DNA of 49,933 nucleotides from Candidatus Gastranaerophilales bacterium. Lineage in GTDB: Bacteria > Cyanobacteriota > Vampirovibrionia > Gastranaerophilales > Gastranaerophilaceae. This document shows, piece after piece, positions 1-49,933 of this stretch. The stretch spans positions 1 to 49,933 of the forward strand of contig CALVBB010000016.1 of the NCBI GenBank assembly GCA_944325705.1, given 5' to 3'. The translations under genes and the position numbers were made by a program. How positions within the stretch are numbered: position 1 is the stretch's first letter; each line of letters begins with the position of its first letter. The notes below the pieces were generated by a model. That model worked only from the letters and a program-made list of their open reading frames with translations, had not been told where the DNA came from and did no database searches.

Positions 1-192
1 TTTGGCTGTGACAAGTATCCTGACTGCGATTTTGTACTCTGGAACGAGCCGACAGGAGAAGAATGCCCTGACTGCGGCGCATTACTGGTGAAAAAAGTCT
101 TAAAAAAAGGAACTACAATAGAATGTTCAAACCGTTCCTGCGGCTACAAACGTGTGGAAGAATCAAAATCGGAGGAAAGTTCTGATGAATAA
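1..192 (+). CDS. topA: DNA topoisomerase I, C-terminal zinc-finger end (5' truncated)
   Basis: The window opens inside a reading frame that ends with TAA at 190-192. The 63 visible residues hold a zinc-ribbon pattern of the kind repeated at the C-terminus of bacterial type IA topoisomerases: CDKYPDC, then CPDCGALL, then CSNRSCGYKR, followed by a Glu/Ser-rich tail. The family relaxes negative supercoils through an active-site tyrosine, which would lie outside the window. The last codons overlap the aroE start by 8 bases, so the two genes are probably co-transcribed and translationally coupled. Identification rests only on the zinc-finger tail; another protein ending in topoisomerase-type zinc ribbons is possible. 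Confidence 0.8.
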   Translation, partial: FGCDKYPDCDFVLWNEPTGEECPDCGALLVKKVLKKGTTIECSNRSCGYKRVEESKSEESSDE

Positions 193-1027
193 TAAATTCG
201 GTTTAATCGGTTATCCTTTAGGACATTCGCTTTCTGCTGTTATTCATAAGGCAGGATTTGAAAGTCTCGGAATTGATGCAACTTACGATATTCTTGAAAC
301 AGATCCTGAGGATCTTGTTGACCGGGTGAAATTTTTAAAACACAACGATTACAACGGATTTAATGTCACAATTCCTCTGAAACTTCCTATATCGCTTTTT
401 GTGCAAGAGGTGGATAAGTACGCTGATATTGCCGGTGCTGTGAATACGGTGAAGATTAATCCTGACAAAACTTTTAAGGGATATAATACTGATGCGGCAG
501 GATTTAAGAAAGCTATACCGGCATCAATCAATTTAAAAGGGGCATCTGCAGCGCTTCTCGGTACAGGAGGTGCAAGCCGTGCAGCTGTACTCGGTTTGTC
601 AGAATTAGGAGTTTCTGAAATCGGGGTTTATACGAGAAATATTCCGAATGCGCTTGATTATATGGCATATATGCGGCGTAAGTTCCCGGCTATAGTTTTC
701 ACGGCGTATCAAATTGACGCTGTCCGGGATTTGTCGCGGTATGATATTCTTGTGAATACAACGCCGATTGGAATGCTCGGGCGTTCTGCCGATATGACGC
801 CTGTGGAAATGAATGTTTTGCAGACACTTCCTCGGGACGCGGTTGTTTACGATGTGATTTATAATCCTAAAAAGACTGTTCTTTTATCTAATGCAGAAAA
901 GTTAGGTTTGAGAACAATAAACGGTCTGGATATGCTTATTTATCAGGCTGTTTCGGCTCAGGAAATCTGGCTCGGGCGTACTCCTGATTTTAACGCAATG
1001 AAGATTGCGGCGCTGGAGAATTTATAG
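185..1027 (+). CDS. aroE: Shikimate dehydrogenase
   Basis: This cytosolic enzyme reduces 3-dehydroshikimate to shikimate with NADPH in the chorismate pathway. The 280-residue length is typical. Visible motifs are the substrate-binding GHSLS near residue 13, NVTIPLK with the catalytic lysine near 66, AVNT near 88, NTDAAGF with the conserved Asp near 103, the nucleotide-binding GTGGASRAA near 127, NTTPIG, and a C-terminal NGLDMLIYQA. A longer frame begins with GTG at 152, but the ATG at 185 is preferred: it follows GGAGGAAAG at 171-179 and begins directly with the family N-terminus. It overlaps the end of topA. Confidence 0.95.
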   Translation: MNNKFGLIGYPLGHSLSAVIHKAGFESLGIDATYDILETDPEDLVDRVKFLKHNDYNGFNVTIPLKLPISLFVQEVDKYADIAGAVNTVKINPDKTFKGYNTDAAGFKKAIPASINLKGASAALLGTGGASRAAVLGLSELGVSEIGVYTRNIPNALDYMAYMRRKFPAIVFTAYQIDAVRDLSRYDILVNTTPIGMLGRSADMTPVEMNVLQTLPRDAVVYDVIYNPKKTVLLSNAEKLGLRTINGLDMLIYQAVSAQEIWLGRTPDFNAMKIAALENL

Positions 1028-1083
1028 TCGTCGGGCGGTGTCAGAAGATAAATTTATAGAATTATCAGTTTCCAGTCATATTA

Positions 1084-2313
1084 TTATTCATACCTTAATG
1101 CGTCAATAGGGTTTAGAAGAGAAGCTTTGTAGGCAGGGTAGTAGCCGAAGAGAACCCCGATTGCGCCTGAAAAACCCAATGAAAGCGCTATTGAAAATCC
1201 TGAAATGGATATGCTCATTTCTGAAAATATCTGTATTGCCTTGGCTCCAACAACTCCGATTAATACACCTATAACCCCGCCGATTACCGAGAGCAGGAAG
1301 GATTCTATCAGAAATTGTACTCTTATATCGCTTGCTTTTGCTCCGATTGCCATCCTTATACCGATTTCTTTAGTCCTTTCCGTAACGGATACCAGCATAA
1401 TATTCATAATCCCGATACCTCCAACAATCAGCGATACTGATGCGATTGCCCCGAGCAAAATTGACATTGTTCTGGCGGAAGATTTTATGGTTTCCTGCAT
1501 TTCGGCAAGGTTACGGATTTCAAAGTCTTTGTCCTGATTTTTCCCTATGTTGTGGCGTTTGGTGAGAATTTCATCTATATCTTCTTCTGCGGTTTTCATA
1601 GAAGTGTCGCTTTGTGCTTTCACGTTAATCATCTTTATTGAACCCGGAAAATCAGTCCCGAAAACTTTTTTCTGCGCTGTTGTAATCGGGATAAAAACTA
1701 AATCATCCTGATCCATTCCCATTCCGCTCTGCCCTTTTGTTTTAAGCAACGCAATAATTTTAAATGGAACGTTTCCGATACGTATTGTCTTATTAAGAGG
1801 ATCAACATCGCCGAAAAGTTCGTTCGCAACTGTGTTCCCGATAATTGCGACTTTTGTGTTATTTTTAATATCTTCTTTAATAAAATTTCTGCCCGATAAA
1901 ATTTCGTAATTTCTGATAAAAAGATATGATGCTGTAGTTCCGCCGATAGTGGTAGACCAGTTCTGATTCCCGTAAGTGAGTTGAGCTGTGCCCGATGAAT
2001 AAGGTGCAACCGCAAGAACGCCTCTGGCAGTTTTTTCGATGGCTTCGGCATCTTTCAGGGTTAAAGAAGGCTTTGTTCCAAAGCCCATCCTGACGCCGCC
2101 TGAGGTTGCGGAAGCCGAACGTATCATAAGAAGATTGCTGCCCATAGATTCCATATCTTTTGCAATTTTTTTACTTGCGCCGGTTCCGACAGCGAGCATT
2201 ATGATAACAGCACTCACTCCGATAATAATACCGAGACTCGTGAGGATTGAGCGCATTTTGTTAATCTTTAATGACCTTATTGCCATAATAAGCGTTGATT
2301 TAAAATCTATCAC
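1084..2313 (-). CDS. MacB-type ABC transporter permease (FtsX family)
   Basis: This 409-residue inner-membrane protein has the MacB/FtsX layout: one N-terminal membrane segment near residues 20-42, a periplasmic MacB-type core domain to about 280, then three membrane segments near 285-310, 335-360 and 370-395. The sequence VTERTKEIGIRMAIGAK between the second and third segments is a family hallmark. Such proteins are mechanotransmitters rather than classical channels and power export through a TolC partner. The start overlaps the end of the ATPase gene by 4 bases, indicating coupling. It is the last gene of the tolC-macA-ATPase-permease set. Unlike E. coli MacB, the nucleotide-binding domain is a separate polypeptide. 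The substrate cannot be told from sequence. Confidence 0.92.
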   Translation of the reverse strand: MIDFKSTLIMAIRSLKINKMRSILTSLGIIIGVSAVIIMLAVGTGASKKIAKDMESMGSNLLMIRSASATSGGVRMGFGTKPSLTLKDAEAIEKTARGVLAVAPYSSGTAQLTYGNQNWSTTIGGTTASYLFIRNYEILSGRNFIKEDIKNNTKVAIIGNTVANELFGDVDPLNKTIRIGNVPFKIIALLKTKGQSGMGMDQDDLVFIPITTAQKKVFGTDFPGSIKMINVKAQSDTSMKTAEEDIDEILTKRHNIGKNQDKDFEIRNLAEMQETIKSSARTMSILLGAIASVSLIVGGIGIMNIMLVSVTERTKEIGIRMAIGAKASDIRVQFLIESFLLSVIGGVIGVLIGVVGAKAIQIFSEMSISISGFSIALSLGFSGAIGVLFGYYPAYKASLLNPIDALRYE

Positions 2314-3038
2314 AGTACGTAATCCTCCATTTTAGTTGTGACAGGGTGAGGATTTTTATTTATTTCATCAGAAATTATGTTTCCGTCCTTAAATCTTACA
2401 ATTCTGCCGCAGTATTCCGCAATGTCTGGTTCGTGAGTTACAAGGACAATTGTTTTTCCCATTTGTTTGTTGAGGTTCACGAAAAACTCCATAACCTCAA
2501 TACTCGTTTTTGTATCAAGGTTTCCGGTCGGCTCGTCCGCTAAAATTAAAGGCGGGTCATTTACAATTGCACGCGCAATCGCAACTCTCTGCTGCTGACC
2601 GCCTGACATCTGGTTTGGCATGTGGTCTTCTCTTTTTTCCAGGCCTACTATTTTCAGTGCATTTTTTGCGCGCCTAATCCTCTCTTCTTCCGGAATTCCT
2701 TTATATATCATCGGAAGCTGCACATTTTCCAGTGCGCTCGTTCTTGATATAAGGTTAAACCCCTGAAAGACGAATCCCATCTTGACGTTTCTTACATCCG
2801 CAAGCTGATTTGAATCCAGAGAAAGCATATCAATTCCGTCAAGGAAGTAACTTCCGGAATTCGGTTTGTCGAGGGTTCCGAGCATATTCATAAATGTGGA
2901 TTTCCCGGAGCCTGACGCACCCATAATCGCAACAAATTCCCCGCGTTCAATTGAGAGCGAAACACAGTTAAGGGCATTGAAACTATCCTCTCCTGTCTGA
3001 TATGTTTTTATTGCATTTTTTACTTCTATTAGACTCAA
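2310..3038 (-). CDS. ABC transporter ATP-binding protein (MacB/LolD type)
   Basis: This 242-residue nucleotide-binding subunit carries a Walker A motif [10 protein letters not shown] near residue 39, the signature [13 protein letters not shown], Walker [13 protein letters not shown] and the H-loop [11 protein letters not shown]. These place it in the MacB/LolD/FtsE branch, which works with FtsX-fold permeases. It probably drives the permease encoded immediately downstream (4-base overlap). The macA-like gene ends about 60 bases upstream in the same direction, so the set reads as one tripartite efflux or secretion operon. All catalytic motifs look intact. Macrolide or peptide export is the usual guess for this family but is not shown here. 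Confidence 0.93.
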
Positions 3039-3098
3039 TATTTTCTCCGTATTTAGTGGCCTGTTGTCTGTGCCGCAAGCTTCTGACCGTGCCTGACG

Positions 3099-4262
3099 TT
3101 AGAACATTCTTGGGCCTCTGCGGCGCTGGTTGGTTTTATCTTTACTGCTTGTGAGCGAGGAATCCACGATTACTCTGTCGCCTTCTTTCAGGTCTTTTGA
3201 GATAATTTCCGTATTAGTGTCATCGCTTGCGCCTGTTTCAATTGTCACACGTTTAGGCTTACGTTTTTCCAGAACCCAGATACCCTGAGTTTTGTAGCGT
3301 GTGCCGTCGGTATTAGGGTTAAACTTCAATGCAATACTCGGCGCGCACATTACATCTTCGCTCTTGTCTGTGATAATTGAAACGTTCGCTGTCATACCCG
3401 GAATAAGTTTAAGGTCGTCATTATTGACGTTTACGATTACCGTATAAGTTACTACATTAGAAACAGTTGTCGGGGAAATTCTGACCTGTGTAACTTTACC
3501 ATGGAATACACTGTCAGGGTATCCGTCAAGAGTGTAGGTTACGTCCTGTCCGTTGTGGACTTTTCCTATATCAGCTTCCGAGACGCTCACTTCAATCTGC
3601 ATCTTTGTTAAATCCTGTGCGATTGTGAACAATTGCGGAGCCTGAAAGCTTGCAGCAACCGGCTGTCCTACGTCAATTTCCCTTGATACAATTGTTCCGT
3701 CTACAGGGGCGATAATTTCAGTATAACCGAGGTTTGTCTGAGCTGTTTTTAAGTTTGCCTGATACTGTCTGACCTGCGCCTGTGCTGCCTGCATTTGCGC
3801 TAAATCTGAGTAGTAGGTGCTTTTGTATTGGTCAAGTTCGCTTCTTGCTACGAAATTTTTTGCATAAAGATTTTTGTATCGCTCATACATAACTTTATCA
3901 TAATCAACAACAGCTTTTAACCTTGCAACATTCGCCTGTGCGTTTGCAATCTGTGCTTCGTTTTGCTGAACCGTTGCTTCAAAAGTTCTCGGGTCAATTC
4001 GCGCTAAAATCTGTCCTTTTTTTACCTGTGAATTAAAGTCAACGTAGATATCCTGAATTAACCCTGATACTGTCGAACCGACTGATACGGTGTTTACAGG
4101 GTTAATTGTGCCGGACGCTTCTACCACCTGAGTTATTGTGCATTTTTGAAGCGGTCTGGTATGGTACCTCACCCGTTTTTTGAACGTATTATATGTAAAT
4201 CCCGAGCCGATAAGTGCTGTTATCAGAACCGCTGCTATTATCTGCTTTTTATTAGCTTTCAT
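3099..4262 (-). CDS. MacA-like periplasmic adaptor (HlyD/RND membrane fusion family)
   Basis: This 387-residue protein has an N-terminal membrane anchor (residues about 5-25), a lipoyl-type half (TVSVGSTVSGLIQDIYVDFN), a long alpha-helical hairpin rich in Ala/Gln (about 90-170), the second lipoyl half (APVDGTIVSREIDVGQPV) and beta-barrel and membrane-proximal domains. Adaptors of this fold bridge an inner-membrane ABC permease and TolC. The frame can be opened from TTG at 4277, but the ATG at 4262 is better: it lies a normal distance after GAGGA, which sits inside the last codons of tolC. The two genes overlap by 11 bases. The C-terminal tail is basic (RRRGPRMF). Confidence 0.9.
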   Translation of the reverse strand: MKANKKQIIAAVLITALIGSGFTYNTFKKRVRYHTRPLQKCTITQVVEASGTINPVNTVSVGSTVSGLIQDIYVDFNSQVKKGQILARIDPRTFEATVQQNEAQIANAQANVARLKAVVDYDKVMYERYKNLYAKNFVARSELDQYKSTYYSDLAQMQAAQAQVRQYQANLKTAQTNLGYTEIIAPVDGTIVSREIDVGQPVAASFQAPQLFTIAQDLTKMQIEVSVSEADIGKVHNGQDVTYTLDGYPDSVFHGKVTQVRISPTTVSNVVTYTVIVNVNNDDLKLIPGMTANVSIITDKSEDVMCAPSIALKFNPNTDGTRYKTQGIWVLEKRKPKRVTIETGASDDTNTEIISKDLKEGDRVIVDSSLTSSKDKTNQRRRGPRMF

Positions 4263-5724
4263 TATTTTTGTCCTCAACGTTTATTGTTATTTCCTGTTTC
4301 AATGCAATTAATCTTTCAAGGTTTGCTCTTGCAACATTGTAGTTGTAAACAGTCTGAACATACGACTGCTGTGCGTTATTATAGTTCACTCTTGCATCCT
4401 GAAGCTGTATGTAATCGCCTATCCCGACCGCGTAGCGTCCGTCCGCAAGTTCAAAGTTCTCAAATGTCTGCTTTACCTTAACTGCAAGGAGCGGAATTTG
4501 CTTTTCTAATTGTACCATGTTTATGTAGGCATCCTGAACCTCAAAGTAGATATTTTGTTCAAGAAGATCTATTTCGTTTTGGGCAAGTTTTACCTGTAAC
4601 TTGCCGTTATCGACTTCATATTTCTGCCCGAGTATATTTACCGAGCTTGAAAGATTTACACCTACATTAAAAGAATTTGTGTTGTACTGGTTCCGGTAAT
4701 TATATCCTGCACTGGCAGAAATTTCAGGGTAATATTGCCGTTTTATGTATAGCAAAGATTGTTTCATTGCCTCTAAGGTTGCTTGATAGGCTTTCAAGTC
4801 CGGACGGTTTTGTTTTGCCTGTTCTACACATTCTTCAAAGGTATATGGAAAAGGTTTAAATTTGAAAGTTTCTATTACATCAAGTTTTTCTACTTTGGAT
4901 GTTAATGTTGCATCAGATACAGCAGGCGGATTTTTGCTTATATCTTTTTTCTCTGATATTTTTTCAAGGTTAACCGGAATTTCTTTTTGTTTAAAGTTGA
5001 AAGTTTCGGTGGATGAAATCTCATATTCCGGAGTATATGCAACATACATTGAATTGTTTAGCTGAACAATTGCATTCTGATATGACTGAATTGAATTTAC
5101 AAGTGTAACTTTTGAATCACTGAGGTTTACTTCTGCATTTACAAGGTCGATTTTTGAGCGGATACCTTCATCAAAATAAGCCTTTGTTCTCTGATAATTC
5201 CTTTCATTAATCTGGACATTTGCTCTGTTTATATCAACGGTAGCTTTTGCTGCAAGTACGTTGTAGTAGTTTGTTTTAACCCCGAATATAGTGTCAAGAA
5301 CTATATCGTCAAAGTTAAATAGAGCAGAGATTTTGTTAAATTTTTGCATTTTTATCTGCGCGTTTGTCTTGCCGAAGTTCCAGATAAGCTGGTTGAGTGA
5401 CGCCTGAGCGTTGTAATTATCTGTATTTCTTGTGTAGCGGTCAGTTTTGTTTGCATTGAAAGTGTATCCTGTACCTATGCCTATTGTCGGAAAGTAGGAA
5501 GCCTTTGCTATTTTTTCATCGTTCTGGGAAACCTTGTAGTTGAAATAGGCTCTGTTAATCAACGGACTGTTTTTCAGGGCAATTTGAATACAGTCATCCA
5601 TGGTGAGTTTTGAACCCTTCTGGATTACTGCGTACTTTTCGGCTGCGCAGGCACTGCTAAAGCAGAAGCAGACAAAAAACGCTGCGGTAAATGTGAATAT
5701 TTTAAGTTTATCGATAGTTCTCAA
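4252..5724 (-). CDS. tolC: TolC-family outer membrane efflux protein
   Basis: This 490-residue protein begins with a signal peptide (hydrophobic core near residues 9-25, ending around SACAA). Two related outer membrane efflux repeats follow. Each starts with an LTMDDCIQIALKNSP- or FTFEECVEQAKQNRP-like segment (near residues 40 and 295) and continues into long amphipathic helices. TolC forms a trimeric outer-membrane barrel and periplasmic tunnel. Its presence implies a diderm envelope. It is the first gene of the exporter set, with the adaptor gene overlapping its end. A Ser/Thr/Lys-rich linker near residues 240-290 between the two repeats is longer than in E. coli TolC. Confidence 0.9.
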   Translation of the reverse strand: MRTIDKLKIFTFTAAFFVCFCFSSACAAEKYAVIQKGSKLTMDDCIQIALKNSPLINRAYFNYKVSQNDEKIAKASYFPTIGIGTGYTFNANKTDRYTRNTDNYNAQASLNQLIWNFGKTNAQIKMQKFNKISALFNFDDIVLDTIFGVKTNYYNVLAAKATVDINRANVQINERNYQRTKAYFDEGIRSKIDLVNAEVNLSDSKVTLVNSIQSYQNAIVQLNNSMYVAYTPEYEISSTETFNFKQKEIPVNLEKISEKKDISKNPPAVSDATLTSKVEKLDVIETFKFKPFPYTFEECVEQAKQNRPDLKAYQATLEAMKQSLLYIKRQYYPEISASAGYNYRNQYNTNSFNVGVNLSSSVNILGQKYEVDNGKLQVKLAQNEIDLLEQNIYFEVQDAYINMVQLEKQIPLLAVKVKQTFENFELADGRYAVGIGDYIQLQDARVNYNNAQQSYVQTVYNYNVARANLERLIALKQEITINVEDKNNES

Positions 5725-5808
5725 TCCTGTTTACCCTTCAGACAATATACTAACGATTAAACCATATTAATTGTTCATTTTAATCATTCTGATAAAGGAA
5801 ATAATTTT

Positions 5809-7278
5809 CTAATTATTCTTAATTGTCCAAAAATCTCTCTGGAACATTACCAGAAACGGAATTAATTCAAGACGTCCTACCAGCATTCCTATAATCATCA
5901 ACGATTTGCTTAAAGAATGGATTGAACTGAATGACCCCATAGGCCCTGTCATACTTTCAAATCCCGGCCCTATGTTTCCTACTGATGTTATTGAACCGGC
6001 GAGTCCTATAACGGCATTCTGTTCAAGCATTGAGATTAATACAGCTATAATGCCAAAAGTAAGAAAATAGAAAAATACATAGACAACTGTCTGCCTGATA
6101 ACTTCCGCAGGAACTGTTGCGTCATCAATTTTTATATTAAATACAGCATTGGGATGAAGTATTCGCAAAAGTTCTGCCTTCATTGACTTGAATACAAGAA
6201 GCCATCTGGTCATTTTTATGCCGCCACCTGCAGAACTGGAGCATGAGCCCATAAACATTACAAGAAACAAAAGCAGCTTTGCCGAAAAATCCCACTTTGC
6301 AAAGTCTACACTTGCACTTCCGGTTGATGTTGCAACGCTTATAACCTGATAAAGTGCGTGTGTTATTCCTCCGAATATTGAATAATTGTTTTGTACAATT
6401 AATACTGCGGCTATAAGCCCTGAAAATACAAGTGTCATTATTAAATATGCCCGAAATTCTTCGTTTTTGAAAAATAACAGCGGATTCATCTTCATTATTG
6501 CTTTATACTGAAGGTTAAAGCTCGAGCCTGCAAAGAACATGAATATAAGAATTACCCATGTTATATAGTTTGAATGGTATCCCATTGTGCTCTGAGCATT
6601 AGGTGAAAAACCTCCGGCTGCAAGTGTTGAAAAAGCGTTGCAGACTGCATCAAAAAGCGGCATTTTCCCGAGTACCAGAAGAATTACCATAAGTACAGTA
6701 AGACCTGCGTAAACTTTCCACAGGGCTGATGCCGTATTTCTGATGCGCGGAGTAAATTTATCCTCTGTAGGACCCGGAGCTTCTGCAAAGAACATCTGGC
6801 GTCCGGCAACTGCAAATTGCGGAAGTATTGCAATAAATAATACGATTATTCCTAACCCTCCAAGCCACTGTGTCATTGACCGCCAGAAAAAAAGAGCTTT
6901 CGGATAATCAAAGTTTGTAAAAATTGTAGCGCCTGTTGTTGTTATGCCGGATACAGATTCAAAAAGGCTGTCAAGCGGAGAAATTCCGTAAAACATATAA
7001 GGTATTGCGCACATAATTCCGAAAATTATCCAAGAAACCGCTACAATACACAGCGCTTCAGCTTTTTTAATGTCATTCAGGTTTTCAAGTTCTGCGGCTT
7101 TAGGAACAAGCTTCCGGATAATAAAACCACCGCCTGCTGATATTATACTTGCACAAAGAAACGGCATTACCGATTTATAATCCTGATAAATCAATGCAAC
7201 GACAATCGGAGAAAGAATAACCATTCCGATATACATCATTATCAGGCTTATTGCGTTTGCAAGATAGCTTAATCGCAT
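5809..7278 (-). CDS. trkH: Trk potassium uptake channel subunit TrkH
   Basis: This 489-residue polytopic inner-membrane protein has four pore-loop repeats. Selectivity-filter-like glycines are seen in SGITTTGATIF (near residue 110), in AAGGFSPNAQS (near 220), in VATSTGSASVDF (near 315) and in SVGNIGPGFESM (near 430). The family forms a dimeric K+ channel gated by the cytosolic TrkA ring. The start lies within the end of trkA (10-base overlap) with GGAGAA just upstream, so both subunits are translated together. The sequence appears complete. Confidence 0.95.
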   Translation of the reverse strand: MRLSYLANAISLIMMYIGMVILSPIVVALIYQDYKSVMPFLCASIISAGGGFIIRKLVPKAAELENLNDIKKAEALCIVAVSWIIFGIMCAIPYMFYGISPLDSLFESVSGITTTGATIFTNFDYPKALFFWRSMTQWLGGLGIIVLFIAILPQFAVAGRQMFFAEAPGPTEDKFTPRIRNTASALWKVYAGLTVLMVILLVLGKMPLFDAVCNAFSTLAAGGFSPNAQSTMGYHSNYITWVILIFMFFAGSSFNLQYKAIMKMNPLLFFKNEEFRAYLIMTLVFSGLIAAVLIVQNNYSIFGGITHALYQVISVATSTGSASVDFAKWDFSAKLLLFLVMFMGSCSSSAGGGIKMTRWLLVFKSMKAELLRILHPNAVFNIKIDDATVPAEVIRQTVVYVFFYFLTFGIIAVLISMLEQNAVIGLAGSITSVGNIGPGFESMTGPMGSFSSIHSLSKSLMIIGMLVGRLELIPFLVMFQRDFWTIKNN

Positions 7279-8621
7279 TTTTCTCCTACCTTAAAGAATG
7301 TTTTTATTGCATCTCCGTCCTCTGCTCTGGTGAAGATAATTAAAATGTCACCGTATTTTAATTCGGTATCCCCTTTCGGGATAATAACTTTATTGCGTCG
7401 TTGGATAACCCCGATAATTGCGGAGGTAGGAAATTTTAAATCCATAATTCTCCTTCCGTCAAATTCAGGTTTCACACCGATTTCAAGAACTTCGCCCTGT
7501 CCCTGTTCAACAGTTGCGAGAATATCTACGTTGTTTTCCGCAAGGTCATTTTTAACCTCGTTTATCGCTGAATTTTTTGGAGAAACGGCAACATCTATAC
7601 CAACTTTTTCAAACAGAGGTATATTTACGACTTTTGCAACCCTTGCTATCACTCTCTTTGCTCCGAGTTGTTTAGCCAGAAGCGAGCATAGAAGATTTTT
7701 TTCGTCATTATTTGTAACGCTTATTATAACATCAGATTCCCCTATCTGTTCTTCATCGAGAAGTTTGAGGTTTGTGGCATCTCCGTTTATTACAAGGGTA
7801 TGTTTAAGGCTTTCTGTTATGTACTGGCATCTTTCGTAATCTTTTTCAATAATTTTCGTTTTAATTTTTAAATCTTCAAGATATTTTGCAAGCATTGTAC
7901 CGACAGTACCGCCTCCGATTATTGCCGCATTTTTTACGATGTCTTTTTCGTGGAAGAAGGTTCCTGCCAGTATGTCGAGCGAGTGAGATGTGCCCATAAA
8001 GATAAGCTTGTCATCCTGCTGCAGTACAGTATCGCCGTTCGGAACAAATAATTCGGAATTTCTTGTAATCCCTACAATAAGCGTGTCGTTTGTAAATCCG
8101 CAGTCTTTGACTTTTTTATTTACGATACTTAAGTTCGGCGTTACTTTATATTCAAGAAGTCTTGCGCGGCCGTCTGCAAAGTTTTCTACATCTAGCGCCT
8201 GCGCAACTGTTACAATTCTGAATATATCCTGGGTCAGGAGTTCTTCCGGCCAGATTATATAATCTATGAAAAAGTCGCCGCAGTTAAGATTGTTTTTTTC
8301 AAAACAGAGGGTGTTTTTGTATTCTTCTTTGCTTACAAAGCATAAAGTTCTGATGCCGCTTATTTTTTTTGCGGTCAGACATGCTACAATATTTGCTTCA
8401 TCAATTGCAGTGCAGGCAATAAAGATGTCTGCGTTTTGAATATCTGCGCTTTTTAAAACCGAAATATCGCAGACATTTCCTTTTACAAAACTAATATCGA
8501 GTTTGTTAAACTCGTCAGTTCTGTTTTCTTCTTTATCAATAATTGTAATGTCGTGGTCTTCAAAAAATTCTGTTGCAAGAAGACATCCTACTTCCGTTGC
8601 GCCAAAAATAATTATTTTCAT
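7269..8621 (-). CDS. trkA: Trk potassium uptake regulatory subunit TrkA
   Basis: This 450-residue cytosolic protein has two RCK modules. Each contains a Rossmann-like RCK_N domain (IIIFGATEVGCLLATEF at the start; AAIIGGGTVGTMLAKYLE near residue 232) followed by an RCK_C ligand-binding domain. Tandem RCK is the normal TrkA arrangement; NAD(H) and ATP/ADP binding regulate the TrkH pore. It is followed by trkH with a short overlap and preceded by a YggT gene 33 bases away. The ribosome binding site is weak, so translation may be coupled to the preceding genes. Confidence 0.95.
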   Translation of the reverse strand: MKIIIFGATEVGCLLATEFFEDHDITIIDKEENRTDEFNKLDISFVKGNVCDISVLKSADIQNADIFIACTAIDEANIVACLTAKKISGIRTLCFVSKEEYKNTLCFEKNNLNCGDFFIDYIIWPEELLTQDIFRIVTVAQALDVENFADGRARLLEYKVTPNLSIVNKKVKDCGFTNDTLIVGITRNSELFVPNGDTVLQQDDKLIFMGTSHSLDILAGTFFHEKDIVKNAAIIGGGTVGTMLAKYLEDLKIKTKIIEKDYERCQYITESLKHTLVINGDATNLKLLDEEQIGESDVIISVTNNDEKNLLCSLLAKQLGAKRVIARVAKVVNIPLFEKVGIDVAVSPKNSAINEVKNDLAENNVDILATVEQGQGEVLEIGVKPEFDGRRIMDLKFPTSAIIGVIQRRNKVIIPKGDTELKYGDILIIFTRAEDGDAIKTFFKVGEKCD

Positions 8622-8653
8622 AACAGTAAAACTCTACATTAAATAAGTATATT

Positions 8654-8932
8654 TTACAATCCCTGTCCGAGAATAATTAATATTGTTACAACAATATATT
8701 GAAGAATCTGCAGTGCTATAATTGCAACAATAGGAGAAGCATCCAGCCCGCCTATTGGCGGGATGAATCTTCTGAATAAATTAAGGTAAGCATCTGCCAC
8801 CTGTCTGATTGTAAACCATGGCTGCCTTGTCCAGTCAAGATTTGGCACCCAGCTTAACAGGCATCTGACAAGAATTATTATAAGAAATAATAAAAATATA
8901 TTGTTTACTGCATCTATTAATGCTTTTGTCAT
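8654..8932 (-). CDS. YggT family membrane protein
   Basis: This 92-residue protein has two hydrophobic helices (near residues 8-28 and 64-88) joined by a loop containing RCLLSWVPN and the conserved NLFRRFIPPIGGLDASPIVA, which is the YggT (CCB3/YlmG) signature. In bacteria and plastids the family has been linked to membrane organisation, division or cytochrome maturation, without a settled biochemical role. It lies 11 bases after mtnP and 33 bases before trkA. It fits the usual length for a single-repeat YggT. Confidence 0.9.
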   Translation of the reverse strand: MTKALIDAVNNIFLLFLIIILVRCLLSWVPNLDWTRQPWFTIRQVADAYLNLFRRFIPPIGGLDASPIVAIIALQILQYIVVTILIILGQGL

Positions 8933-8943
8933 ATTTATAAGTC

Positions 8944-9747
8944 CTATAATTGTGATTTAGATTTTGTAAGCGCACATTCGCAATTGTGTCTTTCTGCCGG
9001 AATATTTTCAATCATTTTGAAAAGCAGATTTTTGAGGTTTGAAAGATTTGAGTTGAAAACTTCAATAACCTCATGATGAGAAACCGGCGGAACATCTCCT
9101 ACTAACCCTGCATCATAATCTGTTATGAGTGAAATATTCAACGGACACATGTCTAATTCTTTAACAAGATATGCTTCAGGAAACGCTGTCATGTTAATTA
9201 CTTCCCAACCCTGATTTGTGAAGAATTTTGATTCTGCTTTTGTGGAAAATCTCGGGCCGTTAATTACAACTACAGTACCTGTTTCATGGATTGTAATCCC
9301 TAAATCTTTTCCTGTTTTGATTGCAAGTTCTCTCAATTCAGGACAATAAGGATCTGCTGCTGACGGATGGGTTACAATCGGGCCTTCAAAGAAAGTTGTT
9401 TTTCTTCCGTCAGTCCAGTCTACAAACTGATCGCAAATTACAAAATCTCCGGGTTTTACGTGTTTTTGCAGGCTTCCTGCAGCGCATGGAGATATTACCC
9501 GTTTTACTCCGACGGATTTCATAGCCCATACGTTTGCCCTGTAGTTCAGAAGGTGCGGAAGTATGGTATGGTTTCTCCCGTGACGCGGCATAAATGCAAC
9601 TCTGTGTTCGCCGATTTTTCCAATAAATAAGTTATCACTCGGCATACCGTATGGTGTTTCAACCCTTACTTCCTCAATATTATCGAGAAATTTATAAAAT
9701 CCCGAGCCGCCAAATACTCCTATATCCGCTAAATTTTTATCTGTCAT
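8944..9747 (-). CDS. mtnP: S-methyl-5'-thioadenosine phosphorylase family protein
   Basis: This 267-residue cytosolic phosphorylase cleaves a purine nucleoside, most likely methylthioadenosine, with phosphate for purine and methionine salvage. Support comes from the phosphate-binding GGSGFY at the start, RHGRNHTILPH near residue 55, NYRANVWAMKS, INGPRFSTKAE, INMTAFPE near 190 (MTAP proteins carry INMTxxPE) and ITDYDAG near 212. The base-site aspartates in the TDYD motif favour aminopurines over inosine, but an inosine-preferring relative cannot be excluded. The start is supported by AAAGGGGATA upstream. It probably heads the mtnP-yggT-trkA-trkH transcription unit. Confidence 0.88.
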   Translation of the reverse strand: MTDKNLADIGVFGGSGFYKFLDNIEEVRVETPYGMPSDNLFIGKIGEHRVAFMPRHGRNHTILPHLLNYRANVWAMKSVGVKRVISPCAAGSLQKHVKPGDFVICDQFVDWTDGRKTTFFEGPIVTHPSAADPYCPELRELAIKTGKDLGITIHETGTVVVINGPRFSTKAESKFFTNQGWEVINMTAFPEAYLVKELDMCPLNISLITDYDAGLVGDVPPVSHHEVIEVFNSNLSNLKNLLFKMIENIPAERHNCECALTKSKSQL

Positions 9748-9931
9748 AATTATCCCCTTTCATTTTTTTTATTTATTGTTAACGTTTATGATTTTTAATA
9801 CTATCAAAAACAAAAATCATTATCAAATAAGAGTAGAAAATACACTAAAAATTAAAAATTTACAAATGGCGAAAATGCCATCAGTGAGCCAATTTGGCAG
9901 GTATAAAATTTTTGGATTTTTAATTAAAGAC

Positions 9932-9960
9932 TTGAAATTTAAAAATGTTCGTTATAGAAT
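9932..9960 (+). promoter_or_regulatory. Sigma-70-type promoter for the lytic transglycosylase
   Basis: TTGAAA at 9932-9937 and TAGAAT at 9955-9960 are separated by exactly 17 bases, about 100 bases before the transglycosylase start. The rest of the 9748-10056 gap is very AT-rich. It also holds a short hairpin GCCAATTTGGC at 9888-9898 and no convincing gene. Confidence 0.55.
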
Positions 9961-10056
9961 GGGGGCATAATTTCATTCTTAAAAGTTAAAACTTGACGCT
10001 AAAGAGAGAGTGCAATTGCTTTTAAGGATTCCAATTTACAACCAGAGGATTACATT

Positions 10057-10707
10057 TTGAGAAAATTAGTACTATTCGCGATTACGCTGGTGTTAATGTT
10101 GACCGCTCAGGTTCAGGCTGCAGACACAAGCACAATAAAAGCGACAATAGTAAAACACGCTATTGAAATGGGTGTAGATCCCGCTATCGCTTTGAGTATT
10201 GCAAGAACGGAGTCCGGTTACAGACATGAAGCACGCAGCTGTCATGGCGCGGTAGGAGTATTTCAATTAATGCCTTCCACAGCAAAGAGAATGGGCTTTA
10301 ACGCTTACGCGCTGAACGATAACATTAAGGCCGGTATTATGTATTACAAGATGATGTACAAGATGTTCGGTTCGATGGAACTTGCTCTTGCTGCATATAA
10401 TGCAGGGCCGGGTAATGTTAAACGTTACAGAGCTGTTCCGCCTTATGCGGAAACAAAACGTTTCGTAAGCAAGATTATGGCAGATTACCATCACCTTAAG
10501 GCAAACCCGGATCCGGCAATGAAAGCCGCTGCCAAAAAAGCCGTATCTTCTGCGCCGAAACCTCAGCCTAAAGTCAGTGCTGCTCCGAAACCGGTTGCAC
10601 CTGTTCCAAAGGTTGTTAATGTAAAAGAAGTTGACGCAGCTGCGGTTGAAATAATTGATGAAACTCCGATTGAACTCGAAATTGAAGCTACTTCGCTTGC
10701 TATATAA
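10057..10707 (+). CDS. Secreted lytic transglycosylase (SLT domain)
   Basis: This 216-residue exported protein has a signal peptide (residues 1-21, ending VQAAD) and an SLT/lysozyme-like domain. The catalytic glutamate lies in SIARTESGYRHEA near residue 52. The downstream motifs GAVGVFQLMPSTA and ALAAYNAGPGNVKRY are diagnostic. It would cleave peptidoglycan between MurNAc and GlcNAc to give anhydromuropeptides. The C-terminal 60 residues are Ala/Pro/Lys-rich and probably disordered, perhaps a wall-spanning linker. The start is TTG at 10057, chosen because AGAGGA precedes it at a good distance and the signal peptide begins there. A strong palindromic terminator follows. Confidence 0.9.
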   Translation: MRKLVLFAITLVLMLTAQVQAADTSTIKATIVKHAIEMGVDPAIALSIARTESGYRHEARSCHGAVGVFQLMPSTAKRMGFNAYALNDNIKAGIMYYKMMYKMFGSMELALAAYNAGPGNVKRYRAVPPYAETKRFVSKIMADYHHLKANPDPAMKAAAKKAVSSAPKPQPKVSAAPKPVAPVPKVVNVKEVDAAAVEIIDETPIELEIEATSLAI

Positions 10708-10730
10708 TTCGGGTTTATGTATGGAAATTA

Positions 10731-10766
10731 ACGGGCGGATGTTTAAATTTAAACATCCGCCCGTTT
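10731..10766. terminator. Bidirectional rho-independent terminator
   Basis: A perfect 34-base palindrome (10731-10764), with arms beginning ACGGGCGGATG and with an A/T centre, is followed by T-rich sequence. It sits between the convergent transglycosylase and peptidase genes and could stop both transcripts. Confidence 0.85.
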
Positions 10767-10800
10767 TAATTTATTTTAATGCAGGCTGCAACAAAAAACT

Positions 10801-11961
10801 TTACGCGTTGTAGGCTTTGAAAAATTCCTGCAGAACTTCCTGACCTTTTATAATTGATTTGTAATTAACATTTTCGTCGGTGGAGTGCATACTGCATACA
10901 TCAGCCAGTCCTGCAAGATAAGGTGCAAAATTTTCCCCCTTTGCATTTACATTATTTGCGTAAATATGAGTTTCAGCCCCTGCGTGGAACGAGGAAATCT
11001 CAGGTTCTACACCGACTTTTCTTGCTGCAGCCTCAAACAGTATCGGAATGTAATCGTCCTCAACTTTTTCAAACGGTGGAAGATGTTCTTCAAATGTTAT
11101 TGAAGCCTTTGCGACCCCTGCATATTCATTGTTGAAATCTTCAACTTCAAAAATCATTCGGTCTTTCAATTCCTCTTCATATTTTCTGCTTGAGCTTCTG
11201 ATTGAATATGTAACTTTCCCGTAAGTATTGATTACATTTGTAACCTCCGGGGTTCCGGAAACTATACCTCCGATATTACAGGAGGTTACGACTTTATTAT
11301 TCTCAGAGTAGTAAACGCCTTGCGGAAGATTTGACACTATGTCTGCAATAAGTTTTGCTGCATTTTCTCGTGTTCTGTCTGCAATATCAATTCCTGAGTG
11401 ACCGCCTTTGAATGTGTTAACTTCAATTGTCACAAGGGTATAGCTTGCGCCTGATGTCATAAGCTGTCCGAGGCTGTCGCTATCAAGCACAAGAACATAT
11501 TTTGATTGAATTTTTGAAAAATCAACATGCTTAATACCAGACATTCCGGATTCTTCATCTCGGGTAAACATAATTTCCAGCCCGCCATGTTTCATATCAG
11601 AAGCGGCAAGGGTTTTGGCAAAATATAGAGCATTAGCAACCCCTGCTTTATCATCGGAACCGAGGGTTCTGCCTTTTGCACGGATTAAATCTCCGTCAAG
11701 ATATGTTTCAACCGGACTGTCATCCCCTATAACATCCATGTGCGAGGACAGCATCAGAGGCTGTTTTGTTTTATCTGTTGCCGGAATATTAATATATACA
11801 TTGTTGTAATTATCAAATTCGCAGTGAATATTGTTTTTACCACAGTAATTTTTTATATATTCTGCCACTTTTTCTTCGTGCAGAGAAGGTGACGGAATTT
11901 CTGCCAGCGAACAAAAAAGATTTATAAGTTCGCTCTCTTTTCTTATTTCTTTTAAATCCAT
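10801..11961 (-). CDS. M20/M42-family metallopeptidase (peptidase T-like)
   Basis: This 386-residue cytosolic zinc peptidase has the di-metal ligands of the M20 clan: SSHMDVIG near residue 73 (His and Asp), LGSDDKAG near 100 (bridging Asp), RDEESGMSG near 134 (Glu pair), DSDS near 160 and FHAGAETHIYAN near 328. A dimerisation-type lid is inserted between residues about 180 and 290. It most resembles the PepT-like group that trims tripeptides or other small peptides. The exact substrate is not predictable. The start follows AGGAG. It lies downstream of mutS2 and the Stealth gene in the same direction, 66 bases away, so it may have its own promoter. Confidence 0.88.
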   Translation of the reverse strand: MDLKEIRKESELINLFCSLAEIPSPSLHEEKVAEYIKNYCGKNNIHCEFDNYNNVYINIPATDKTKQPLMLSSHMDVIGDDSPVETYLDGDLIRAKGRTLGSDDKAGVANALYFAKTLAASDMKHGGLEIMFTRDEESGMSGIKHVDFSKIQSKYVLVLDSDSLGQLMTSGASYTLVTIEVNTFKGGHSGIDIADRTRENAAKLIADIVSNLPQGVYYSENNKVVTSCNIGGIVSGTPEVTNVINTYGKVTYSIRSSSRKYEEELKDRMIFEVEDFNNEYAGVAKASITFEEHLPPFEKVEDDYIPILFEAAARKVGVEPEISSFHAGAETHIYANNVNAKGENFAPYLAGLADVCSMHSTDENVNYKSIIKGQEVLQEFFKAYNA

Positions 11962-12027
11962 TTTTATCTCCTGCTTGGTAATTATATATTAGCACATATT
12001 GCAAAAACTACAACAAACTTAATATTA

Positions 12028-13050
12028 TTATTTTTCAAACGATGATTTTTCACTGAAATAGTTTTGCAAAAATGTGTGTTCCTCCTGACGCTGGGTTTCG
12101 GAGGAATACTCATCATCATTAATACATATAACGCTAGGTTTAAATTTGTCAATTTCTTCTTTTATACCTGAGTGATTGTTGCCTACGCATAAAGAATCTT
12201 TCCTAAACTGTCCTGTCAGATACAGCAAGACCTGTTTGTAAAAAGGCAGGGTTCTGTCTATTTTGGAAACCTCTTTGACTATGCCTTCACCTATAGCACA
12301 TGCGTAAGCTGAATATATTACGCGTGAAATACTACCAAACTCTCTGAATTTTGATATTGTTGTATTATACATTTCTTCTTTAAATATTTCATTAATTTTT
12401 TCAAAATCAGATTTTCTGTAACCGTCAATTGAATGGTGCGGTTCTCTTGTAATTTTAAAGCCGTATTTTTCTTCTATTAGTTTGTAAGCATTAAAAAGTG
12501 ACCGGAAATACGTTTCTTTTTCAATTTTTTCCTGTTTCATTTTGTGTTTCAACCTGAACACCGGATACATGTCTTTCGTGAAGAAAAAAGACGGATCTGT
12601 AGGGTTTGCGAACATCATGTCATCATTTGCGTAAATAAAATATTCTGATAAGCCCGGTATTTTATGCAGACGGGTTTCCAGTGCCATGGGATTGAAAGTC
12701 TGAAGAGCTTCGGAAGGCATAATTTCAGTATGGTTAACAATCCTTATTTTCGGGTGATTAATGTTGAGCCATTCAGGGGTCTGGTTGTCTGTCACTATGA
12801 AGATTTTGTTCACCCACGGGGCATATTTTTCGACAGAGCGCAGGGAATATTTAAGTTCGTCATTATCTCTGAATCTGCATTTACTTACAGCCTGAGGGTT
12901 TACTTTTTGTCCTAATTTTTTCTGCCAGAACTCTCTTTTTTCTTTTATTTTAATATCACTCCCGTCTACCCATAGGTAAACCATATCAATCAGCCTTCTC
13001 CCCCCTGAGTGAAATTGTTGTTCTGTCTGGCTTTTATCTTTTTCATCCAT
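12028..13050 (-). CDS. Stealth-family capsular/exopolysaccharide phosphotransferase
   Basis: This 340-residue protein has the Stealth conserved regions in order: CR1 (DMVYLWVDGSD, near residue 22), CR2 (FRDNDELKYSLRSVEKYAPW near 60; IFIVTDNQTPEWLN; HKIPGLSEYFIYANDDMMF near 130), CR3 around FKITREPHHSIDGY, and a CR4-like NDDEYSS near the C-terminus. The family includes GlcNAc-1-phosphotransferase and bacterial enzymes that make phosphodiester-linked hexose polymers. In pathogens these affect immune recognition. The gene starts 14 bases after mutS2 stops, so it is probably co-transcribed with it. No capsule cluster is visible around it. Confidence 0.9.
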   Translation of the reverse strand: MDEKDKSQTEQQFHSGGRRLIDMVYLWVDGSDIKIKEKREFWQKKLGQKVNPQAVSKCRFRDNDELKYSLRSVEKYAPWVNKIFIVTDNQTPEWLNINHPKIRIVNHTEIMPSEALQTFNPMALETRLHKIPGLSEYFIYANDDMMFANPTDPSFFFTKDMYPVFRLKHKMKQEKIEKETYFRSLFNAYKLIEEKYGFKITREPHHSIDGYRKSDFEKINEIFKEEMYNTTISKFREFGSISRVIYSAYACAIGEGIVKEVSKIDRTLPFYKQVLLYLTGQFRKDSLCVGNNHSGIKEEIDKFKPSVICINDDEYSSETQRQEEHTFLQNYFSEKSSFEK

Positions 13051-13064
13051 CTTCTCTTAGTTCC

Positions 13065-15425
13065 TTAATTTATATCAACAATACTTACTCCGTCGCCGCC
13101 TTCTCCGTCCTCTCCCGGTCTGAATTTGGCAACGTAAGGCGAAGTTGAGAGAAAATCCCTTACTGCACTTTTTAAAGCACCTGTGCCGTGTCCGTGTATA
13201 ATCGTAACAGGCGAAAGGTTTGCAAGGCTTGCTTTATCGAGATAATTCTCAAGAGCATCAAGCGCATCTTCTACCCTGTACCCTCTCAAATCCAGTCTGT
13301 TTGAAAGATTAATCTTTTTATATTCAAATTTTTCGAAGCTTGAAGGTTTCCAGCCTGACGGTTTCTGTTCAAAGGATTTATCATAGGGGGCAAGTTTATC
13401 TTTTTTCATTTTAGTTTTAAGGTTGCCCATCTGAACAAAAACATTGTTGTTTTTGTCAGGAAGCGAAAGAATTATGACGGGCTGGTGAATTTCTTTCAGG
13501 ATGAGTTTGTCATTAATTTTGACTTCGTCCCAGTTAATTTCTTCGTAGCGGTTTTTGTCCTCATGTTCTGAAATCTTTTCACGGAAGCCATGTTCGAGTT
13601 TTGCAAGTCTTGCGTAAGAGCGCCGCGCGATTTTTTCGGATTTTTCTTTTCTTAATTCCTCCAGAATGTCTTTTATTTCTGCTTTTACAGCCAGAAGTTC
13701 ATAGTCGAATTTGTCTTTGATTTTTTTGATTGTTTTCTTTTTGTCTTTTTTTACTTCGTTGAGGTTTTCTTCGTATTCTTTTTTGATAAGTTCGGAATCT
13801 TCTTTCAGTTCTTTAGCCTCTTTAAGGTTTTCCGAGAGTTTTTGCTGGGTTTCCTGTAATTTTTCAACTGCAAGGATTGACGGGTCTTTTTCAGAGGCAA
13901 GGAGTTCCTTTGCCTTATCAATAATCGATTTGGCCAGACCGAGATTTGCGGAAATCGAGATTGCGTTGCTTAATCCCGGAATACCGGTTAACAACTTGTA
14001 TGTCGGCTTGAGAGATTGTGTGTCAAACTCAACGGAAGCATTTTTGAAATAAGGATTAGTGTATTCAAGGGTTTTTAATTCTCCATAGTGGGTGGTGACT
14101 GTTGAGTAGATCCCTTTTTGTGCAAAATTTTCAAGAATTGATTTTGCAAGCACAGCTCCTTCCTGCGGATCGGTGCCCGCGCAGATTTCATCAAGAAGTA
14201 CAAAAGTGTCGCTGTCACTTTTATTTACAATTTCAATAATATTTGTCATGTGGGATGAAAAAGTGGAAAGGTTCTGGAGAATGTTCTGGGAATCTCCTAT
14301 ATCTGCAAAAACCTGTTTAAACGGATAAACCTTTGCCAGGGTTGCAGGAAGAAACATTCCGGCTTTTGCCATAAGTATAAATAGTCCGATAGTTTTCAGC
14401 GTAACAGTTTTACCGCCGGTGTTGGAGCCAGTGATGATGACTGATTTGTAGTCTTTTCCTATTTCAAAATTATTTGTCACAATATTTTCAACAGTGCCGA
14501 TTAAAAGCGGGTGGCGCATGTTTTCAAATTCTATAAATTTTTCCTGCTGAATTTCCGGTTCAGACGCCTGAATTTTCACGGCGTATCGCGCTTTTGCAAA
14601 GTGAAAATCTATCCGCGCAAGAATTTCTTCACTTCTTTTAATTTCTTTTATCTCAAATTTTACAAGCCCTGTGAGTTCCGCAAGAATTTTTACATACTCG
14701 GCATGAATTTCTGATTGGATTTCGCGGATTCTGTTGTTAATCGGCACTAGGCTTTCCGGTTCAATGTAGAAGGTTTTGTTTGTTGCGGAAACGTCATGAA
14801 CGATGCCTTTAACCTTGTTTTTGCTCGGAGCTTTTACCTGAAAGACAATTCTGTCATCACGGGTTGTGTAAATGGTTTCCTGCAGGTGCTTTGTAAAATC
14901 TGCGGAATTTAAAAGGTCTGCAACTTTATTTTTAAGATTTTTTTCTGTGTCCCTGAGTGCGGTAAAAAGCCGTTTTAATTCAGGTGTGGCATCTTTTTTT
15001 ATCTGCAGTTCGTCGTCAAAAGTGGAAAATATTTTGTCCTCAAGTTCTTTATTGGAAACAAGGCAGTTTGCAAGCCCTTTCATTAATATTTCGCCGTTTT
15101 CATTCAGAAAGCTCTTTACAAGCCTTGAGGAGCGCATTGTTTTTGCAATATCTACGAGTTCCTGTTCGGAAAGATAGCTTGCCGATGCGCTGTTTTGAAT
15201 TTTTGTCACGTCTGCCGCAAACTCAACCGGAATATCCGCGGGCATATCAAGAATTTTTTTTGCCTCTTTTGTAAACTGGATTTCCTGCAGGATTGTTTGG
15301 TATTCGTCGTGAGGCAAAAGCTCAAGGCAGAGTTTCCGGCTCTGCGGTATCTTTGCAAATCCGGCAAGCCTTTCCAGAACTTTATCAAATTCAAGCGATT
15401 TTAAACTTTTTGATACAATATCCAT
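13065..15425 (-). CDS. mutS2: Endonuclease MutS2
   Basis: This 786-residue protein has the MutS2 core: an N-terminal clamp/lever region, the ATPase with Walker A TGSNTGGKTVTLKTIG near residue 330 and LLDEICAGTDPQEG near 405, a charged coiled coil (about 500-620) and a C-terminal Smr nuclease domain with LDLRGYRVEDALDALE and IIHGHGTGAL near 750. In various bacteria MutS2 suppresses recombination and/or rescues collided ribosomes. The ATG at 15425 is preferred over an upstream in-frame TTG at 15464 because the encoded protein then starts like family members. It appears complete. Confidence 0.93.
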   Translation of the reverse strand: MDIVSKSLKSLEFDKVLERLAGFAKIPQSRKLCLELLPHDEYQTILQEIQFTKEAKKILDMPADIPVEFAADVTKIQNSASASYLSEQELVDIAKTMRSSRLVKSFLNENGEILMKGLANCLVSNKELEDKIFSTFDDELQIKKDATPELKRLFTALRDTEKNLKNKVADLLNSADFTKHLQETIYTTRDDRIVFQVKAPSKNKVKGIVHDVSATNKTFYIEPESLVPINNRIREIQSEIHAEYVKILAELTGLVKFEIKEIKRSEEILARIDFHFAKARYAVKIQASEPEIQQEKFIEFENMRHPLLIGTVENIVTNNFEIGKDYKSVIITGSNTGGKTVTLKTIGLFILMAKAGMFLPATLAKVYPFKQVFADIGDSQNILQNLSTFSSHMTNIIEIVNKSDSDTFVLLDEICAGTDPQEGAVLAKSILENFAQKGIYSTVTTHYGELKTLEYTNPYFKNASVEFDTQSLKPTYKLLTGIPGLSNAISISANLGLAKSIIDKAKELLASEKDPSILAVEKLQETQQKLSENLKEAKELKEDSELIKKEYEENLNEVKKDKKKTIKKIKDKFDYELLAVKAEIKDILEELRKEKSEKIARRSYARLAKLEHGFREKISEHEDKNRYEEINWDEVKINDKLILKEIHQPVIILSLPDKNNNVFVQMGNLKTKMKKDKLAPYDKSFEQKPSGWKPSSFEKFEYKKINLSNRLDLRGYRVEDALDALENYLDKASLANLSPVTIIHGHGTGALKSAVRDFLSTSPYVAKFRPGEDGEGGDGVSIVDIN

Positions 15426-15575
15426 ATTAATAATTTTACTATAAACATTAAACGATGTGCGCAATGAAGTCTTAAATTTAATTCTAACGGAAAGAACATC
15501 CGTTTGTAATCAACTCAACCAGAAGCAAGTGAACGCGCTGCGCTTTGAACAAAATATAAAAGATTTTGAAAAATC

Positions 15576-15604
15576 TTGCGCAGTTAAAATGTTTAAAGTA
15601 ATAT
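15576..15604 (+). promoter_or_regulatory. Probable promoter of the GltD-like gene
   Basis: TTGCGC at 15576-15581 and TAATAT at 15599-15604 have a 17-base spacer. They lie about 35 bases before the start codon. An inverted repeat AAGATTTT/AAAATCTT (15560-15577) overlaps the -35 element and could be an operator. The motif match is moderate. Confidence 0.4.
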
Positions 15605-15638
15605 ATAAATATACAGATAGATAAGAAGGGGATATAAG

Positions 15639-17009
15639 ATGGCTATTGAAAGACAACGAGTTATAGAGCAGGATAAAATGGAAAGACGTCACAATTTTAA
15701 TCCTGTAGAAAGTAATTTGACACCGGAACAGGTTAAACTGGAAGCTTCAAGATGCTTGCACTGTAAAAATCCTAAGTGTGTTCAGGGGTGTCCTGTTAAT
15801 ATTCAAATTCCTGAATTTATTCAGGCAATTAAAGAAGATAATCTTGAAAAAGCAGGCGAAATTATCCGTCAGACAAGCATGCTTCCGTCTGTTTGCGGAC
15901 GTGTCTGCCCGCAGGAAAGACAGTGTGAAGGCAACTGTATTTTAGGAATTAAAGGACTTCCTGTAGCAATCGGCGCGCTTGAAAGATATGTCGGCGACAA
16001 CACGAAAGCTGATATGCCGGAAATTAAGCCTTCAGGTAAAAAAGTTGCTGTTGTCGGCTCCGGATGCGCGGGTATTACTGCCGCTGCAGATTTGAGAAAA
16101 GCCGGTCACGAAGTCGTTGTTTTTGAAGCGCTTCACGAACTGGGCGGTGTTTTAAGATATGGTATTCCGCCTTTCAGACTTCCAAGAACAGTTCTTGATA
16201 GAGAAATTGACAACCTTAAAGCTATGGGCGTTGAATTTCATACCAATGTTATTGTAGGTAAATCAATTACTCTGAAACAACTAAAAGAGGACGGTTTTGA
16301 CGCTATATTTATTTGCTCAGGTGCCGGTCTGCCGAAAATGCTTCATGTTCCGGGCGAGAACCTCAACGGTGTATTCTCTGCAAACGAATTTTTAACCCGT
16401 GTAAACTTAATGCACGCAGGTCAGCCTGACAGCCCGACACCATTAAGAGTCGGTAAGAAAGTTGCTGTATTCGGCGGCGGTAACGTTGCGATGGATGCTG
16501 CCAGAACTGCAGTCCGCGTAGGCTTTGAAGAAGTTTATATTATTTACAGGCGTACGGAAAAAGAACTTCCTGCCCGTCTGGAAGAAATTCGCCATGCTAA
16601 AGAAGAAGGGGTTGTGTTTAAGTTCCTTTACGCACCGAAAGAAATTTTAGGTGAGGATGGGTACGTGAAAGCTGTAGAACTCGAGGTTATGGAACTTGGC
16701 GAGCCTGATGAAAGCGGCAGGCGCAGACCTGTTTCAACTGGAAAAGTCGAAACTATGGAACTTGATACGGTAATCGTTGCATTAGGTACAGGCCCTAATC
16801 CTATCATACAGCGTTCTGCTGAAGCTGAAGGGTTGGAAATTATTACAGATAAACGCGGCTATATCACTGTTGACGGTGAAACAAGATGTACTAATATCCC
16901 GACTGTATACGCAGGCGGTGACGTGGCTCCTGTAGGTGAGTCAAATGCCATTAACGCTATGGGAGCAGGCAAGAAAGCTGCTAAGGCAATTAATGACTTA
17001 TTAAAATAG
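15639..17009 (+). CDS. gltD: GltD-like NADPH-dependent glutamate synthase small subunit/oxidoreductase
   Basis: This 456-residue flavoprotein has an N-terminal double [4Fe-4S] domain (CLHCKNPKCVQGCPVNIQIP near residue 37 and VCGRVCPQERQCEGNCILG near 83). It then has an FAD-binding motif VVGSGCAGITAAADL near 133, an NAD(P) motif AVFGGGNVAMDAARTA near 280, and a C-terminal GGDVAPVG FAD motif. The stand-alone homotetrameric GltA-like and NfnB-like enzymes share this layout. They feed electrons from NAD(P)H to glutamate synthase, ferredoxin or other acceptors. No large GltB subunit lies nearby, so a role outside glutamate synthesis is possible. The start follows AAGGGGATATAAG. The next gene begins 7 bases after the stop. 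Confidence 0.9.
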   Translation: MAIERQRVIEQDKMERRHNFNPVESNLTPEQVKLEASRCLHCKNPKCVQGCPVNIQIPEFIQAIKEDNLEKAGEIIRQTSMLPSVCGRVCPQERQCEGNCILGIKGLPVAIGALERYVGDNTKADMPEIKPSGKKVAVVGSGCAGITAAADLRKAGHEVVVFEALHELGGVLRYGIPPFRLPRTVLDREIDNLKAMGVEFHTNVIVGKSITLKQLKEDGFDAIFICSGAGLPKMLHVPGENLNGVFSANEFLTRVNLMHAGQPDSPTPLRVGKKVAVFGGGNVAMDAARTAVRVGFEEVYIIYRRTEKELPARLEEIRHAKEEGVVFKFLYAPKEILGEDGYVKAVELEVMELGEPDESGRRRPVSTGKVETMELDTVIVALGTGPNPIIQRSAEAEGLEIITDKRGYITVDGETRCTNIPTVYAGGDVAPVGESNAINAMGAGKKAAKAINDLLK

Positions 17010-17016
17010 GTGGAGA

Positions 17017-17937
17017 ATGGACAGAAGTTCATTTAAAAAATTTTTATGCCCGGTATTTGCATTTTTAATTTGTGCAATGCCGGCATATTGTTTAGAGCTG
17101 GATATGTCTGTTGATGAGGAGATTAGAAAGCATTACAATCCGTCGCAGCTGGAACTTGATACTCTTCCGCCTCTGCCTGATACTCCAAAAACAGTCGTGC
17201 AGCCGGATGTTCAGTCATCAAAAACAACAACGCCTGTTCAGCCTGCTGCTTCCAGTAATTCTCCGCCGAAAACGCTGCCGGCAGTTGATACTTCTTCGCG
17301 AGTAGGCAGAGTTCATAAAACCTTGCCGCGGACAGATGCTTCTGCTGATGCTTTTACTGCCATAAAAATAAATAAGGGTACAAAGTTTAAAGTTGTATCT
17401 AAAACAAAGGTTTCAAGCTGGACACCGGAAGGTGCTAGGATGAGTTTTGTATCGCTGGCCCCTGTTACACGACGATACATAACTATTCCGCAGGGAACAG
17501 TCTTTAAGGCTGTAGTTGAAGAGTCTCATCCCCCTCAGGGAACAGGCAACGGCGGACTTATTGTAATAAGAGCGGATCAGATGATTTTCAAAGGCAGAAC
17601 TTATTACATTAATGCAAAAATCACAAAGGCAAACAACAAAAAAATATTTTTTAATAATATAAAAGGAAAACGCGGTTATCTGAAAGGAATTGCAAACTCT
17701 GTTCAGCCGGGCAAACGTTTCTATAAAAAAGCTATGCGCGGAACTTCTAAGCTTGCGCAGAATCCGTGGACGCTGATTTTAACACCGTTTACGGCTGTAG
17801 CCGGTGTTGTTGTGTACGGGGTGAATATTGTCGGCTCTCCGGTGTTTGCAATGTTTTCTAAAGGCGGTAATATTACAATTCCGGCCGGAACACAGTATGA
17901 AATAAAACTGCTTGAAGATGTTTATATGTATCCTTAA
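17017..17937 (+). CDS. Exported protein of unknown function
   Basis: I do not recognise this 306-residue protein. It has a signal peptide (hydrophobic residues about 9-25, MPAYC then LELD), and a cysteine near the cleavage region leaves a lipoprotein possible. A Pro/Thr/Ser-rich linker follows (about 45-110). The folded C-terminal part is beta-rich, contains two similar IPQGTVFKA- and IPAGTQYEIKL-type strands (near 158 and 285), and holds a hydrophobic stretch near residues 245-275 (WTLILTPFTAVAGVVVYGV). Paired IPxGT strands resemble periplasmic scaffold proteins but give no function. It starts 7 bases after gltD with GGTGGAG upstream, so it is probably co-transcribed. Confidence 0.8.
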   Translation: MDRSSFKKFLCPVFAFLICAMPAYCLELDMSVDEEIRKHYNPSQLELDTLPPLPDTPKTVVQPDVQSSKTTTPVQPAASSNSPPKTLPAVDTSSRVGRVHKTLPRTDASADAFTAIKINKGTKFKVVSKTKVSSWTPEGARMSFVSLAPVTRRYITIPQGTVFKAVVEESHPPQGTGNGGLIVIRADQMIFKGRTYYINAKITKANNKKIFFNNIKGKRGYLKGIANSVQPGKRFYKKAMRGTSKLAQNPWTLILTPFTAVAGVVVYGVNIVGSPVFAMFSKGGNITIPAGTQYEIKLLEDVYMYP

Positions 17938-18019
17938 AAGACGTTGGAACGATAAGACGCTAAGTCGTTAAGTGCAACAAAAAAGTGAAGGGTGAAGGGT
18001 GAGAAGTGAAGCGTTCAAC
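17938..18019 (+). repeat. Degenerate 8-mer and 7-mer tandem repeats
   Basis: Directly after the stop codon lie five degenerate 8-base units (17938-17977, consensus near AAGACGNT). These are followed by four 7-base units GTGAAGG/GTGAAGG/GTGAGAA/GTGAAGC and a closing GTTCAAC (17985-18019). The 7-mer module recurs almost exactly at 34423-34457. The rest of the gap to 18151 holds GC-richer, G-rich sequence with no gene. Confidence 0.7.
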
Positions 18020-18151
18020 TAATGCCCTACCCCTGCGTGGAGGGTACCGGAGGAGGAAGAGGGGGAGATAAAGTTGAATGGGTGAAATGTTTCTAAAAAG
18101 TAGGTCGGATTAGGCATCCGGCAGGCTTTTATCGTTAAAAATCTGCTTTCA

Positions 18152-18340
18152 TTAATATCCCTGCATAGCGCGTTCGGCTTCTTCGTACCTTCTCTGGCGT
18201 GCCTGCTGTACAGCGTTAATTGTTTTTTCTTTCTTTATTTCTTCTGTAATGGTTTCCTTGTTAATTGTGTGCTCAATAAAAAACTGGTATGACAGCGAAT
18301 ATAAAAATACAAATATTACAAGAAATATCAATCTTACCAT
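18152..18340 (-). CDS. Small single-pass membrane protein, unknown
   Basis: This 62-residue protein has one N-terminal membrane helix (residues about 3-20) followed by a strongly charged, probably helical tail rich in Lys/Glu/Arg. GGAG lies seven bases before the ATG, which supports translation. No family is recognised. It lies alone between the exported protein and the pyrophosphatase, on the opposite strand. It could be chance, but start signal, membrane helix and charged tail together make a real gene more likely than not. Confidence 0.55.
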   Translation of the reverse strand: MVRLIFLVIFVFLYSLSYQFFIEHTINKETITEEIKKEKTINAVQQARQRRYEEAERAMQGY

Positions 18341-18447
18341 ACAACATCTCCAAAATTATTCTTTTATATTTATTATAACATATATATAATTAATTTACCA
18401 GACGTGTTGCTATCTTTAGTATACTTGTATGATTTATTGTTACAATA

Positions 18448-18476
18448 TTGTCATAAATTACAATTTAGATTATAAT
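18448..18476 (+). promoter_or_regulatory. hppA: Sigma-70-type promoter of the membrane pyrophosphatase
   Basis: TTGTCA at 18448-18453, a 17-base spacer and a perfect TATAAT at 18471-18476 lie 38 bases upstream of the hppA start. A good ribosome binding site (GAAGGGAG) follows. Confidence 0.7.
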
Positions 18477-18513
18477 TATTTCGTTAATTTTTACATTTTA
18501 GAAGGGAGATATT

Positions 18514-20955
18514 ATGATTAAAAAATTGACTTCTCCAAAAGCATTGATGGTTCTTTTGGCCTTTTTGTTTGCGGGAATTTCGCCTGCTCTGGCAAGCGAA
18601 GCGGATCTGGTTGTCCCTAGTATCAAGGATATTAGTCCTGACAGTTTTAACCTTCTTTTAATCGGTATGGTTATTTCTGTTCTGGGGTTGATTTTAGGGT
18701 TCATTGAATTCTTGAGAATTAAAAAACTGGATGTCCACAAAGCTATGGCTGAAGTTGGGAACACTATTTTTGAAACTTGCAAAACTTATCTTATTCAACA
18801 GGGTAAATTTTTGCTTGTACTGGAAGTCCTTATTGCGTTGTGTATTGCATTTTACTTCGGTTATCTGCAGCACATGGGCATCGGCGGAGTGTTAACAATT
18901 CTTGCGTGGTCCGTAATCGGTATTCTCGGATCTTACGCTGTTGCTTGGTTCGGTATCAGAATGAACACTCTTGCTAACGCAAGAACTGCTTTTGTTTCTT
19001 TAAAAGGAAATCCTTTAAATATTTTAAACATTCCGTTAAAAGCCGGTATGAGTATCGGTGTTTTGCTTGTATCAGTTGAGTTAATCCTGATGCTTACAAT
19101 TCTTTTATTTGTTCCGGGGCATCTTGCAGGTGCTTGCTTCATCGGTTTTGCTATCGGTGAATCTTTAGGTGCTTCAGCACTTCGTGTTGCCGGCGGTATC
19201 TTTACAAAAATTGCTGACATCGGCTCTGATCTGATGAAAATTCAGTTTGGTATTAAAGAAGATGACCCTCGCAACCCTGGCGTAATTGCAGACTGTACAG
19301 GCGATAACGCAGGCGACTCTGTTGGTCCTACTGCTGACGGTTTTGAAACTTACGGCGTAACAGGTGTTGCACTTGTTTCATTTATTCTTCTGGCTGTTTT
19401 GGGTCAGGAAAATCAGGTTCAGTTGTTAACATGGATTTTCGTTATGAGATTCTTAATGATTGTAACCTCAGTTGTTGCTTACTGGATTAACAATATTTGC
19501 AGCAGCATTTATGCTAAGAAAACTGAAAAATTTGATTTTGAACAACCGTTAACAAACCTTGTTTGGTTAACTTCTATTTTATCAATATTAATGACTTTCG
19601 GCGTAAGCCACTGGTTATTGTCACCTTTAGGCGGAAGCTTGTGGTTAGTACTTTCAGTAATTATTTCCTGCGGTACACTTGGTGCAGCATTAATTCCTGA
19701 ATTTACAAAAATCTTTACTTCACCTAAAGCAAAACACACAGAGGAAGTTGTTACTGCTTCAAAAGAAGGCGGTGCATCTCTGACAATTCTTTCCGGTATT
19801 GTTGCTGGTAACTTCAGCGCATTCTGGATTGGTATGGTAATTGTACTTTTGATGGCTCTGGCTTATGTTGCAAGTACACATATTCCTGCAAGTATTATGA
19901 TTTATCCGTCAGTATTTGCATTTGGTCTTGTAGCATTCGGTTTCCTCGGAATGGGGCCTGTAACAATTGCTGTTGACAGCTACGGACCGGTTACTGATAA
20001 TGCACAGTCTGTTTATGAATTATCTTTGATAGAAGAAATTCCTAATGTATCAGAAGAAATCGAAAAAGAATTCGGTTTCAAACCTGATTTTGAAAATGCT
20101 AAACAGTATCTGGAAGAAAATGACGGCGCCGGAAACACCTTTAAAGCAACATCAAAACCTGTACTTATTGGTACAGCTGTTGTAGGTGCAACTACAATGA
20201 TTTTCTCATTGATTCTTGTAATCCAGAATACTCTTGGTATTCAGCCGGAAGCTGTTCTTAATATGCTTAACCCTTACACATTGCTGGGTCTTTTAACCGG
20301 CGGTGCTGTAATTTACTGGTTCAGCGGCGCTTCTATGCAGGCTGTTACAACAGGTGCTTACAGTGCAACCGAATATATTAAAGAAAATATTAAACTCGGT
20401 GATGCTGACAGCAAGAGTGCTAATGTTGCAAATTCAAAAGAAGTTGTAAAAATTTGTACACAGTATGCTCAAAAAGGTATGATTAATATCTTTATTGCTC
20501 TGTTTGCTTTTGCTCTTGCACTTGCATGTTTATCTGCACCGCTCGCTGCAAAATGCGGTACTGCAATTGATTCAAAACCTGTAGCCTTCTTTGTAAGCTA
20601 TTTGATTGCTATTGCAGTGTTCGGTCTTTTCCAGGCTGTGTTTATGGCAAACGCTGGCGGATGCTGGGATAATGCTAAGAAAATCGTTGAAGTTGATATG
20701 AAAGAAAAGGGCACTCCGCTCCATGAAGCTACAGTTGTCGGCGACACTGTAGGTGATCCGTTCAAAGATACTTCATCAGTTGCTATGAACCCGATTATCA
20801 AATTCACAACATTATTCGGGCTGCTGGCAATGGAAATTGCAATCAGCGAATCTTTCAGAGATATGGCTCCGATTGCAGGCTGGGTATTTTTAATTATTGC
20901 ATTGATTTTCGTTGTACGTTCATTCTATGCAATGAGAATACCTTCTAAAAAATAG
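18514..20955 (+). CDS. hppA: Membrane-bound ion-pumping pyrophosphatase (divergent clade)
   Basis: This 813-residue polytopic protein hydrolyses cytosolic pyrophosphate to pump H+ and/or Na+. The catalytic loops are clear: EDDPRNPGVIADCTGDNAGD near residue 250, DSYGPVTDNAQSVYE near 490, and GGCWDNAKK plus VGDTVGDPFKDTSS near 715-750. A cleavable-looking signal peptide (residues 1-28, SPALAS) precedes the first helices. Several positions differ from common H+-PPases: GPTADGFETYG where GMAADLFES-like sequence is usual, and DTSSVAMNP where DTAGPSLNP-like sequence is usual. This suggests one of the divergent clades, so the pumped ion and K+ dependence are uncertain. It is followed by a strong terminator and appears monocistronic. 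Confidence 0.93.
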   Translation: MIKKLTSPKALMVLLAFLFAGISPALASEADLVVPSIKDISPDSFNLLLIGMVISVLGLILGFIEFLRIKKLDVHKAMAEVGNTIFETCKTYLIQQGKFLLVLEVLIALCIAFYFGYLQHMGIGGVLTILAWSVIGILGSYAVAWFGIRMNTLANARTAFVSLKGNPLNILNIPLKAGMSIGVLLVSVELILMLTILLFVPGHLAGACFIGFAIGESLGASALRVAGGIFTKIADIGSDLMKIQFGIKEDDPRNPGVIADCTGDNAGDSVGPTADGFETYGVTGVALVSFILLAVLGQENQVQLLTWIFVMRFLMIVTSVVAYWINNICSSIYAKKTEKFDFEQPLTNLVWLTSILSILMTFGVSHWLLSPLGGSLWLVLSVIISCGTLGAALIPEFTKIFTSPKAKHTEEVVTASKEGGASLTILSGIVAGNFSAFWIGMVIVLLMALAYVASTHIPASIMIYPSVFAFGLVAFGFLGMGPVTIAVDSYGPVTDNAQSVYELSLIEEIPNVSEEIEKEFGFKPDFENAKQYLEENDGAGNTFKATSKPVLIGTAVVGATTMIFSLILVIQNTLGIQPEAVLNMLNPYTLLGLLTGGAVIYWFSGASMQAVTTGAYSATEYIKENIKLGDADSKSANVANSKEVVKICTQYAQKGMINIFIALFAFALALACLSAPLAAKCGTAIDSKPVAFFVSYLIAIAVFGLFQAVFMANAGGCWDNAKKIVEVDMKEKGTPLHEATVVGDTVGDPFKDTSSVAMNPIIKFTTLFGLLAMEIAISESFRDMAPIAGWVFLIIALIFVVRSFYAMRIPSKK

Positions 20956-20982
20956 GGAAATGAGTATTATCTCATAAAACGA

Positions 20983-21017
20983 AGGACTCTGCCGGTAACG
21001 ACAGAGTCCTTTTTTTG
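20983..21017 (+). terminator. Rho-independent terminator after hppA
   Basis: AGGACTCTG (20983-20991) and CAGAGTCCT (21002-21010) form a 9-base stem with a 10-base loop, followed by a run of seven T. Confidence 0.9.
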
Positions 21018-21107
21018 TTAAAGTTTGTAAAGATTTTATCAACTTGTGAAATTGAACGTTATAAAAATCCTTTTTATTGGTATGTAACTTATAAGAGGAG
21101 AATTGTT

Positions 21108-21341
21108 ATGACAAAGATTGATGGATTTAACGGTGATTTTCAAGCAAAAGGTAATCAGACAACAAATGTAAAAAAAGGCGGCGAGCAGCAAAAAGCTCCA
21201 AATTCTTTATTTGGCGGAAATAATTCATTTAGTGATTTTGATAACAAAATGAGTTTGTTTACAAACTCGCAGTTTAACAAGAATCTGAAACCTGACGGCG
21301 GAGGCCGCGACTTTGGTTTCTTTGACAATTTGAAAGGATAA
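21108..21341 (+). CDS. Small hydrophilic protein, unknown
   Basis: This 77-residue protein is rich in Asn, Gly, Lys and Phe (FNGDFQAKG near the start, FGFFDNLKG at the end). It has no membrane segment or cysteine and looks largely disordered. The frame extends upstream to 21015, but AGAGGAG seven bases before the ATG at 21108 fixes the start. It is bounded by terminators on both sides, so it is an independent transcription unit. No family is recognised. Its clear start, terminator and composition argue for a real gene, perhaps a small secreted or structural protein. Confidence 0.6.
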   Translation: MTKIDGFNGDFQAKGNQTTNVKKGGEQQKAPNSLFGGNNSFSDFDNKMSLFTNSQFNKNLKPDGGGRDFGFFDNLKG

Positions 21342-21344
21342 TAA

Positions 21345-21374
21345 AAAGCCCTCAATGTTGAGGGCTTTTTTTAT
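21345..21374 (+). terminator. Rho-independent terminator
   Basis: AAAGCCCTCAA and TTGAGGGCTTT form an 11-base perfect stem with a 2-base loop, followed by a T run. It ends the transcript of the 77-residue protein. Confidence 0.92.
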
Positions 21375-21385
21375 TTTATAAAGTA

Positions 21386-21394
21386 TGTTATAAT
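21386..21394 (+). promoter_or_regulatory. Extended -10 promoter of the G-tract prepilin gene
   Basis: TGTTATAAT (21386-21394) is a perfect extended -10 element with no good -35, 97 bases before the ATG at 21491. The leader contains a short CCGG-ATAG-CCGG hairpin. Confidence 0.55.
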
Positions 21395-21490
21395 AAAAAG
21401 TACAGAGATGCGGCCGGATAGCCGGAAGAATTAACATGTCAGTGTGTCAGCCAAAATACGCATGATGAAATCACATAAGGAGATGAAACT

Positions 21491-22376
21491 ATGGGAAACG
21501 CAGTAATATCAAGAAAAATCGGGGGGGGGGCAAGGTAGTTTAAGCTCCTTAACCGGCAATTGGTGGGGATTACAGGCGGGTGATAAGGTAAAAAGCTTTA
21601 TTGCATCGACCGATTTGCGGTACAAAAAATTCGGGTTTGCACTTTCAGAGGTTTTTAAAACATTTCAGACCGGCAATTTTGAACCTGCGTTTACTCTGGC
21701 CGAGGTCCTTATAACACTAGGAATCATCGGTGTAGTTGCCGCAATGACGCTTCCTTCAATTCTCCAGAAACAAGAAAGGCTTTCAACAGTTGTTGCATTG
21801 AAGAAATTCTATAGTTCTTTTCAAAATGCTATAAATTTCTCACAGCTTGAGCATGGGCCGGCTGTTAACTGGGATACAAAGACAAATTACAATGATACCG
21901 ATGCAATGTATGCCTGGTTTGACGAATATGTTATTCAGTATATGAAGATACTGGCGAATTGTAATAAAGATAATAACAAGGCTTGTTTTCATACCTACAG
22001 CTATACAACATTTCCGGGTGAATCAAACCTTCCCTCAAGTACAATGGCTAAGACCCGTACAATGTATATTTTTCAGGATGGAAGTGCTATTACTGCAATT
22101 ACCGGTGGCGGTACCGAAAGTATGTCCCGTGTTTTTCATATATTATTCGATACTAACGGGTATCGTAAACCAAATGCCTATGGACAAGATATTTTTTCTT
22201 TCCGATATAAAAATGGAGAAATATACTGTGATGATCATAAAAGTATAACGGGAGGGTCGGTAGCTTCGTCAGATTCAAGGGAAACGTTACTTGATGCCTG
22301 TAAGAATAATCCTCAGACATGTACCTGTTTAATTATGCATGACGGCTGGCAAATTAAAGACGATTACCCGTGGTAA
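21491..22376 (+). CDS. Prepilin-like protein with G-tract leader; frame interrupted as sequenced
   Basis: An excellent ribosome binding site (AAGGAG) precedes the ATG at 21491. After ten codons a run of ten G (21521-21530) puts translation out of frame, and it stops at TAG 21536-21538. With nine G the frame is continuous to 22376 (294 codons). The encoded protein has a leader of about 66 residues and then the class III/type IV prepilin signature AFTLAEVLITLGIIG with Glu at +5. A long hydrophobic helix and a Cys-containing globular domain follow, ending in GWQIKDDYPW. A shorter product could start from TTG at 21615. The family is cleaved and polymerised at the inner membrane by type IV pilus or type II secretion machinery. 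The next gene starts 53 bases on. The frame break is either phase-OFF or a homopolymer error. Confidence 0.8.
21521..21530 (+). repeat. Homopolymeric G10 tract in coding start region
   Basis: Ten consecutive G lie 30 bases after the ATG at 21491. Nine (or 6, 12) G gives a continuous prepilin frame. Ten gives a 15-residue peptide, and eleven stops at TAA after about 17 codons. The surrounding DNA is AT-rich, so the run is not compositional chance. Confidence 0.85.
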
Positions 22377-22429
22377 TTTTTTTGTGTTAAACTATGTCTA
22401 TTGGAAAATATTAAAAAGGAAGTAAAGGC

Positions 22430-23434
22430 ATGAGTTTAACAGTATATTTAGGGATAGACGTAGGCTCTGTTACCACAAAATTGGCGCTTGTTGACGAAAA
22501 AGGCAAGTATGTTGACAGTTATATGCTCAGAACGGCTGGAAAACCTGTTGTTGCGGTTCAAAACGGACTTAAGGAGCTTTATAAAAAGAAGTTAACCGAC
22601 TATAACGTAATGGGTGTCGGTACAACCGGTTCAGGGCGAAACCTTGCAGGTGCGCTTGTAGGTGCTGATATTATAAAAAACGAAATCACAGCGCATGCAG
22701 TAGCCGCAAGCATTAATGTTCCGGGAGTTCAGACTATTCTTGAAATCGGCGGGCAGGACAGCAAAATTATTATTCTGCGTGATGGTATTGTTACTGATTT
22801 CGCGATGAATACGGTCTGTGCTGCGGGAACTGGAAGTTTTTTGGATCAGCAGGCAAACAGGCTTAATGTTCCTATAGAAATTTTCGGCGAAACTGCCCTG
22901 AAATCTACAAATCCTGCAAGAATTGCCGGAAGATGCGGTGTTTTTGCGGAAAGTGATTTAATCCATAAACAGCAGCTGGGGTATCCTGTAGAAGATTTGC
23001 TCTATGGGCTTTGTCAGGCGCTTGTCCGCAATTACCTTTCAAATCTGGCTTTGGGTAAAGAACTTCTTCCGATAATCACTTTCCAGGGCGGAGTTGCAAC
23101 AAATTCCGGTATGGTAAAGGCATTTGAGGAAGCTCTCGGGCAGAAGATTGTTGTTCCTGATAACCATCAGACAATGGGAGCAATAGGCGCAGCGCTTCTT
23201 GCTATGGAAAACCACCAGTACACAGAAGCCGAAACCAAATTCAAGGGCTGGCAGGTGGGTGATATGCACTTCCATTCAATTACATGCGATTGCAACGGTT
23301 GTTCAAATAATTGCGAGGTTATCACAATTCTGGAGGGCGCTGATGAAGTGCCTCATTACACAAATATCAAAGATATTAAAGGCAACATTATTGCACGCTG
23401 GGGCGGCACCTGCGGAAGATGGGATATTACGTAA
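22430..23434 (+). CDS. 2-hydroxyacyl-CoA dehydratase/benzoyl-CoA reductase-type activase (BadF/HgdC ATPase)
   Basis: This 334-residue actin-fold ATPase has GIDVGSVTTKLALVD at the start, GTTGSGR near residue 63, EIGGQDSKI near 103 and GGVATNSGMVKAFEEALG near 220. The two cysteines that bridge a [4Fe-4S] cluster across the homodimer lie in NTVCAAGTGSF (near 126) and GRCGVFAESD (near 165). Such activases use ATP to inject low-potential electrons into a dehydratase or reductase. No dehydratase subunits lie nearby. The last 50 residues form a Cys-rich extension (TCDCNGCSNNCEV, GGTCGRW) not found in simple HgdC proteins, which may bind another metal. The start follows AAGGAAG. Confidence 0.9.
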   Translation: MSLTVYLGIDVGSVTTKLALVDEKGKYVDSYMLRTAGKPVVAVQNGLKELYKKKLTDYNVMGVGTTGSGRNLAGALVGADIIKNEITAHAVAASINVPGVQTILEIGGQDSKIIILRDGIVTDFAMNTVCAAGTGSFLDQQANRLNVPIEIFGETALKSTNPARIAGRCGVFAESDLIHKQQLGYPVEDLLYGLCQALVRNYLSNLALGKELLPIITFQGGVATNSGMVKAFEEALGQKIVVPDNHQTMGAIGAALLAMENHQYTEAETKFKGWQVGDMHFHSITCDCNGCSNNCEVITILEGADEVPHYTNIKDIKGNIIARWGGTCGRWDIT

Positions 23435-23589
23435 GCCAGTTCTCTGCTAGAATGCAAGAATTGTTGAAAGAGAATGCTTTCCTGTAATGAGGAGGCGGAT
23501 GCAGCTTTTTTTATGCAGGGTGGCTGACTTGTTTTTATCATCAAGTTTTTACCGGAAGCCTTAACGTGAAGAATTAGGGGATACAGCTT

Positions 23590-25041
23590 ATGAAAAAATC
23601 GCAGATTATTAATTTATTATTGGTGATTTTAATAATGCTATTTGGCTGTTTTCTTAGGCTGAAAGGCTATATTGCAAATCCTTCCATGTGGCATGATGAG
23701 TGTAATCTTGCGTTGAGCGTTTTTGATTACGGCTTGTTTGATTTTTTCTTCAAAAAACTTGAGTATCTTCAGGTTGCGCCCCCGCTTTTTATGTTTTTTA
23801 CAAAGGTACTGACCGTGTTTTTCGGGTATGGTGAACATGTTTTCCGTTTTATTCCGCTGGCGGCAGGATGCGCATCTGTTGTTCTTTTTTATTTTGTATC
23901 CGGATATTACCTCAAAACTAAGACTTCCCGGTTGCTTGCATTATTTTTCTTTTCCATAAACACGCTTTTGATTTACTATTCCAATGAATTTAAGCAGTAT
24001 TCAACGGATGTTTTTTGTTCGCTGCTTGTGATTTATCTGTTTAACAGGTTTGACATTTCAAAATTGTCTTACAAAAAGGCAATTGCTGCGGGCGTTTTAT
24101 ATTCTGTTATAATCTGGATGTCTTTTGTGAGCGGAATTGTAGTGCTTGCTGGCTATGTTTCAGCTTTAATTACCACTAAATATTATAAGAAAGTTTCAGT
24201 GTCGGCAGTGCCTGTTTTAATTTTGTGTTTGCTGTACGTAAAATTGTTTTTGTTTGCCTCATACACCGGAACCACTATGGCACGGGCATGGAGCGAAGAA
24301 TTTGTAAGCCGTAATTTTTCAAACCTTCTGTATCTTTTTGTGATGTCATTGAAATACTTTTTTGAACCGGTCAGAAATCTGCTGTTTTTAACAATATTTT
24401 TTATATGGGGGCTTGTGCTTGCTCTGAAAAAACGGGAAAGTCGCTTTTATATTCTGTATTTAACAATAATTATGCTGGTAATTTTTTCGTGGCTGAGGCT
24501 TTATCCGTACGCCCAGAGAGTAATCCTTTTTCTGTTCCCTGTGTATGCAATTATTTTATTTAAGCCTTTTGAACTCTTTTCAATAAACAGAAAATTTGTA
24601 TCATTACTGCTATTGTTTATGATAATTTTAACCTTCACCCCGCAGGTGCTGCTTACCGGAAAATATATAAAGACAAAAAATCACAACAAACGTGATCCGG
24701 CAAGAGAATTCAGCAGGTATGTCTATGAAAAAATAAAGCTGGAGGATAAAATTTTTCTGAATATTGCATCGAATACAGAGTTTGAGTATTATAAACACTT
24801 CTATCCGGTTAAGAATAAGGTGCTGAAAGAATCTCCTGTTGAGAATCTTAAAGACACACGCGTCAGCAAAGTTATTGAGATTATAGAAAAAGAAAAGGGA
24901 GATTTCTGGATATATATGCCTTATGATATTCCGCACAGGGCGGTTTCAGCGGAACTTTCAGATTATCTCTACAAAAATTCAAAAGTCTACGAGAACTGGC
25001 GTTTCGGAGATGCTGTTCTTATGTACGTAAATGTAAAATAA
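23590..25041 (+). CDS. Membrane glycosyltransferase, GT39/ArnT-like (GT-C fold)
   Basis: This 483-residue inner-membrane protein has about ten hydrophobic helices and a soluble C-terminal domain of about 120 residues. The first extracytoplasmic loop contains MWHDECNLAL with the acidic pair expected of GT-C enzymes (near residue 36). YYSNEFKQYSTDVF near 133 matches the Y-S-x-E-x-R/K-x-Y motif of the ArnT/GT39 group. It would move a sugar from a polyprenyl-phosphate donor to lipid, protein or polysaccharide acceptors on the outer face of the membrane. The acceptor is unknown. The start follows TAGGGGAT. It has no obvious operon partner. Confidence 0.82.
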   Translation: MKKSQIINLLLVILIMLFGCFLRLKGYIANPSMWHDECNLALSVFDYGLFDFFFKKLEYLQVAPPLFMFFTKVLTVFFGYGEHVFRFIPLAAGCASVVLFYFVSGYYLKTKTSRLLALFFFSINTLLIYYSNEFKQYSTDVFCSLLVIYLFNRFDISKLSYKKAIAAGVLYSVIIWMSFVSGIVVLAGYVSALITTKYYKKVSVSAVPVLILCLLYVKLFLFASYTGTTMARAWSEEFVSRNFSNLLYLFVMSLKYFFEPVRNLLFLTIFFIWGLVLALKKRESRFYILYLTIIMLVIFSWLRLYPYAQRVILFLFPVYAIILFKPFELFSINRKFVSLLLLFMIILTFTPQVLLTGKYIKTKNHNKRDPAREFSRYVYEKIKLEDKIFLNIASNTEFEYYKHFYPVKNKVLKESPVENLKDTRVSKVIEIIEKEKGDFWIYMPYDIPHRAVSAELSDYLYKNSKVYENWRFGDAVLMYVNVK

Positions 25042-25114
25042 TGTTAATATTTGTCAATTAATTCCTCTGAAAATACTTTATAAGAATATACAGGATTTTA
25101 AGGGGAATTTATTT

Positions 25115-25792
25115 ATGTTTAATGTATCATTTGCAATCAATCAGGGTCTGCTGCGTCCGGCAGGTACAAAAAATCCTCAGCCGGCAGGACAAACAGGAAC
25201 AAAGCAGGCACAGCTTTTAAAACTCGGGGAAGAAATTCACAAAACTTTTAAATCAATGTCTAATTATAATGATGCAGATTTGATAAACGAAGATGTGGAG
25301 CTTAAGATAACTGATGACAGCTGGCGTGCTCTTGCCGGTAAAAAGAACAAGACAGAAGCTGAAAAGCGGCAGCTTGATGTTCAGTATAAATCAAATATAA
25401 AGCAGTTAGGCAAAGCTTACACCCTTTATGCGGATAAAACTTTCGGAAACGGCGACGGGGTGCTTACAGAGGCTGAATATGCAGCTTTTGAAAGTGCTGA
25501 TATGCCGGAAATCTTAAAAAATGATCCTGAAGCAAAACAGGTTACAAAAAATGCCTTTAAGCATCTGGACTTGAATAAAAACGGCAATATTGACCACGAA
25601 GAAATGGCAGCTTACCTGCACGCAATAGATTTTGGAACCGAGGACGGCAAGTCAAACGGCCTTAACGGTAAAATCAGCGCCTATGATTTTATGGCAAACT
25701 CTCTGGCGCTTGGAATGCAAAAACATAATGTAATTGACCAAAAACTCGCTTATACCTATAATGCACTTTTCGGTAAAAAGCCTGTTGAATAG
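25115..25792 (+). CDS. EF-hand domain protein
   Basis: This 225-residue protein has no signal peptide. Two calcium-binding loops are visible: DKTFGNGDGVLTEAEY (near residue 107) and DLNKNGNIDHEEMAAYL (near 151). Both have acidic residues at positions 1 and 12-like sites and Gly at position 6. The helices flanking them fit an EF-hand pair. The first 35 residues are Pro/Gln/Gly-rich and probably flexible. Function is unknown; bacterial EF-hand proteins buffer or sense Ca2+. The start follows AAGGGGAAT. The next gene begins 26 bases after the stop, suggesting joint transcription with the cysteine-cluster protein. Confidence 0.78.
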   Translation: MFNVSFAINQGLLRPAGTKNPQPAGQTGTKQAQLLKLGEEIHKTFKSMSNYNDADLINEDVELKITDDSWRALAGKKNKTEAEKRQLDVQYKSNIKQLGKAYTLYADKTFGNGDGVLTEAEYAAFESADMPEILKNDPEAKQVTKNAFKHLDLNKNGNIDHEEMAAYLHAIDFGTEDGKSNGLNGKISAYDFMANSLALGMQKHNVIDQKLAYTYNALFGKKPVE

Positions 25793-25818
25793 AGTTCCGT
25801 TTGTGATATTATTCTGGT

Positions 25819-26499
25819 ATGAATAAACTCGGTACCTCGGTGGAAAATTTACGCAAAAAATACCGCGAAATTTTTGAAAAATCCGTAGAAGAAATTCAAA
25901 CACGTATTGATGATATTAAACCGGAAGATTTAACAGGCGATATTTTTGATTATTATGAATCTGACAGCAAAGGCAGACAATGGCAGGAACATACCGTTGA
26001 CATGCTTGAGAATGATATTTCTAAAGAGGTTTACCGAAAATTTCAGGAAATCCTTGCTTACAGAAAAACTTTTAAGTGTTCGGGCTGTGCAACCTGCTGT
26101 AACCTTGCCTGCAGCGAGTTTTCTCCGGAAGAATTAAAGCAGAAGGCTGAAAGCGGTGATAATTTTGCCCGTCAATTTTTGAGTGTTTTTGTTCCGTATT
26201 CTTCAAAAGAGGAAGCGCGGAAAATTTATCCTCAATACATCGAAATGCTGGATGAAAGTAAGGAAGATGATGTTTATTTTTACCACTGTCCCAAATTGAC
26301 CGCTGATAAGAGGTGTTCTGATTATGAAAACAGACCCCAGATATGCAGGGATTTTCCGGATAATCCTCTGAGTATTCTGCCGGAAACATGCGGGTTTAAA
26401 CAGTGGAAAGATGAAGTTGAGCCGGTTACACTTATGCTTCATGCTATGGTAGAAATTATTGAGTATTACATTGACAAAATTAAATTGAACCTAAAGTAA
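25819..26499 (+). CDS. YkgJ-family cysteine-cluster protein
   Basis: This 226-residue protein has the family motif CSGCATCCNLAC near residue 86 and a second cluster, HCPKLTADKRCSDYENRPQIC, about 70 residues later. The conserved CGFKQW follows. The PF03692 family is widespread; the cysteines probably bind zinc or an iron-sulfur cluster, and the biochemical role is unsettled. The first 80 residues are charged and helical. A paralogue lies at 33004-33585. The ribosome binding site is weak and the gene follows the EF-hand gene closely. rlmN starts 10 bases after it, so the three genes probably form one unit. Confidence 0.88.
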   Translation: MNKLGTSVENLRKKYREIFEKSVEEIQTRIDDIKPEDLTGDIFDYYESDSKGRQWQEHTVDMLENDISKEVYRKFQEILAYRKTFKCSGCATCCNLACSEFSPEELKQKAESGDNFARQFLSVFVPYSSKEEARKIYPQYIEMLDESKEDDVYFYHCPKLTADKRCSDYENRPQICRDFPDNPLSILPETCGFKQWKDEVEPVTLMLHAMVEIIEYYIDKIKLNLK

Positions 26500-26509
26500 A
26501 AAGGATTGT

Positions 26510-27529
26510 ATGAAAACATTATCAGGGCTGAGTCTAAAAGAAATAGAAGAAATAACTGACAGTCTGAAAGCTTCAAAATTCAGAGCACGCCAGATTCACA
26601 ACTGGATTTACCTCAAATCAGTAAAAGAAATTGATGAAATGACGGATTTATCTGTGAAGTTCAGAGAAGAATTAAAGCAGATTGCTCGGGTTAGTGATGT
26701 GAAAATTAAGGTTAAGCAGGTAAGCTCTGACGGCACAATAAAATATCTGCTGGAATATCCTGACGGGGAGTGCGTGGAAACTGTTCTTATGCGCTTCGAT
26801 AACCGTGCAAATTTAACAGCCTGCGTAAGCTCTCAGGTCGGATGTGCTGTTAACTGCTCTTTCTGCGCAACCGGAAAACGCGGTTTTATCAGAAACCTTT
26901 CTTATAAAGAAATTATAGAGCAGGTTTTGTCAATCCAGAGGGATACGGGGCTTAAGGTTACGAATGTTGTGTTTATGGGGCAGGGCGAGCCTCTTTTGAA
27001 CTTAGATAACGTCTTAAAAGCAATGGAAATTTTTAATGAAAACTTTCAGATAGGTGCGCGCAGATTAACTGTATCAACAAGCGGTATTGTTCCGCAGATG
27101 AATAAACTTGCCGAACTTGATATGCAGTCAACCCTTGCCGTATCTTTGCATGCGCCAAACCATGAAATCCGTAAAAAGCTGATGCAGATTGAAAATAAAT
27201 ACGATATGAAAAGCCTTCATACTGCAATGAAAAATTACGTTGATAAAACAGGAAGGCGGATTACAATAGAATATCTGCTGATTAAGGGCTTGAATGATAC
27301 GATTCAGAGTGCAAAAGAGCTTGCGGAGTATCTTCATGACATTAAATGCAACATAAACCTGATACCTTACAACCCGACCGCGGATAACGATTATCAGCGC
27401 CCGTCAAACAATTCGATAATGAAATTCAAATATCTGCTTGAGCATTCAGGGAAAAAGGTGACCGTACGTCTTGAGCGCGGCGCTGATATTGACGCCGCCT
27501 GCGGACAGTTGAAAGGCAAAGTAAGTTAA
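26510..27529 (+). CDS. rlmN: Dual-specificity 23S rRNA/tRNA adenine-C2 methyltransferase RlmN
   Basis: This 339-residue radical SAM enzyme methylates A2503 of 23S rRNA and A37 of some tRNAs. The [4Fe-4S] motif CAVNCSFC lies near residue 115. It is preceded by ACVSSQVGC and followed by the SAM-binding GQGEPLLNLDNV. The C-terminal catalytic cysteine is present in DAACGQLKG. FNVTIP-like structural parts and YNP (LIPYNPTADNDYQRPS) are also typical. A good AAAAGGA site precedes the ATG. The stop codon abuts the stop of the convergent prepilin gene with no gap. Confidence 0.96.
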   Translation: MKTLSGLSLKEIEEITDSLKASKFRARQIHNWIYLKSVKEIDEMTDLSVKFREELKQIARVSDVKIKVKQVSSDGTIKYLLEYPDGECVETVLMRFDNRANLTACVSSQVGCAVNCSFCATGKRGFIRNLSYKEIIEQVLSIQRDTGLKVTNVVFMGQGEPLLNLDNVLKAMEIFNENFQIGARRLTVSTSGIVPQMNKLAELDMQSTLAVSLHAPNHEIRKKLMQIENKYDMKSLHTAMKNYVDKTGRRITIEYLLIKGLNDTIQSAKELAEYLHDIKCNINLIPYNPTADNDYQRPSNNSIMKFKYLLEHSGKKVTVRLERGADIDAACGQLKGKVS

Positions 27530-28252
27530 TTAGTAACTGACCTTTAACGGATAATTGTCCGGTATCTTCCAGCCGTTATATTGTATAATGGCGGTGCAGA
27601 AATAAGGGTTTGTGCTAGATTTACAGCTATAAGTATTTCCATTATACAATTCCTGTTCTGTTCCGTCCCATGTGTATTTGTAGGGCTCAAATCCTTTATT
27701 TATATGGTATTTCCAATTTGAAGCTTTCTCCGCACCGCCTCCTGCGCCGTCACCTCCGGGCATGAAAAGAAACATAAATGAACATTTTCCGATACTTTTG
27801 TTTTCGCTTCCGTATTTTTTATCACATTTATCGGGGTCGGAGGTGTAGAAAAGCCAGTCGCGCATTGCATCAATATGGCGGGCCTTTAATGCGCTTCCGT
27901 CGGCAAACATAAAGATAGGTAGTCCTTTGTTGTCATATTTTACTCCTACAGTTTTCATATAAGGAGCGATATATTTGTTCCACCATTTTTCGATTTCTGA
28001 ACTCCCTAAAATCGGCTTGCCTTCATCGTCTGTGTCAATATTGTTGTAGTCCTGATACCAGTATTTTCTGTCACCGTAATCCTTTTCCGCGAGCATAACC
28101 GCCTGATTAATGCCGGAGTAAAACTTTTTAAGCCGTGTTTCCACAACAGTATTAGTATGTTTTTGAATTAATGCCGGCAGCGTCATCGCTGCCACTACTC
28201 CGATTATACCCAATGTGATTAGCACTTCTGCAAGTGTAAAAGCTTTCTTCAT
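27530..28252 (-). CDS. Prepilin-like protein (type IV pilin/pseudopilin)
   Basis: This 240-residue protein begins MKKAFTLAEVLITLGIIG. It has a 4-residue leader ending in Ala, Phe at +1 and Glu at +5, followed by a 20-residue hydrophobic helix. The body is Tyr/Trp/Gly-rich, has paired cysteines (DKCDKKYG; SCKSSTNPYFC) and ends with GWKIPDNYPLKVSY. The GWxIxDxYP ending is shared with the G-tract prepilin at 21491-22376, so they form a subfamily. It would be processed by a prepilin peptidase tolerant of Ala at -1. No assembly genes are in the window. AGGAGG lies directly before the start, and its promoter region faces that of the AbrB-like gene. Confidence 0.9.
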   Translation of the reverse strand: MKKAFTLAEVLITLGIIGVVAAMTLPALIQKHTNTVVETRLKKFYSGINQAVMLAEKDYGDRKYWYQDYNNIDTDDEGKPILGSSEIEKWWNKYIAPYMKTVGVKYDNKGLPIFMFADGSALKARHIDAMRDWLFYTSDPDKCDKKYGSENKSIGKCSFMFLFMPGGDGAGGGAEKASNWKYHINKGFEPYKYTWDGTEQELYNGNTYSCKSSTNPYFCTAIIQYNGWKIPDNYPLKVSY

Positions 28253-28331
28253 TATGCCTCCTAGTATAAACTTGTTAGTAATATATTATAAACTAATTAA
28301 AATATATATTATTTTGTTTGTTTTGTAAAGT

Positions 28332-28348
28332 ACATGTTATAAACGTGT
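28332..28348. promoter_or_regulatory. Imperfect inverted repeat in the divergent promoter region
   Basis: ACATGTT (28332-28338) and AACGTGT (28342-28348) form a nearly symmetric site with one mismatch, overlapping a TATAAA-like -10 for the AbrB-like gene. It could be an operator for the small DNA-binding protein just downstream. This is inference from position only. Confidence 0.35.
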
Positions 28349-28370
28349 TAAAAATTTTTTATGAGGTATT

Positions 28371-28535
28371 ATGGAAAGAAAATTGTTCAGAGCCGGCAAC
28401 GGATGGTCGCTTTTCCTGCCAAAAGTTATAATTGAACTGCTTAAAATCGATCCGGAAAATGATACAATTGAAATGCAGATTGAAAATGACATACTGAAAA
28501 TTAAAAAAGTCGATAAAAAACATGAGGGAACTTAA
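28371..28535 (+). CDS. Small AbrB/MazE-like (SpoVT-AbrB fold) DNA-binding protein
   Basis: This 54-residue protein fits the swapped-hairpin AbrB pattern. FRAGNGWSLFLPKVIIELLKI corresponds to the xxGNSxxVxIPKxxxExLxI consensus. DTIEMQIENDILKIKKV matches the acidic strand and final basic strand. MazE-type antitoxins and AbrB regulators have this size. No toxin gene follows; dtd starts 4 bases after the stop, so it either regulates this operon or acts elsewhere. TGAGGT lies near the ATG as a modest ribosome binding site. A long divergent promoter region separates it from the minus-strand prepilin. Confidence 0.7.
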   Translation: MERKLFRAGNGWSLFLPKVIIELLKIDPENDTIEMQIENDILKIKKVDKKHEGT

Positions 28536-28538
28536 TCT

Positions 28539-28976
28539 ATGAAAGCTCTTATTCAGCGCGTAAAACAGGCATCTGTCACAATAGAAAATGAACTTTACTC
28601 AAAAATCGGGCATGGGCTGCTTATATTTCTGGGAGTTGAAAAATCAGATACGCAGCAAAACGCTGAAAAGCTTGCGCAGAAAGTCATGACTTTGAGGATT
28701 TTTGAAGATGAAAATGATAAAATGAACCTTTCAGTCAAAGAGGTTAACGGGGAAATTCTTGTAGTGTCTCAGTTTACACTCTGCGGCGACTGCAGAAAAG
28801 GCACCCGTCCGTCTTTTGATAATGCCGCTCCGCCAGAGGAGGCAAACAAACTTTATGAATATTTTGTACAAAATATTAAGACTTCCGGTCAGAAAGTTAT
28901 GACAGGCAAATTCCGTGCTATGATGGATGTTTCACTCATAAACGACGGCCCTGTTACTTTTATGGTTGAAAAATAA
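28539..28976 (+). CDS. dtd: D-aminoacyl-tRNA deacylase
   Basis: This 145-residue enzyme hydrolyses D-aminoacyl-tRNAs (and Gly-tRNAAla), protecting translation. The family signatures SQFTLCGDCRKGTRPSF (near residue 77) and NDGPVTFMVEK at the C-terminus are present, including the Gly-cisPro motif that sets chirality. It starts like family members (MKALIQRVKQASVTI). The 4-base gap after the AbrB-like gene suggests coupled translation. Confidence 0.96.
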   Translation: MKALIQRVKQASVTIENELYSKIGHGLLIFLGVEKSDTQQNAEKLAQKVMTLRIFEDENDKMNLSVKEVNGEILVVSQFTLCGDCRKGTRPSFDNAAPPEEANKLYEYFVQNIKTSGQKVMTGKFRAMMDVSLINDGPVTFMVEK

Positions 28977-28998
28977 CTACATATTTTTCAAAATTCAC

Positions 28999-29027
28999 TT
29001 GCGAATATTTGAATTTTGTGTTATAGT
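28999..29027 (+). promoter_or_regulatory. Promoter of the zinc-ribbon/RG-repeat, rimM, trmD operon
   Basis: TTGCGA (28999-29004), a 17-base spacer and TATAGT (29022-29027) lie about 118 bases before the first ATG. The AT-rich 5' leader also contains a GAGGAG sequence near 29062 that is followed by no long frame. Confidence 0.5.
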
Positions 29028-29144
29028 ATAAATATTAAGTATATTGAATGAATTTATATTACCGAGGAGTAATACTTTAAGAATTTAAAAACTAGTTGTT
29101 ATTTTATGTTTATGAATTATTTTTTAATTAAGAGGCTTTAAATT

Positions 29145-30236
29145 ATGTATGTAAACAAGTGCGTCAAATGCGGTCGTGAATTTGAGACAAAGAACCCCAA
29201 GAGAGTTATCTGTCCGGATTGTTTGTATCCTGATAAGAACATGATGATTAAACCGTCTACTGATGCTCCGGCAGAAAGCCAGTCGCTTCAAGCTCCGGAA
29301 ACTCCGGAAGCTTCCTGTCAGTTAAACGGTTACAGCACGGAAAACCAGCCGCAATTCTACAGCAGCTACAGTGCAGGAGAAGGCCGCCCGCAGCGACCTC
29401 AGCGTCCTTACAATCAGGACGGATATAACAGAAACCGTCAGGACGGCTACAGAAACAATCAGGGCAGCTACAACAGAGGCTATAATCAGAACCGTTCTCC
29501 GCAGGGCGGATACAGAAATAATCAGGGCGGGTATAACAGAAATTATAATCAGAATAGACCCCAGCAAGGCGGTTACAGGCGCGATAACAGAGGCTATAAT
29601 CAGAACAGACCTCAGCAGGGCGGCTTCCGTCGCGACAACAGAGGCTTCCAGAAACGTCCTCAGATGAGAAACAAAGCTCCTAAGCAGCTTCTGGTAAGCA
29701 AGGAACAGCTGGAACAGATTGAATTGCTTTATAAGCCGATGCTTCCTCTGCCAAATCCTGATGCACACGAAGTTATCGGAGAAAAAATAGGGCTTGAGCC
29801 GAGAAAAGTATTTTTCGGTATTAACTTAATCAGACAGAAGCTTATGCTTCCGAAACTCCCGTTCCCTAAACGTAAACTTGCGATTTCTCCTGACCAGCTT
29901 TTTGCAATCAAAAACTTATATGAACCGCTGCTTCCGCTTCCTCCAATCGGGTGCCACAAAATTATTGCAGCTCAGTTGAAAATGGACGAGTGGAGAGTTC
30001 ACGTTGGAATTGGGTTAATCCGCTCGCAGATGGGGCTTCAGCGCTGGAATCAGGATAGAGAAGATTGTCCTGAAGAATTTAAAAATCAGAAGGCTGCAGA
30101 GCAGGCTGCTCCAGAAACTCCTAAGACTGAAGATACTGCTGCCGCCGTACCGGAGGATGCTCCGGCTGTACAGGAGCCTGCTGAAAAGCCTAAACGCGGA
30201 AGAAAACCTAAAAAGGTTGAAGAACCTGCAGAATAA
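29145..30236 (+). CDS. Zinc-ribbon protein with RG/GYNQNR repeats and a duplicated helical domain
   Basis: I know no named family for this 363-residue protein. In order it has: a zinc ribbon (CVKCGREF...VICPDC, residues about 5-26); a low-complexity region (about 75-175) of Gly-Tyr-Asn-Gln-Asn-Arg, PQQGG and RRDNRG repeats; two related domains of about 55 residues, both with LYxPxLPLPxxxxHxxI and I-G-L/N-L-I-R segments (about 183-245 and 247-305); and a Lys/Pro/Ala tail with an AT-hook-like PKRGRKPKK. RG-rich repeats and basic tails are common in RNA-binding or condensate-forming proteins. It overlaps rimM by one base (TAATG), in the place where rpsP/KH genes often sit. A role in RNA or ribosome biology is inferred. 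Confidence 0.75.
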   Translation: MYVNKCVKCGREFETKNPKRVICPDCLYPDKNMMIKPSTDAPAESQSLQAPETPEASCQLNGYSTENQPQFYSSYSAGEGRPQRPQRPYNQDGYNRNRQDGYRNNQGSYNRGYNQNRSPQGGYRNNQGGYNRNYNQNRPQQGGYRRDNRGYNQNRPQQGGFRRDNRGFQKRPQMRNKAPKQLLVSKEQLEQIELLYKPMLPLPNPDAHEVIGEKIGLEPRKVFFGINLIRQKLMLPKLPFPKRKLAISPDQLFAIKNLYEPLLPLPPIGCHKIIAAQLKMDEWRVHVGIGLIRSQMGLQRWNQDREDCPEEFKNQKAAEQAAPETPKTEDTAAAVPEDAPAVQEPAEKPKRGRKPKKVEEPAE

Positions 30237-30748
30237 TGAGTAAATTCATTTCAGTAGGAAAAATTTTAAACTTTCACGGTATTCAAGGTGAGGCAAAGGT
30301 TGGTTTTTCCAGAAACCAGCAGGAATTTTTGCTTGGCTTAACGGAAGTGTTTGTGAAGTCCGGCAGTGATTATGTTCCGCTTAAGATTTCTAAAAGCCGT
30401 ATTCATAAGAATTTTGCCATTATCAAATTCGAGGGTATAAATTCTATTGATGAACTTCTGCCATACAAAGGAGCTCTGCTTTTTGTCGAAGAACTGACAA
30501 TCCGCGAAAATCTTGAAGAGGATGAATTTTTAATTGATGAACTTGTAGGTTTGAGTGTTTATGATGCTGAGGATAAAAAGCTAGGTTTTGTTGTCGGGGT
30601 TTCAAACAACGGTGCGACAGATCTTTTGTCCGTAAAAACTAATTCCAAAAAAGTTTCGCTTGTTCCTTTTGTAAAGGCAATTGTGACAGGCGTAAGCATA
30701 AAGGATAAAAAAATTGTGATAAACAATCTTGAGGGGCTTCTGGAATGA
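30236..30748 (+). CDS. rimM: Ribosome maturation factor RimM
   Basis: This 170-residue protein has the N-terminal RimM barrel (VGKILNFHGIQGEAKV at the start) and a C-terminal PRC-barrel (LIDELVGLSVYDAEDKKLG near residue 100, VPFVKAIV near 140). It helps 16S rRNA 3' domain maturation together with ribosomal protein S19. It overlaps the preceding gene by one base and trmD by four, a classical coupled arrangement. Confidence 0.95.
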   Translation: MSKFISVGKILNFHGIQGEAKVGFSRNQQEFLLGLTEVFVKSGSDYVPLKISKSRIHKNFAIIKFEGINSIDELLPYKGALLFVEELTIRENLEEDEFLIDELVGLSVYDAEDKKLGFVVGVSNNGATDLLSVKTNSKKVSLVPFVKAIVTGVSIKDKKIVINNLEGLLE

Positions 30749-31431
30749 GATTTGATGTAATGACGCTTTTCCCGGAGATGATAGAAAGCGCTTGCAGTTT
30801 CAGTATTCTTAAACGTGCTGCCGAAAACGGGATTGTGAATGTTAATACTATAAACCCGCGTGATTTCACGCTGGATAAACATAAAAAAGTTGATGACACA
30901 CCTTATGGCGGAGGTGCCGGAATGGTATTGATGGCACAGCCTTATGTTGACGCTTATGAAAGTATTGAGCGGTGTGAAAATTCAATAACGGTAATGCTTT
31001 CTCCTCAGGGTAGACCTCTGGATGACAAACTTGTCAACGAACTTGCCGGATATGAGCAAATTGTTATGATGTGCGGACATTACGAGGGGTTTGATGAGAG
31101 GATTCGCGAGATTATAAAGCCGCTGGAAATTTCTATCGGTGATTTTGTGCTGACAGGCGGGGAACTTCCTGCACTCTGCGTTATAGATGCGGTTAGCCGC
31201 AAGATTGAGGGAACCCTCGGGAAAATCGAATCCGCGGATGAGGACAGTTTTTCAAACGGTCTGATAGAGTATCCGCATTATACAAAGCCGCGAGAATACA
31301 GGGGCTTGAAGGTCCCGGAGGTTCTTTTGAACGGGAACCACAAGGAAATTGCGAAATTCAGACTTGAGCAGTCGATAGAGCGCACCAGACAAAAACGTCC
31401 GGATTTGTATGAAAAATATATTAACAGTTAA
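30745..31431 (+). CDS. trmD: tRNA (guanine-N1)-methyltransferase TrmD
   Basis: This 228-residue SPOUT methyltransferase makes m1G37 in tRNAs reading CNN codons and prevents frameshifting. Motifs are DDTPYGGGAGMVL near residue 51, MCGHYEGFDERI near 108, GDFVLTGGELPAL near 131 and YTKPREYRGLKVPEVL near 180. It begins inside the end of rimM. The usual rplS partner is absent; the next gene is on the other strand. Confidence 0.96.
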   Translation: MRFDVMTLFPEMIESACSFSILKRAAENGIVNVNTINPRDFTLDKHKKVDDTPYGGGAGMVLMAQPYVDAYESIERCENSITVMLSPQGRPLDDKLVNELAGYEQIVMMCGHYEGFDERIREIIKPLEISIGDFVLTGGELPALCVIDAVSRKIEGTLGKIESADEDSFSNGLIEYPHYTKPREYRGLKVPEVLLNGNHKEIAKFRLEQSIERTRQKRPDLYEKYINS

Positions 31432-31541
31432 GGTTCGTACCGGTAGAAGTCCTTTTATTTTATCTGCATGGCCGTATAACGGGATTTAATATAAAACCAG
31501 GTAATTTATTTATATTGCAGTGTTTATTAAAACAAAACAAC

Positions 31542-32024
31542 CTACTTGTATCTTGAGTTAAGCGGATGTTTTTGACCGAAGCCTAGAATATCCCTTACAA
31601 CCTTAACTCCTGCGTAAGCCGCAAGACCTATTCCGCTCCATTTTACAACGGCAGGATGTTTTTTTATGCTTGCACAGAGTGCGGTAAGTCCTAACCCGAG
31701 AGGAACAACGCTTGAAACCATACTTTCAAGCACCCCGCCAAAATATCCGGCAGCAGAATTAAATAGGTTGCCAAAGTTGCTTTCCATCCTGAGGTTATGA
31801 ACTTTTTCTTTCAATTTTGACTGAACAACGCTCGGTTCTGAAAGATACATTGAATTGTCAAATGTTGCAGTACAGTAATCCGCCATTTTTGACTGTGAAT
31901 ACGTGTCGGCTTTCAATTTGCCCAGAACATGCGCATCATAAGCAACAAGCCCGACAGCCGCAGCCCCTGCCGCCTTAGCAAGATATTTACCATAATTGTT
32001 TTTTATCGCTGTAAAAATTTTCAT
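31542..32024 (-). CDS. Small membrane-associated protein, unknown
   Basis: This 160-residue protein has hydrophobic Ala/Gly/Val segments near residues 14-32, 98-118 and 128-146, separated by a polar stretch. No family is recognised. It begins 2 bases after the HEAT-like protein gene ends and has no good ribosome binding site, so translation is probably coupled and the two proteins may act together. The Gly-rich helices suggest a membrane-inserting or membrane-apposed protein. Confidence 0.65.
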   Translation of the reverse strand: MKIFTAIKNNYGKYLAKAAGAAAVGLVAYDAHVLGKLKADTYSQSKMADYCTATFDNSMYLSEPSVVQSKLKEKVHNLRMESNFGNLFNSAAGYFGGVLESMVSSVVPLGLGLTALCASIKKHPAVVKWSGIGLAAYAGVKVVRDILGFGQKHPLNSRYK

Positions 32025-32026
32025 TT

Positions 32027-32875
32027 CTATTTAGCCTGTACTGTTGTGGTTGTTGTCGTAGTAGTTTCTTTTTTCGGACTGTCTTTTACTTCAAATTCTT
32101 TTTCTACTGTAGGTGCTGACATCTTCAGCAGAATATTTGTTGCCTGAAGGGCATCCTGTCCGTAACCATCTTTTGAGTTCTGCATATTCTTCAAAACTCC
32201 GACAGTATAATCATCCCCTGTTACGGTTCTGGATTCGAGCATGCTGAGTGCCATAATCCTGATTTGCTGGGATGGATCCTGAAGCATTTTGTTTATGAGT
32301 GCTGTAAGTGCTTTGTCGTCTTTTCGGGAATCATCTTCCTGAAGTCTTGCCACTACCTCTTTTGCACCCATAAGCCTTACTTCTTTATCCTGACTGTTCA
32401 GATAATTTTCAAGATTCCTTATGTAATCGTCTGTTAACTGTACGACTTTCCTTTTTTCAGTTTTTTTATTTGTTTCCTTGTTTTCTGTTTCGTTGACTGT
32501 TTTGTTGTTTGTTGTATTGTTTGTGGTGTTATTTGTAAGATTATTTGTGCCCTGAGCCAGCGGCTGGGTGTAATAGTTCGGCGGATAACACTGTCCGAGG
32601 CCGCCGCTTTGATAGTTCGGGGAGTTAACATTATAGTTTGTTGTTGCTCCCGGAACCCCGACTGACGGGTTAAATATCTGAATATTTACTCCTGCATAGC
32701 TCGGGTTTGGACTTGTTGTAACCTGCGGCTGTGCAATGACCGGCTGTGAATACTGAGGCGGCATTGCCATTATAGGAGGCTGAGCTGTTTGCGCCTGTAC
32801 CGGAGCTGTTGCATACCGTTGGGTCTGTATTTGCTGCGACTGTTGTATATTTCCCTGTTGCACGTAACTTTGCAT
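32027..32875 (-). CDS. Low-complexity protein with HEAT-like repeats
   Basis: This 282-residue protein has a Gln/Pro/Tyr-rich N-terminal region (residues about 1-110), an Asn/Thr/Lys-rich linker (NNTTNNTTNNKT near 120), and a helical region (about 150-250) of HEAT-like units (VRLMGAKEVVARL, IRIMALSMLESR). It ends in a run of eight Thr. No signal peptide is seen. HEAT solenoids bind partner proteins. AAAAGGTAG precedes the ATG. It is co-directional and nearly contiguous with the membrane protein gene that follows. The function is unknown. Confidence 0.7.
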   Translation of the reverse strand: MQSYVQQGNIQQSQQIQTQRYATAPVQAQTAQPPIMAMPPQYSQPVIAQPQVTTSPNPSYAGVNIQIFNPSVGVPGATTNYNVNSPNYQSGGLGQCYPPNYYTQPLAQGTNNLTNNTTNNTTNNKTVNETENKETNKKTEKRKVVQLTDDYIRNLENYLNSQDKEVRLMGAKEVVARLQEDDSRKDDKALTALINKMLQDPSQQIRIMALSMLESRTVTGDDYTVGVLKNMQNSKDGYGQDALQATNILLKMSAPTVEKEFEVKDSPKKETTTTTTTTVQAK

Positions 32876-33003
32876 ATAATACTACCTTTTCACCTACCTA
32901 TTATATAAAAGTATTAAACGCAAAAATAATTGCTCTTTTTCGAGTTTTTTTAAGAAATGTAACACATGTTTTTTTATACAGGCATGAGGTTTATAATATA
33001 AGT

Positions 33004-33585
33004 ATGACAAGCTATGAAGAATTATATCTTGACAGGCGACCTCAAAATTTGTGCCACATGTGCGGAAGGTGCTGTAGAGTTGTTACAACAACCCGTCCGT
33101 ATCAAGAATTACAAAAAATGGCACAGGCGGGTGATGAGGGAGCTGTAGATTTTTTAAAGATTTTCGAGCCTTATCCGTCTATTGACGCGGCAAAGGAAGC
33201 TGATGCAGAGGTTGTTGAAAATGTTATAAAACGTACATGCGAGGAAAGAAATCTAAATCCATCACAGCTCACATTTTACAAATGCAAATATCTTTTAGAC
33301 GATAACAAATGTTCCATATATGAAGAACGACCTGCCTTATGCCGTCACTGTCCGAGTACTCCATGGGCAGTGGTTCCTCCAGGATGCGGGTTTGAGGCAT
33401 GGCTCTTTTTGAAAAGGGAAGAAGTTAAACAAAAAATTAGAAAATCAAAAGAGGATTTACTGGAACTAAAACTTTTGCGCACCAAGATGAAGAATCCTGA
33501 GGATTTGAAAAAAATCGATGCCGTAGTGCATAAAATCTACGGCATGATTGAAAGTTATAAAAAATACGGTGCTGAGGACTGGTAA
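33004..33585 (+). CDS. YkgJ-family cysteine-cluster protein (second copy)
   Basis: This 193-residue protein has LCHMCGRCCRVV near residue 15, CKYLLDDNKCSIYEERPALC near 97 and a conserved PPGCGFEAW, matching the PF03692 cysteine-cluster family. A 40-residue charged helix closes the protein. The open frame runs upstream, but the ATG at 33004 is the natural start. Only six bases separate a perfect TATAAT (32993-32998) from this ATG, so the mRNA could be leaderless or use another promoter. It is a paralogue of the 25819-26499 protein, with a shorter N-terminus. Confidence 0.85.
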   Translation: MTSYEELYLDRRPQNLCHMCGRCCRVVTTTRPYQELQKMAQAGDEGAVDFLKIFEPYPSIDAAKEADAEVVENVIKRTCEERNLNPSQLTFYKCKYLLDDNKCSIYEERPALCRHCPSTPWAVVPPGCGFEAWLFLKREEVKQKIRKSKEDLLELKLLRTKMKNPEDLKKIDAVVHKIYGMIESYKKYGAEDW

Positions 33586-33593
33586 AAATAGTT

Positions 33594-34472
33594 TTACTTC
33601 TCGCCTTCCGTGTAGTTTTCATATTGAAGCTTACCGTTTCCGGTTAGAATATTTTTAAAGCTTGTGCCGCCGTAAGCAGACCATGTGCCGGGTTTTACTT
33701 TGTTTGTTGTAACTTGTATTTCATATATGTCTGCCCCGAATTGGTTCGGCCGCTTTAGACCGTTAACATCCATAAATATAGTGGCACAATCTGAATGTAT
33801 TTCGGTTACTGAAATAGTGTCCCCGTTTTCATCTTTTATGCAGTTTCCTGAAGAATCTTGCTTGCATCCTGTATTTGTGCGGCTGCAAGATGTTTTTTGT
33901 TGTATTGTAAGAACAGAACCGTCATTTAATATAATCTTGGCACCATCCGGAGTGTAAGTTTTATTGCTATCACCGGAACCTTTATATGCGGTGGCATATT
34001 TAACTTTATAATAATACTGGCTGCAGCCTTTTTGACTTTTATTTTCACAAACTTTAGCTCCATTAAAGTATTTAGCGAAATTTTTTGCGGTTTCAGCGTG
34101 AGTGTTAGTGACATCAAAGAGGAACGTGTTATCCCCCACTGCGCCTAAATCTTTCTGGGCAAGCAGTGCCGCATTTTGAATATTTGAAAAAGTTTTTTTC
34201 ACCTGCGTGGCAAGCTCTTTTTCTTTGTAATTGTTGACAAGCGCAGGCAGTGTCATAGCGGCGACTACCCCGATAATCCCGAGGGTAATTAAGACCTCAG
34301 CAAGAGTGAAAGCGGATTTTCGGAAGGGCGCCGAGTGAGCGAAAGCGAACCCGGCCCGTAAGGTGTCTGAAAACCGGGCTTTTCCGACATCCCGAATAAT
34401 CCGGATGTCGGCTTTTCTGCGGGTGAAGCGTGAAGGGTGAGGAGTGAAGGGTTCAACAAAACCCTCCGGCAC
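33594..34472 (-). CDS. Prepilin-like protein with repeat-encoded leader
   Basis: The mature part begins KSAFTLAEVLITLGIIG (Phe +1, Glu +5, Ala -1) and continues through a hydrophobic helix into a Cys-containing globular domain (KVCENKSQKGCSQYYYK; SCSRTNTGCKQ). It ends GNGKLQYENYTEGEK. The in-frame region upstream, back to GTG at 34472, is 54 residues of repeat-derived sequence (PFTPHPSRFTRRKADIR...). An AAGGGAGG inside the repeat lies about ten bases before that GTG. The native start was probably lost or replaced when the repeat inserted, so the exact start is uncertain and the gene may be disrupted. Upstream on the same strand lies a second G-tract start region. Confidence 0.75.
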   Translation of the reverse strand: MPEGFVEPFTPHPSRFTRRKADIRIIRDVGKARFSDTLRAGFAFAHSAPFRKSAFTLAEVLITLGIIGVVAAMTLPALVNNYKEKELATQVKKTFSNIQNAALLAQKDLGAVGDNTFLFDVTNTHAETAKNFAKYFNGAKVCENKSQKGCSQYYYKVKYATAYKGSGDSNKTYTPDGAKIILNDGSVLTIQQKTSCSRTNTGCKQDSSGNCIKDENGDTISVTEIHSDCATIFMDVNGLKRPNQFGADIYEIQVTTNKVKPGTWSAYGGTSFKNILTGNGKLQYENYTEGEK

Positions 34473-34922
34473 AATCGTGCCGCCTCCCTTACAAGGGAGG
34501 TCGTTACCATTACCCCCTTTGTGATAAAGGGGTGCAGAGGAGATTTTTTAATAAAAACCATCTGGCGCTGCACACCACCTGCCTTTGAATTACCCCTCCT
34601 CGGAATCGCAGATTTTGATCCTCCCTCAAGGGGCGGACAAGAAAACCAGCAGGTCGGAATTACACATTCGAGTGGCAGAACTGTTGAAATGTTGAACAGT
34701 TTATCATTAGATATATCATTCTGAAACGTAAATTGTTGCGGCTCACAATAGTTGCAACTGTTCAGAAGCTCTTTGTTATTTGCGCCCGCAATGGAAAAAG
34801 ATTTAAAAAAATCTCCGCGCTTAATATTTTCTAAAAAAATGTGCCAGAACCCCTTGTCCTGAGCGGAAGTAAATCTACCCCCCCCCCCCTGAGAGTTTTG
34901 AAGCTATAGTTGTGTTTTGCAT
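34289..34922 (-). CDS. G-tract start region and frame-interrupted ORF upstream of the prepilin
   Basis: On the minus strand AAAGGAGGA precedes an ATG (34922-34920), ten further codons and twelve G. As sequenced the next codon is TAG, giving a 15-residue peptide. With eleven G the frame is open for 210 codons to a TAA at 34289-34291. The first 85 or so codons are unique sequence (GRFTSAQDKGFWHIF near the start). The rest passes through the interspersed repeat and overlaps the prepilin in another frame. This resembles the start of the 21491 prepilin, so it is probably the original leader of the pilin gene, now separated from it by the repeat. It could also be an independent small gene. Confidence 0.45.
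34320..34660. repeat. Cluster of interspersed intergenic repeat modules
   Basis: The segment holds, in order on the plus strand: a C/G-rich block with a hairpin CCGACATCC/GGATGTCGG (34384-34409); the (GTGAAGS)-type 7-mer module (34423-34457) also found at 17985; a CCTCCGGCACAATCGTGCCG-type block; a CTCCCTTACAAGGGAG hairpin; a CCCCCTTTGTGATAAAGGGG hairpin; and a block around 34590-34640 with CCTCCTCGG and CTCCCTCAAGGGGCGG. Its composition is much richer in G+C than its surroundings, and there is no transposase. It looks like a mosaic of non-autonomous repeats. Confidence 0.6.
34878..34889 (-). repeat. Homopolymeric tract, twelve C (G on the coding strand)
   Basis: Twelve consecutive C on the plus strand lie 30 bases downstream of the minus-strand ATG at 34922. 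It has the same distance from its ATG, within one codon, as the G10 tract at 21521. Confidence 0.85.
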
Positions 34923-35020
34923 AAATGTATCCTCCTTTTTACTTATTATATCATACCTTTTACACAAAGACAACCTGACCTTTTGCAAGAAACAGGTTGC
35001 GCTCTGCGTAAAAATATTTT

Positions 35021-37528
35021 TTAAACTGTAATTTTGTCCAGTTTGTTTCTGTAAAAGTCTGTGTTAATATTCAGCTTATCGCCTATATCAAGAAGCATTT
35101 GCGCAAGTTTTATATCTGATTTGCGTTTTTGTTTTGTATTCATATCAATAATCTCGCCGATTCTGTGGTAGATTTTTGCGTAATATGTATTTTGTGCTTC
35201 CGATATATCAATCTCAAGCTCAAGTTTTTCTATATTATCGAAAAGTTCCAGAATTGCATCAGCCTGCTGAATCTCAAAACTGTAGACAAGTCTGTTGATG
35301 TTTTTCAAAACTTTTTTTGAAAATATATTATTGGAAGCTGTTTTATCAAGTTTTACGCCGATTTGTTTGGCTTCAAAGTTAATTCCTGCAGCCTCCTGTA
35401 TTATTGCAGGATCAAGGAACCCTCCCGAGTGCATAATCAGGTCATTAAACTTGCGGCTCAGCGCATAACTTGCCGAAAGTTTAAACTCATCCGGCACGGC
35501 TAGGCTTAAATTCTGCATGTGATAGATGGATCCTTTGCTTTCTTCATACATCTCTTCGTAGGTTTTAGCAAATTTTGCCATTTTATCCTTAAGAAGTATT
35601 TGAAGAATTTTGCGTCTTTCTTCGATAAAGATGTCTTTAAGCGTAAAGTATTCTTTGCCAAAGTATTCATCCACGGCTCTGATAATTTCAGTGAGCGGGT
35701 TTTGAATGAATATTTTTATGAGTTCATTTTTAATTTTGTTATACTCGCCTTCATCCGAAAATTCTTTGAGCGCGCAGTGGAAATCTCCGCCGGCATACTG
35801 TATCAGTGCAAATATAAGGTTTGATTTCTGACGGGTAATTCTTGATTGTATTTCAATATGTCCGATGAGGAAGTTTGAGTTGCCTTTCGGAATTTTCTGG
35901 AAATCATGACGGTTTACCGTGTAGCAGTAAACATTTTCCTCATCTTCAAAATCCTGGTATAATGATGAAATTGCCCAGAGGCTCGCAATCTGTTTCAAAG
36001 TTACGATGGACGGTTTTACGAACCTTTCAAAAATATCTTTTCCGGTTCCCATTTCCGGAATATTACTTTTTGCTTCCGAAAGGATTTCAAGGAAGTGTGT
36101 TTCTAAATCTTTTTTTGTAAAACCACCTGCAAGCTGCAGTGCTCTTGCTGCATATTTCATAAGTTGTACAGGCTCTAAACCGGAAATCTCCGCAAAAAAC
36201 CAGCCGCAGCTTGTGTACATAAGCATTGCCTGACGTTGAATTTCCAAAAGTTCTGTAGCTTTTACCCTTTCTTCATCACTTAAGTTTGGCAGATAGTTTT
36301 CCTGCTGAAATTTCTCAACGCTCAATGATCCTCTGTCAAGAATTACTGAAATATAATTGTTTCTGACATCCCAAGGATTGAGTTTGTAATATTTAGGGCC
36401 TTCTTCTTCAAAAATTTTAGCAAATTCATCTCGCAAATAATCGAGCGCTTCTCTTAAAGGTTTTCGCCATTTCTGGTTCCAGCCCGGATGACCGCCTGTT
36501 GAGCAGCCGCAGTCCTCTTTCCATCTGCCTACCCCGTGGAAACAGCTCCAGCTTGACGCTTGTTTTATATCAGCTTCATAGTCGCTTCTGTATTTATCCA
36601 GATACTCGGCGTAATTTGTAATTTTGAAGCCTTCGTCCTTTGCTTTTATCTGGAGAACATAAGCAAGCGCCATATCACCGAATTTTGTATGATGCCCGTA
36701 GCTTTCACCATCGGTTGCAATGTGTACAAGCTGGTCGTAATCTCTTATTCCGGAAACCCCGTCGAGTAGTCGTTTCCCGAATTTGTTTCCGTCTTTCAAA
36801 AGTTCATCAAATGCAACGGAGCGTGAAATTGCGCCATCGTAGAAGAATAGATCAATATATTTTCCAGGAGCGGATTTAATATAATATCTGTATGAGCGTG
36901 CAGGATCAATATTTCCCCAGCTTACATCCTGCCAGTCTTTTGAGCCTTCTTTCCTGATTTTTTGAGCCTGATATGGAGAAAGAATAGTAAATTTAATTCC
37001 GTTTTCTTCAAGAACCCTGAGAGTGTCATCATCAACGGCAGTTTCCGCAAGCCACATCCCTTCAGGCTTTCTTCCGAACCGGTATTCAAAATCTCTTATA
37101 CCCCATTTTACCTGAGTCTGCTTGTCATGCTCATTTGCAAGAGGCATAATCATGTGGTTGTAGACCTGCGCTATTGCGTTTCCGTGTCCGTTATGTTCGA
37201 CTGCGCTTTCTATGTCTGCTTTGATGATTCTTTCATAGGTGTGCGGAGCAAACTTTTCCATCCACGATAATAATGTCGGCCCGAAGTTAAAGCTCATGTG
37301 CTCGTAGTTATTTACAACATCCAGAATTTTGTTTCTGCTGTCAACAATTTTTGATACGGAATTAGGGTTATAGCATTCTTTGTTAATTCTCTCGTTCCAG
37401 TCGTGGAAGGGCAGGGCGCTGTCCTGCAGTTCTATAGCTTCCAGCCACGGATTCTCTCTTGGCGGCTGGTAAAAGTGCCCGTGTATTGTAAGAAAAACTT
37501 CTTTATTCTTTTTTTCTTCATTTTCCAT
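35021..37528 (-). CDS. GH57 / DUF3536 glycoside hydrolase-like protein
   Basis: This 835-residue protein starts with a glycoside hydrolase family 57 barrel: LTIHGHFYQPPRENPWLEAI (near residue 13), FGPTLLSWME near 82, WLAETAVDDDTLRVLEENG near 160 with the likely catalytic Glu, and DGESYGHHTKFGDMAL near 273 with the Asp. From about 380 on it continues as the DUF3536-type helical region. GH57 proteins act on alpha-glucans (amylases, branching enzymes), so glycogen metabolism is the likely area; the exact reaction is unknown. The start follows CGGAG. It lies 26 bases after the OB-like periplasmic protein gene. Confidence 0.88.
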   Translation of the reverse strand: MENEEKKNKEVFLTIHGHFYQPPRENPWLEAIELQDSALPFHDWNERINKECYNPNSVSKIVDSRNKILDVVNNYEHMSFNFGPTLLSWMEKFAPHTYERIIKADIESAVEHNGHGNAIAQVYNHMIMPLANEHDKQTQVKWGIRDFEYRFGRKPEGMWLAETAVDDDTLRVLEENGIKFTILSPYQAQKIRKEGSKDWQDVSWGNIDPARSYRYYIKSAPGKYIDLFFYDGAISRSVAFDELLKDGNKFGKRLLDGVSGIRDYDQLVHIATDGESYGHHTKFGDMALAYVLQIKAKDEGFKITNYAEYLDKYRSDYEADIKQASSWSCFHGVGRWKEDCGCSTGGHPGWNQKWRKPLREALDYLRDEFAKIFEEEGPKYYKLNPWDVRNNYISVILDRGSLSVEKFQQENYLPNLSDEERVKATELLEIQRQAMLMYTSCGWFFAEISGLEPVQLMKYAARALQLAGGFTKKDLETHFLEILSEAKSNIPEMGTGKDIFERFVKPSIVTLKQIASLWAISSLYQDFEDEENVYCYTVNRHDFQKIPKGNSNFLIGHIEIQSRITRQKSNLIFALIQYAGGDFHCALKEFSDEGEYNKIKNELIKIFIQNPLTEIIRAVDEYFGKEYFTLKDIFIEERRKILQILLKDKMAKFAKTYEEMYEESKGSIYHMQNLSLAVPDEFKLSASYALSRKFNDLIMHSGGFLDPAIIQEAAGINFEAKQIGVKLDKTASNNIFSKKVLKNINRLVYSFEIQQADAILELFDNIEKLELEIDISEAQNTYYAKIYHRIGEIIDMNTKQKRKSDIKLAQMLLDIGDKLNINTDFYRNKLDKITV

Positions 37529-37554
37529 AATCTTAACTCCGTATTGTTGTCAGG

Positions 37555-38073
37555 TTACTTTTCTGTTTTGTCTGCTTTTGTGCTAATAACGGTGAATTTT
37601 TCGGCATCCATCCACACATCACCAAGTGCGTTTGAGAATACTTTGCCGCAAACTTCAATTTCATCGCCTGCATCCAGTTCAATATGTTTTTCCGCTTCTG
37701 TTCTTGTCAGGAATATTTTGAGTTCAGAAAGCGGTACGTTATGTGTTGTAACATTTCCTCTCTGGATAAGGAATGATATATATTTCTCAGAACTTCTGAA
37801 TGCCGGCTTGTAATCGAGGCCGAGTGTTGAAAATTTGTCAAACTTTGCTTTAAACTTGACATTTTTATTCAGATAAAGTTCCGGATACTCAACCATAGCC
37901 ACAGGATTAACTGTTTCGTATTCTTTAGCAGGAGAATTCGAAATGGCTTTTGTTGCCTCCGGGATAGCTGGCTTTTTAAGTTCTGCCGTTGTCTGGCCGG
38001 CATGTGTTATTGTATTAAGCCCCAGTCCTAATATTATTAAAAATGCTATTGATAACGTTTTAAGTTTACTCAT
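37555..38073 (-). CDS. Exported OB-fold-like protein, unknown
   Basis: This 172-residue protein has a signal peptide (residues about 5-25, ending THAG), a short linker and a domain with alternating strands (EYPELYLNKNVKFKAKFDKF; AGDEIEVCGKVFSN), typical of OB-type folds used for nucleic-acid or ligand binding. The downstream ATG at 38073 is chosen over the one at 38088 because GAGGG lies eight bases before it. No named family is assigned. It is the gene before the GH57 hydrolase in the same direction. Confidence 0.75.
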   Translation of the reverse strand: MSKLKTLSIAFLIILGLGLNTITHAGQTTAELKKPAIPEATKAISNSPAKEYETVNPVAMVEYPELYLNKNVKFKAKFDKFSTLGLDYKPAFRSSEKYISFLIQRGNVTTHNVPLSELKIFLTRTEAEKHIELDAGDEIEVCGKVFSNALGDVWMDAEKFTVISTKADKTEK

Positions 38074-38178
38074 CCTCAAAGCCCTCATATATTTTCATTT
38101 TTACAATAACATATTAGCACATATATTTTATTTTGTAACTACCTTACATGAGAATAATACTGAAAAATTTTTGTACGA

Positions 38179-38207
38179 TACCGGTATTACGTCTGTACCG
38201 GTATTAC
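38179..38207. promoter_or_regulatory. Tandem 12-base direct repeat, probable regulator binding site
   Basis: TACCGGTATTAC occurs at 38179-38190 and again, identically, at 38196-38207 (17-base period). The first copy lies inside a perfect palindrome ATACCGGTAT (38178-38187). They sit 46 bases upstream of the PEPCK -35 element, on the outer side, as expected for an activator. The regulator is unknown. Confidence 0.55.
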
Positions 38208-38252
38208 TATCAGCTCAAGTAATATTTCAGAAAAATAAAATGGCCTGCCTAC

Positions 38253-38281
38253 TTGTATGGTTTTTAATTTTGTGGTAAAAT
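38253..38281 (+). promoter_or_regulatory. pckA: Promoter of the PEP carboxykinase gene
   Basis: TTGTAT (38253-38258), a 17-base spacer and TAAAAT (38276-38281) lie about 57 bases before the ATG. A strong AGAAGGAGATC ribosome binding site follows. Confidence 0.6.
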
Positions 38282-38337
38282 TCCAATGTAATAAAAGCTA
38301 TTCTGCGTTTATTATTTTTTTTTAGAAGGAGATCTAT

Positions 38338-39990
38338 ATGACAACAAAAGAATTTTTTACAAATTCCGAAGAACTTAAAAAGCTTTATTCAGCTGCAAGA
38401 GCAACAATTACTGCTCCGTTTTTCGGAAACAACGTTGAGGAAGTAAAATCTGTTTCAGAAGCTTACAAGCTTGCTAAAAACAGCCCGGGTACAATTGAAC
38501 TTACCGGAATGCCGGTTTATAAACCTGAAAAAATCGGTCTCCCACAAGGGGCTAACCAGCTATTGTTTAACGACGGCACCGTTGTAGGCCGCTGTGCTGC
38601 CGCAAGAAAAATTGTCGGCGAACCGAACTGTGATTTGAAATACCTGCTTCCTATTATTCGTGAAGCTATCTACAACACACGCGACAGATTAATGTACAAA
38701 ACTGAAGTTGTCGTAGGGCTGGAAGAAGATTTTATGGTTAAGGCTCACCTGATGATTCCGGAAGGCTTTGAAAATATTATGTATTCTTGGATGCTGAACT
38801 TCCAGTACATTAATGAACAGTACGCTGAAATGTATGCAAATTCAAGAGAACTGCCGGAAGGAGATATTTTCGTATTCTCTGACCCTGACTGGTCGCATCC
38901 GGATTTCCCTTACGGTTTAACATTCTTTGATCCTGAACACAACTGTGCCGCAATCTTAGGTATGAGATACTTTGGTGAACACAAAAAAGGTACACTTACC
39001 CTTGCTTGGGGCTGTGCTGCCCGTAACGGTTATGCTTCATGCCACGGCGGTATGAAACGTTACAACCTTGATAACGGAAAATCCTTCCAGGTTGCAGTAT
39101 TCGGACTTTCAGGTTCCGGAAAATCAACAATTACACACGCAAAACACAATAACAAATACAATATTACAGTTCTTCATGATGACGCATTTATCATCAATGT
39201 TCAGGACAAATACACAATCGCTCTTGAACCTGCTTACTTTGATAAAACTGCAGACTATCCGATTGGCTGTGATGACAATAAATATATTCTGACCCAGCAA
39301 AATGCCGGCGCAATTGCACTTGCAGACGGTAAAGTCGTTTCTATTACAGAGGATATTAGAAACGGCAACGGTCGTGCTGTTAAATCAAAACTCTGGTCAC
39401 CGAACAGGGTTGACAGAATTGATCAGCCGATAAACGCTATATTCTGGCTGATGAAAGATCCGACAATTCCGCCTGTATTGAAACTTTCAGGAGCCTCTTT
39501 AGGATCTGCAATGGGTGCAACTCTTGCTACAAAACGTTCTTCAGCAGAAAGACTTGCTGCAGGTGTTGACCCTAATGCGCTGGTTGTTGAGCCTTATGCA
39601 AACCCGTTCAGAGTTTATCCTCTCTCTGTTGATTACACAAGATTTAAACAGTTAATCGCAGACGGCGTTGACTGTTATATCCTGAATACAGGCGAATTTA
39701 TGGGTACAAAAGTTAAACCTGCACATACACTCGGTATTATTGAAGCTATTGTTGAAGGCAGTGCAAACTTCCATAAATGGGAAAACTTCTCGGATATTCA
39801 AATTATGGATATTGAAGGTTTTGATGCTTCATTCTCTAACAAAGAGTATGCTGCACAGTTTGTTGCCCGTATGAATGACAGAATTGAGTTTGTAAAATCC
39901 AGAGAAACTGAAAAAGCAGGTATTGATAAACTTCCGTCAGATGCTCTCGAGGCATTGGAATCCGTTGTGAAAGAAGCCGCTAATTGTTAA
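38338..39990 (+). CDS. pckA: Phosphoenolpyruvate carboxykinase (ATP-type), divergent
   Basis: This 550-residue cytosolic enzyme interconverts oxaloacetate and PEP. The P-loop FGLSGSGKSTITHA lies near residue 257; the common ATP-PEPCK version is GLSGTGKTT. Upstream WGCAARNGYASCHGG and downstream VLHDDAFII (metal-binding Asp pair) and EPAYFDKTADYP are consistent with the fold. The C-terminal third differs from E. coli PckA, so it belongs to a divergent subgroup. GTP use is unlikely given the P-loop form but not ruled out. It has its own promoter, tandem upstream repeats and a terminator, so it is monocistronic. Confidence 0.85.
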   Translation: MTTKEFFTNSEELKKLYSAARATITAPFFGNNVEEVKSVSEAYKLAKNSPGTIELTGMPVYKPEKIGLPQGANQLLFNDGTVVGRCAAARKIVGEPNCDLKYLLPIIREAIYNTRDRLMYKTEVVVGLEEDFMVKAHLMIPEGFENIMYSWMLNFQYINEQYAEMYANSRELPEGDIFVFSDPDWSHPDFPYGLTFFDPEHNCAAILGMRYFGEHKKGTLTLAWGCAARNGYASCHGGMKRYNLDNGKSFQVAVFGLSGSGKSTITHAKHNNKYNITVLHDDAFIINVQDKYTIALEPAYFDKTADYPIGCDDNKYILTQQNAGAIALADGKVVSITEDIRNGNGRAVKSKLWSPNRVDRIDQPINAIFWLMKDPTIPPVLKLSGASLGSAMGATLATKRSSAERLAAGVDPNALVVEPYANPFRVYPLSVDYTRFKQLIADGVDCYILNTGEFMGTKVKPAHTLGIIEAIVEGSANFHKWENFSDIQIMDIEGFDASFSNKEYAAQFVARMNDRIEFVKSRETEKAGIDKLPSDALEALESVVKEAANC

Positions 39991-40020
39991 CTTTTAGCAG
40001 TTTTTTTGTATAAATACAGA

Positions 40021-40050
40021 AAACGGACTTATAACAATAAGTCCGTTTTT
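40021..40050 (+). terminator. Rho-independent terminator after pckA
   Basis: AAACGGACTTA (40021-40031) and TAAGTCCGTTT (40038-40048) form an 11-base stem with a 6-base loop followed by T. It abuts the end of the convergent HExxH gene and may serve both. Confidence 0.9.
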
Positions 40051-40052
40051 GT

Positions 40053-41087
40053 CTATTTCAATCCATCTTTAATATGTTTAGGAATTTCATCAATCATAAC
40101 TTCAACTTCTTCGTAGTCGCGTTTGCTAAAGTTTATTGGGGACTGTTCAGGTTTTTGATGATAGTCTTTGGGTTTTAGGCCAATGAACTGTTTTATCCTG
40201 TTAACTTTTTGTTTTTTAATTTCCTTTTTAAGAACAGTAACCGCTTCATCGTAGAGCTGTGAGAGCATTTCTGCTTTTGTAATATTTTCTGATATTGAAA
40301 CTTGTCCGCCTGAGCTTTGGTCTTTAAGGATATTTCGGGTAAGGAAGTTTCTCTCAGCCGTTCCTCCGGCTTTGTACGCTCTTGATTCATCTTTTAGAAT
40401 AACTTTCACCGCGTTTAATATTTTAAGATTTCGTTTGTCGCAGTCAGGAAGCAGAATTTGTTCCCGTATAATCTTTGTAATCATTTTGTGTAATTCTTCT
40501 TTTGATTTCAGTCCGGTTTGTTTAAGCAGACCGTCTATCCCTGCTCCGTAAGATGTAAAGCCATGAGTTGCGCTCGTACCTAATTTTGATTTAATAAGAA
40601 GGTGTGCCTGCATGTCTATATTTTTCTTATTTAACAGGTCTCCGTATTTTTTAGTGTAATTTTCAATAAATTTTTTCCCTCTGAGTTTCACATAGAGTTT
40701 TTCTATTGAGGCTCTAAATCCTAAGCGCTGGTTCAATACATGTTCAAGTTCATGTGTTGTCAGGTTTACGGTTTCAGCTGCTTCCATAGAATCTGTTCTC
40801 AGGTTGAGCAGGCTCCGGTTCGTTTTTGGACCCGGAATAACTGTTGATTTAGAGTTGTAAAATATCAGTTCTGATACGTCATCCTGAAGATTAAGCTCTT
40901 TTCTGGCAAAATCTTTAAAACTATCTAAATCATCCGTAATTTGTACTTTTCCAGCTTTTTTAGCACCAATATTTTTTGCCAGAATTTCTTGAACTGTTTG
41001 TGCCTTCACCCTATTCCCGTTAAGCAAATTTTCAGAAACTTCATCTCCGATTTTCCCGCAGGTTTTCATAATCTGCTTTTTTGACAT
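40053..41087 (-). CDS. HExxH-containing protein, possible metallopeptidase
   Basis: This 344-residue protein has no recognised family. The motif LTTHELEHVLNQRLG (near residue 115) matches the zinc-binding HExxH of zincins. No third ligand is obvious. There is no signal peptide, and the body is Lys/Glu/Leu-rich and helical. A frame start at 41141 is possible, but the ATG at 41087 has a better (still weak) ribosome site. A toxin- or effector-like role is a guess; a structural HExxH is possible. The gene stands alone between the PEPCK terminator and the pseudopilin gene, facing both. Confidence 0.6.
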   Translation of the reverse strand: MSKKQIMKTCGKIGDEVSENLLNGNRVKAQTVQEILAKNIGAKKAGKVQITDDLDSFKDFARKELNLQDDVSELIFYNSKSTVIPGPKTNRSLLNLRTDSMEAAETVNLTTHELEHVLNQRLGFRASIEKLYVKLRGKKFIENYTKKYGDLLNKKNIDMQAHLLIKSKLGTSATHGFTSYGAGIDGLLKQTGLKSKEELHKMITKIIREQILLPDCDKRNLKILNAVKVILKDESRAYKAGGTAERNFLTRNILKDQSSGGQVSISENITKAEMLSQLYDEAVTVLKKEIKKQKVNRIKQFIGLKPKDYHQKPEQSPINFSKRDYEEVEVMIDEIPKHIKDGLK

Positions 41088-41279
41088 AATACCTGTTGCT
41101 TTATAGATAATTTTTGATAGATTAATCTTATATAAACACATTTATATCTAGGCTTATTGTCTTATTGTAAAGAATTGTATACTCGAAAATTTTACGGTTA
41201 TAAAATAGGCTCTTTGGTGGAATTCATACAGTGAATTTATGATATAATTTTTTTATTATAATAAGGAGAGTTTTTGAGT

Positions 41280-41753
41280 ATGAAAAGAAAATCAGCGGTA
41301 ACTGTTGTTGAAATTGGTATAGGTTTGATTATCATAACCTTTATTATTCTTGCTTCTGCACCTATTATTTCGCATAATAACCAGCAGAAAAAACAATCTC
41401 AGGAAGAGTATCTTGCATCATTAAATAACAATGCTGAAAAATCTGCTGTTACAAAGCTTAAACAGCAGTTTGTTGAATTTGAACAACGTTTAAACGAGTT
41501 TAATACCAGATTAACCGGTCTTGAACAGTATGTCAGTCAGTATGTAACTAAAAATTCAAACGGCTCAACTCAAATTATCAGCAACAATAATCCCAGACTG
41601 AATGACGGAAGCTATGTTTGTAATGTTACAGGATATACTGATGAAAACGGCAATTCTGTGACGCCAAAACCTCAGGAATTTGCAGAGTTTAACAGGCAAG
41701 TTGCAGAAGGCACAAAAAAGGTTATTATGACCTGCGGTATGTATAAAAGATAA
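41280..41753 (+). CDS. Pseudopilin-like membrane-anchored coiled-coil protein
   Basis: This 157-residue protein begins MKRKSAVTVVEIGIGLIII, which fits a prepilin signal with Ala at -1, Val at +1 and Glu at +5, then a 20-residue hydrophobic helix ending APIIS. A coiled coil follows (about 50-85, QFVEFEQRLNEFNTRLTGLE) and then a small domain with two cysteines (YVCNVTGYTD; MTCGMYKR). It is more divergent than the other three pilin-like proteins and may be a minor pseudopilin. An alternative TTG start lies six bases upstream. AAGGAG lies before both. It ends at a strong terminator. Confidence 0.7.
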   Translation: MKRKSAVTVVEIGIGLIIITFIILASAPIISHNNQQKKQSQEEYLASLNNNAEKSAVTKLKQQFVEFEQRLNEFNTRLTGLEQYVSQYVTKNSNGSTQIISNNNPRLNDGSYVCNVTGYTDENGNSVTPKPQEFAEFNRQVAEGTKKVIMTCGMYKR

Positions 41754-41755
41754 AA

Positions 41756-41786
41756 AAAGAACCGGATTTTTGTCCGGTTCTTTTTT
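41756..41786. terminator. Rho-independent terminator
   Basis: AAAGAACCGGA (41756-41766) and TCCGGTTCTTT (41773-41783) form an 11-base stem with a 6-base loop. T runs on both strands make it usable from either side between convergent genes. Confidence 0.92.
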
Positions 41787-41799
41787 ATTTGATTTAAGA

Positions 41800-41976
41800 T
41801 TATTCAACTTCAATAGCGCCAACAGGGCATGCTTCTGCTGCTTCTTTAACGCAATCCATGTTGTCTGCAACAGCTGATTCGTCAACTACTGCAACATCTT
41901 CTACTTTAAATACAGCATCACAGATTGATTCACATGCGCCGCAAGCGATACAAGAATCGTTAACTTTTACTGTCAT
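41800..41976 (-). CDS. Single-cluster [4Fe-4S] ferredoxin
   Basis: This 58-residue ferredoxin has CIACGACESIC near residue 9 and CVKEAAEACPVGAIEVE at the C-terminus. This is the arrangement of monocluster ferredoxins: three Cys plus a distal Cys-Pro ligate one [4Fe-4S] cluster, and the remaining cysteines can form a disulfide. It carries low-potential electrons in anaerobic metabolism and could serve the activase or the GltD-like enzyme. The proline often found after the fourth cysteine is Asp here. The start is fixed by AAGGAGAAAG; a longer frame to 42045 lacks family similarity. Confidence 0.92.
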   Translation of the reverse strand: MTVKVNDSCIACGACESICDAVFKVEDVAVVDESAVADNMDCVKEAAEACPVGAIEVE

Positions 41977-42050
41977 TTTACTTTCTCCTTTTTTTATTTG
42001 TTTATCAACATACGTGAAAATATTCACACGCAAATTATATAACAAAATTT

Positions 42051-43226
42051 TTAAAATATCCAGTCTTTTATAACTTTTGCAACATAATCGAATCCGGTAA
42101 TTTTTCCAAGCGCCTTACCTTCTACAGCCGGAGAGTATATTAGAAGCGGAACCATTTCTCTGGTGTGATCAGTCCCCTCAACAGTCGGGTCGCAGCCATG
42201 ATCTGCTGTGATAATGAGCAAATCATCCTTGCTTATTGCCGGCAAAATATCGCTTAAATACCGGTCAATTTCTTCTATTGCCCTGCCGTAGCCTTCTGCA
42301 TCGTTCCTGTGTCCGTAAAGCATGTCTGTGTCCACAAGGTTTGTAAAAATTAGCGAACCCTCCGACGCGGATGGGATGGTGTCTTTATATGCAATTTCTT
42401 CAAGATTTAGTTCATTTTTAATTGCTTTTAAGGTTAGTTCAAGCCCTTCTTTATTAGAGCCTGTATGGATTGCGTGGGTTATACCGGATTTTGAGAAAAT
42501 ATCTTCAATTTTCCCGATGCCGATAACCTGTCCGCCGCGGTCTTTTATCTCGTTAAGGAGCGTATGAGAGGGCACCATAGAGTAATCCCGTCTGTCTTTT
42601 GAAATTCTGACAGGTTTCCCGTCAATAATTTTATATGGTCTGGCAATTACTCTTGATACGTTGTATTTACCTTCATCAAGAATTTGACGGGCAATTTCAC
42701 ACCAGTTGTAAAGTGTTTCAAGCGGAATTAAATCTGTATCAACCGCTATTTGAAAAACACTGTCCGCCGAGGTGTAGACGATAGGAAATTTAGTTTTATG
42801 GTGTTCTTCGTTTAATTCTGCAATAATTGCTGTTCCGCTTGCCGGACGGTTTGCAAGAACTCCGCCGCAGCCGGTTTCTTCTATAAATTTCCGGATAAGT
42901 TCATCGGGAAATCCATCGGGAAATGTTGCAAAAGGTTTTTCCGAAATAAGACCTGCAATTTCCCAGTGCCCGGTTGTCGTATCTTTTCCTTTAGATTTTT
43001 CGAGCATTGTACCGTATTGAGCAATGGATTTGTCTGTTTTTACAATACCTTCAAAGTCCTGAATATTGCCTAAGCCCATTTTTGAAAGGTTTGGAACCTT
43101 AAGTCCGTGATTAAACCTGCAGACATTCCTCAAAGTGTTGCATTCAGGCGTATCGTTAAAGTCTTTACAGTCCGGCATTGCACCGATACCCATGGAATCT
43201 ATTACAATAATAATTGCTCTTTTCAT
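42051..43226 (-). CDS. deoB: Phosphopentomutase
   Basis: This 391-residue alkaline-phosphatase-superfamily enzyme interconverts (deoxy)ribose 1- and 5-phosphates in nucleoside salvage. Visible motifs are IDSMGIGAMPD near the start (metal Asp), KGKDTTTGHWE near residue 80 (phosphothreonine region), and TADHGCDPTVEGTDHTREMVP near 340 (metal ligands). Complete and typical in length. The ribosome site AGGGGGAAA precedes the ATG. Together with mtnP it indicates purine and nucleoside salvage. Confidence 0.96.
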   Translation of the reverse strand: MKRAIIIVIDSMGIGAMPDCKDFNDTPECNTLRNVCRFNHGLKVPNLSKMGLGNIQDFEGIVKTDKSIAQYGTMLEKSKGKDTTTGHWEIAGLISEKPFATFPDGFPDELIRKFIEETGCGGVLANRPASGTAIIAELNEEHHKTKFPIVYTSADSVFQIAVDTDLIPLETLYNWCEIARQILDEGKYNVSRVIARPYKIIDGKPVRISKDRRDYSMVPSHTLLNEIKDRGGQVIGIGKIEDIFSKSGITHAIHTGSNKEGLELTLKAIKNELNLEEIAYKDTIPSASEGSLIFTNLVDTDMLYGHRNDAEGYGRAIEEIDRYLSDILPAISKDDLLIITADHGCDPTVEGTDHTREMVPLLIYSPAVEGKALGKITGFDYVAKVIKDWIF

Positions 43227-43310
43227 ATTTCCCCCTGTTTTTTATTTTATTTATATTTTAACATAAAACAATACGGAAGAAAAAAGAAGTTGCCAATCTT
43301 CTTTTCTAAC

Positions 43311-43655
43311 GTTCACATTTTCTTTTTGATTGCTATGCAAAAAGAAAATGTGAACCGAAAAAGAAAAACACGCTATCTCCAGTGTCGCGTTGCGACGCAT
43401 AACAAAACGGATGTAGTGAAAAGCATTGCATTTCACCTCTATTGCTCGTTATCATGCTTCGCATACGCTCGCTTAAAAAATTGTCGAACGTGCACAATTT
43501 ATTGTGCGATAGTGATGCTTAACGGTTAATGCGTCAGCATTTAACAAATGCCATTTGACTTCGTGGCACGTAGTGCCGCTGTTTCTTCTGCGTTTTTCTC
43601 TTTCTTTGATTCATTTCTTTCTCTTTTACTCGCAATAAAAGAGAAAGAAATGAAC
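43311..43655. repeat. 345-bp hairpin-rich intergenic element
   Basis: The gap 43227-43799 contains no credible gene. It is dominated by an element with two long perfect hairpins at its ends: a 17-base stem (43311-43327 with 43339-43355) and a 19-base stem (43610-43628 with 43636-43654). The outer arms resemble each other as imperfect terminal inverted repeats (GTTCACATTTTC versus the complement of GAAAGAAATGAAC). Shorter hairpins lie between: GCACAAT/ATTGTGC (43492-43507) and GGCAC/GTGCC (43565-43577). Another 8-base stem lies at 43282-43305. There is no transposase; a non-autonomous mobile repeat is the best guess. Confidence 0.6.
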
Positions 43656-43799
43656 ATAAATAAAAAAAACGGACTTCTTTTTCAAGATGTCCGGTATTTC
43701 ATTTCTGAAACAAAAAGGATTTACATTAACTTAAGTCTTTATTTAGCTTGCTGCCTGCTTTGTTGCGGAGGCAATTCACGCTTCTCCTCCTTGCCTTGC

Positions 43800-44333
43800 C
43801 TAGTATTCTATGCCCTGTCTTGCCATAACACCCATATCAAAATAGTGTTTGATAGGTTTCATCTCGGTAACAAGATGAGCCATAGCTTTTAATTCAGGAT
43901 GAGCATAGCGGCCTGTAAGAACGATTTCAAGGTTTTCAGGTTTGTTTAGTAATGCTTCCTTAACCTCGCTGACTTTAATCATGTTCATCGCTGTACAAAT
44001 GTTGATTTCATCAAGAATAATCAGCTGGTACTTCCCTGAATTAATAGCTTTTTTGGCAAATTCCCAGCCTTTTTTTGCTTCCTTAAAGTCATCTATGCAG
44101 ACGTTATGTGAATAACATACTCTGTCCATCCCGAACTGAACAACTTCAAGATTTGGAAGGAATTTTGATGAAGTAATAATTTCCCCGTAAGAAGTAGCGC
44201 TGTCACCCTTTGTAAACTGGATTATAAGAACCTTCCAGCCATGTCCTAGAGCGCGAAGTGCCAGACCCAATGAGGCTGTTGTTTTCCCTTTGCCATCTCC
44301 AGTATAGATTTGAATATAACCATGCTCTAACAC
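43800..44333 (-). CDS. cobO: Cob(I)alamin adenosyltransferase, CobO/BtuR type
   Basis: This 177-residue enzyme transfers an adenosyl group from ATP to reduced corrinoid. The P-loop TGDGKGKTTASLGLALRALG near residue 12 is diagnostic; VLIIQFTKGD, LEVVQFG and LIILDEINICTAMNMI also fit. The frame can be opened from TTG at 44348, but GGAGGT (44346-44341) then lies inside it. That points to GTG at 44333, seven bases downstream, as the true start. No other cobalamin genes are near, so it may serve salvage. Confidence 0.92.
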   Translation of the reverse strand: MLEHGYIQIYTGDGKGKTTASLGLALRALGHGWKVLIIQFTKGDSATSYGEIITSSKFLPNLEVVQFGMDRVCYSHNVCIDDFKEAKKGWEFAKKAINSGKYQLIILDEINICTAMNMIKVSEVKEALLNKPENLEIVLTGRYAHPELKAMAHLVTEMKPIKHYFDMGVMARQGIEY

Positions 44334-44348
44334 TCTAACTACCTCCAA

Positions 44349-44862
44349 TAAATAAAACTGATTATTTTCTCTATCAACATTTTAAACGATATTGTAAATA
44401 TCTTAATCGTTCTTTAGGTTGATTAATTCTAGAAACGGGGGAAGAAAGCTTTTGAACTAACCCCGCCTCCCAAGATATATATCCATCATAGAATAAACTT
44501 TTGAAAAAAGAACCAAATATACTCCATCCATGCCAATCTTTTTACAATAAGTTTTGTTAAAAATCCGGATAAATAGTCTTTGAAACACTTTTCAGCTATT
44601 ATAGCTATAGTAAAAAAGTTTACTTAATTTTTGTAAAGAAATAAGATTAATTACTTGCAAAATCTCAAGGAAATCATGACAGAGCACTTTCGGGCAAATA
44701 AGGCATGGTTAAGGATTGTAAAGAATATTTTTCTGTCAATATGATTTTTTTCTAAAAATATGGGCATAATATTATTAAGGTGAGGAAATACTGCTGTTTG
44801 TCGTGCATGTAAATAATTTTTGGTTAACCAATTGTAAACTTATATTAAGAAATGGAGATTTG
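44349..44862. other. Long AT-rich intergenic region
   Basis: Five hundred bases with no convincing gene. It includes a small inverted repeat AGCTAT/ATAGCT (44594-44606) and a perfect 12-base palindrome TTGGTTAACCAA (44820-44831), the latter with TATTAA 17 bases after its TTGGTT. Together they may be the promoter/operator of the following coiled-coil gene. No tRNA or riboswitch-like fold was recognised. Confidence 0.4.
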
Positions 44863-44931
44863 ATGCAATTATCGAGCCTGAAAAGTTTTTATATATGTAA
44901 GAAGAATTGTAAGAGAGAGTACAGGTCATGA
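44863..44931 (+). CDS. Possible 22-codon leader ORF
   Basis: ATG at 44863 follows GGAG by six bases and reads MQLSSLKSFYICKKNCKREYRS, then TGA at 44929-44931. The TGA overlaps the ATG of the coiled-coil gene (ATGA). Such overlap suggests translational coupling. It may be only chance, as the peptide has no known homologue by eye. Confidence 0.3.
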   Translation: MQLSSLKSFYICKKNCKREYRS

Positions 44932-46430
44932 ATGTAGCGTTAGACAAAGCTAAAGTTTCAGTAAGACCGGGCTTCGGAAAGATACCCGACAGACCTAGTT
45001 TTGCCAAAGCTGGTTCCGTAAAGGCAATGTTCGGAACCAAAGATACTGGTGTGACTGCTCAAACCTCAAGTTTAAAGAGTACGGTGTCAAGCAATATTGC
45101 TACAAGTTCACGAGCTTCGGTATTTACAGCACAAAGGGCTCAAACAAGTCGTTCATCATCCTTTATTCCGGCAACGCGTTTTATGGACGCAAGTGATTAT
45201 ACGCGTGACAGAACTTATACTGTTGGCTGGGGTGAAATTCAGGGTAATCATTATATAGAAGGTCAAACAGGCGTTACTAAACGAAGTTACAGACGAATGG
45301 TTCAAGCTCAGGTTGCGCCGCAATATCAGGGACGGTATACAGATTTTGGAAACTCGTATAACCAGAAAATGTCATTTTCTGATGTATGTACGCTTGTAAC
45401 CGGAGGTATAACCGCATTAGTTTCAGGTATAAAAGCTATAAAAGGCAGTGATGCTGCCGCCGCACCAAAATCCACAGCGTCAGCTTCCACAATTCAGACT
45501 GCACAGACGCTTGCCGGCAATGTAGGTGATATAGCTACAGCCTCCACAACAGTTGCGCTGCAATCTGCCATTACAGAAGCTAAGACACAGCAGAAAGAGC
45601 TTACAGACCTCTTGAACTCTGATGATTACAAAAATGTCGAAGCTAATCTGCAAAGTGCTAACGAAAGCAAAACAGAAATAGATGCTCAGGTTAAAGAGCA
45701 GCAGGGTATTGTGGCTAACCAGCAAAAGACTATTGATCTGTTAAGCGGAACAAGGATTCCTGCTCAGGAAACAGTTGTCGGCAACGCAGAAGAAGCCCTT
45801 GCTCAGGCTAAGAGTCAGGCTACCGCAGAAAACCCTAATACCGCAGCAATTTCTGCTGCCCAGCAGCAGCTGGATGAAGCAAAAGCAACCTTAAATCAGC
45901 TTAAAGATCAACTTAAAAAGGCTGAAGAAACCAAGAATGAAGCACAGAAAAAACTTGACGGCGAGGACGGGCTTCTTGCAAAACAGAAAGAAACAGAGAA
46001 TGATATAAAAACACTTACTTCCTTGAAAAACGATAAAGAAGCGAAAACGACCCAGCTTAATACATTAGAAAAGACAATTCAAGACGGAGAAGCAAGGGCA
46101 ACAAAAATGCTCCAGCAGGAAGAAAAGAAATTAGACGGTATGCTTAAGGATTTACAGAAACTGGATGCAAAAATTGCCGGTGAAAAAGATGAATCTAAAA
46201 AAGCTGAACTTAAACAGGAATATTCACAGCTTGCGGAAACCTTTAATACAATTGCGGGTAATTCGACAAGCGAGAAATATTCAAATGCAAATCTTAATAC
46301 AGATTTGACCATGACAGAAACAAGACAGGCTGATCTGCAGGATAAGTTGAATAAAATGAACGAATATGCTCAAGAAGAAGCTGATAAGCGAAATCAAGAA
46401 GCTATGAATGCCTTTGTTATGGAACACTAG
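44928..46430 (+). CDS. Long coiled-coil protein, unknown
   Basis: This 500-residue protein has no signal peptide. Residues 1-85 are Ser/Thr/Ala-rich and basic. A Tyr/Arg-containing stretch (about 85-145) and a short hydrophobic segment (about 152-165, VCTLVTGGITALVSGI) follow. From about 200 to 490 it is Ala/Gln/Lys/Glu-rich, with heptads typical of coiled coils. No enzymatic motif is seen. Helical bundle proteins of this type may be structural or secreted. The hydrophobic segment could be a membrane insertion. The start overlaps a possible leader ORF. A promoter and terminator for the next operon follow. Confidence 0.75.
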   Translation: MNVALDKAKVSVRPGFGKIPDRPSFAKAGSVKAMFGTKDTGVTAQTSSLKSTVSSNIATSSRASVFTAQRAQTSRSSSFIPATRFMDASDYTRDRTYTVGWGEIQGNHYIEGQTGVTKRSYRRMVQAQVAPQYQGRYTDFGNSYNQKMSFSDVCTLVTGGITALVSGIKAIKGSDAAAAPKSTASASTIQTAQTLAGNVGDIATASTTVALQSAITEAKTQQKELTDLLNSDDYKNVEANLQSANESKTEIDAQVKEQQGIVANQQKTIDLLSGTRIPAQETVVGNAEEALAQAKSQATAENPNTAAISAAQQQLDEAKATLNQLKDQLKKAEETKNEAQKKLDGEDGLLAKQKETENDIKTLTSLKNDKEAKTTQLNTLEKTIQDGEARATKMLQQEEKKLDGMLKDLQKLDAKIAGEKDESKKAELKQEYSQLAETFNTIAGNSTSEKYSNANLNTDLTMTETRQADLQDKLNKMNEYAQEEADKRNQEAMNAFVMEH

Positions 46431-46451
46431 TTTCAAAACTTTACAATGGGC

Positions 46452-46480
46452 TTTACTTTTAATAATTATTAATTTATAAT
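46452..46480 (+). promoter_or_regulatory. Promoter upstream of the rimP-nusA leader terminator
   Basis: TTTACT (46452-46457), a 17-base spacer and a perfect TATAAT (46475-46480). Transcripts would start near 46487 and meet the hairpin at 46503-46530 before rimP. Confidence 0.5.
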
Positions 46481-46502
46481 ATGGAAGACAGTATTGTCGC
46501 AG

Positions 46503-46530
46503 AAAAGAACGGGCATCCCCGTTCTTTTTT
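46503..46530 (+). terminator. Rho-independent terminator between the coiled-coil gene and rimP
   Basis: AAAAGAACGGG (46503-46513) and CCCGTTCTTTT (46518-46528) form an 11-base stem with a 4-base loop followed by T. It may end the coiled-coil transcript or act as an attenuator in the rimP-nusA leader. Confidence 0.88.
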
Positions 46531-46566
46531 ACTCCTGAGGTAATAAATAAAAAGGAAGATAGTATT

Positions 46567-47049
46567 GTGAAGCAGGACATTAACAGGCATGAAATTCTGG
46601 AAAAGATTACTCCGTTAATAGAAAATACTGCCATGCGTTTCGGGTATATTCCTCTTGAGATAGAGTTTATAAAGGAAAATCACCGCTGGTTTCTGAGAAT
46701 TTATCTTTATTCTAAGGAAAAGGAGGTTACACTTGACGACTGTGAGCGTGTGACGCGGAGTTTGAGCGATTTTCTTGATGAACTTATCCCTGTTAAATAT
46801 TATCTTGAAGTTTCCTCTCCGGGATTGGAAAGAAAGTTTAAGTCTGATAAGGAGTTTGTGATTTTTAAAGGAAGAAGAATTAGTATAAAATTAAAAACTC
46901 CTTTAGAAGGTGAAACAGAAAAAATTTTTAAAGGTGAAATCCTTGATTTCGATGAAAAAGAAGGATTAAAATTTTTCAGATTTGATGACGGGCTGGAATT
47001 GCAGATTCCGCGCTCAAACATTCAGTCCGCAAAGCTGTATATTGACTGA
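46567..47049 (+). CDS. rimP: Ribosome maturation factor RimP
   Basis: This 160-residue protein follows the YhbC/RimP pattern: an N-terminal domain with FLRIYLYSKEKEVTLDDCER and RSLSDFLDELIPVKYYLEVSSPGLERKF-type sequence (the SSPGL.R motif near residue 80) and a C-terminal SH3-like barrel. It supports 30S maturation. The start is GTG at 46567 with AAGGA upstream. It stands directly before nusA, as in most bacteria. Confidence 0.93.
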   Translation: MKQDINRHEILEKITPLIENTAMRFGYIPLEIEFIKENHRWFLRIYLYSKEKEVTLDDCERVTRSLSDFLDELIPVKYYLEVSSPGLERKFKSDKEFVIFKGRRISIKLKTPLEGETEKIFKGEILDFDEKEGLKFFRFDDGLELQIPRSNIQSAKLYID

Positions 47050-47097
47050 ATACGTCTTATACCTTATCGTCTAAAAAATAGAAAGGAAAATAAACAA

Positions 47098-48345
47098 ATG
47101 ATTAAAATCGGAACAGCGCTATTTGAAGCGTGTGAGGAATTGGAAAGAGAACGCGGAATATCAAAAGATATTCTGGTATCTTCTCTGTGTGATGCAATGG
47201 TCGCAGCCTACAAAAAACACATGAGAGTGAAAGATGCTGCAAATATTGAGGCAATCCTTGATGAGCAGGCCGGCGAAATCGGGGTTTTCAGCACTAAAAC
47301 AGTTGTAGAATCCGTTGAAGAAGGGGAAGAAGATACCCAGATTTCAATCGGAGTTGCAAAAGAAATTGACGAGGATGTTGAAGTAGGTGACGAAGTTAAA
47401 ATTGAGGTTACACCGGAACAGTTCGGCAGAATCGCCGCTCAGGCCGCTAAACAGGTAATTACCCAGCGTATAAGAGAAGCTGAAAGAAACCTCGTCCTTA
47501 ACGAATTTCTTGAAAAGAAAGGCACACTTACAACCGGTATAATTCAGCGTGTAGAAAACCGCAACGTTATCGTTAATATCGGGAAAACTGATGCAATTAT
47601 GCCGCAGAAAGAACAGATCCCAGGTGAATACTACAAACCTGGTAACAGAATCAGAGTTTTTGTTCTTAATGTAAAAGAAACTACAAGACTCCCTCAGGTA
47701 ATCGTTTCTCATGCACATGCAGAAATAGTTCGAGAACTCTTTGAACTTGAGGTTCCGGAAATTGAGGACGGTATTGTTGAGATTAAATCAATAGCAAGAG
47801 AAGCCGGCTACAGAACAAAAATTGCCGTATGGTCAAACGATCCGGAAGTAGACAGTGTCGGAGCCTGCATTGGCCCGCGCGGTAGCAGAATTCAGACTAT
47901 TGTTTCAGAGTTAAAAAATGAAAAAATCGATATTGTAAGATATTCCGAAGATCCTGTTGAATATATCGTAAATGCACTTTCTCCTGCAAGAGTTGTGTCC
48001 GTTGATATTCTTGCGGATGATGAGTATTCGCATGAAGCGATGGTCGTTGTTCCTGATGATCAGCTTTCGCTTGCAATCGGCAGAGAAGGTCAGAATGTTA
48101 GACTTGCTCATAAGCTAACAGGCTGGAAGATTGATATAAAGAGCGTTTCTCAGATGGAAAAGGCAGAAGCTGCTAACTTCCAAAATTACGAAGAAGCTCC
48201 GCAAAATCCTGCAGAGGATGAAGAAGAAACTCAAGATGATGAGCTTCAGCAGGAAATTGAGGAAGAAATGAACCAGCAGGCGATTGATGATGAAGATCTC
48301 CAGAGCGAAGAACCTGTTGAAGAGGCTGAAGAAACTGAAGAGTAA
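47098..48345 (+). CDS. nusA: Transcription termination/antitermination factor NusA
   Basis: This 415-residue protein has an N-terminal RNA-polymerase-binding domain (1-125), an S1 domain (about 135-200, IIQRVENRNVIVNIGKTDAI), and two KH domains (CIGPRGSRIQTIVSEL near 260; LAIGREGQNVRLAHKLTGW near 328). It ends in a strongly acidic tail (about 365-415) instead of the AR repeats of E. coli NusA. It binds paused RNA polymerase and nascent RNA. It starts 48 bases after rimP and is followed by a strong terminator; infB does not follow in this window. Confidence 0.95.
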   Translation: MIKIGTALFEACEELERERGISKDILVSSLCDAMVAAYKKHMRVKDAANIEAILDEQAGEIGVFSTKTVVESVEEGEEDTQISIGVAKEIDEDVEVGDEVKIEVTPEQFGRIAAQAAKQVITQRIREAERNLVLNEFLEKKGTLTTGIIQRVENRNVIVNIGKTDAIMPQKEQIPGEYYKPGNRIRVFVLNVKETTRLPQVIVSHAHAEIVRELFELEVPEIEDGIVEIKSIAREAGYRTKIAVWSNDPEVDSVGACIGPRGSRIQTIVSELKNEKIDIVRYSEDPVEYIVNALSPARVVSVDILADDEYSHEAMVVVPDDQLSLAIGREGQNVRLAHKLTGWKIDIKSVSQMEKAEAANFQNYEEAPQNPAEDEEETQDDELQQEIEEEMNQQAIDDEDLQSEEPVEEAEETEE

Positions 48346-48360
48346 AATCTTATTAAAAAT

Positions 48361-48395
48361 AAAAAGCCCGTCCTTATTAAGAACGGGCTTTTTTT
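48361..48395 (+). terminator. Rho-independent terminator after nusA
   Basis: AAAAAGCCCGT (48361-48371) and ACGGGCTTTTT pair around a loop that contains a further short CTTA/TAAG pairing. A T run follows. Confidence 0.9.
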
Positions 48396-48480
48396 GTATA
48401 TTTTTTTGATCCTGACAAAAGACCTTAACGCATTGTTTGTTATATACCCCACACATAAGGTAGAATTTTGTGTAATTCTG

Positions 48481-48508
48481 TTGACAAAAAAGTTTGAGCA
48501 CATATTAT
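48481..48508 (+). promoter_or_regulatory. tuf: Promoter of tuf
   Basis: A perfect TTGACA (48481-48486) and TATTAT (48503-48508) with a 16-base spacer; alternative -10 hexamers overlap it. About 65 bases of leader and AAGGAG precede the start, as expected for a highly expressed gene. Confidence 0.65.
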
Positions 48509-48572
48509 GATAATATGGCTTAAATACCAAATTAGTATTGTAGTATAATTAGAAAAAAAGGAGATTAATCTC

Positions 48573-49781
48573 ATGGCTAGAGAAAAGTACGAACGTACCA
48601 AACCGCACGTTAACATCGGTACAATTGGCCACGTTGACCACGGTAAAACAACATTAACAGCAGCTATCACAGCTGTATTGGCTGCTGCAGGTCAGGCTGC
48701 ATTGAAAAAATTCGACGAAATCGATGCTGCTCCTGAAGAAAAAGCAAGAGGTATAACCATCTCTACTGCTCACGTAGAATACGAAACAGCTGCAAGACAC
48801 TATGCACACGTTGACTGCCCGGGCCACGCTGACTATGTTAAAAACATGATTACAGGTGCTGCTCAGATGGATGGCGCAATCCTCGTTGTTGCTGCTACTG
48901 ACGGTGCTATGCCTCAGACTCGTGAACACATCCTGTTAGCTAGACAGGTTGGTGTTCCTAACCTCGTTGTATTCTTGAACAAATGCGATATGGTTGATGA
49001 TCCTGAATTGTTAGAACTCGTTGAAATGGAAGTTAGAGAACTCCTTTCTTCTTATGAATTCGACGGCGACAACATTCCGTTCATCCATGGTTCAGCTTTG
49101 AAAGCTCTTGAAGCTGCTCAGGCTAACCCGAAAATTCAGCGTGGTGAAGATAAATGGGTTGATAAAATTTGGGAATTGATGGATGCTATCGATTCTTACT
49201 TCCCAACACCGGTTCGTGATTTAGACAAACCGTTCTTAATGCCTGTAGAAGACGTATTCTCTATCACTGGTCGTGGTACAGTTGCAACAGGTAGAGTAGA
49301 ACGTGGTGTTGTTAAAGTTGGTGATGAAGTTGAAATAGTTGGTCTTGGTGAAACTAAGAAAACAACAGTTACCGGCGTTGAAATGTTCAGAAAATCACTT
49401 GATCAAGGTCAGGCTGGCGATAACATCGGTGCATTGCTCCGTGGTATCGACAAAACTGATATTCAGCGCGGTCAGGTTCTTGCTAAACCGGGAACAATTC
49501 ATCCGCACACTAAATTCACAGCAAACGTTTACGTATTGACAAAAGAAGAAGGCGGACGTCATACTCCGTTCTTCCCTGGCTACCGTCCTCAGTTCTATAT
49601 CAGAACAACTGACGTAACCGGTTCAATCAAATTTGACGGTCAAATGGTAATGCCTGGTGATAACGTAGTTATGGAAGTTGAACTTATCGCTCCTGTAGCT
49701 ATCGAAGAAGGTATGAGATTTGCTATCCGTGAAGGCGGCCACACAGTTGGTGCCGGTGTAGTTGACAAAATTATTGAATAA
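48573..49781 (+). CDS. tuf: Translation elongation factor Tu
   Basis: This 402-residue GTPase delivers aminoacyl-tRNA to the ribosome. G1 GHVDHGKTT near residue 19, the switch [14 protein letters not shown] near 61, G3 [15 protein letters not shown] near 83, and G4 NKCDMVDD near 138 are intact. Domains 2 and 3 follow ([14 protein letters not shown] near 235; [20 protein letters not shown] near 325). The length is normal. It is flanked by its own promoter and terminator, so it is not inside an rps-fus operon here. Confidence 0.98.
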
Positions 49782-49805
49782 TTTTGTAACAGTAAAATAA
49801 CATAG

Positions 49806-49837
49806 AAAAACGAGTCTGCTTTCAGGCTCGTTTTTTT
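49806..49837 (+). terminator. Rho-independent terminator after tuf
   Basis: AAAAACGAGTCTG and CAGGCTCGTTTTT form a 13-base stem with one T-G wobble and a 4-base loop, then a T run. Confidence 0.92.
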
Positions 49838-49863
49838 ATTTACTTAAGTATAGTAATTACATG

Positions 49864-49892
49864 TTGAAAAGAAGCGGAAGATTTGATATAAT
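49864..49892 (+). promoter_or_regulatory. Promoter of the gene entering at the window end
   Basis: TTGAAA (49864-49869), a 17-base spacer and a perfect TATAAT (49887-49892). Confidence 0.65.
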
Positions 49893-49916
49893 TAAAGTAG
49901 AGAGGACAATCTATAA

Positions 49917-49933
49917 ATGTTTTCGAGACGATA
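49917..49933 (+). CDS. Start of an unidentified gene (3' truncated)
   Basis: ATG at 49917 follows AGAGGACAA and a strong promoter. Only MFSRR is visible before the window ends, so no identity can be given. Confidence 0.4.

Follow-up and report, generated by a model that had tools for sequence, protein, structure and literature searches.

The window, a stretch of 49,933 nucleotides of contig CALVBB010000016.1 from a Candidatus Gastranaerophilales bacterium, carries a type IV prepilin gene whose leader is interrupted by ten consecutive G (Table 1). The initial annotation had placed this tract ten codons into a frame opened by a ribosome site (AAGGAG) and an ATG, with a stop six codons after the start of the tract and a 294-codon prepilin frame recovered by deletion of one G. 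All of this was confirmed, and every number proved exact. Past the tract, the three reading frames are open for 281, 3 and 1 codons, the longest of them stopping at 22374-22376; with one G removed, the leader start is joined to the prepilin in a frame of 885 nt (294 codons and a stop) that contains no other stop. Judged from these frames, gain or loss of single units in the tract would toggle between a full-length and a truncated product.

The tract is followed directly by CAAGGTAG. The remainder of the leader consists of a cassette-derived part (SSLSSLTG..) and a native part (KKFGFALSEVFKTF..NFEPA). The downstream product matched the N_methyl model (PF07963, type IV prepilin) with 22.0 bits in the genome search, the cut-off being 21.2, and with only 18.8 bits, below the cut-off, in the scan of open reading frames; the N-terminal hydrophobic methylation motif FTxxE is present. 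Between the tract and FTLAE we found no ribosome site and start that the prepilin could use on its own, and no terminator was found between the tract and the prepilin. An internal start at TTG 21615 was considered and rejected because it lacks a ribosome site, although it aligns near the native start of a congener.

Table 1. Features of the two tract leaders and their prepilin genes in the window.
Feature	Position	Strand	Remarks
Terminator-like hairpin closing the preceding small gene	21343..21370	+	
Leader ribosome-binding site AAGGAG	21477..21482	+	Read in the sequence, conserved across copies; eight bases before the ATG
Leader start, ATG 21491-21493 and nine codons (MGNAVISRKI)	21491..21520	+	Family A cassette, M-[EG]-[NK]-x-x-I-x-R..
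G10 tract, proposed switch	21521..21530	+	OFF as sequenced, ON at 9, 12, ...
TAG terminating the sequenced (OFF) frame	21536..21538	+	Sixth codon from the tract start
Remaining prepilin leader, ON frame, 53 codons	21531..21689	+	Cleavage between A and F predicted from the N_methyl motif
Mature pilin frame FTLAEVLITLGIIGVVAAM..., 228 codons and stop	21690..22376	+	PF07963 N_methyl
Second-leader ribosome site AGGAGG (34936-34931) and ATG (34922-34920)	34920..34936	-	Family B (MQNTTIASKLS)
Second-leader G12 tract (C12 on the forward strand)	34878..34889	-	OFF, TAG immediately after
Prepilin downstream of the second leader	33594..34472	-	N_methyl 24.1 bits

The only other run of more than six G or C in the window, which has a G+C content of 39%, is the C12 of the second leader. 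This leader shares the setting of the focal one, with an SD, an ATG, 11 codons and G12 upstream of a prepilin gene. We classed this copy as broken because its open leader frame differs from the prepilin frame; it would need more than a change of the tract and has probably decayed or been rearranged. Stop-free palindromic repeats (KADIRIIRDVGKA.., PSPEFVNSLSLINKFCP..) occur in long leaders of fused prepilins (window 34300-34420 on the minus strand, and loci L132, L046 and L063), resembling mobile palindromes that were inserted into coding leaders.

The same arrangement recurs throughout the genome to which the window belongs (G000; 1.95 Mb, 44 contigs). It has 67 runs of at least nine G, where independent bases would yield about 1.4. 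The SD-ATG-tract pattern matches 75 times, overlapping placements included, and its reversal has 0 matches. Forty-six of the runs, when examined, were found to sit after a ribosome site and an ATG, and 40 of these 46 precede a prepilin gene. Leader and prepilin are fused at 31 of the 46 loci and separate at 4, whereas 5 loci are broken and 6 are without a recognised pilin. Two repeated leaders, AAAGGAGATTAAACAATGGAAAAG..AGCAAGGATTT-C-Gn-CAAGTAGTTTAAGCTCCTTAACCGG and GAGGATAAATTTATGCAAAACACAACTATAGCTTCAAAACTCAGA-Gn, account for most of the 46 loci, and homology between copies starts at the ribosome site and stops roughly 60-120 bases past the tract. The genome yields 131 N_methyl matches; the tract genes thus make up part of a very large set of prepilins. 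Given that this design stands before dozens of pilus genes, we interpret the focal locus as one of many such switches distributed over the genome, most of them OFF. The initial annotation had proposed a candidate contingency locus: the frame switch is supported, but the locus is not a single one, being one of dozens per genome. For eight of the 67 runs, a contig end is no more than 250 bases away (C1, C5, C6, C13, C19, C21, C25 and C33; 0.8 expected). Assemblies thus break at tract leaders, and tract genes are therefore undercounted in draft genomes.

In searches with the pattern SD-N5..14-ATG-N20..40-G9, 147 of 383 family genomes gave matches, which fall into 26 of the 41 genera, with counts near zero for the reversed pattern, and placements of the SD-ATG-tract pattern reach well over 100 in some genomes. 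While the leader sequence varies between genera, the G-run is kept; at the prepilin loci examined, the spacing from ATG to tract is 24-37 bases and the tract is 9-15 long, with a mode of 11. A leader scan of a contig collection returned 12 copies, all of them from one uncultured assembly. There are few G-runs in other families of the order.

Two ways of reading out the tract can be distinguished. At fused loci, which include the focal one, the ON frame continues from the leader ATG into the prepilin. In G003, G012 and part of G007, the leader forms a short ORF by itself, and about 145 bases past the tract the prepilin starts from its own ribosome site and ATG. Among 53 separate-ORF loci of relatives and paralogs, 32 have a hairpin followed by a U-run between leader and prepilin, compared with about 1 in shuffled sequences. 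The hairpin reads GCCGTG..CACGGTGATTTTT, or CAGCCA..TGGCTGATTTTTT in G007 and AAGCAGTCAATA..TTGGCTGCTT in G000. The ON-frame stop is no more than 12 bases before the hairpin or lies beyond it at 30 of the 32 loci, whereas only 3 of 64 OFF stops do so. In the separate class, translation of the leader in the ON frame would reach the terminator ahead of the prepilin and may thereby prevent termination, a form of antitermination.

The history of the focal copy can be read from its congeners. Orthologous pilin genes in G001 and G010 share 88% nucleotide identity with it from just before FTLAE onward and have their own ribosome site and a short ATGAAAATAAAAGG.. leader without a tract. In the genome of the window, the stretch just upstream of FTLAE still resembles this native leader but has lost its ATG, and it is preceded by the cassette. 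The tract-free native leader of the congener thus indicates that the focal gene had its original start replaced by the tract cassette. Comparison of the mature part with the G010 ortholog over 232 codons gave dS 0.47 and dN 0.06, with a dN/dS of 0.13. Judged from these codon substitutions, the pilin body of the OFF gene is under purifying selection as a protein, and its ON product is predicted to be functional. The tract-free ortholog in G001 (L144, on contig C31) ends after 84 codons of the mature part; the G010 copy is intact.

Most tract prepilins are OFF as sequenced. Across eight species, 17 of 171 are ON, whereas one third would be expected under random phase (3/35 in G000, 3/26 in G033, 4/40 in G003, 0/25 in G011, 2/11 in G010 and 4/25 in G007). 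Tract genes other than pilins, among them genes that look like glycosyltransferases and large repeat proteins, are often in frame: 12 of 22 are ON (Fisher 4e-6 against the prepilins, a value that, like the one given below, overstates the strength of evidence because copies are related). This set comes from the same species and one further genome, and four prepilins missed by the motif were moved out of it by hand. Since these genes are often ON, the excess of OFF states belongs to pilins rather than to a sequencing bias.

The OFF state is also skewed towards one phase. The prevailing phase per leader group is +1 in the genome of the window, G007, G010 and G011, and -1 in G033 and in the upstream ORFs of G003 and G012. 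Programmed slippage in a single fixed direction was therefore rejected as a general rule. Within a leader group, tract length tracks flanking length so that phase is preserved (30+10+8, 29+11+8 and 30+11+7 nt); in the TTTAAGC group, the flank sum is 1 mod 3 with G11 (18 loci) and 2 mod 3 with G10 (11 loci; Fisher 2e-5, overstated for the same reason). The preserved phase may result in part from substitutions at the tract edge or from descent, but a compensated indel has to be assumed for the CAAGGTAG and CAAGTAG flanks. Such a skew is not expected from free slippage alone, as the two OFF phases should then mix. It suggests that slippage is slow, that copies arose recently or that one particular OFF phase is selected for; RNA-level slippage would fit it as well. 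Near-identical copies differ in tract length (G12 and G10 at L288, with 1 mismatch in 110 flanking bases), the copies compared being paralogs. Support for a frame switch in the prepilin leader thus comes from its presence at about 170 prepilin genes in eight species, from intact ON frames, from purifying selection on the body of the OFF gene and from the length differences between near-identical copies.

MutS was present in every genome of the family (f1) searched and MutL in the genome of the window. Slippage may be slow because both are present, and for the same reason loss of mismatch repair was rejected as the cause of the G-runs. The window itself has a MutS2-like gene (13065-15464, minus strand), with MutS1 and MutL encoded elsewhere in the genome; the G-runs thus persist despite mismatch repair genes.

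Slipped-strand phase variation in a disposable prepilin leader, with OFF as the default state, is the explanation that we regard as likely. A leader cassette made of a ribosome site, an ATG, about ten codons, the poly-G and about 25 further codons would have taken over the start of a prepilin-like gene, and replication would then gain or lose one G, bringing the start into or out of frame. With G10, the ribosome would stop at 21536 and no pilin would be made; with G9 or G12, a prepilin of 294 residues would result. Prepilin peptidase is expected to remove the whole 66-residue leader, tract included, between A and F, and since the tract would leave with the leader, the mature pilin would be identical at 9, 12 or 15 G. 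With dozens of switches nearly all OFF at once, a cell would display few of its pilins. We infer replication slippage within populations, cleavage of the leader, antitermination and a benefit from displaying few pilins. A broader proposal, on which we find the balance about even, is that a poly-G leader cassette able to spread has placed dozens of type IV prepilin genes in a genome under frame switches that act independently and are OFF by default. Read out by fusion or through a terminator, these switches would provide a repertoire resembling that of antigenic variation without gene conversion or inversion.

An alternative that we consider improbable, yet worth weighing, is programmed slippage at the RNA level, in which the tract is fixed off by one and the RNA polymerase (or the ribosome) slips, giving low constant pilin in every cell. 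It would account for the single OFF phase that each leader group keeps despite differing tract length, and for the nearly invariable G11 in G003 and G011. Against it, the direction of slippage required is opposite between species and some copies are exactly in frame, as are many of the non-pilin tract genes, and tract length differs between near-identical copies. The title of Wagner 1990, cited in PMC3711429, places transcriptional slippage in E. coli at runs of A or T. The same anatomy operates by replication slippage in Bifidobacterium breve UCC2003, where the sortase-pilus genes bbr_0113 and bbr_1889 contain G10/G11 tracts that, in the reference, have one G too many and keep the genes OFF (Penno et al. 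2022, PMC9187656). Cells with G10, G11 and G12 coexist there, and ON cells, which arise by loss of one G, are enriched in mice; the mixed lengths and this enrichment favour replication slippage.

It is very unlikely that the tract leader is mainly a fixed regulatory peptide (an attenuator or a stalling peptide) to which length change is incidental. The separate ORF before a terminator-like hairpin in G003, G012 and G007 is what such a peptide would look like, but the focal locus has no terminator between tract and prepilin, its prepilin has no start with a ribosome site of its own, most copies in the genome of the window are fused in frame, and the G-run is kept across genera while the leader sequence changes. 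Decay or assembly error, with the extra G a mutation or a consensus error that has no role in switching, is least credible of all: the source does resemble a metagenome assembly in 44 contigs, with G-runs near contig ends as noted above and five broken tract loci, but the same arrangement with intact ON frames at 171 prepilin loci in eight species, the low dN/dS of the focal pilin and the strong skew in phase, to which an error would be blind, all speak against it.

Phase variation through a repeat in a leader has several known counterparts. As in our system, the tracts of B. breve, a gut commensal, lie near the start of the pilin gene, the upstream ORF having a ribosome site and the downstream frame none. 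B. breve differs in having two LPXTG pilus loci with a Sec signal, compared with dozens of type IV prepilins here, and in lacking a repeated leader cassette; polarity has been reported there, but not a separate leader ORF with an intrinsic terminator. In Streptococcus gallolyticus pil1, a longer leader peptide prevents premature termination, as demonstrated by mutation (Danne et al. 2014, PMC3894217). At pil1 and pil3, the number of repeats in the leader ORF places its stop before or inside the hairpin, and expression is low in most cells (PMC3894217). This attenuator resembles the separate-ORF class of G003, G012, G007 and three loci of the genome of the window. It differs in its GCAGA repeats, its two loci and its sortase pili, whereas the focal locus is fused and has no such terminator. 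The opa genes of Neisseria, present in about 11 copies, are similar in that every copy has its own CTCTT repeat within a leader that is removed, so that several combinations are possible (PMC3745409, PMC5354566); they differ in their pentamer repeats, fewer copies and Sec signal peptide, and they encode outer-membrane proteins. Like the focal gene, pilC of Neisseria gonorrhoeae belongs to type IV pili and has a poly-G frame switch in a leader that is removed, in this case in the signal-peptide region (PMC5354566), but PilC is a tip adhesin or assembly protein present in two copies, and pilE varies mainly through antigenic variation. Both the phase variation of pilus genes by poly-G tracts and phase-variable attenuation are thus already known. 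The part of the open-access literature that we searched contained no paper on Gastranaerophilales together with phase variation or homopolymeric tracts, and none describing either mechanism for type IV prepilins of this family, at dozens of copies per genome and with a repeated leader cassette in the discarded part. The statement in the initial annotation that such switching had not been described for this pilin group therefore holds within that literature, with the G-tracts of B. breve and the attenuator of S. gallolyticus as close analogues.

Most known cases of homopolymer phase variation come from pathogens, with a few from commensals, and they usually concern scattered loci. In the present case, a whole family of uncultured relatives seems to switch a large part of its extensive prepilin repertoire by means of a part of the protein that is discarded. 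Default-OFF surface variation of pilins in uncultured gut-type bacteria becomes testable from existing metagenomes, and the separate-ORF loci offer many natural replicates of phase-variable attenuation, which in the literature searched was represented by two loci of one streptococcus. The results also serve as a warning that tract genes are misannotated as truncated or missing.

G-runs also occur in settings other than prepilin leaders. G025 has about 90, nearly all of them G10 and many located before a repeated NRSYQRFWRFFDFLLSPE segment without a clear ATG. This is a different use of G-runs, and the G025 tracts (before the repeated NRSYQRFWRFF segment, mostly without a clear ATG) were left out of the prepilin phase counts. 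Three genomes from other families of the same class (G088, G093 and G098) have 22 to 30 G-runs each. Non-pilin genes with a G-run inside or at their start were recorded in the genome of the window (L042, L043, L044, L050, L072, L078, L082 and L090) and in its relatives (L190, L197, L198, L211, L245 and L260). These are further contingency genes, of the ordinary kind.
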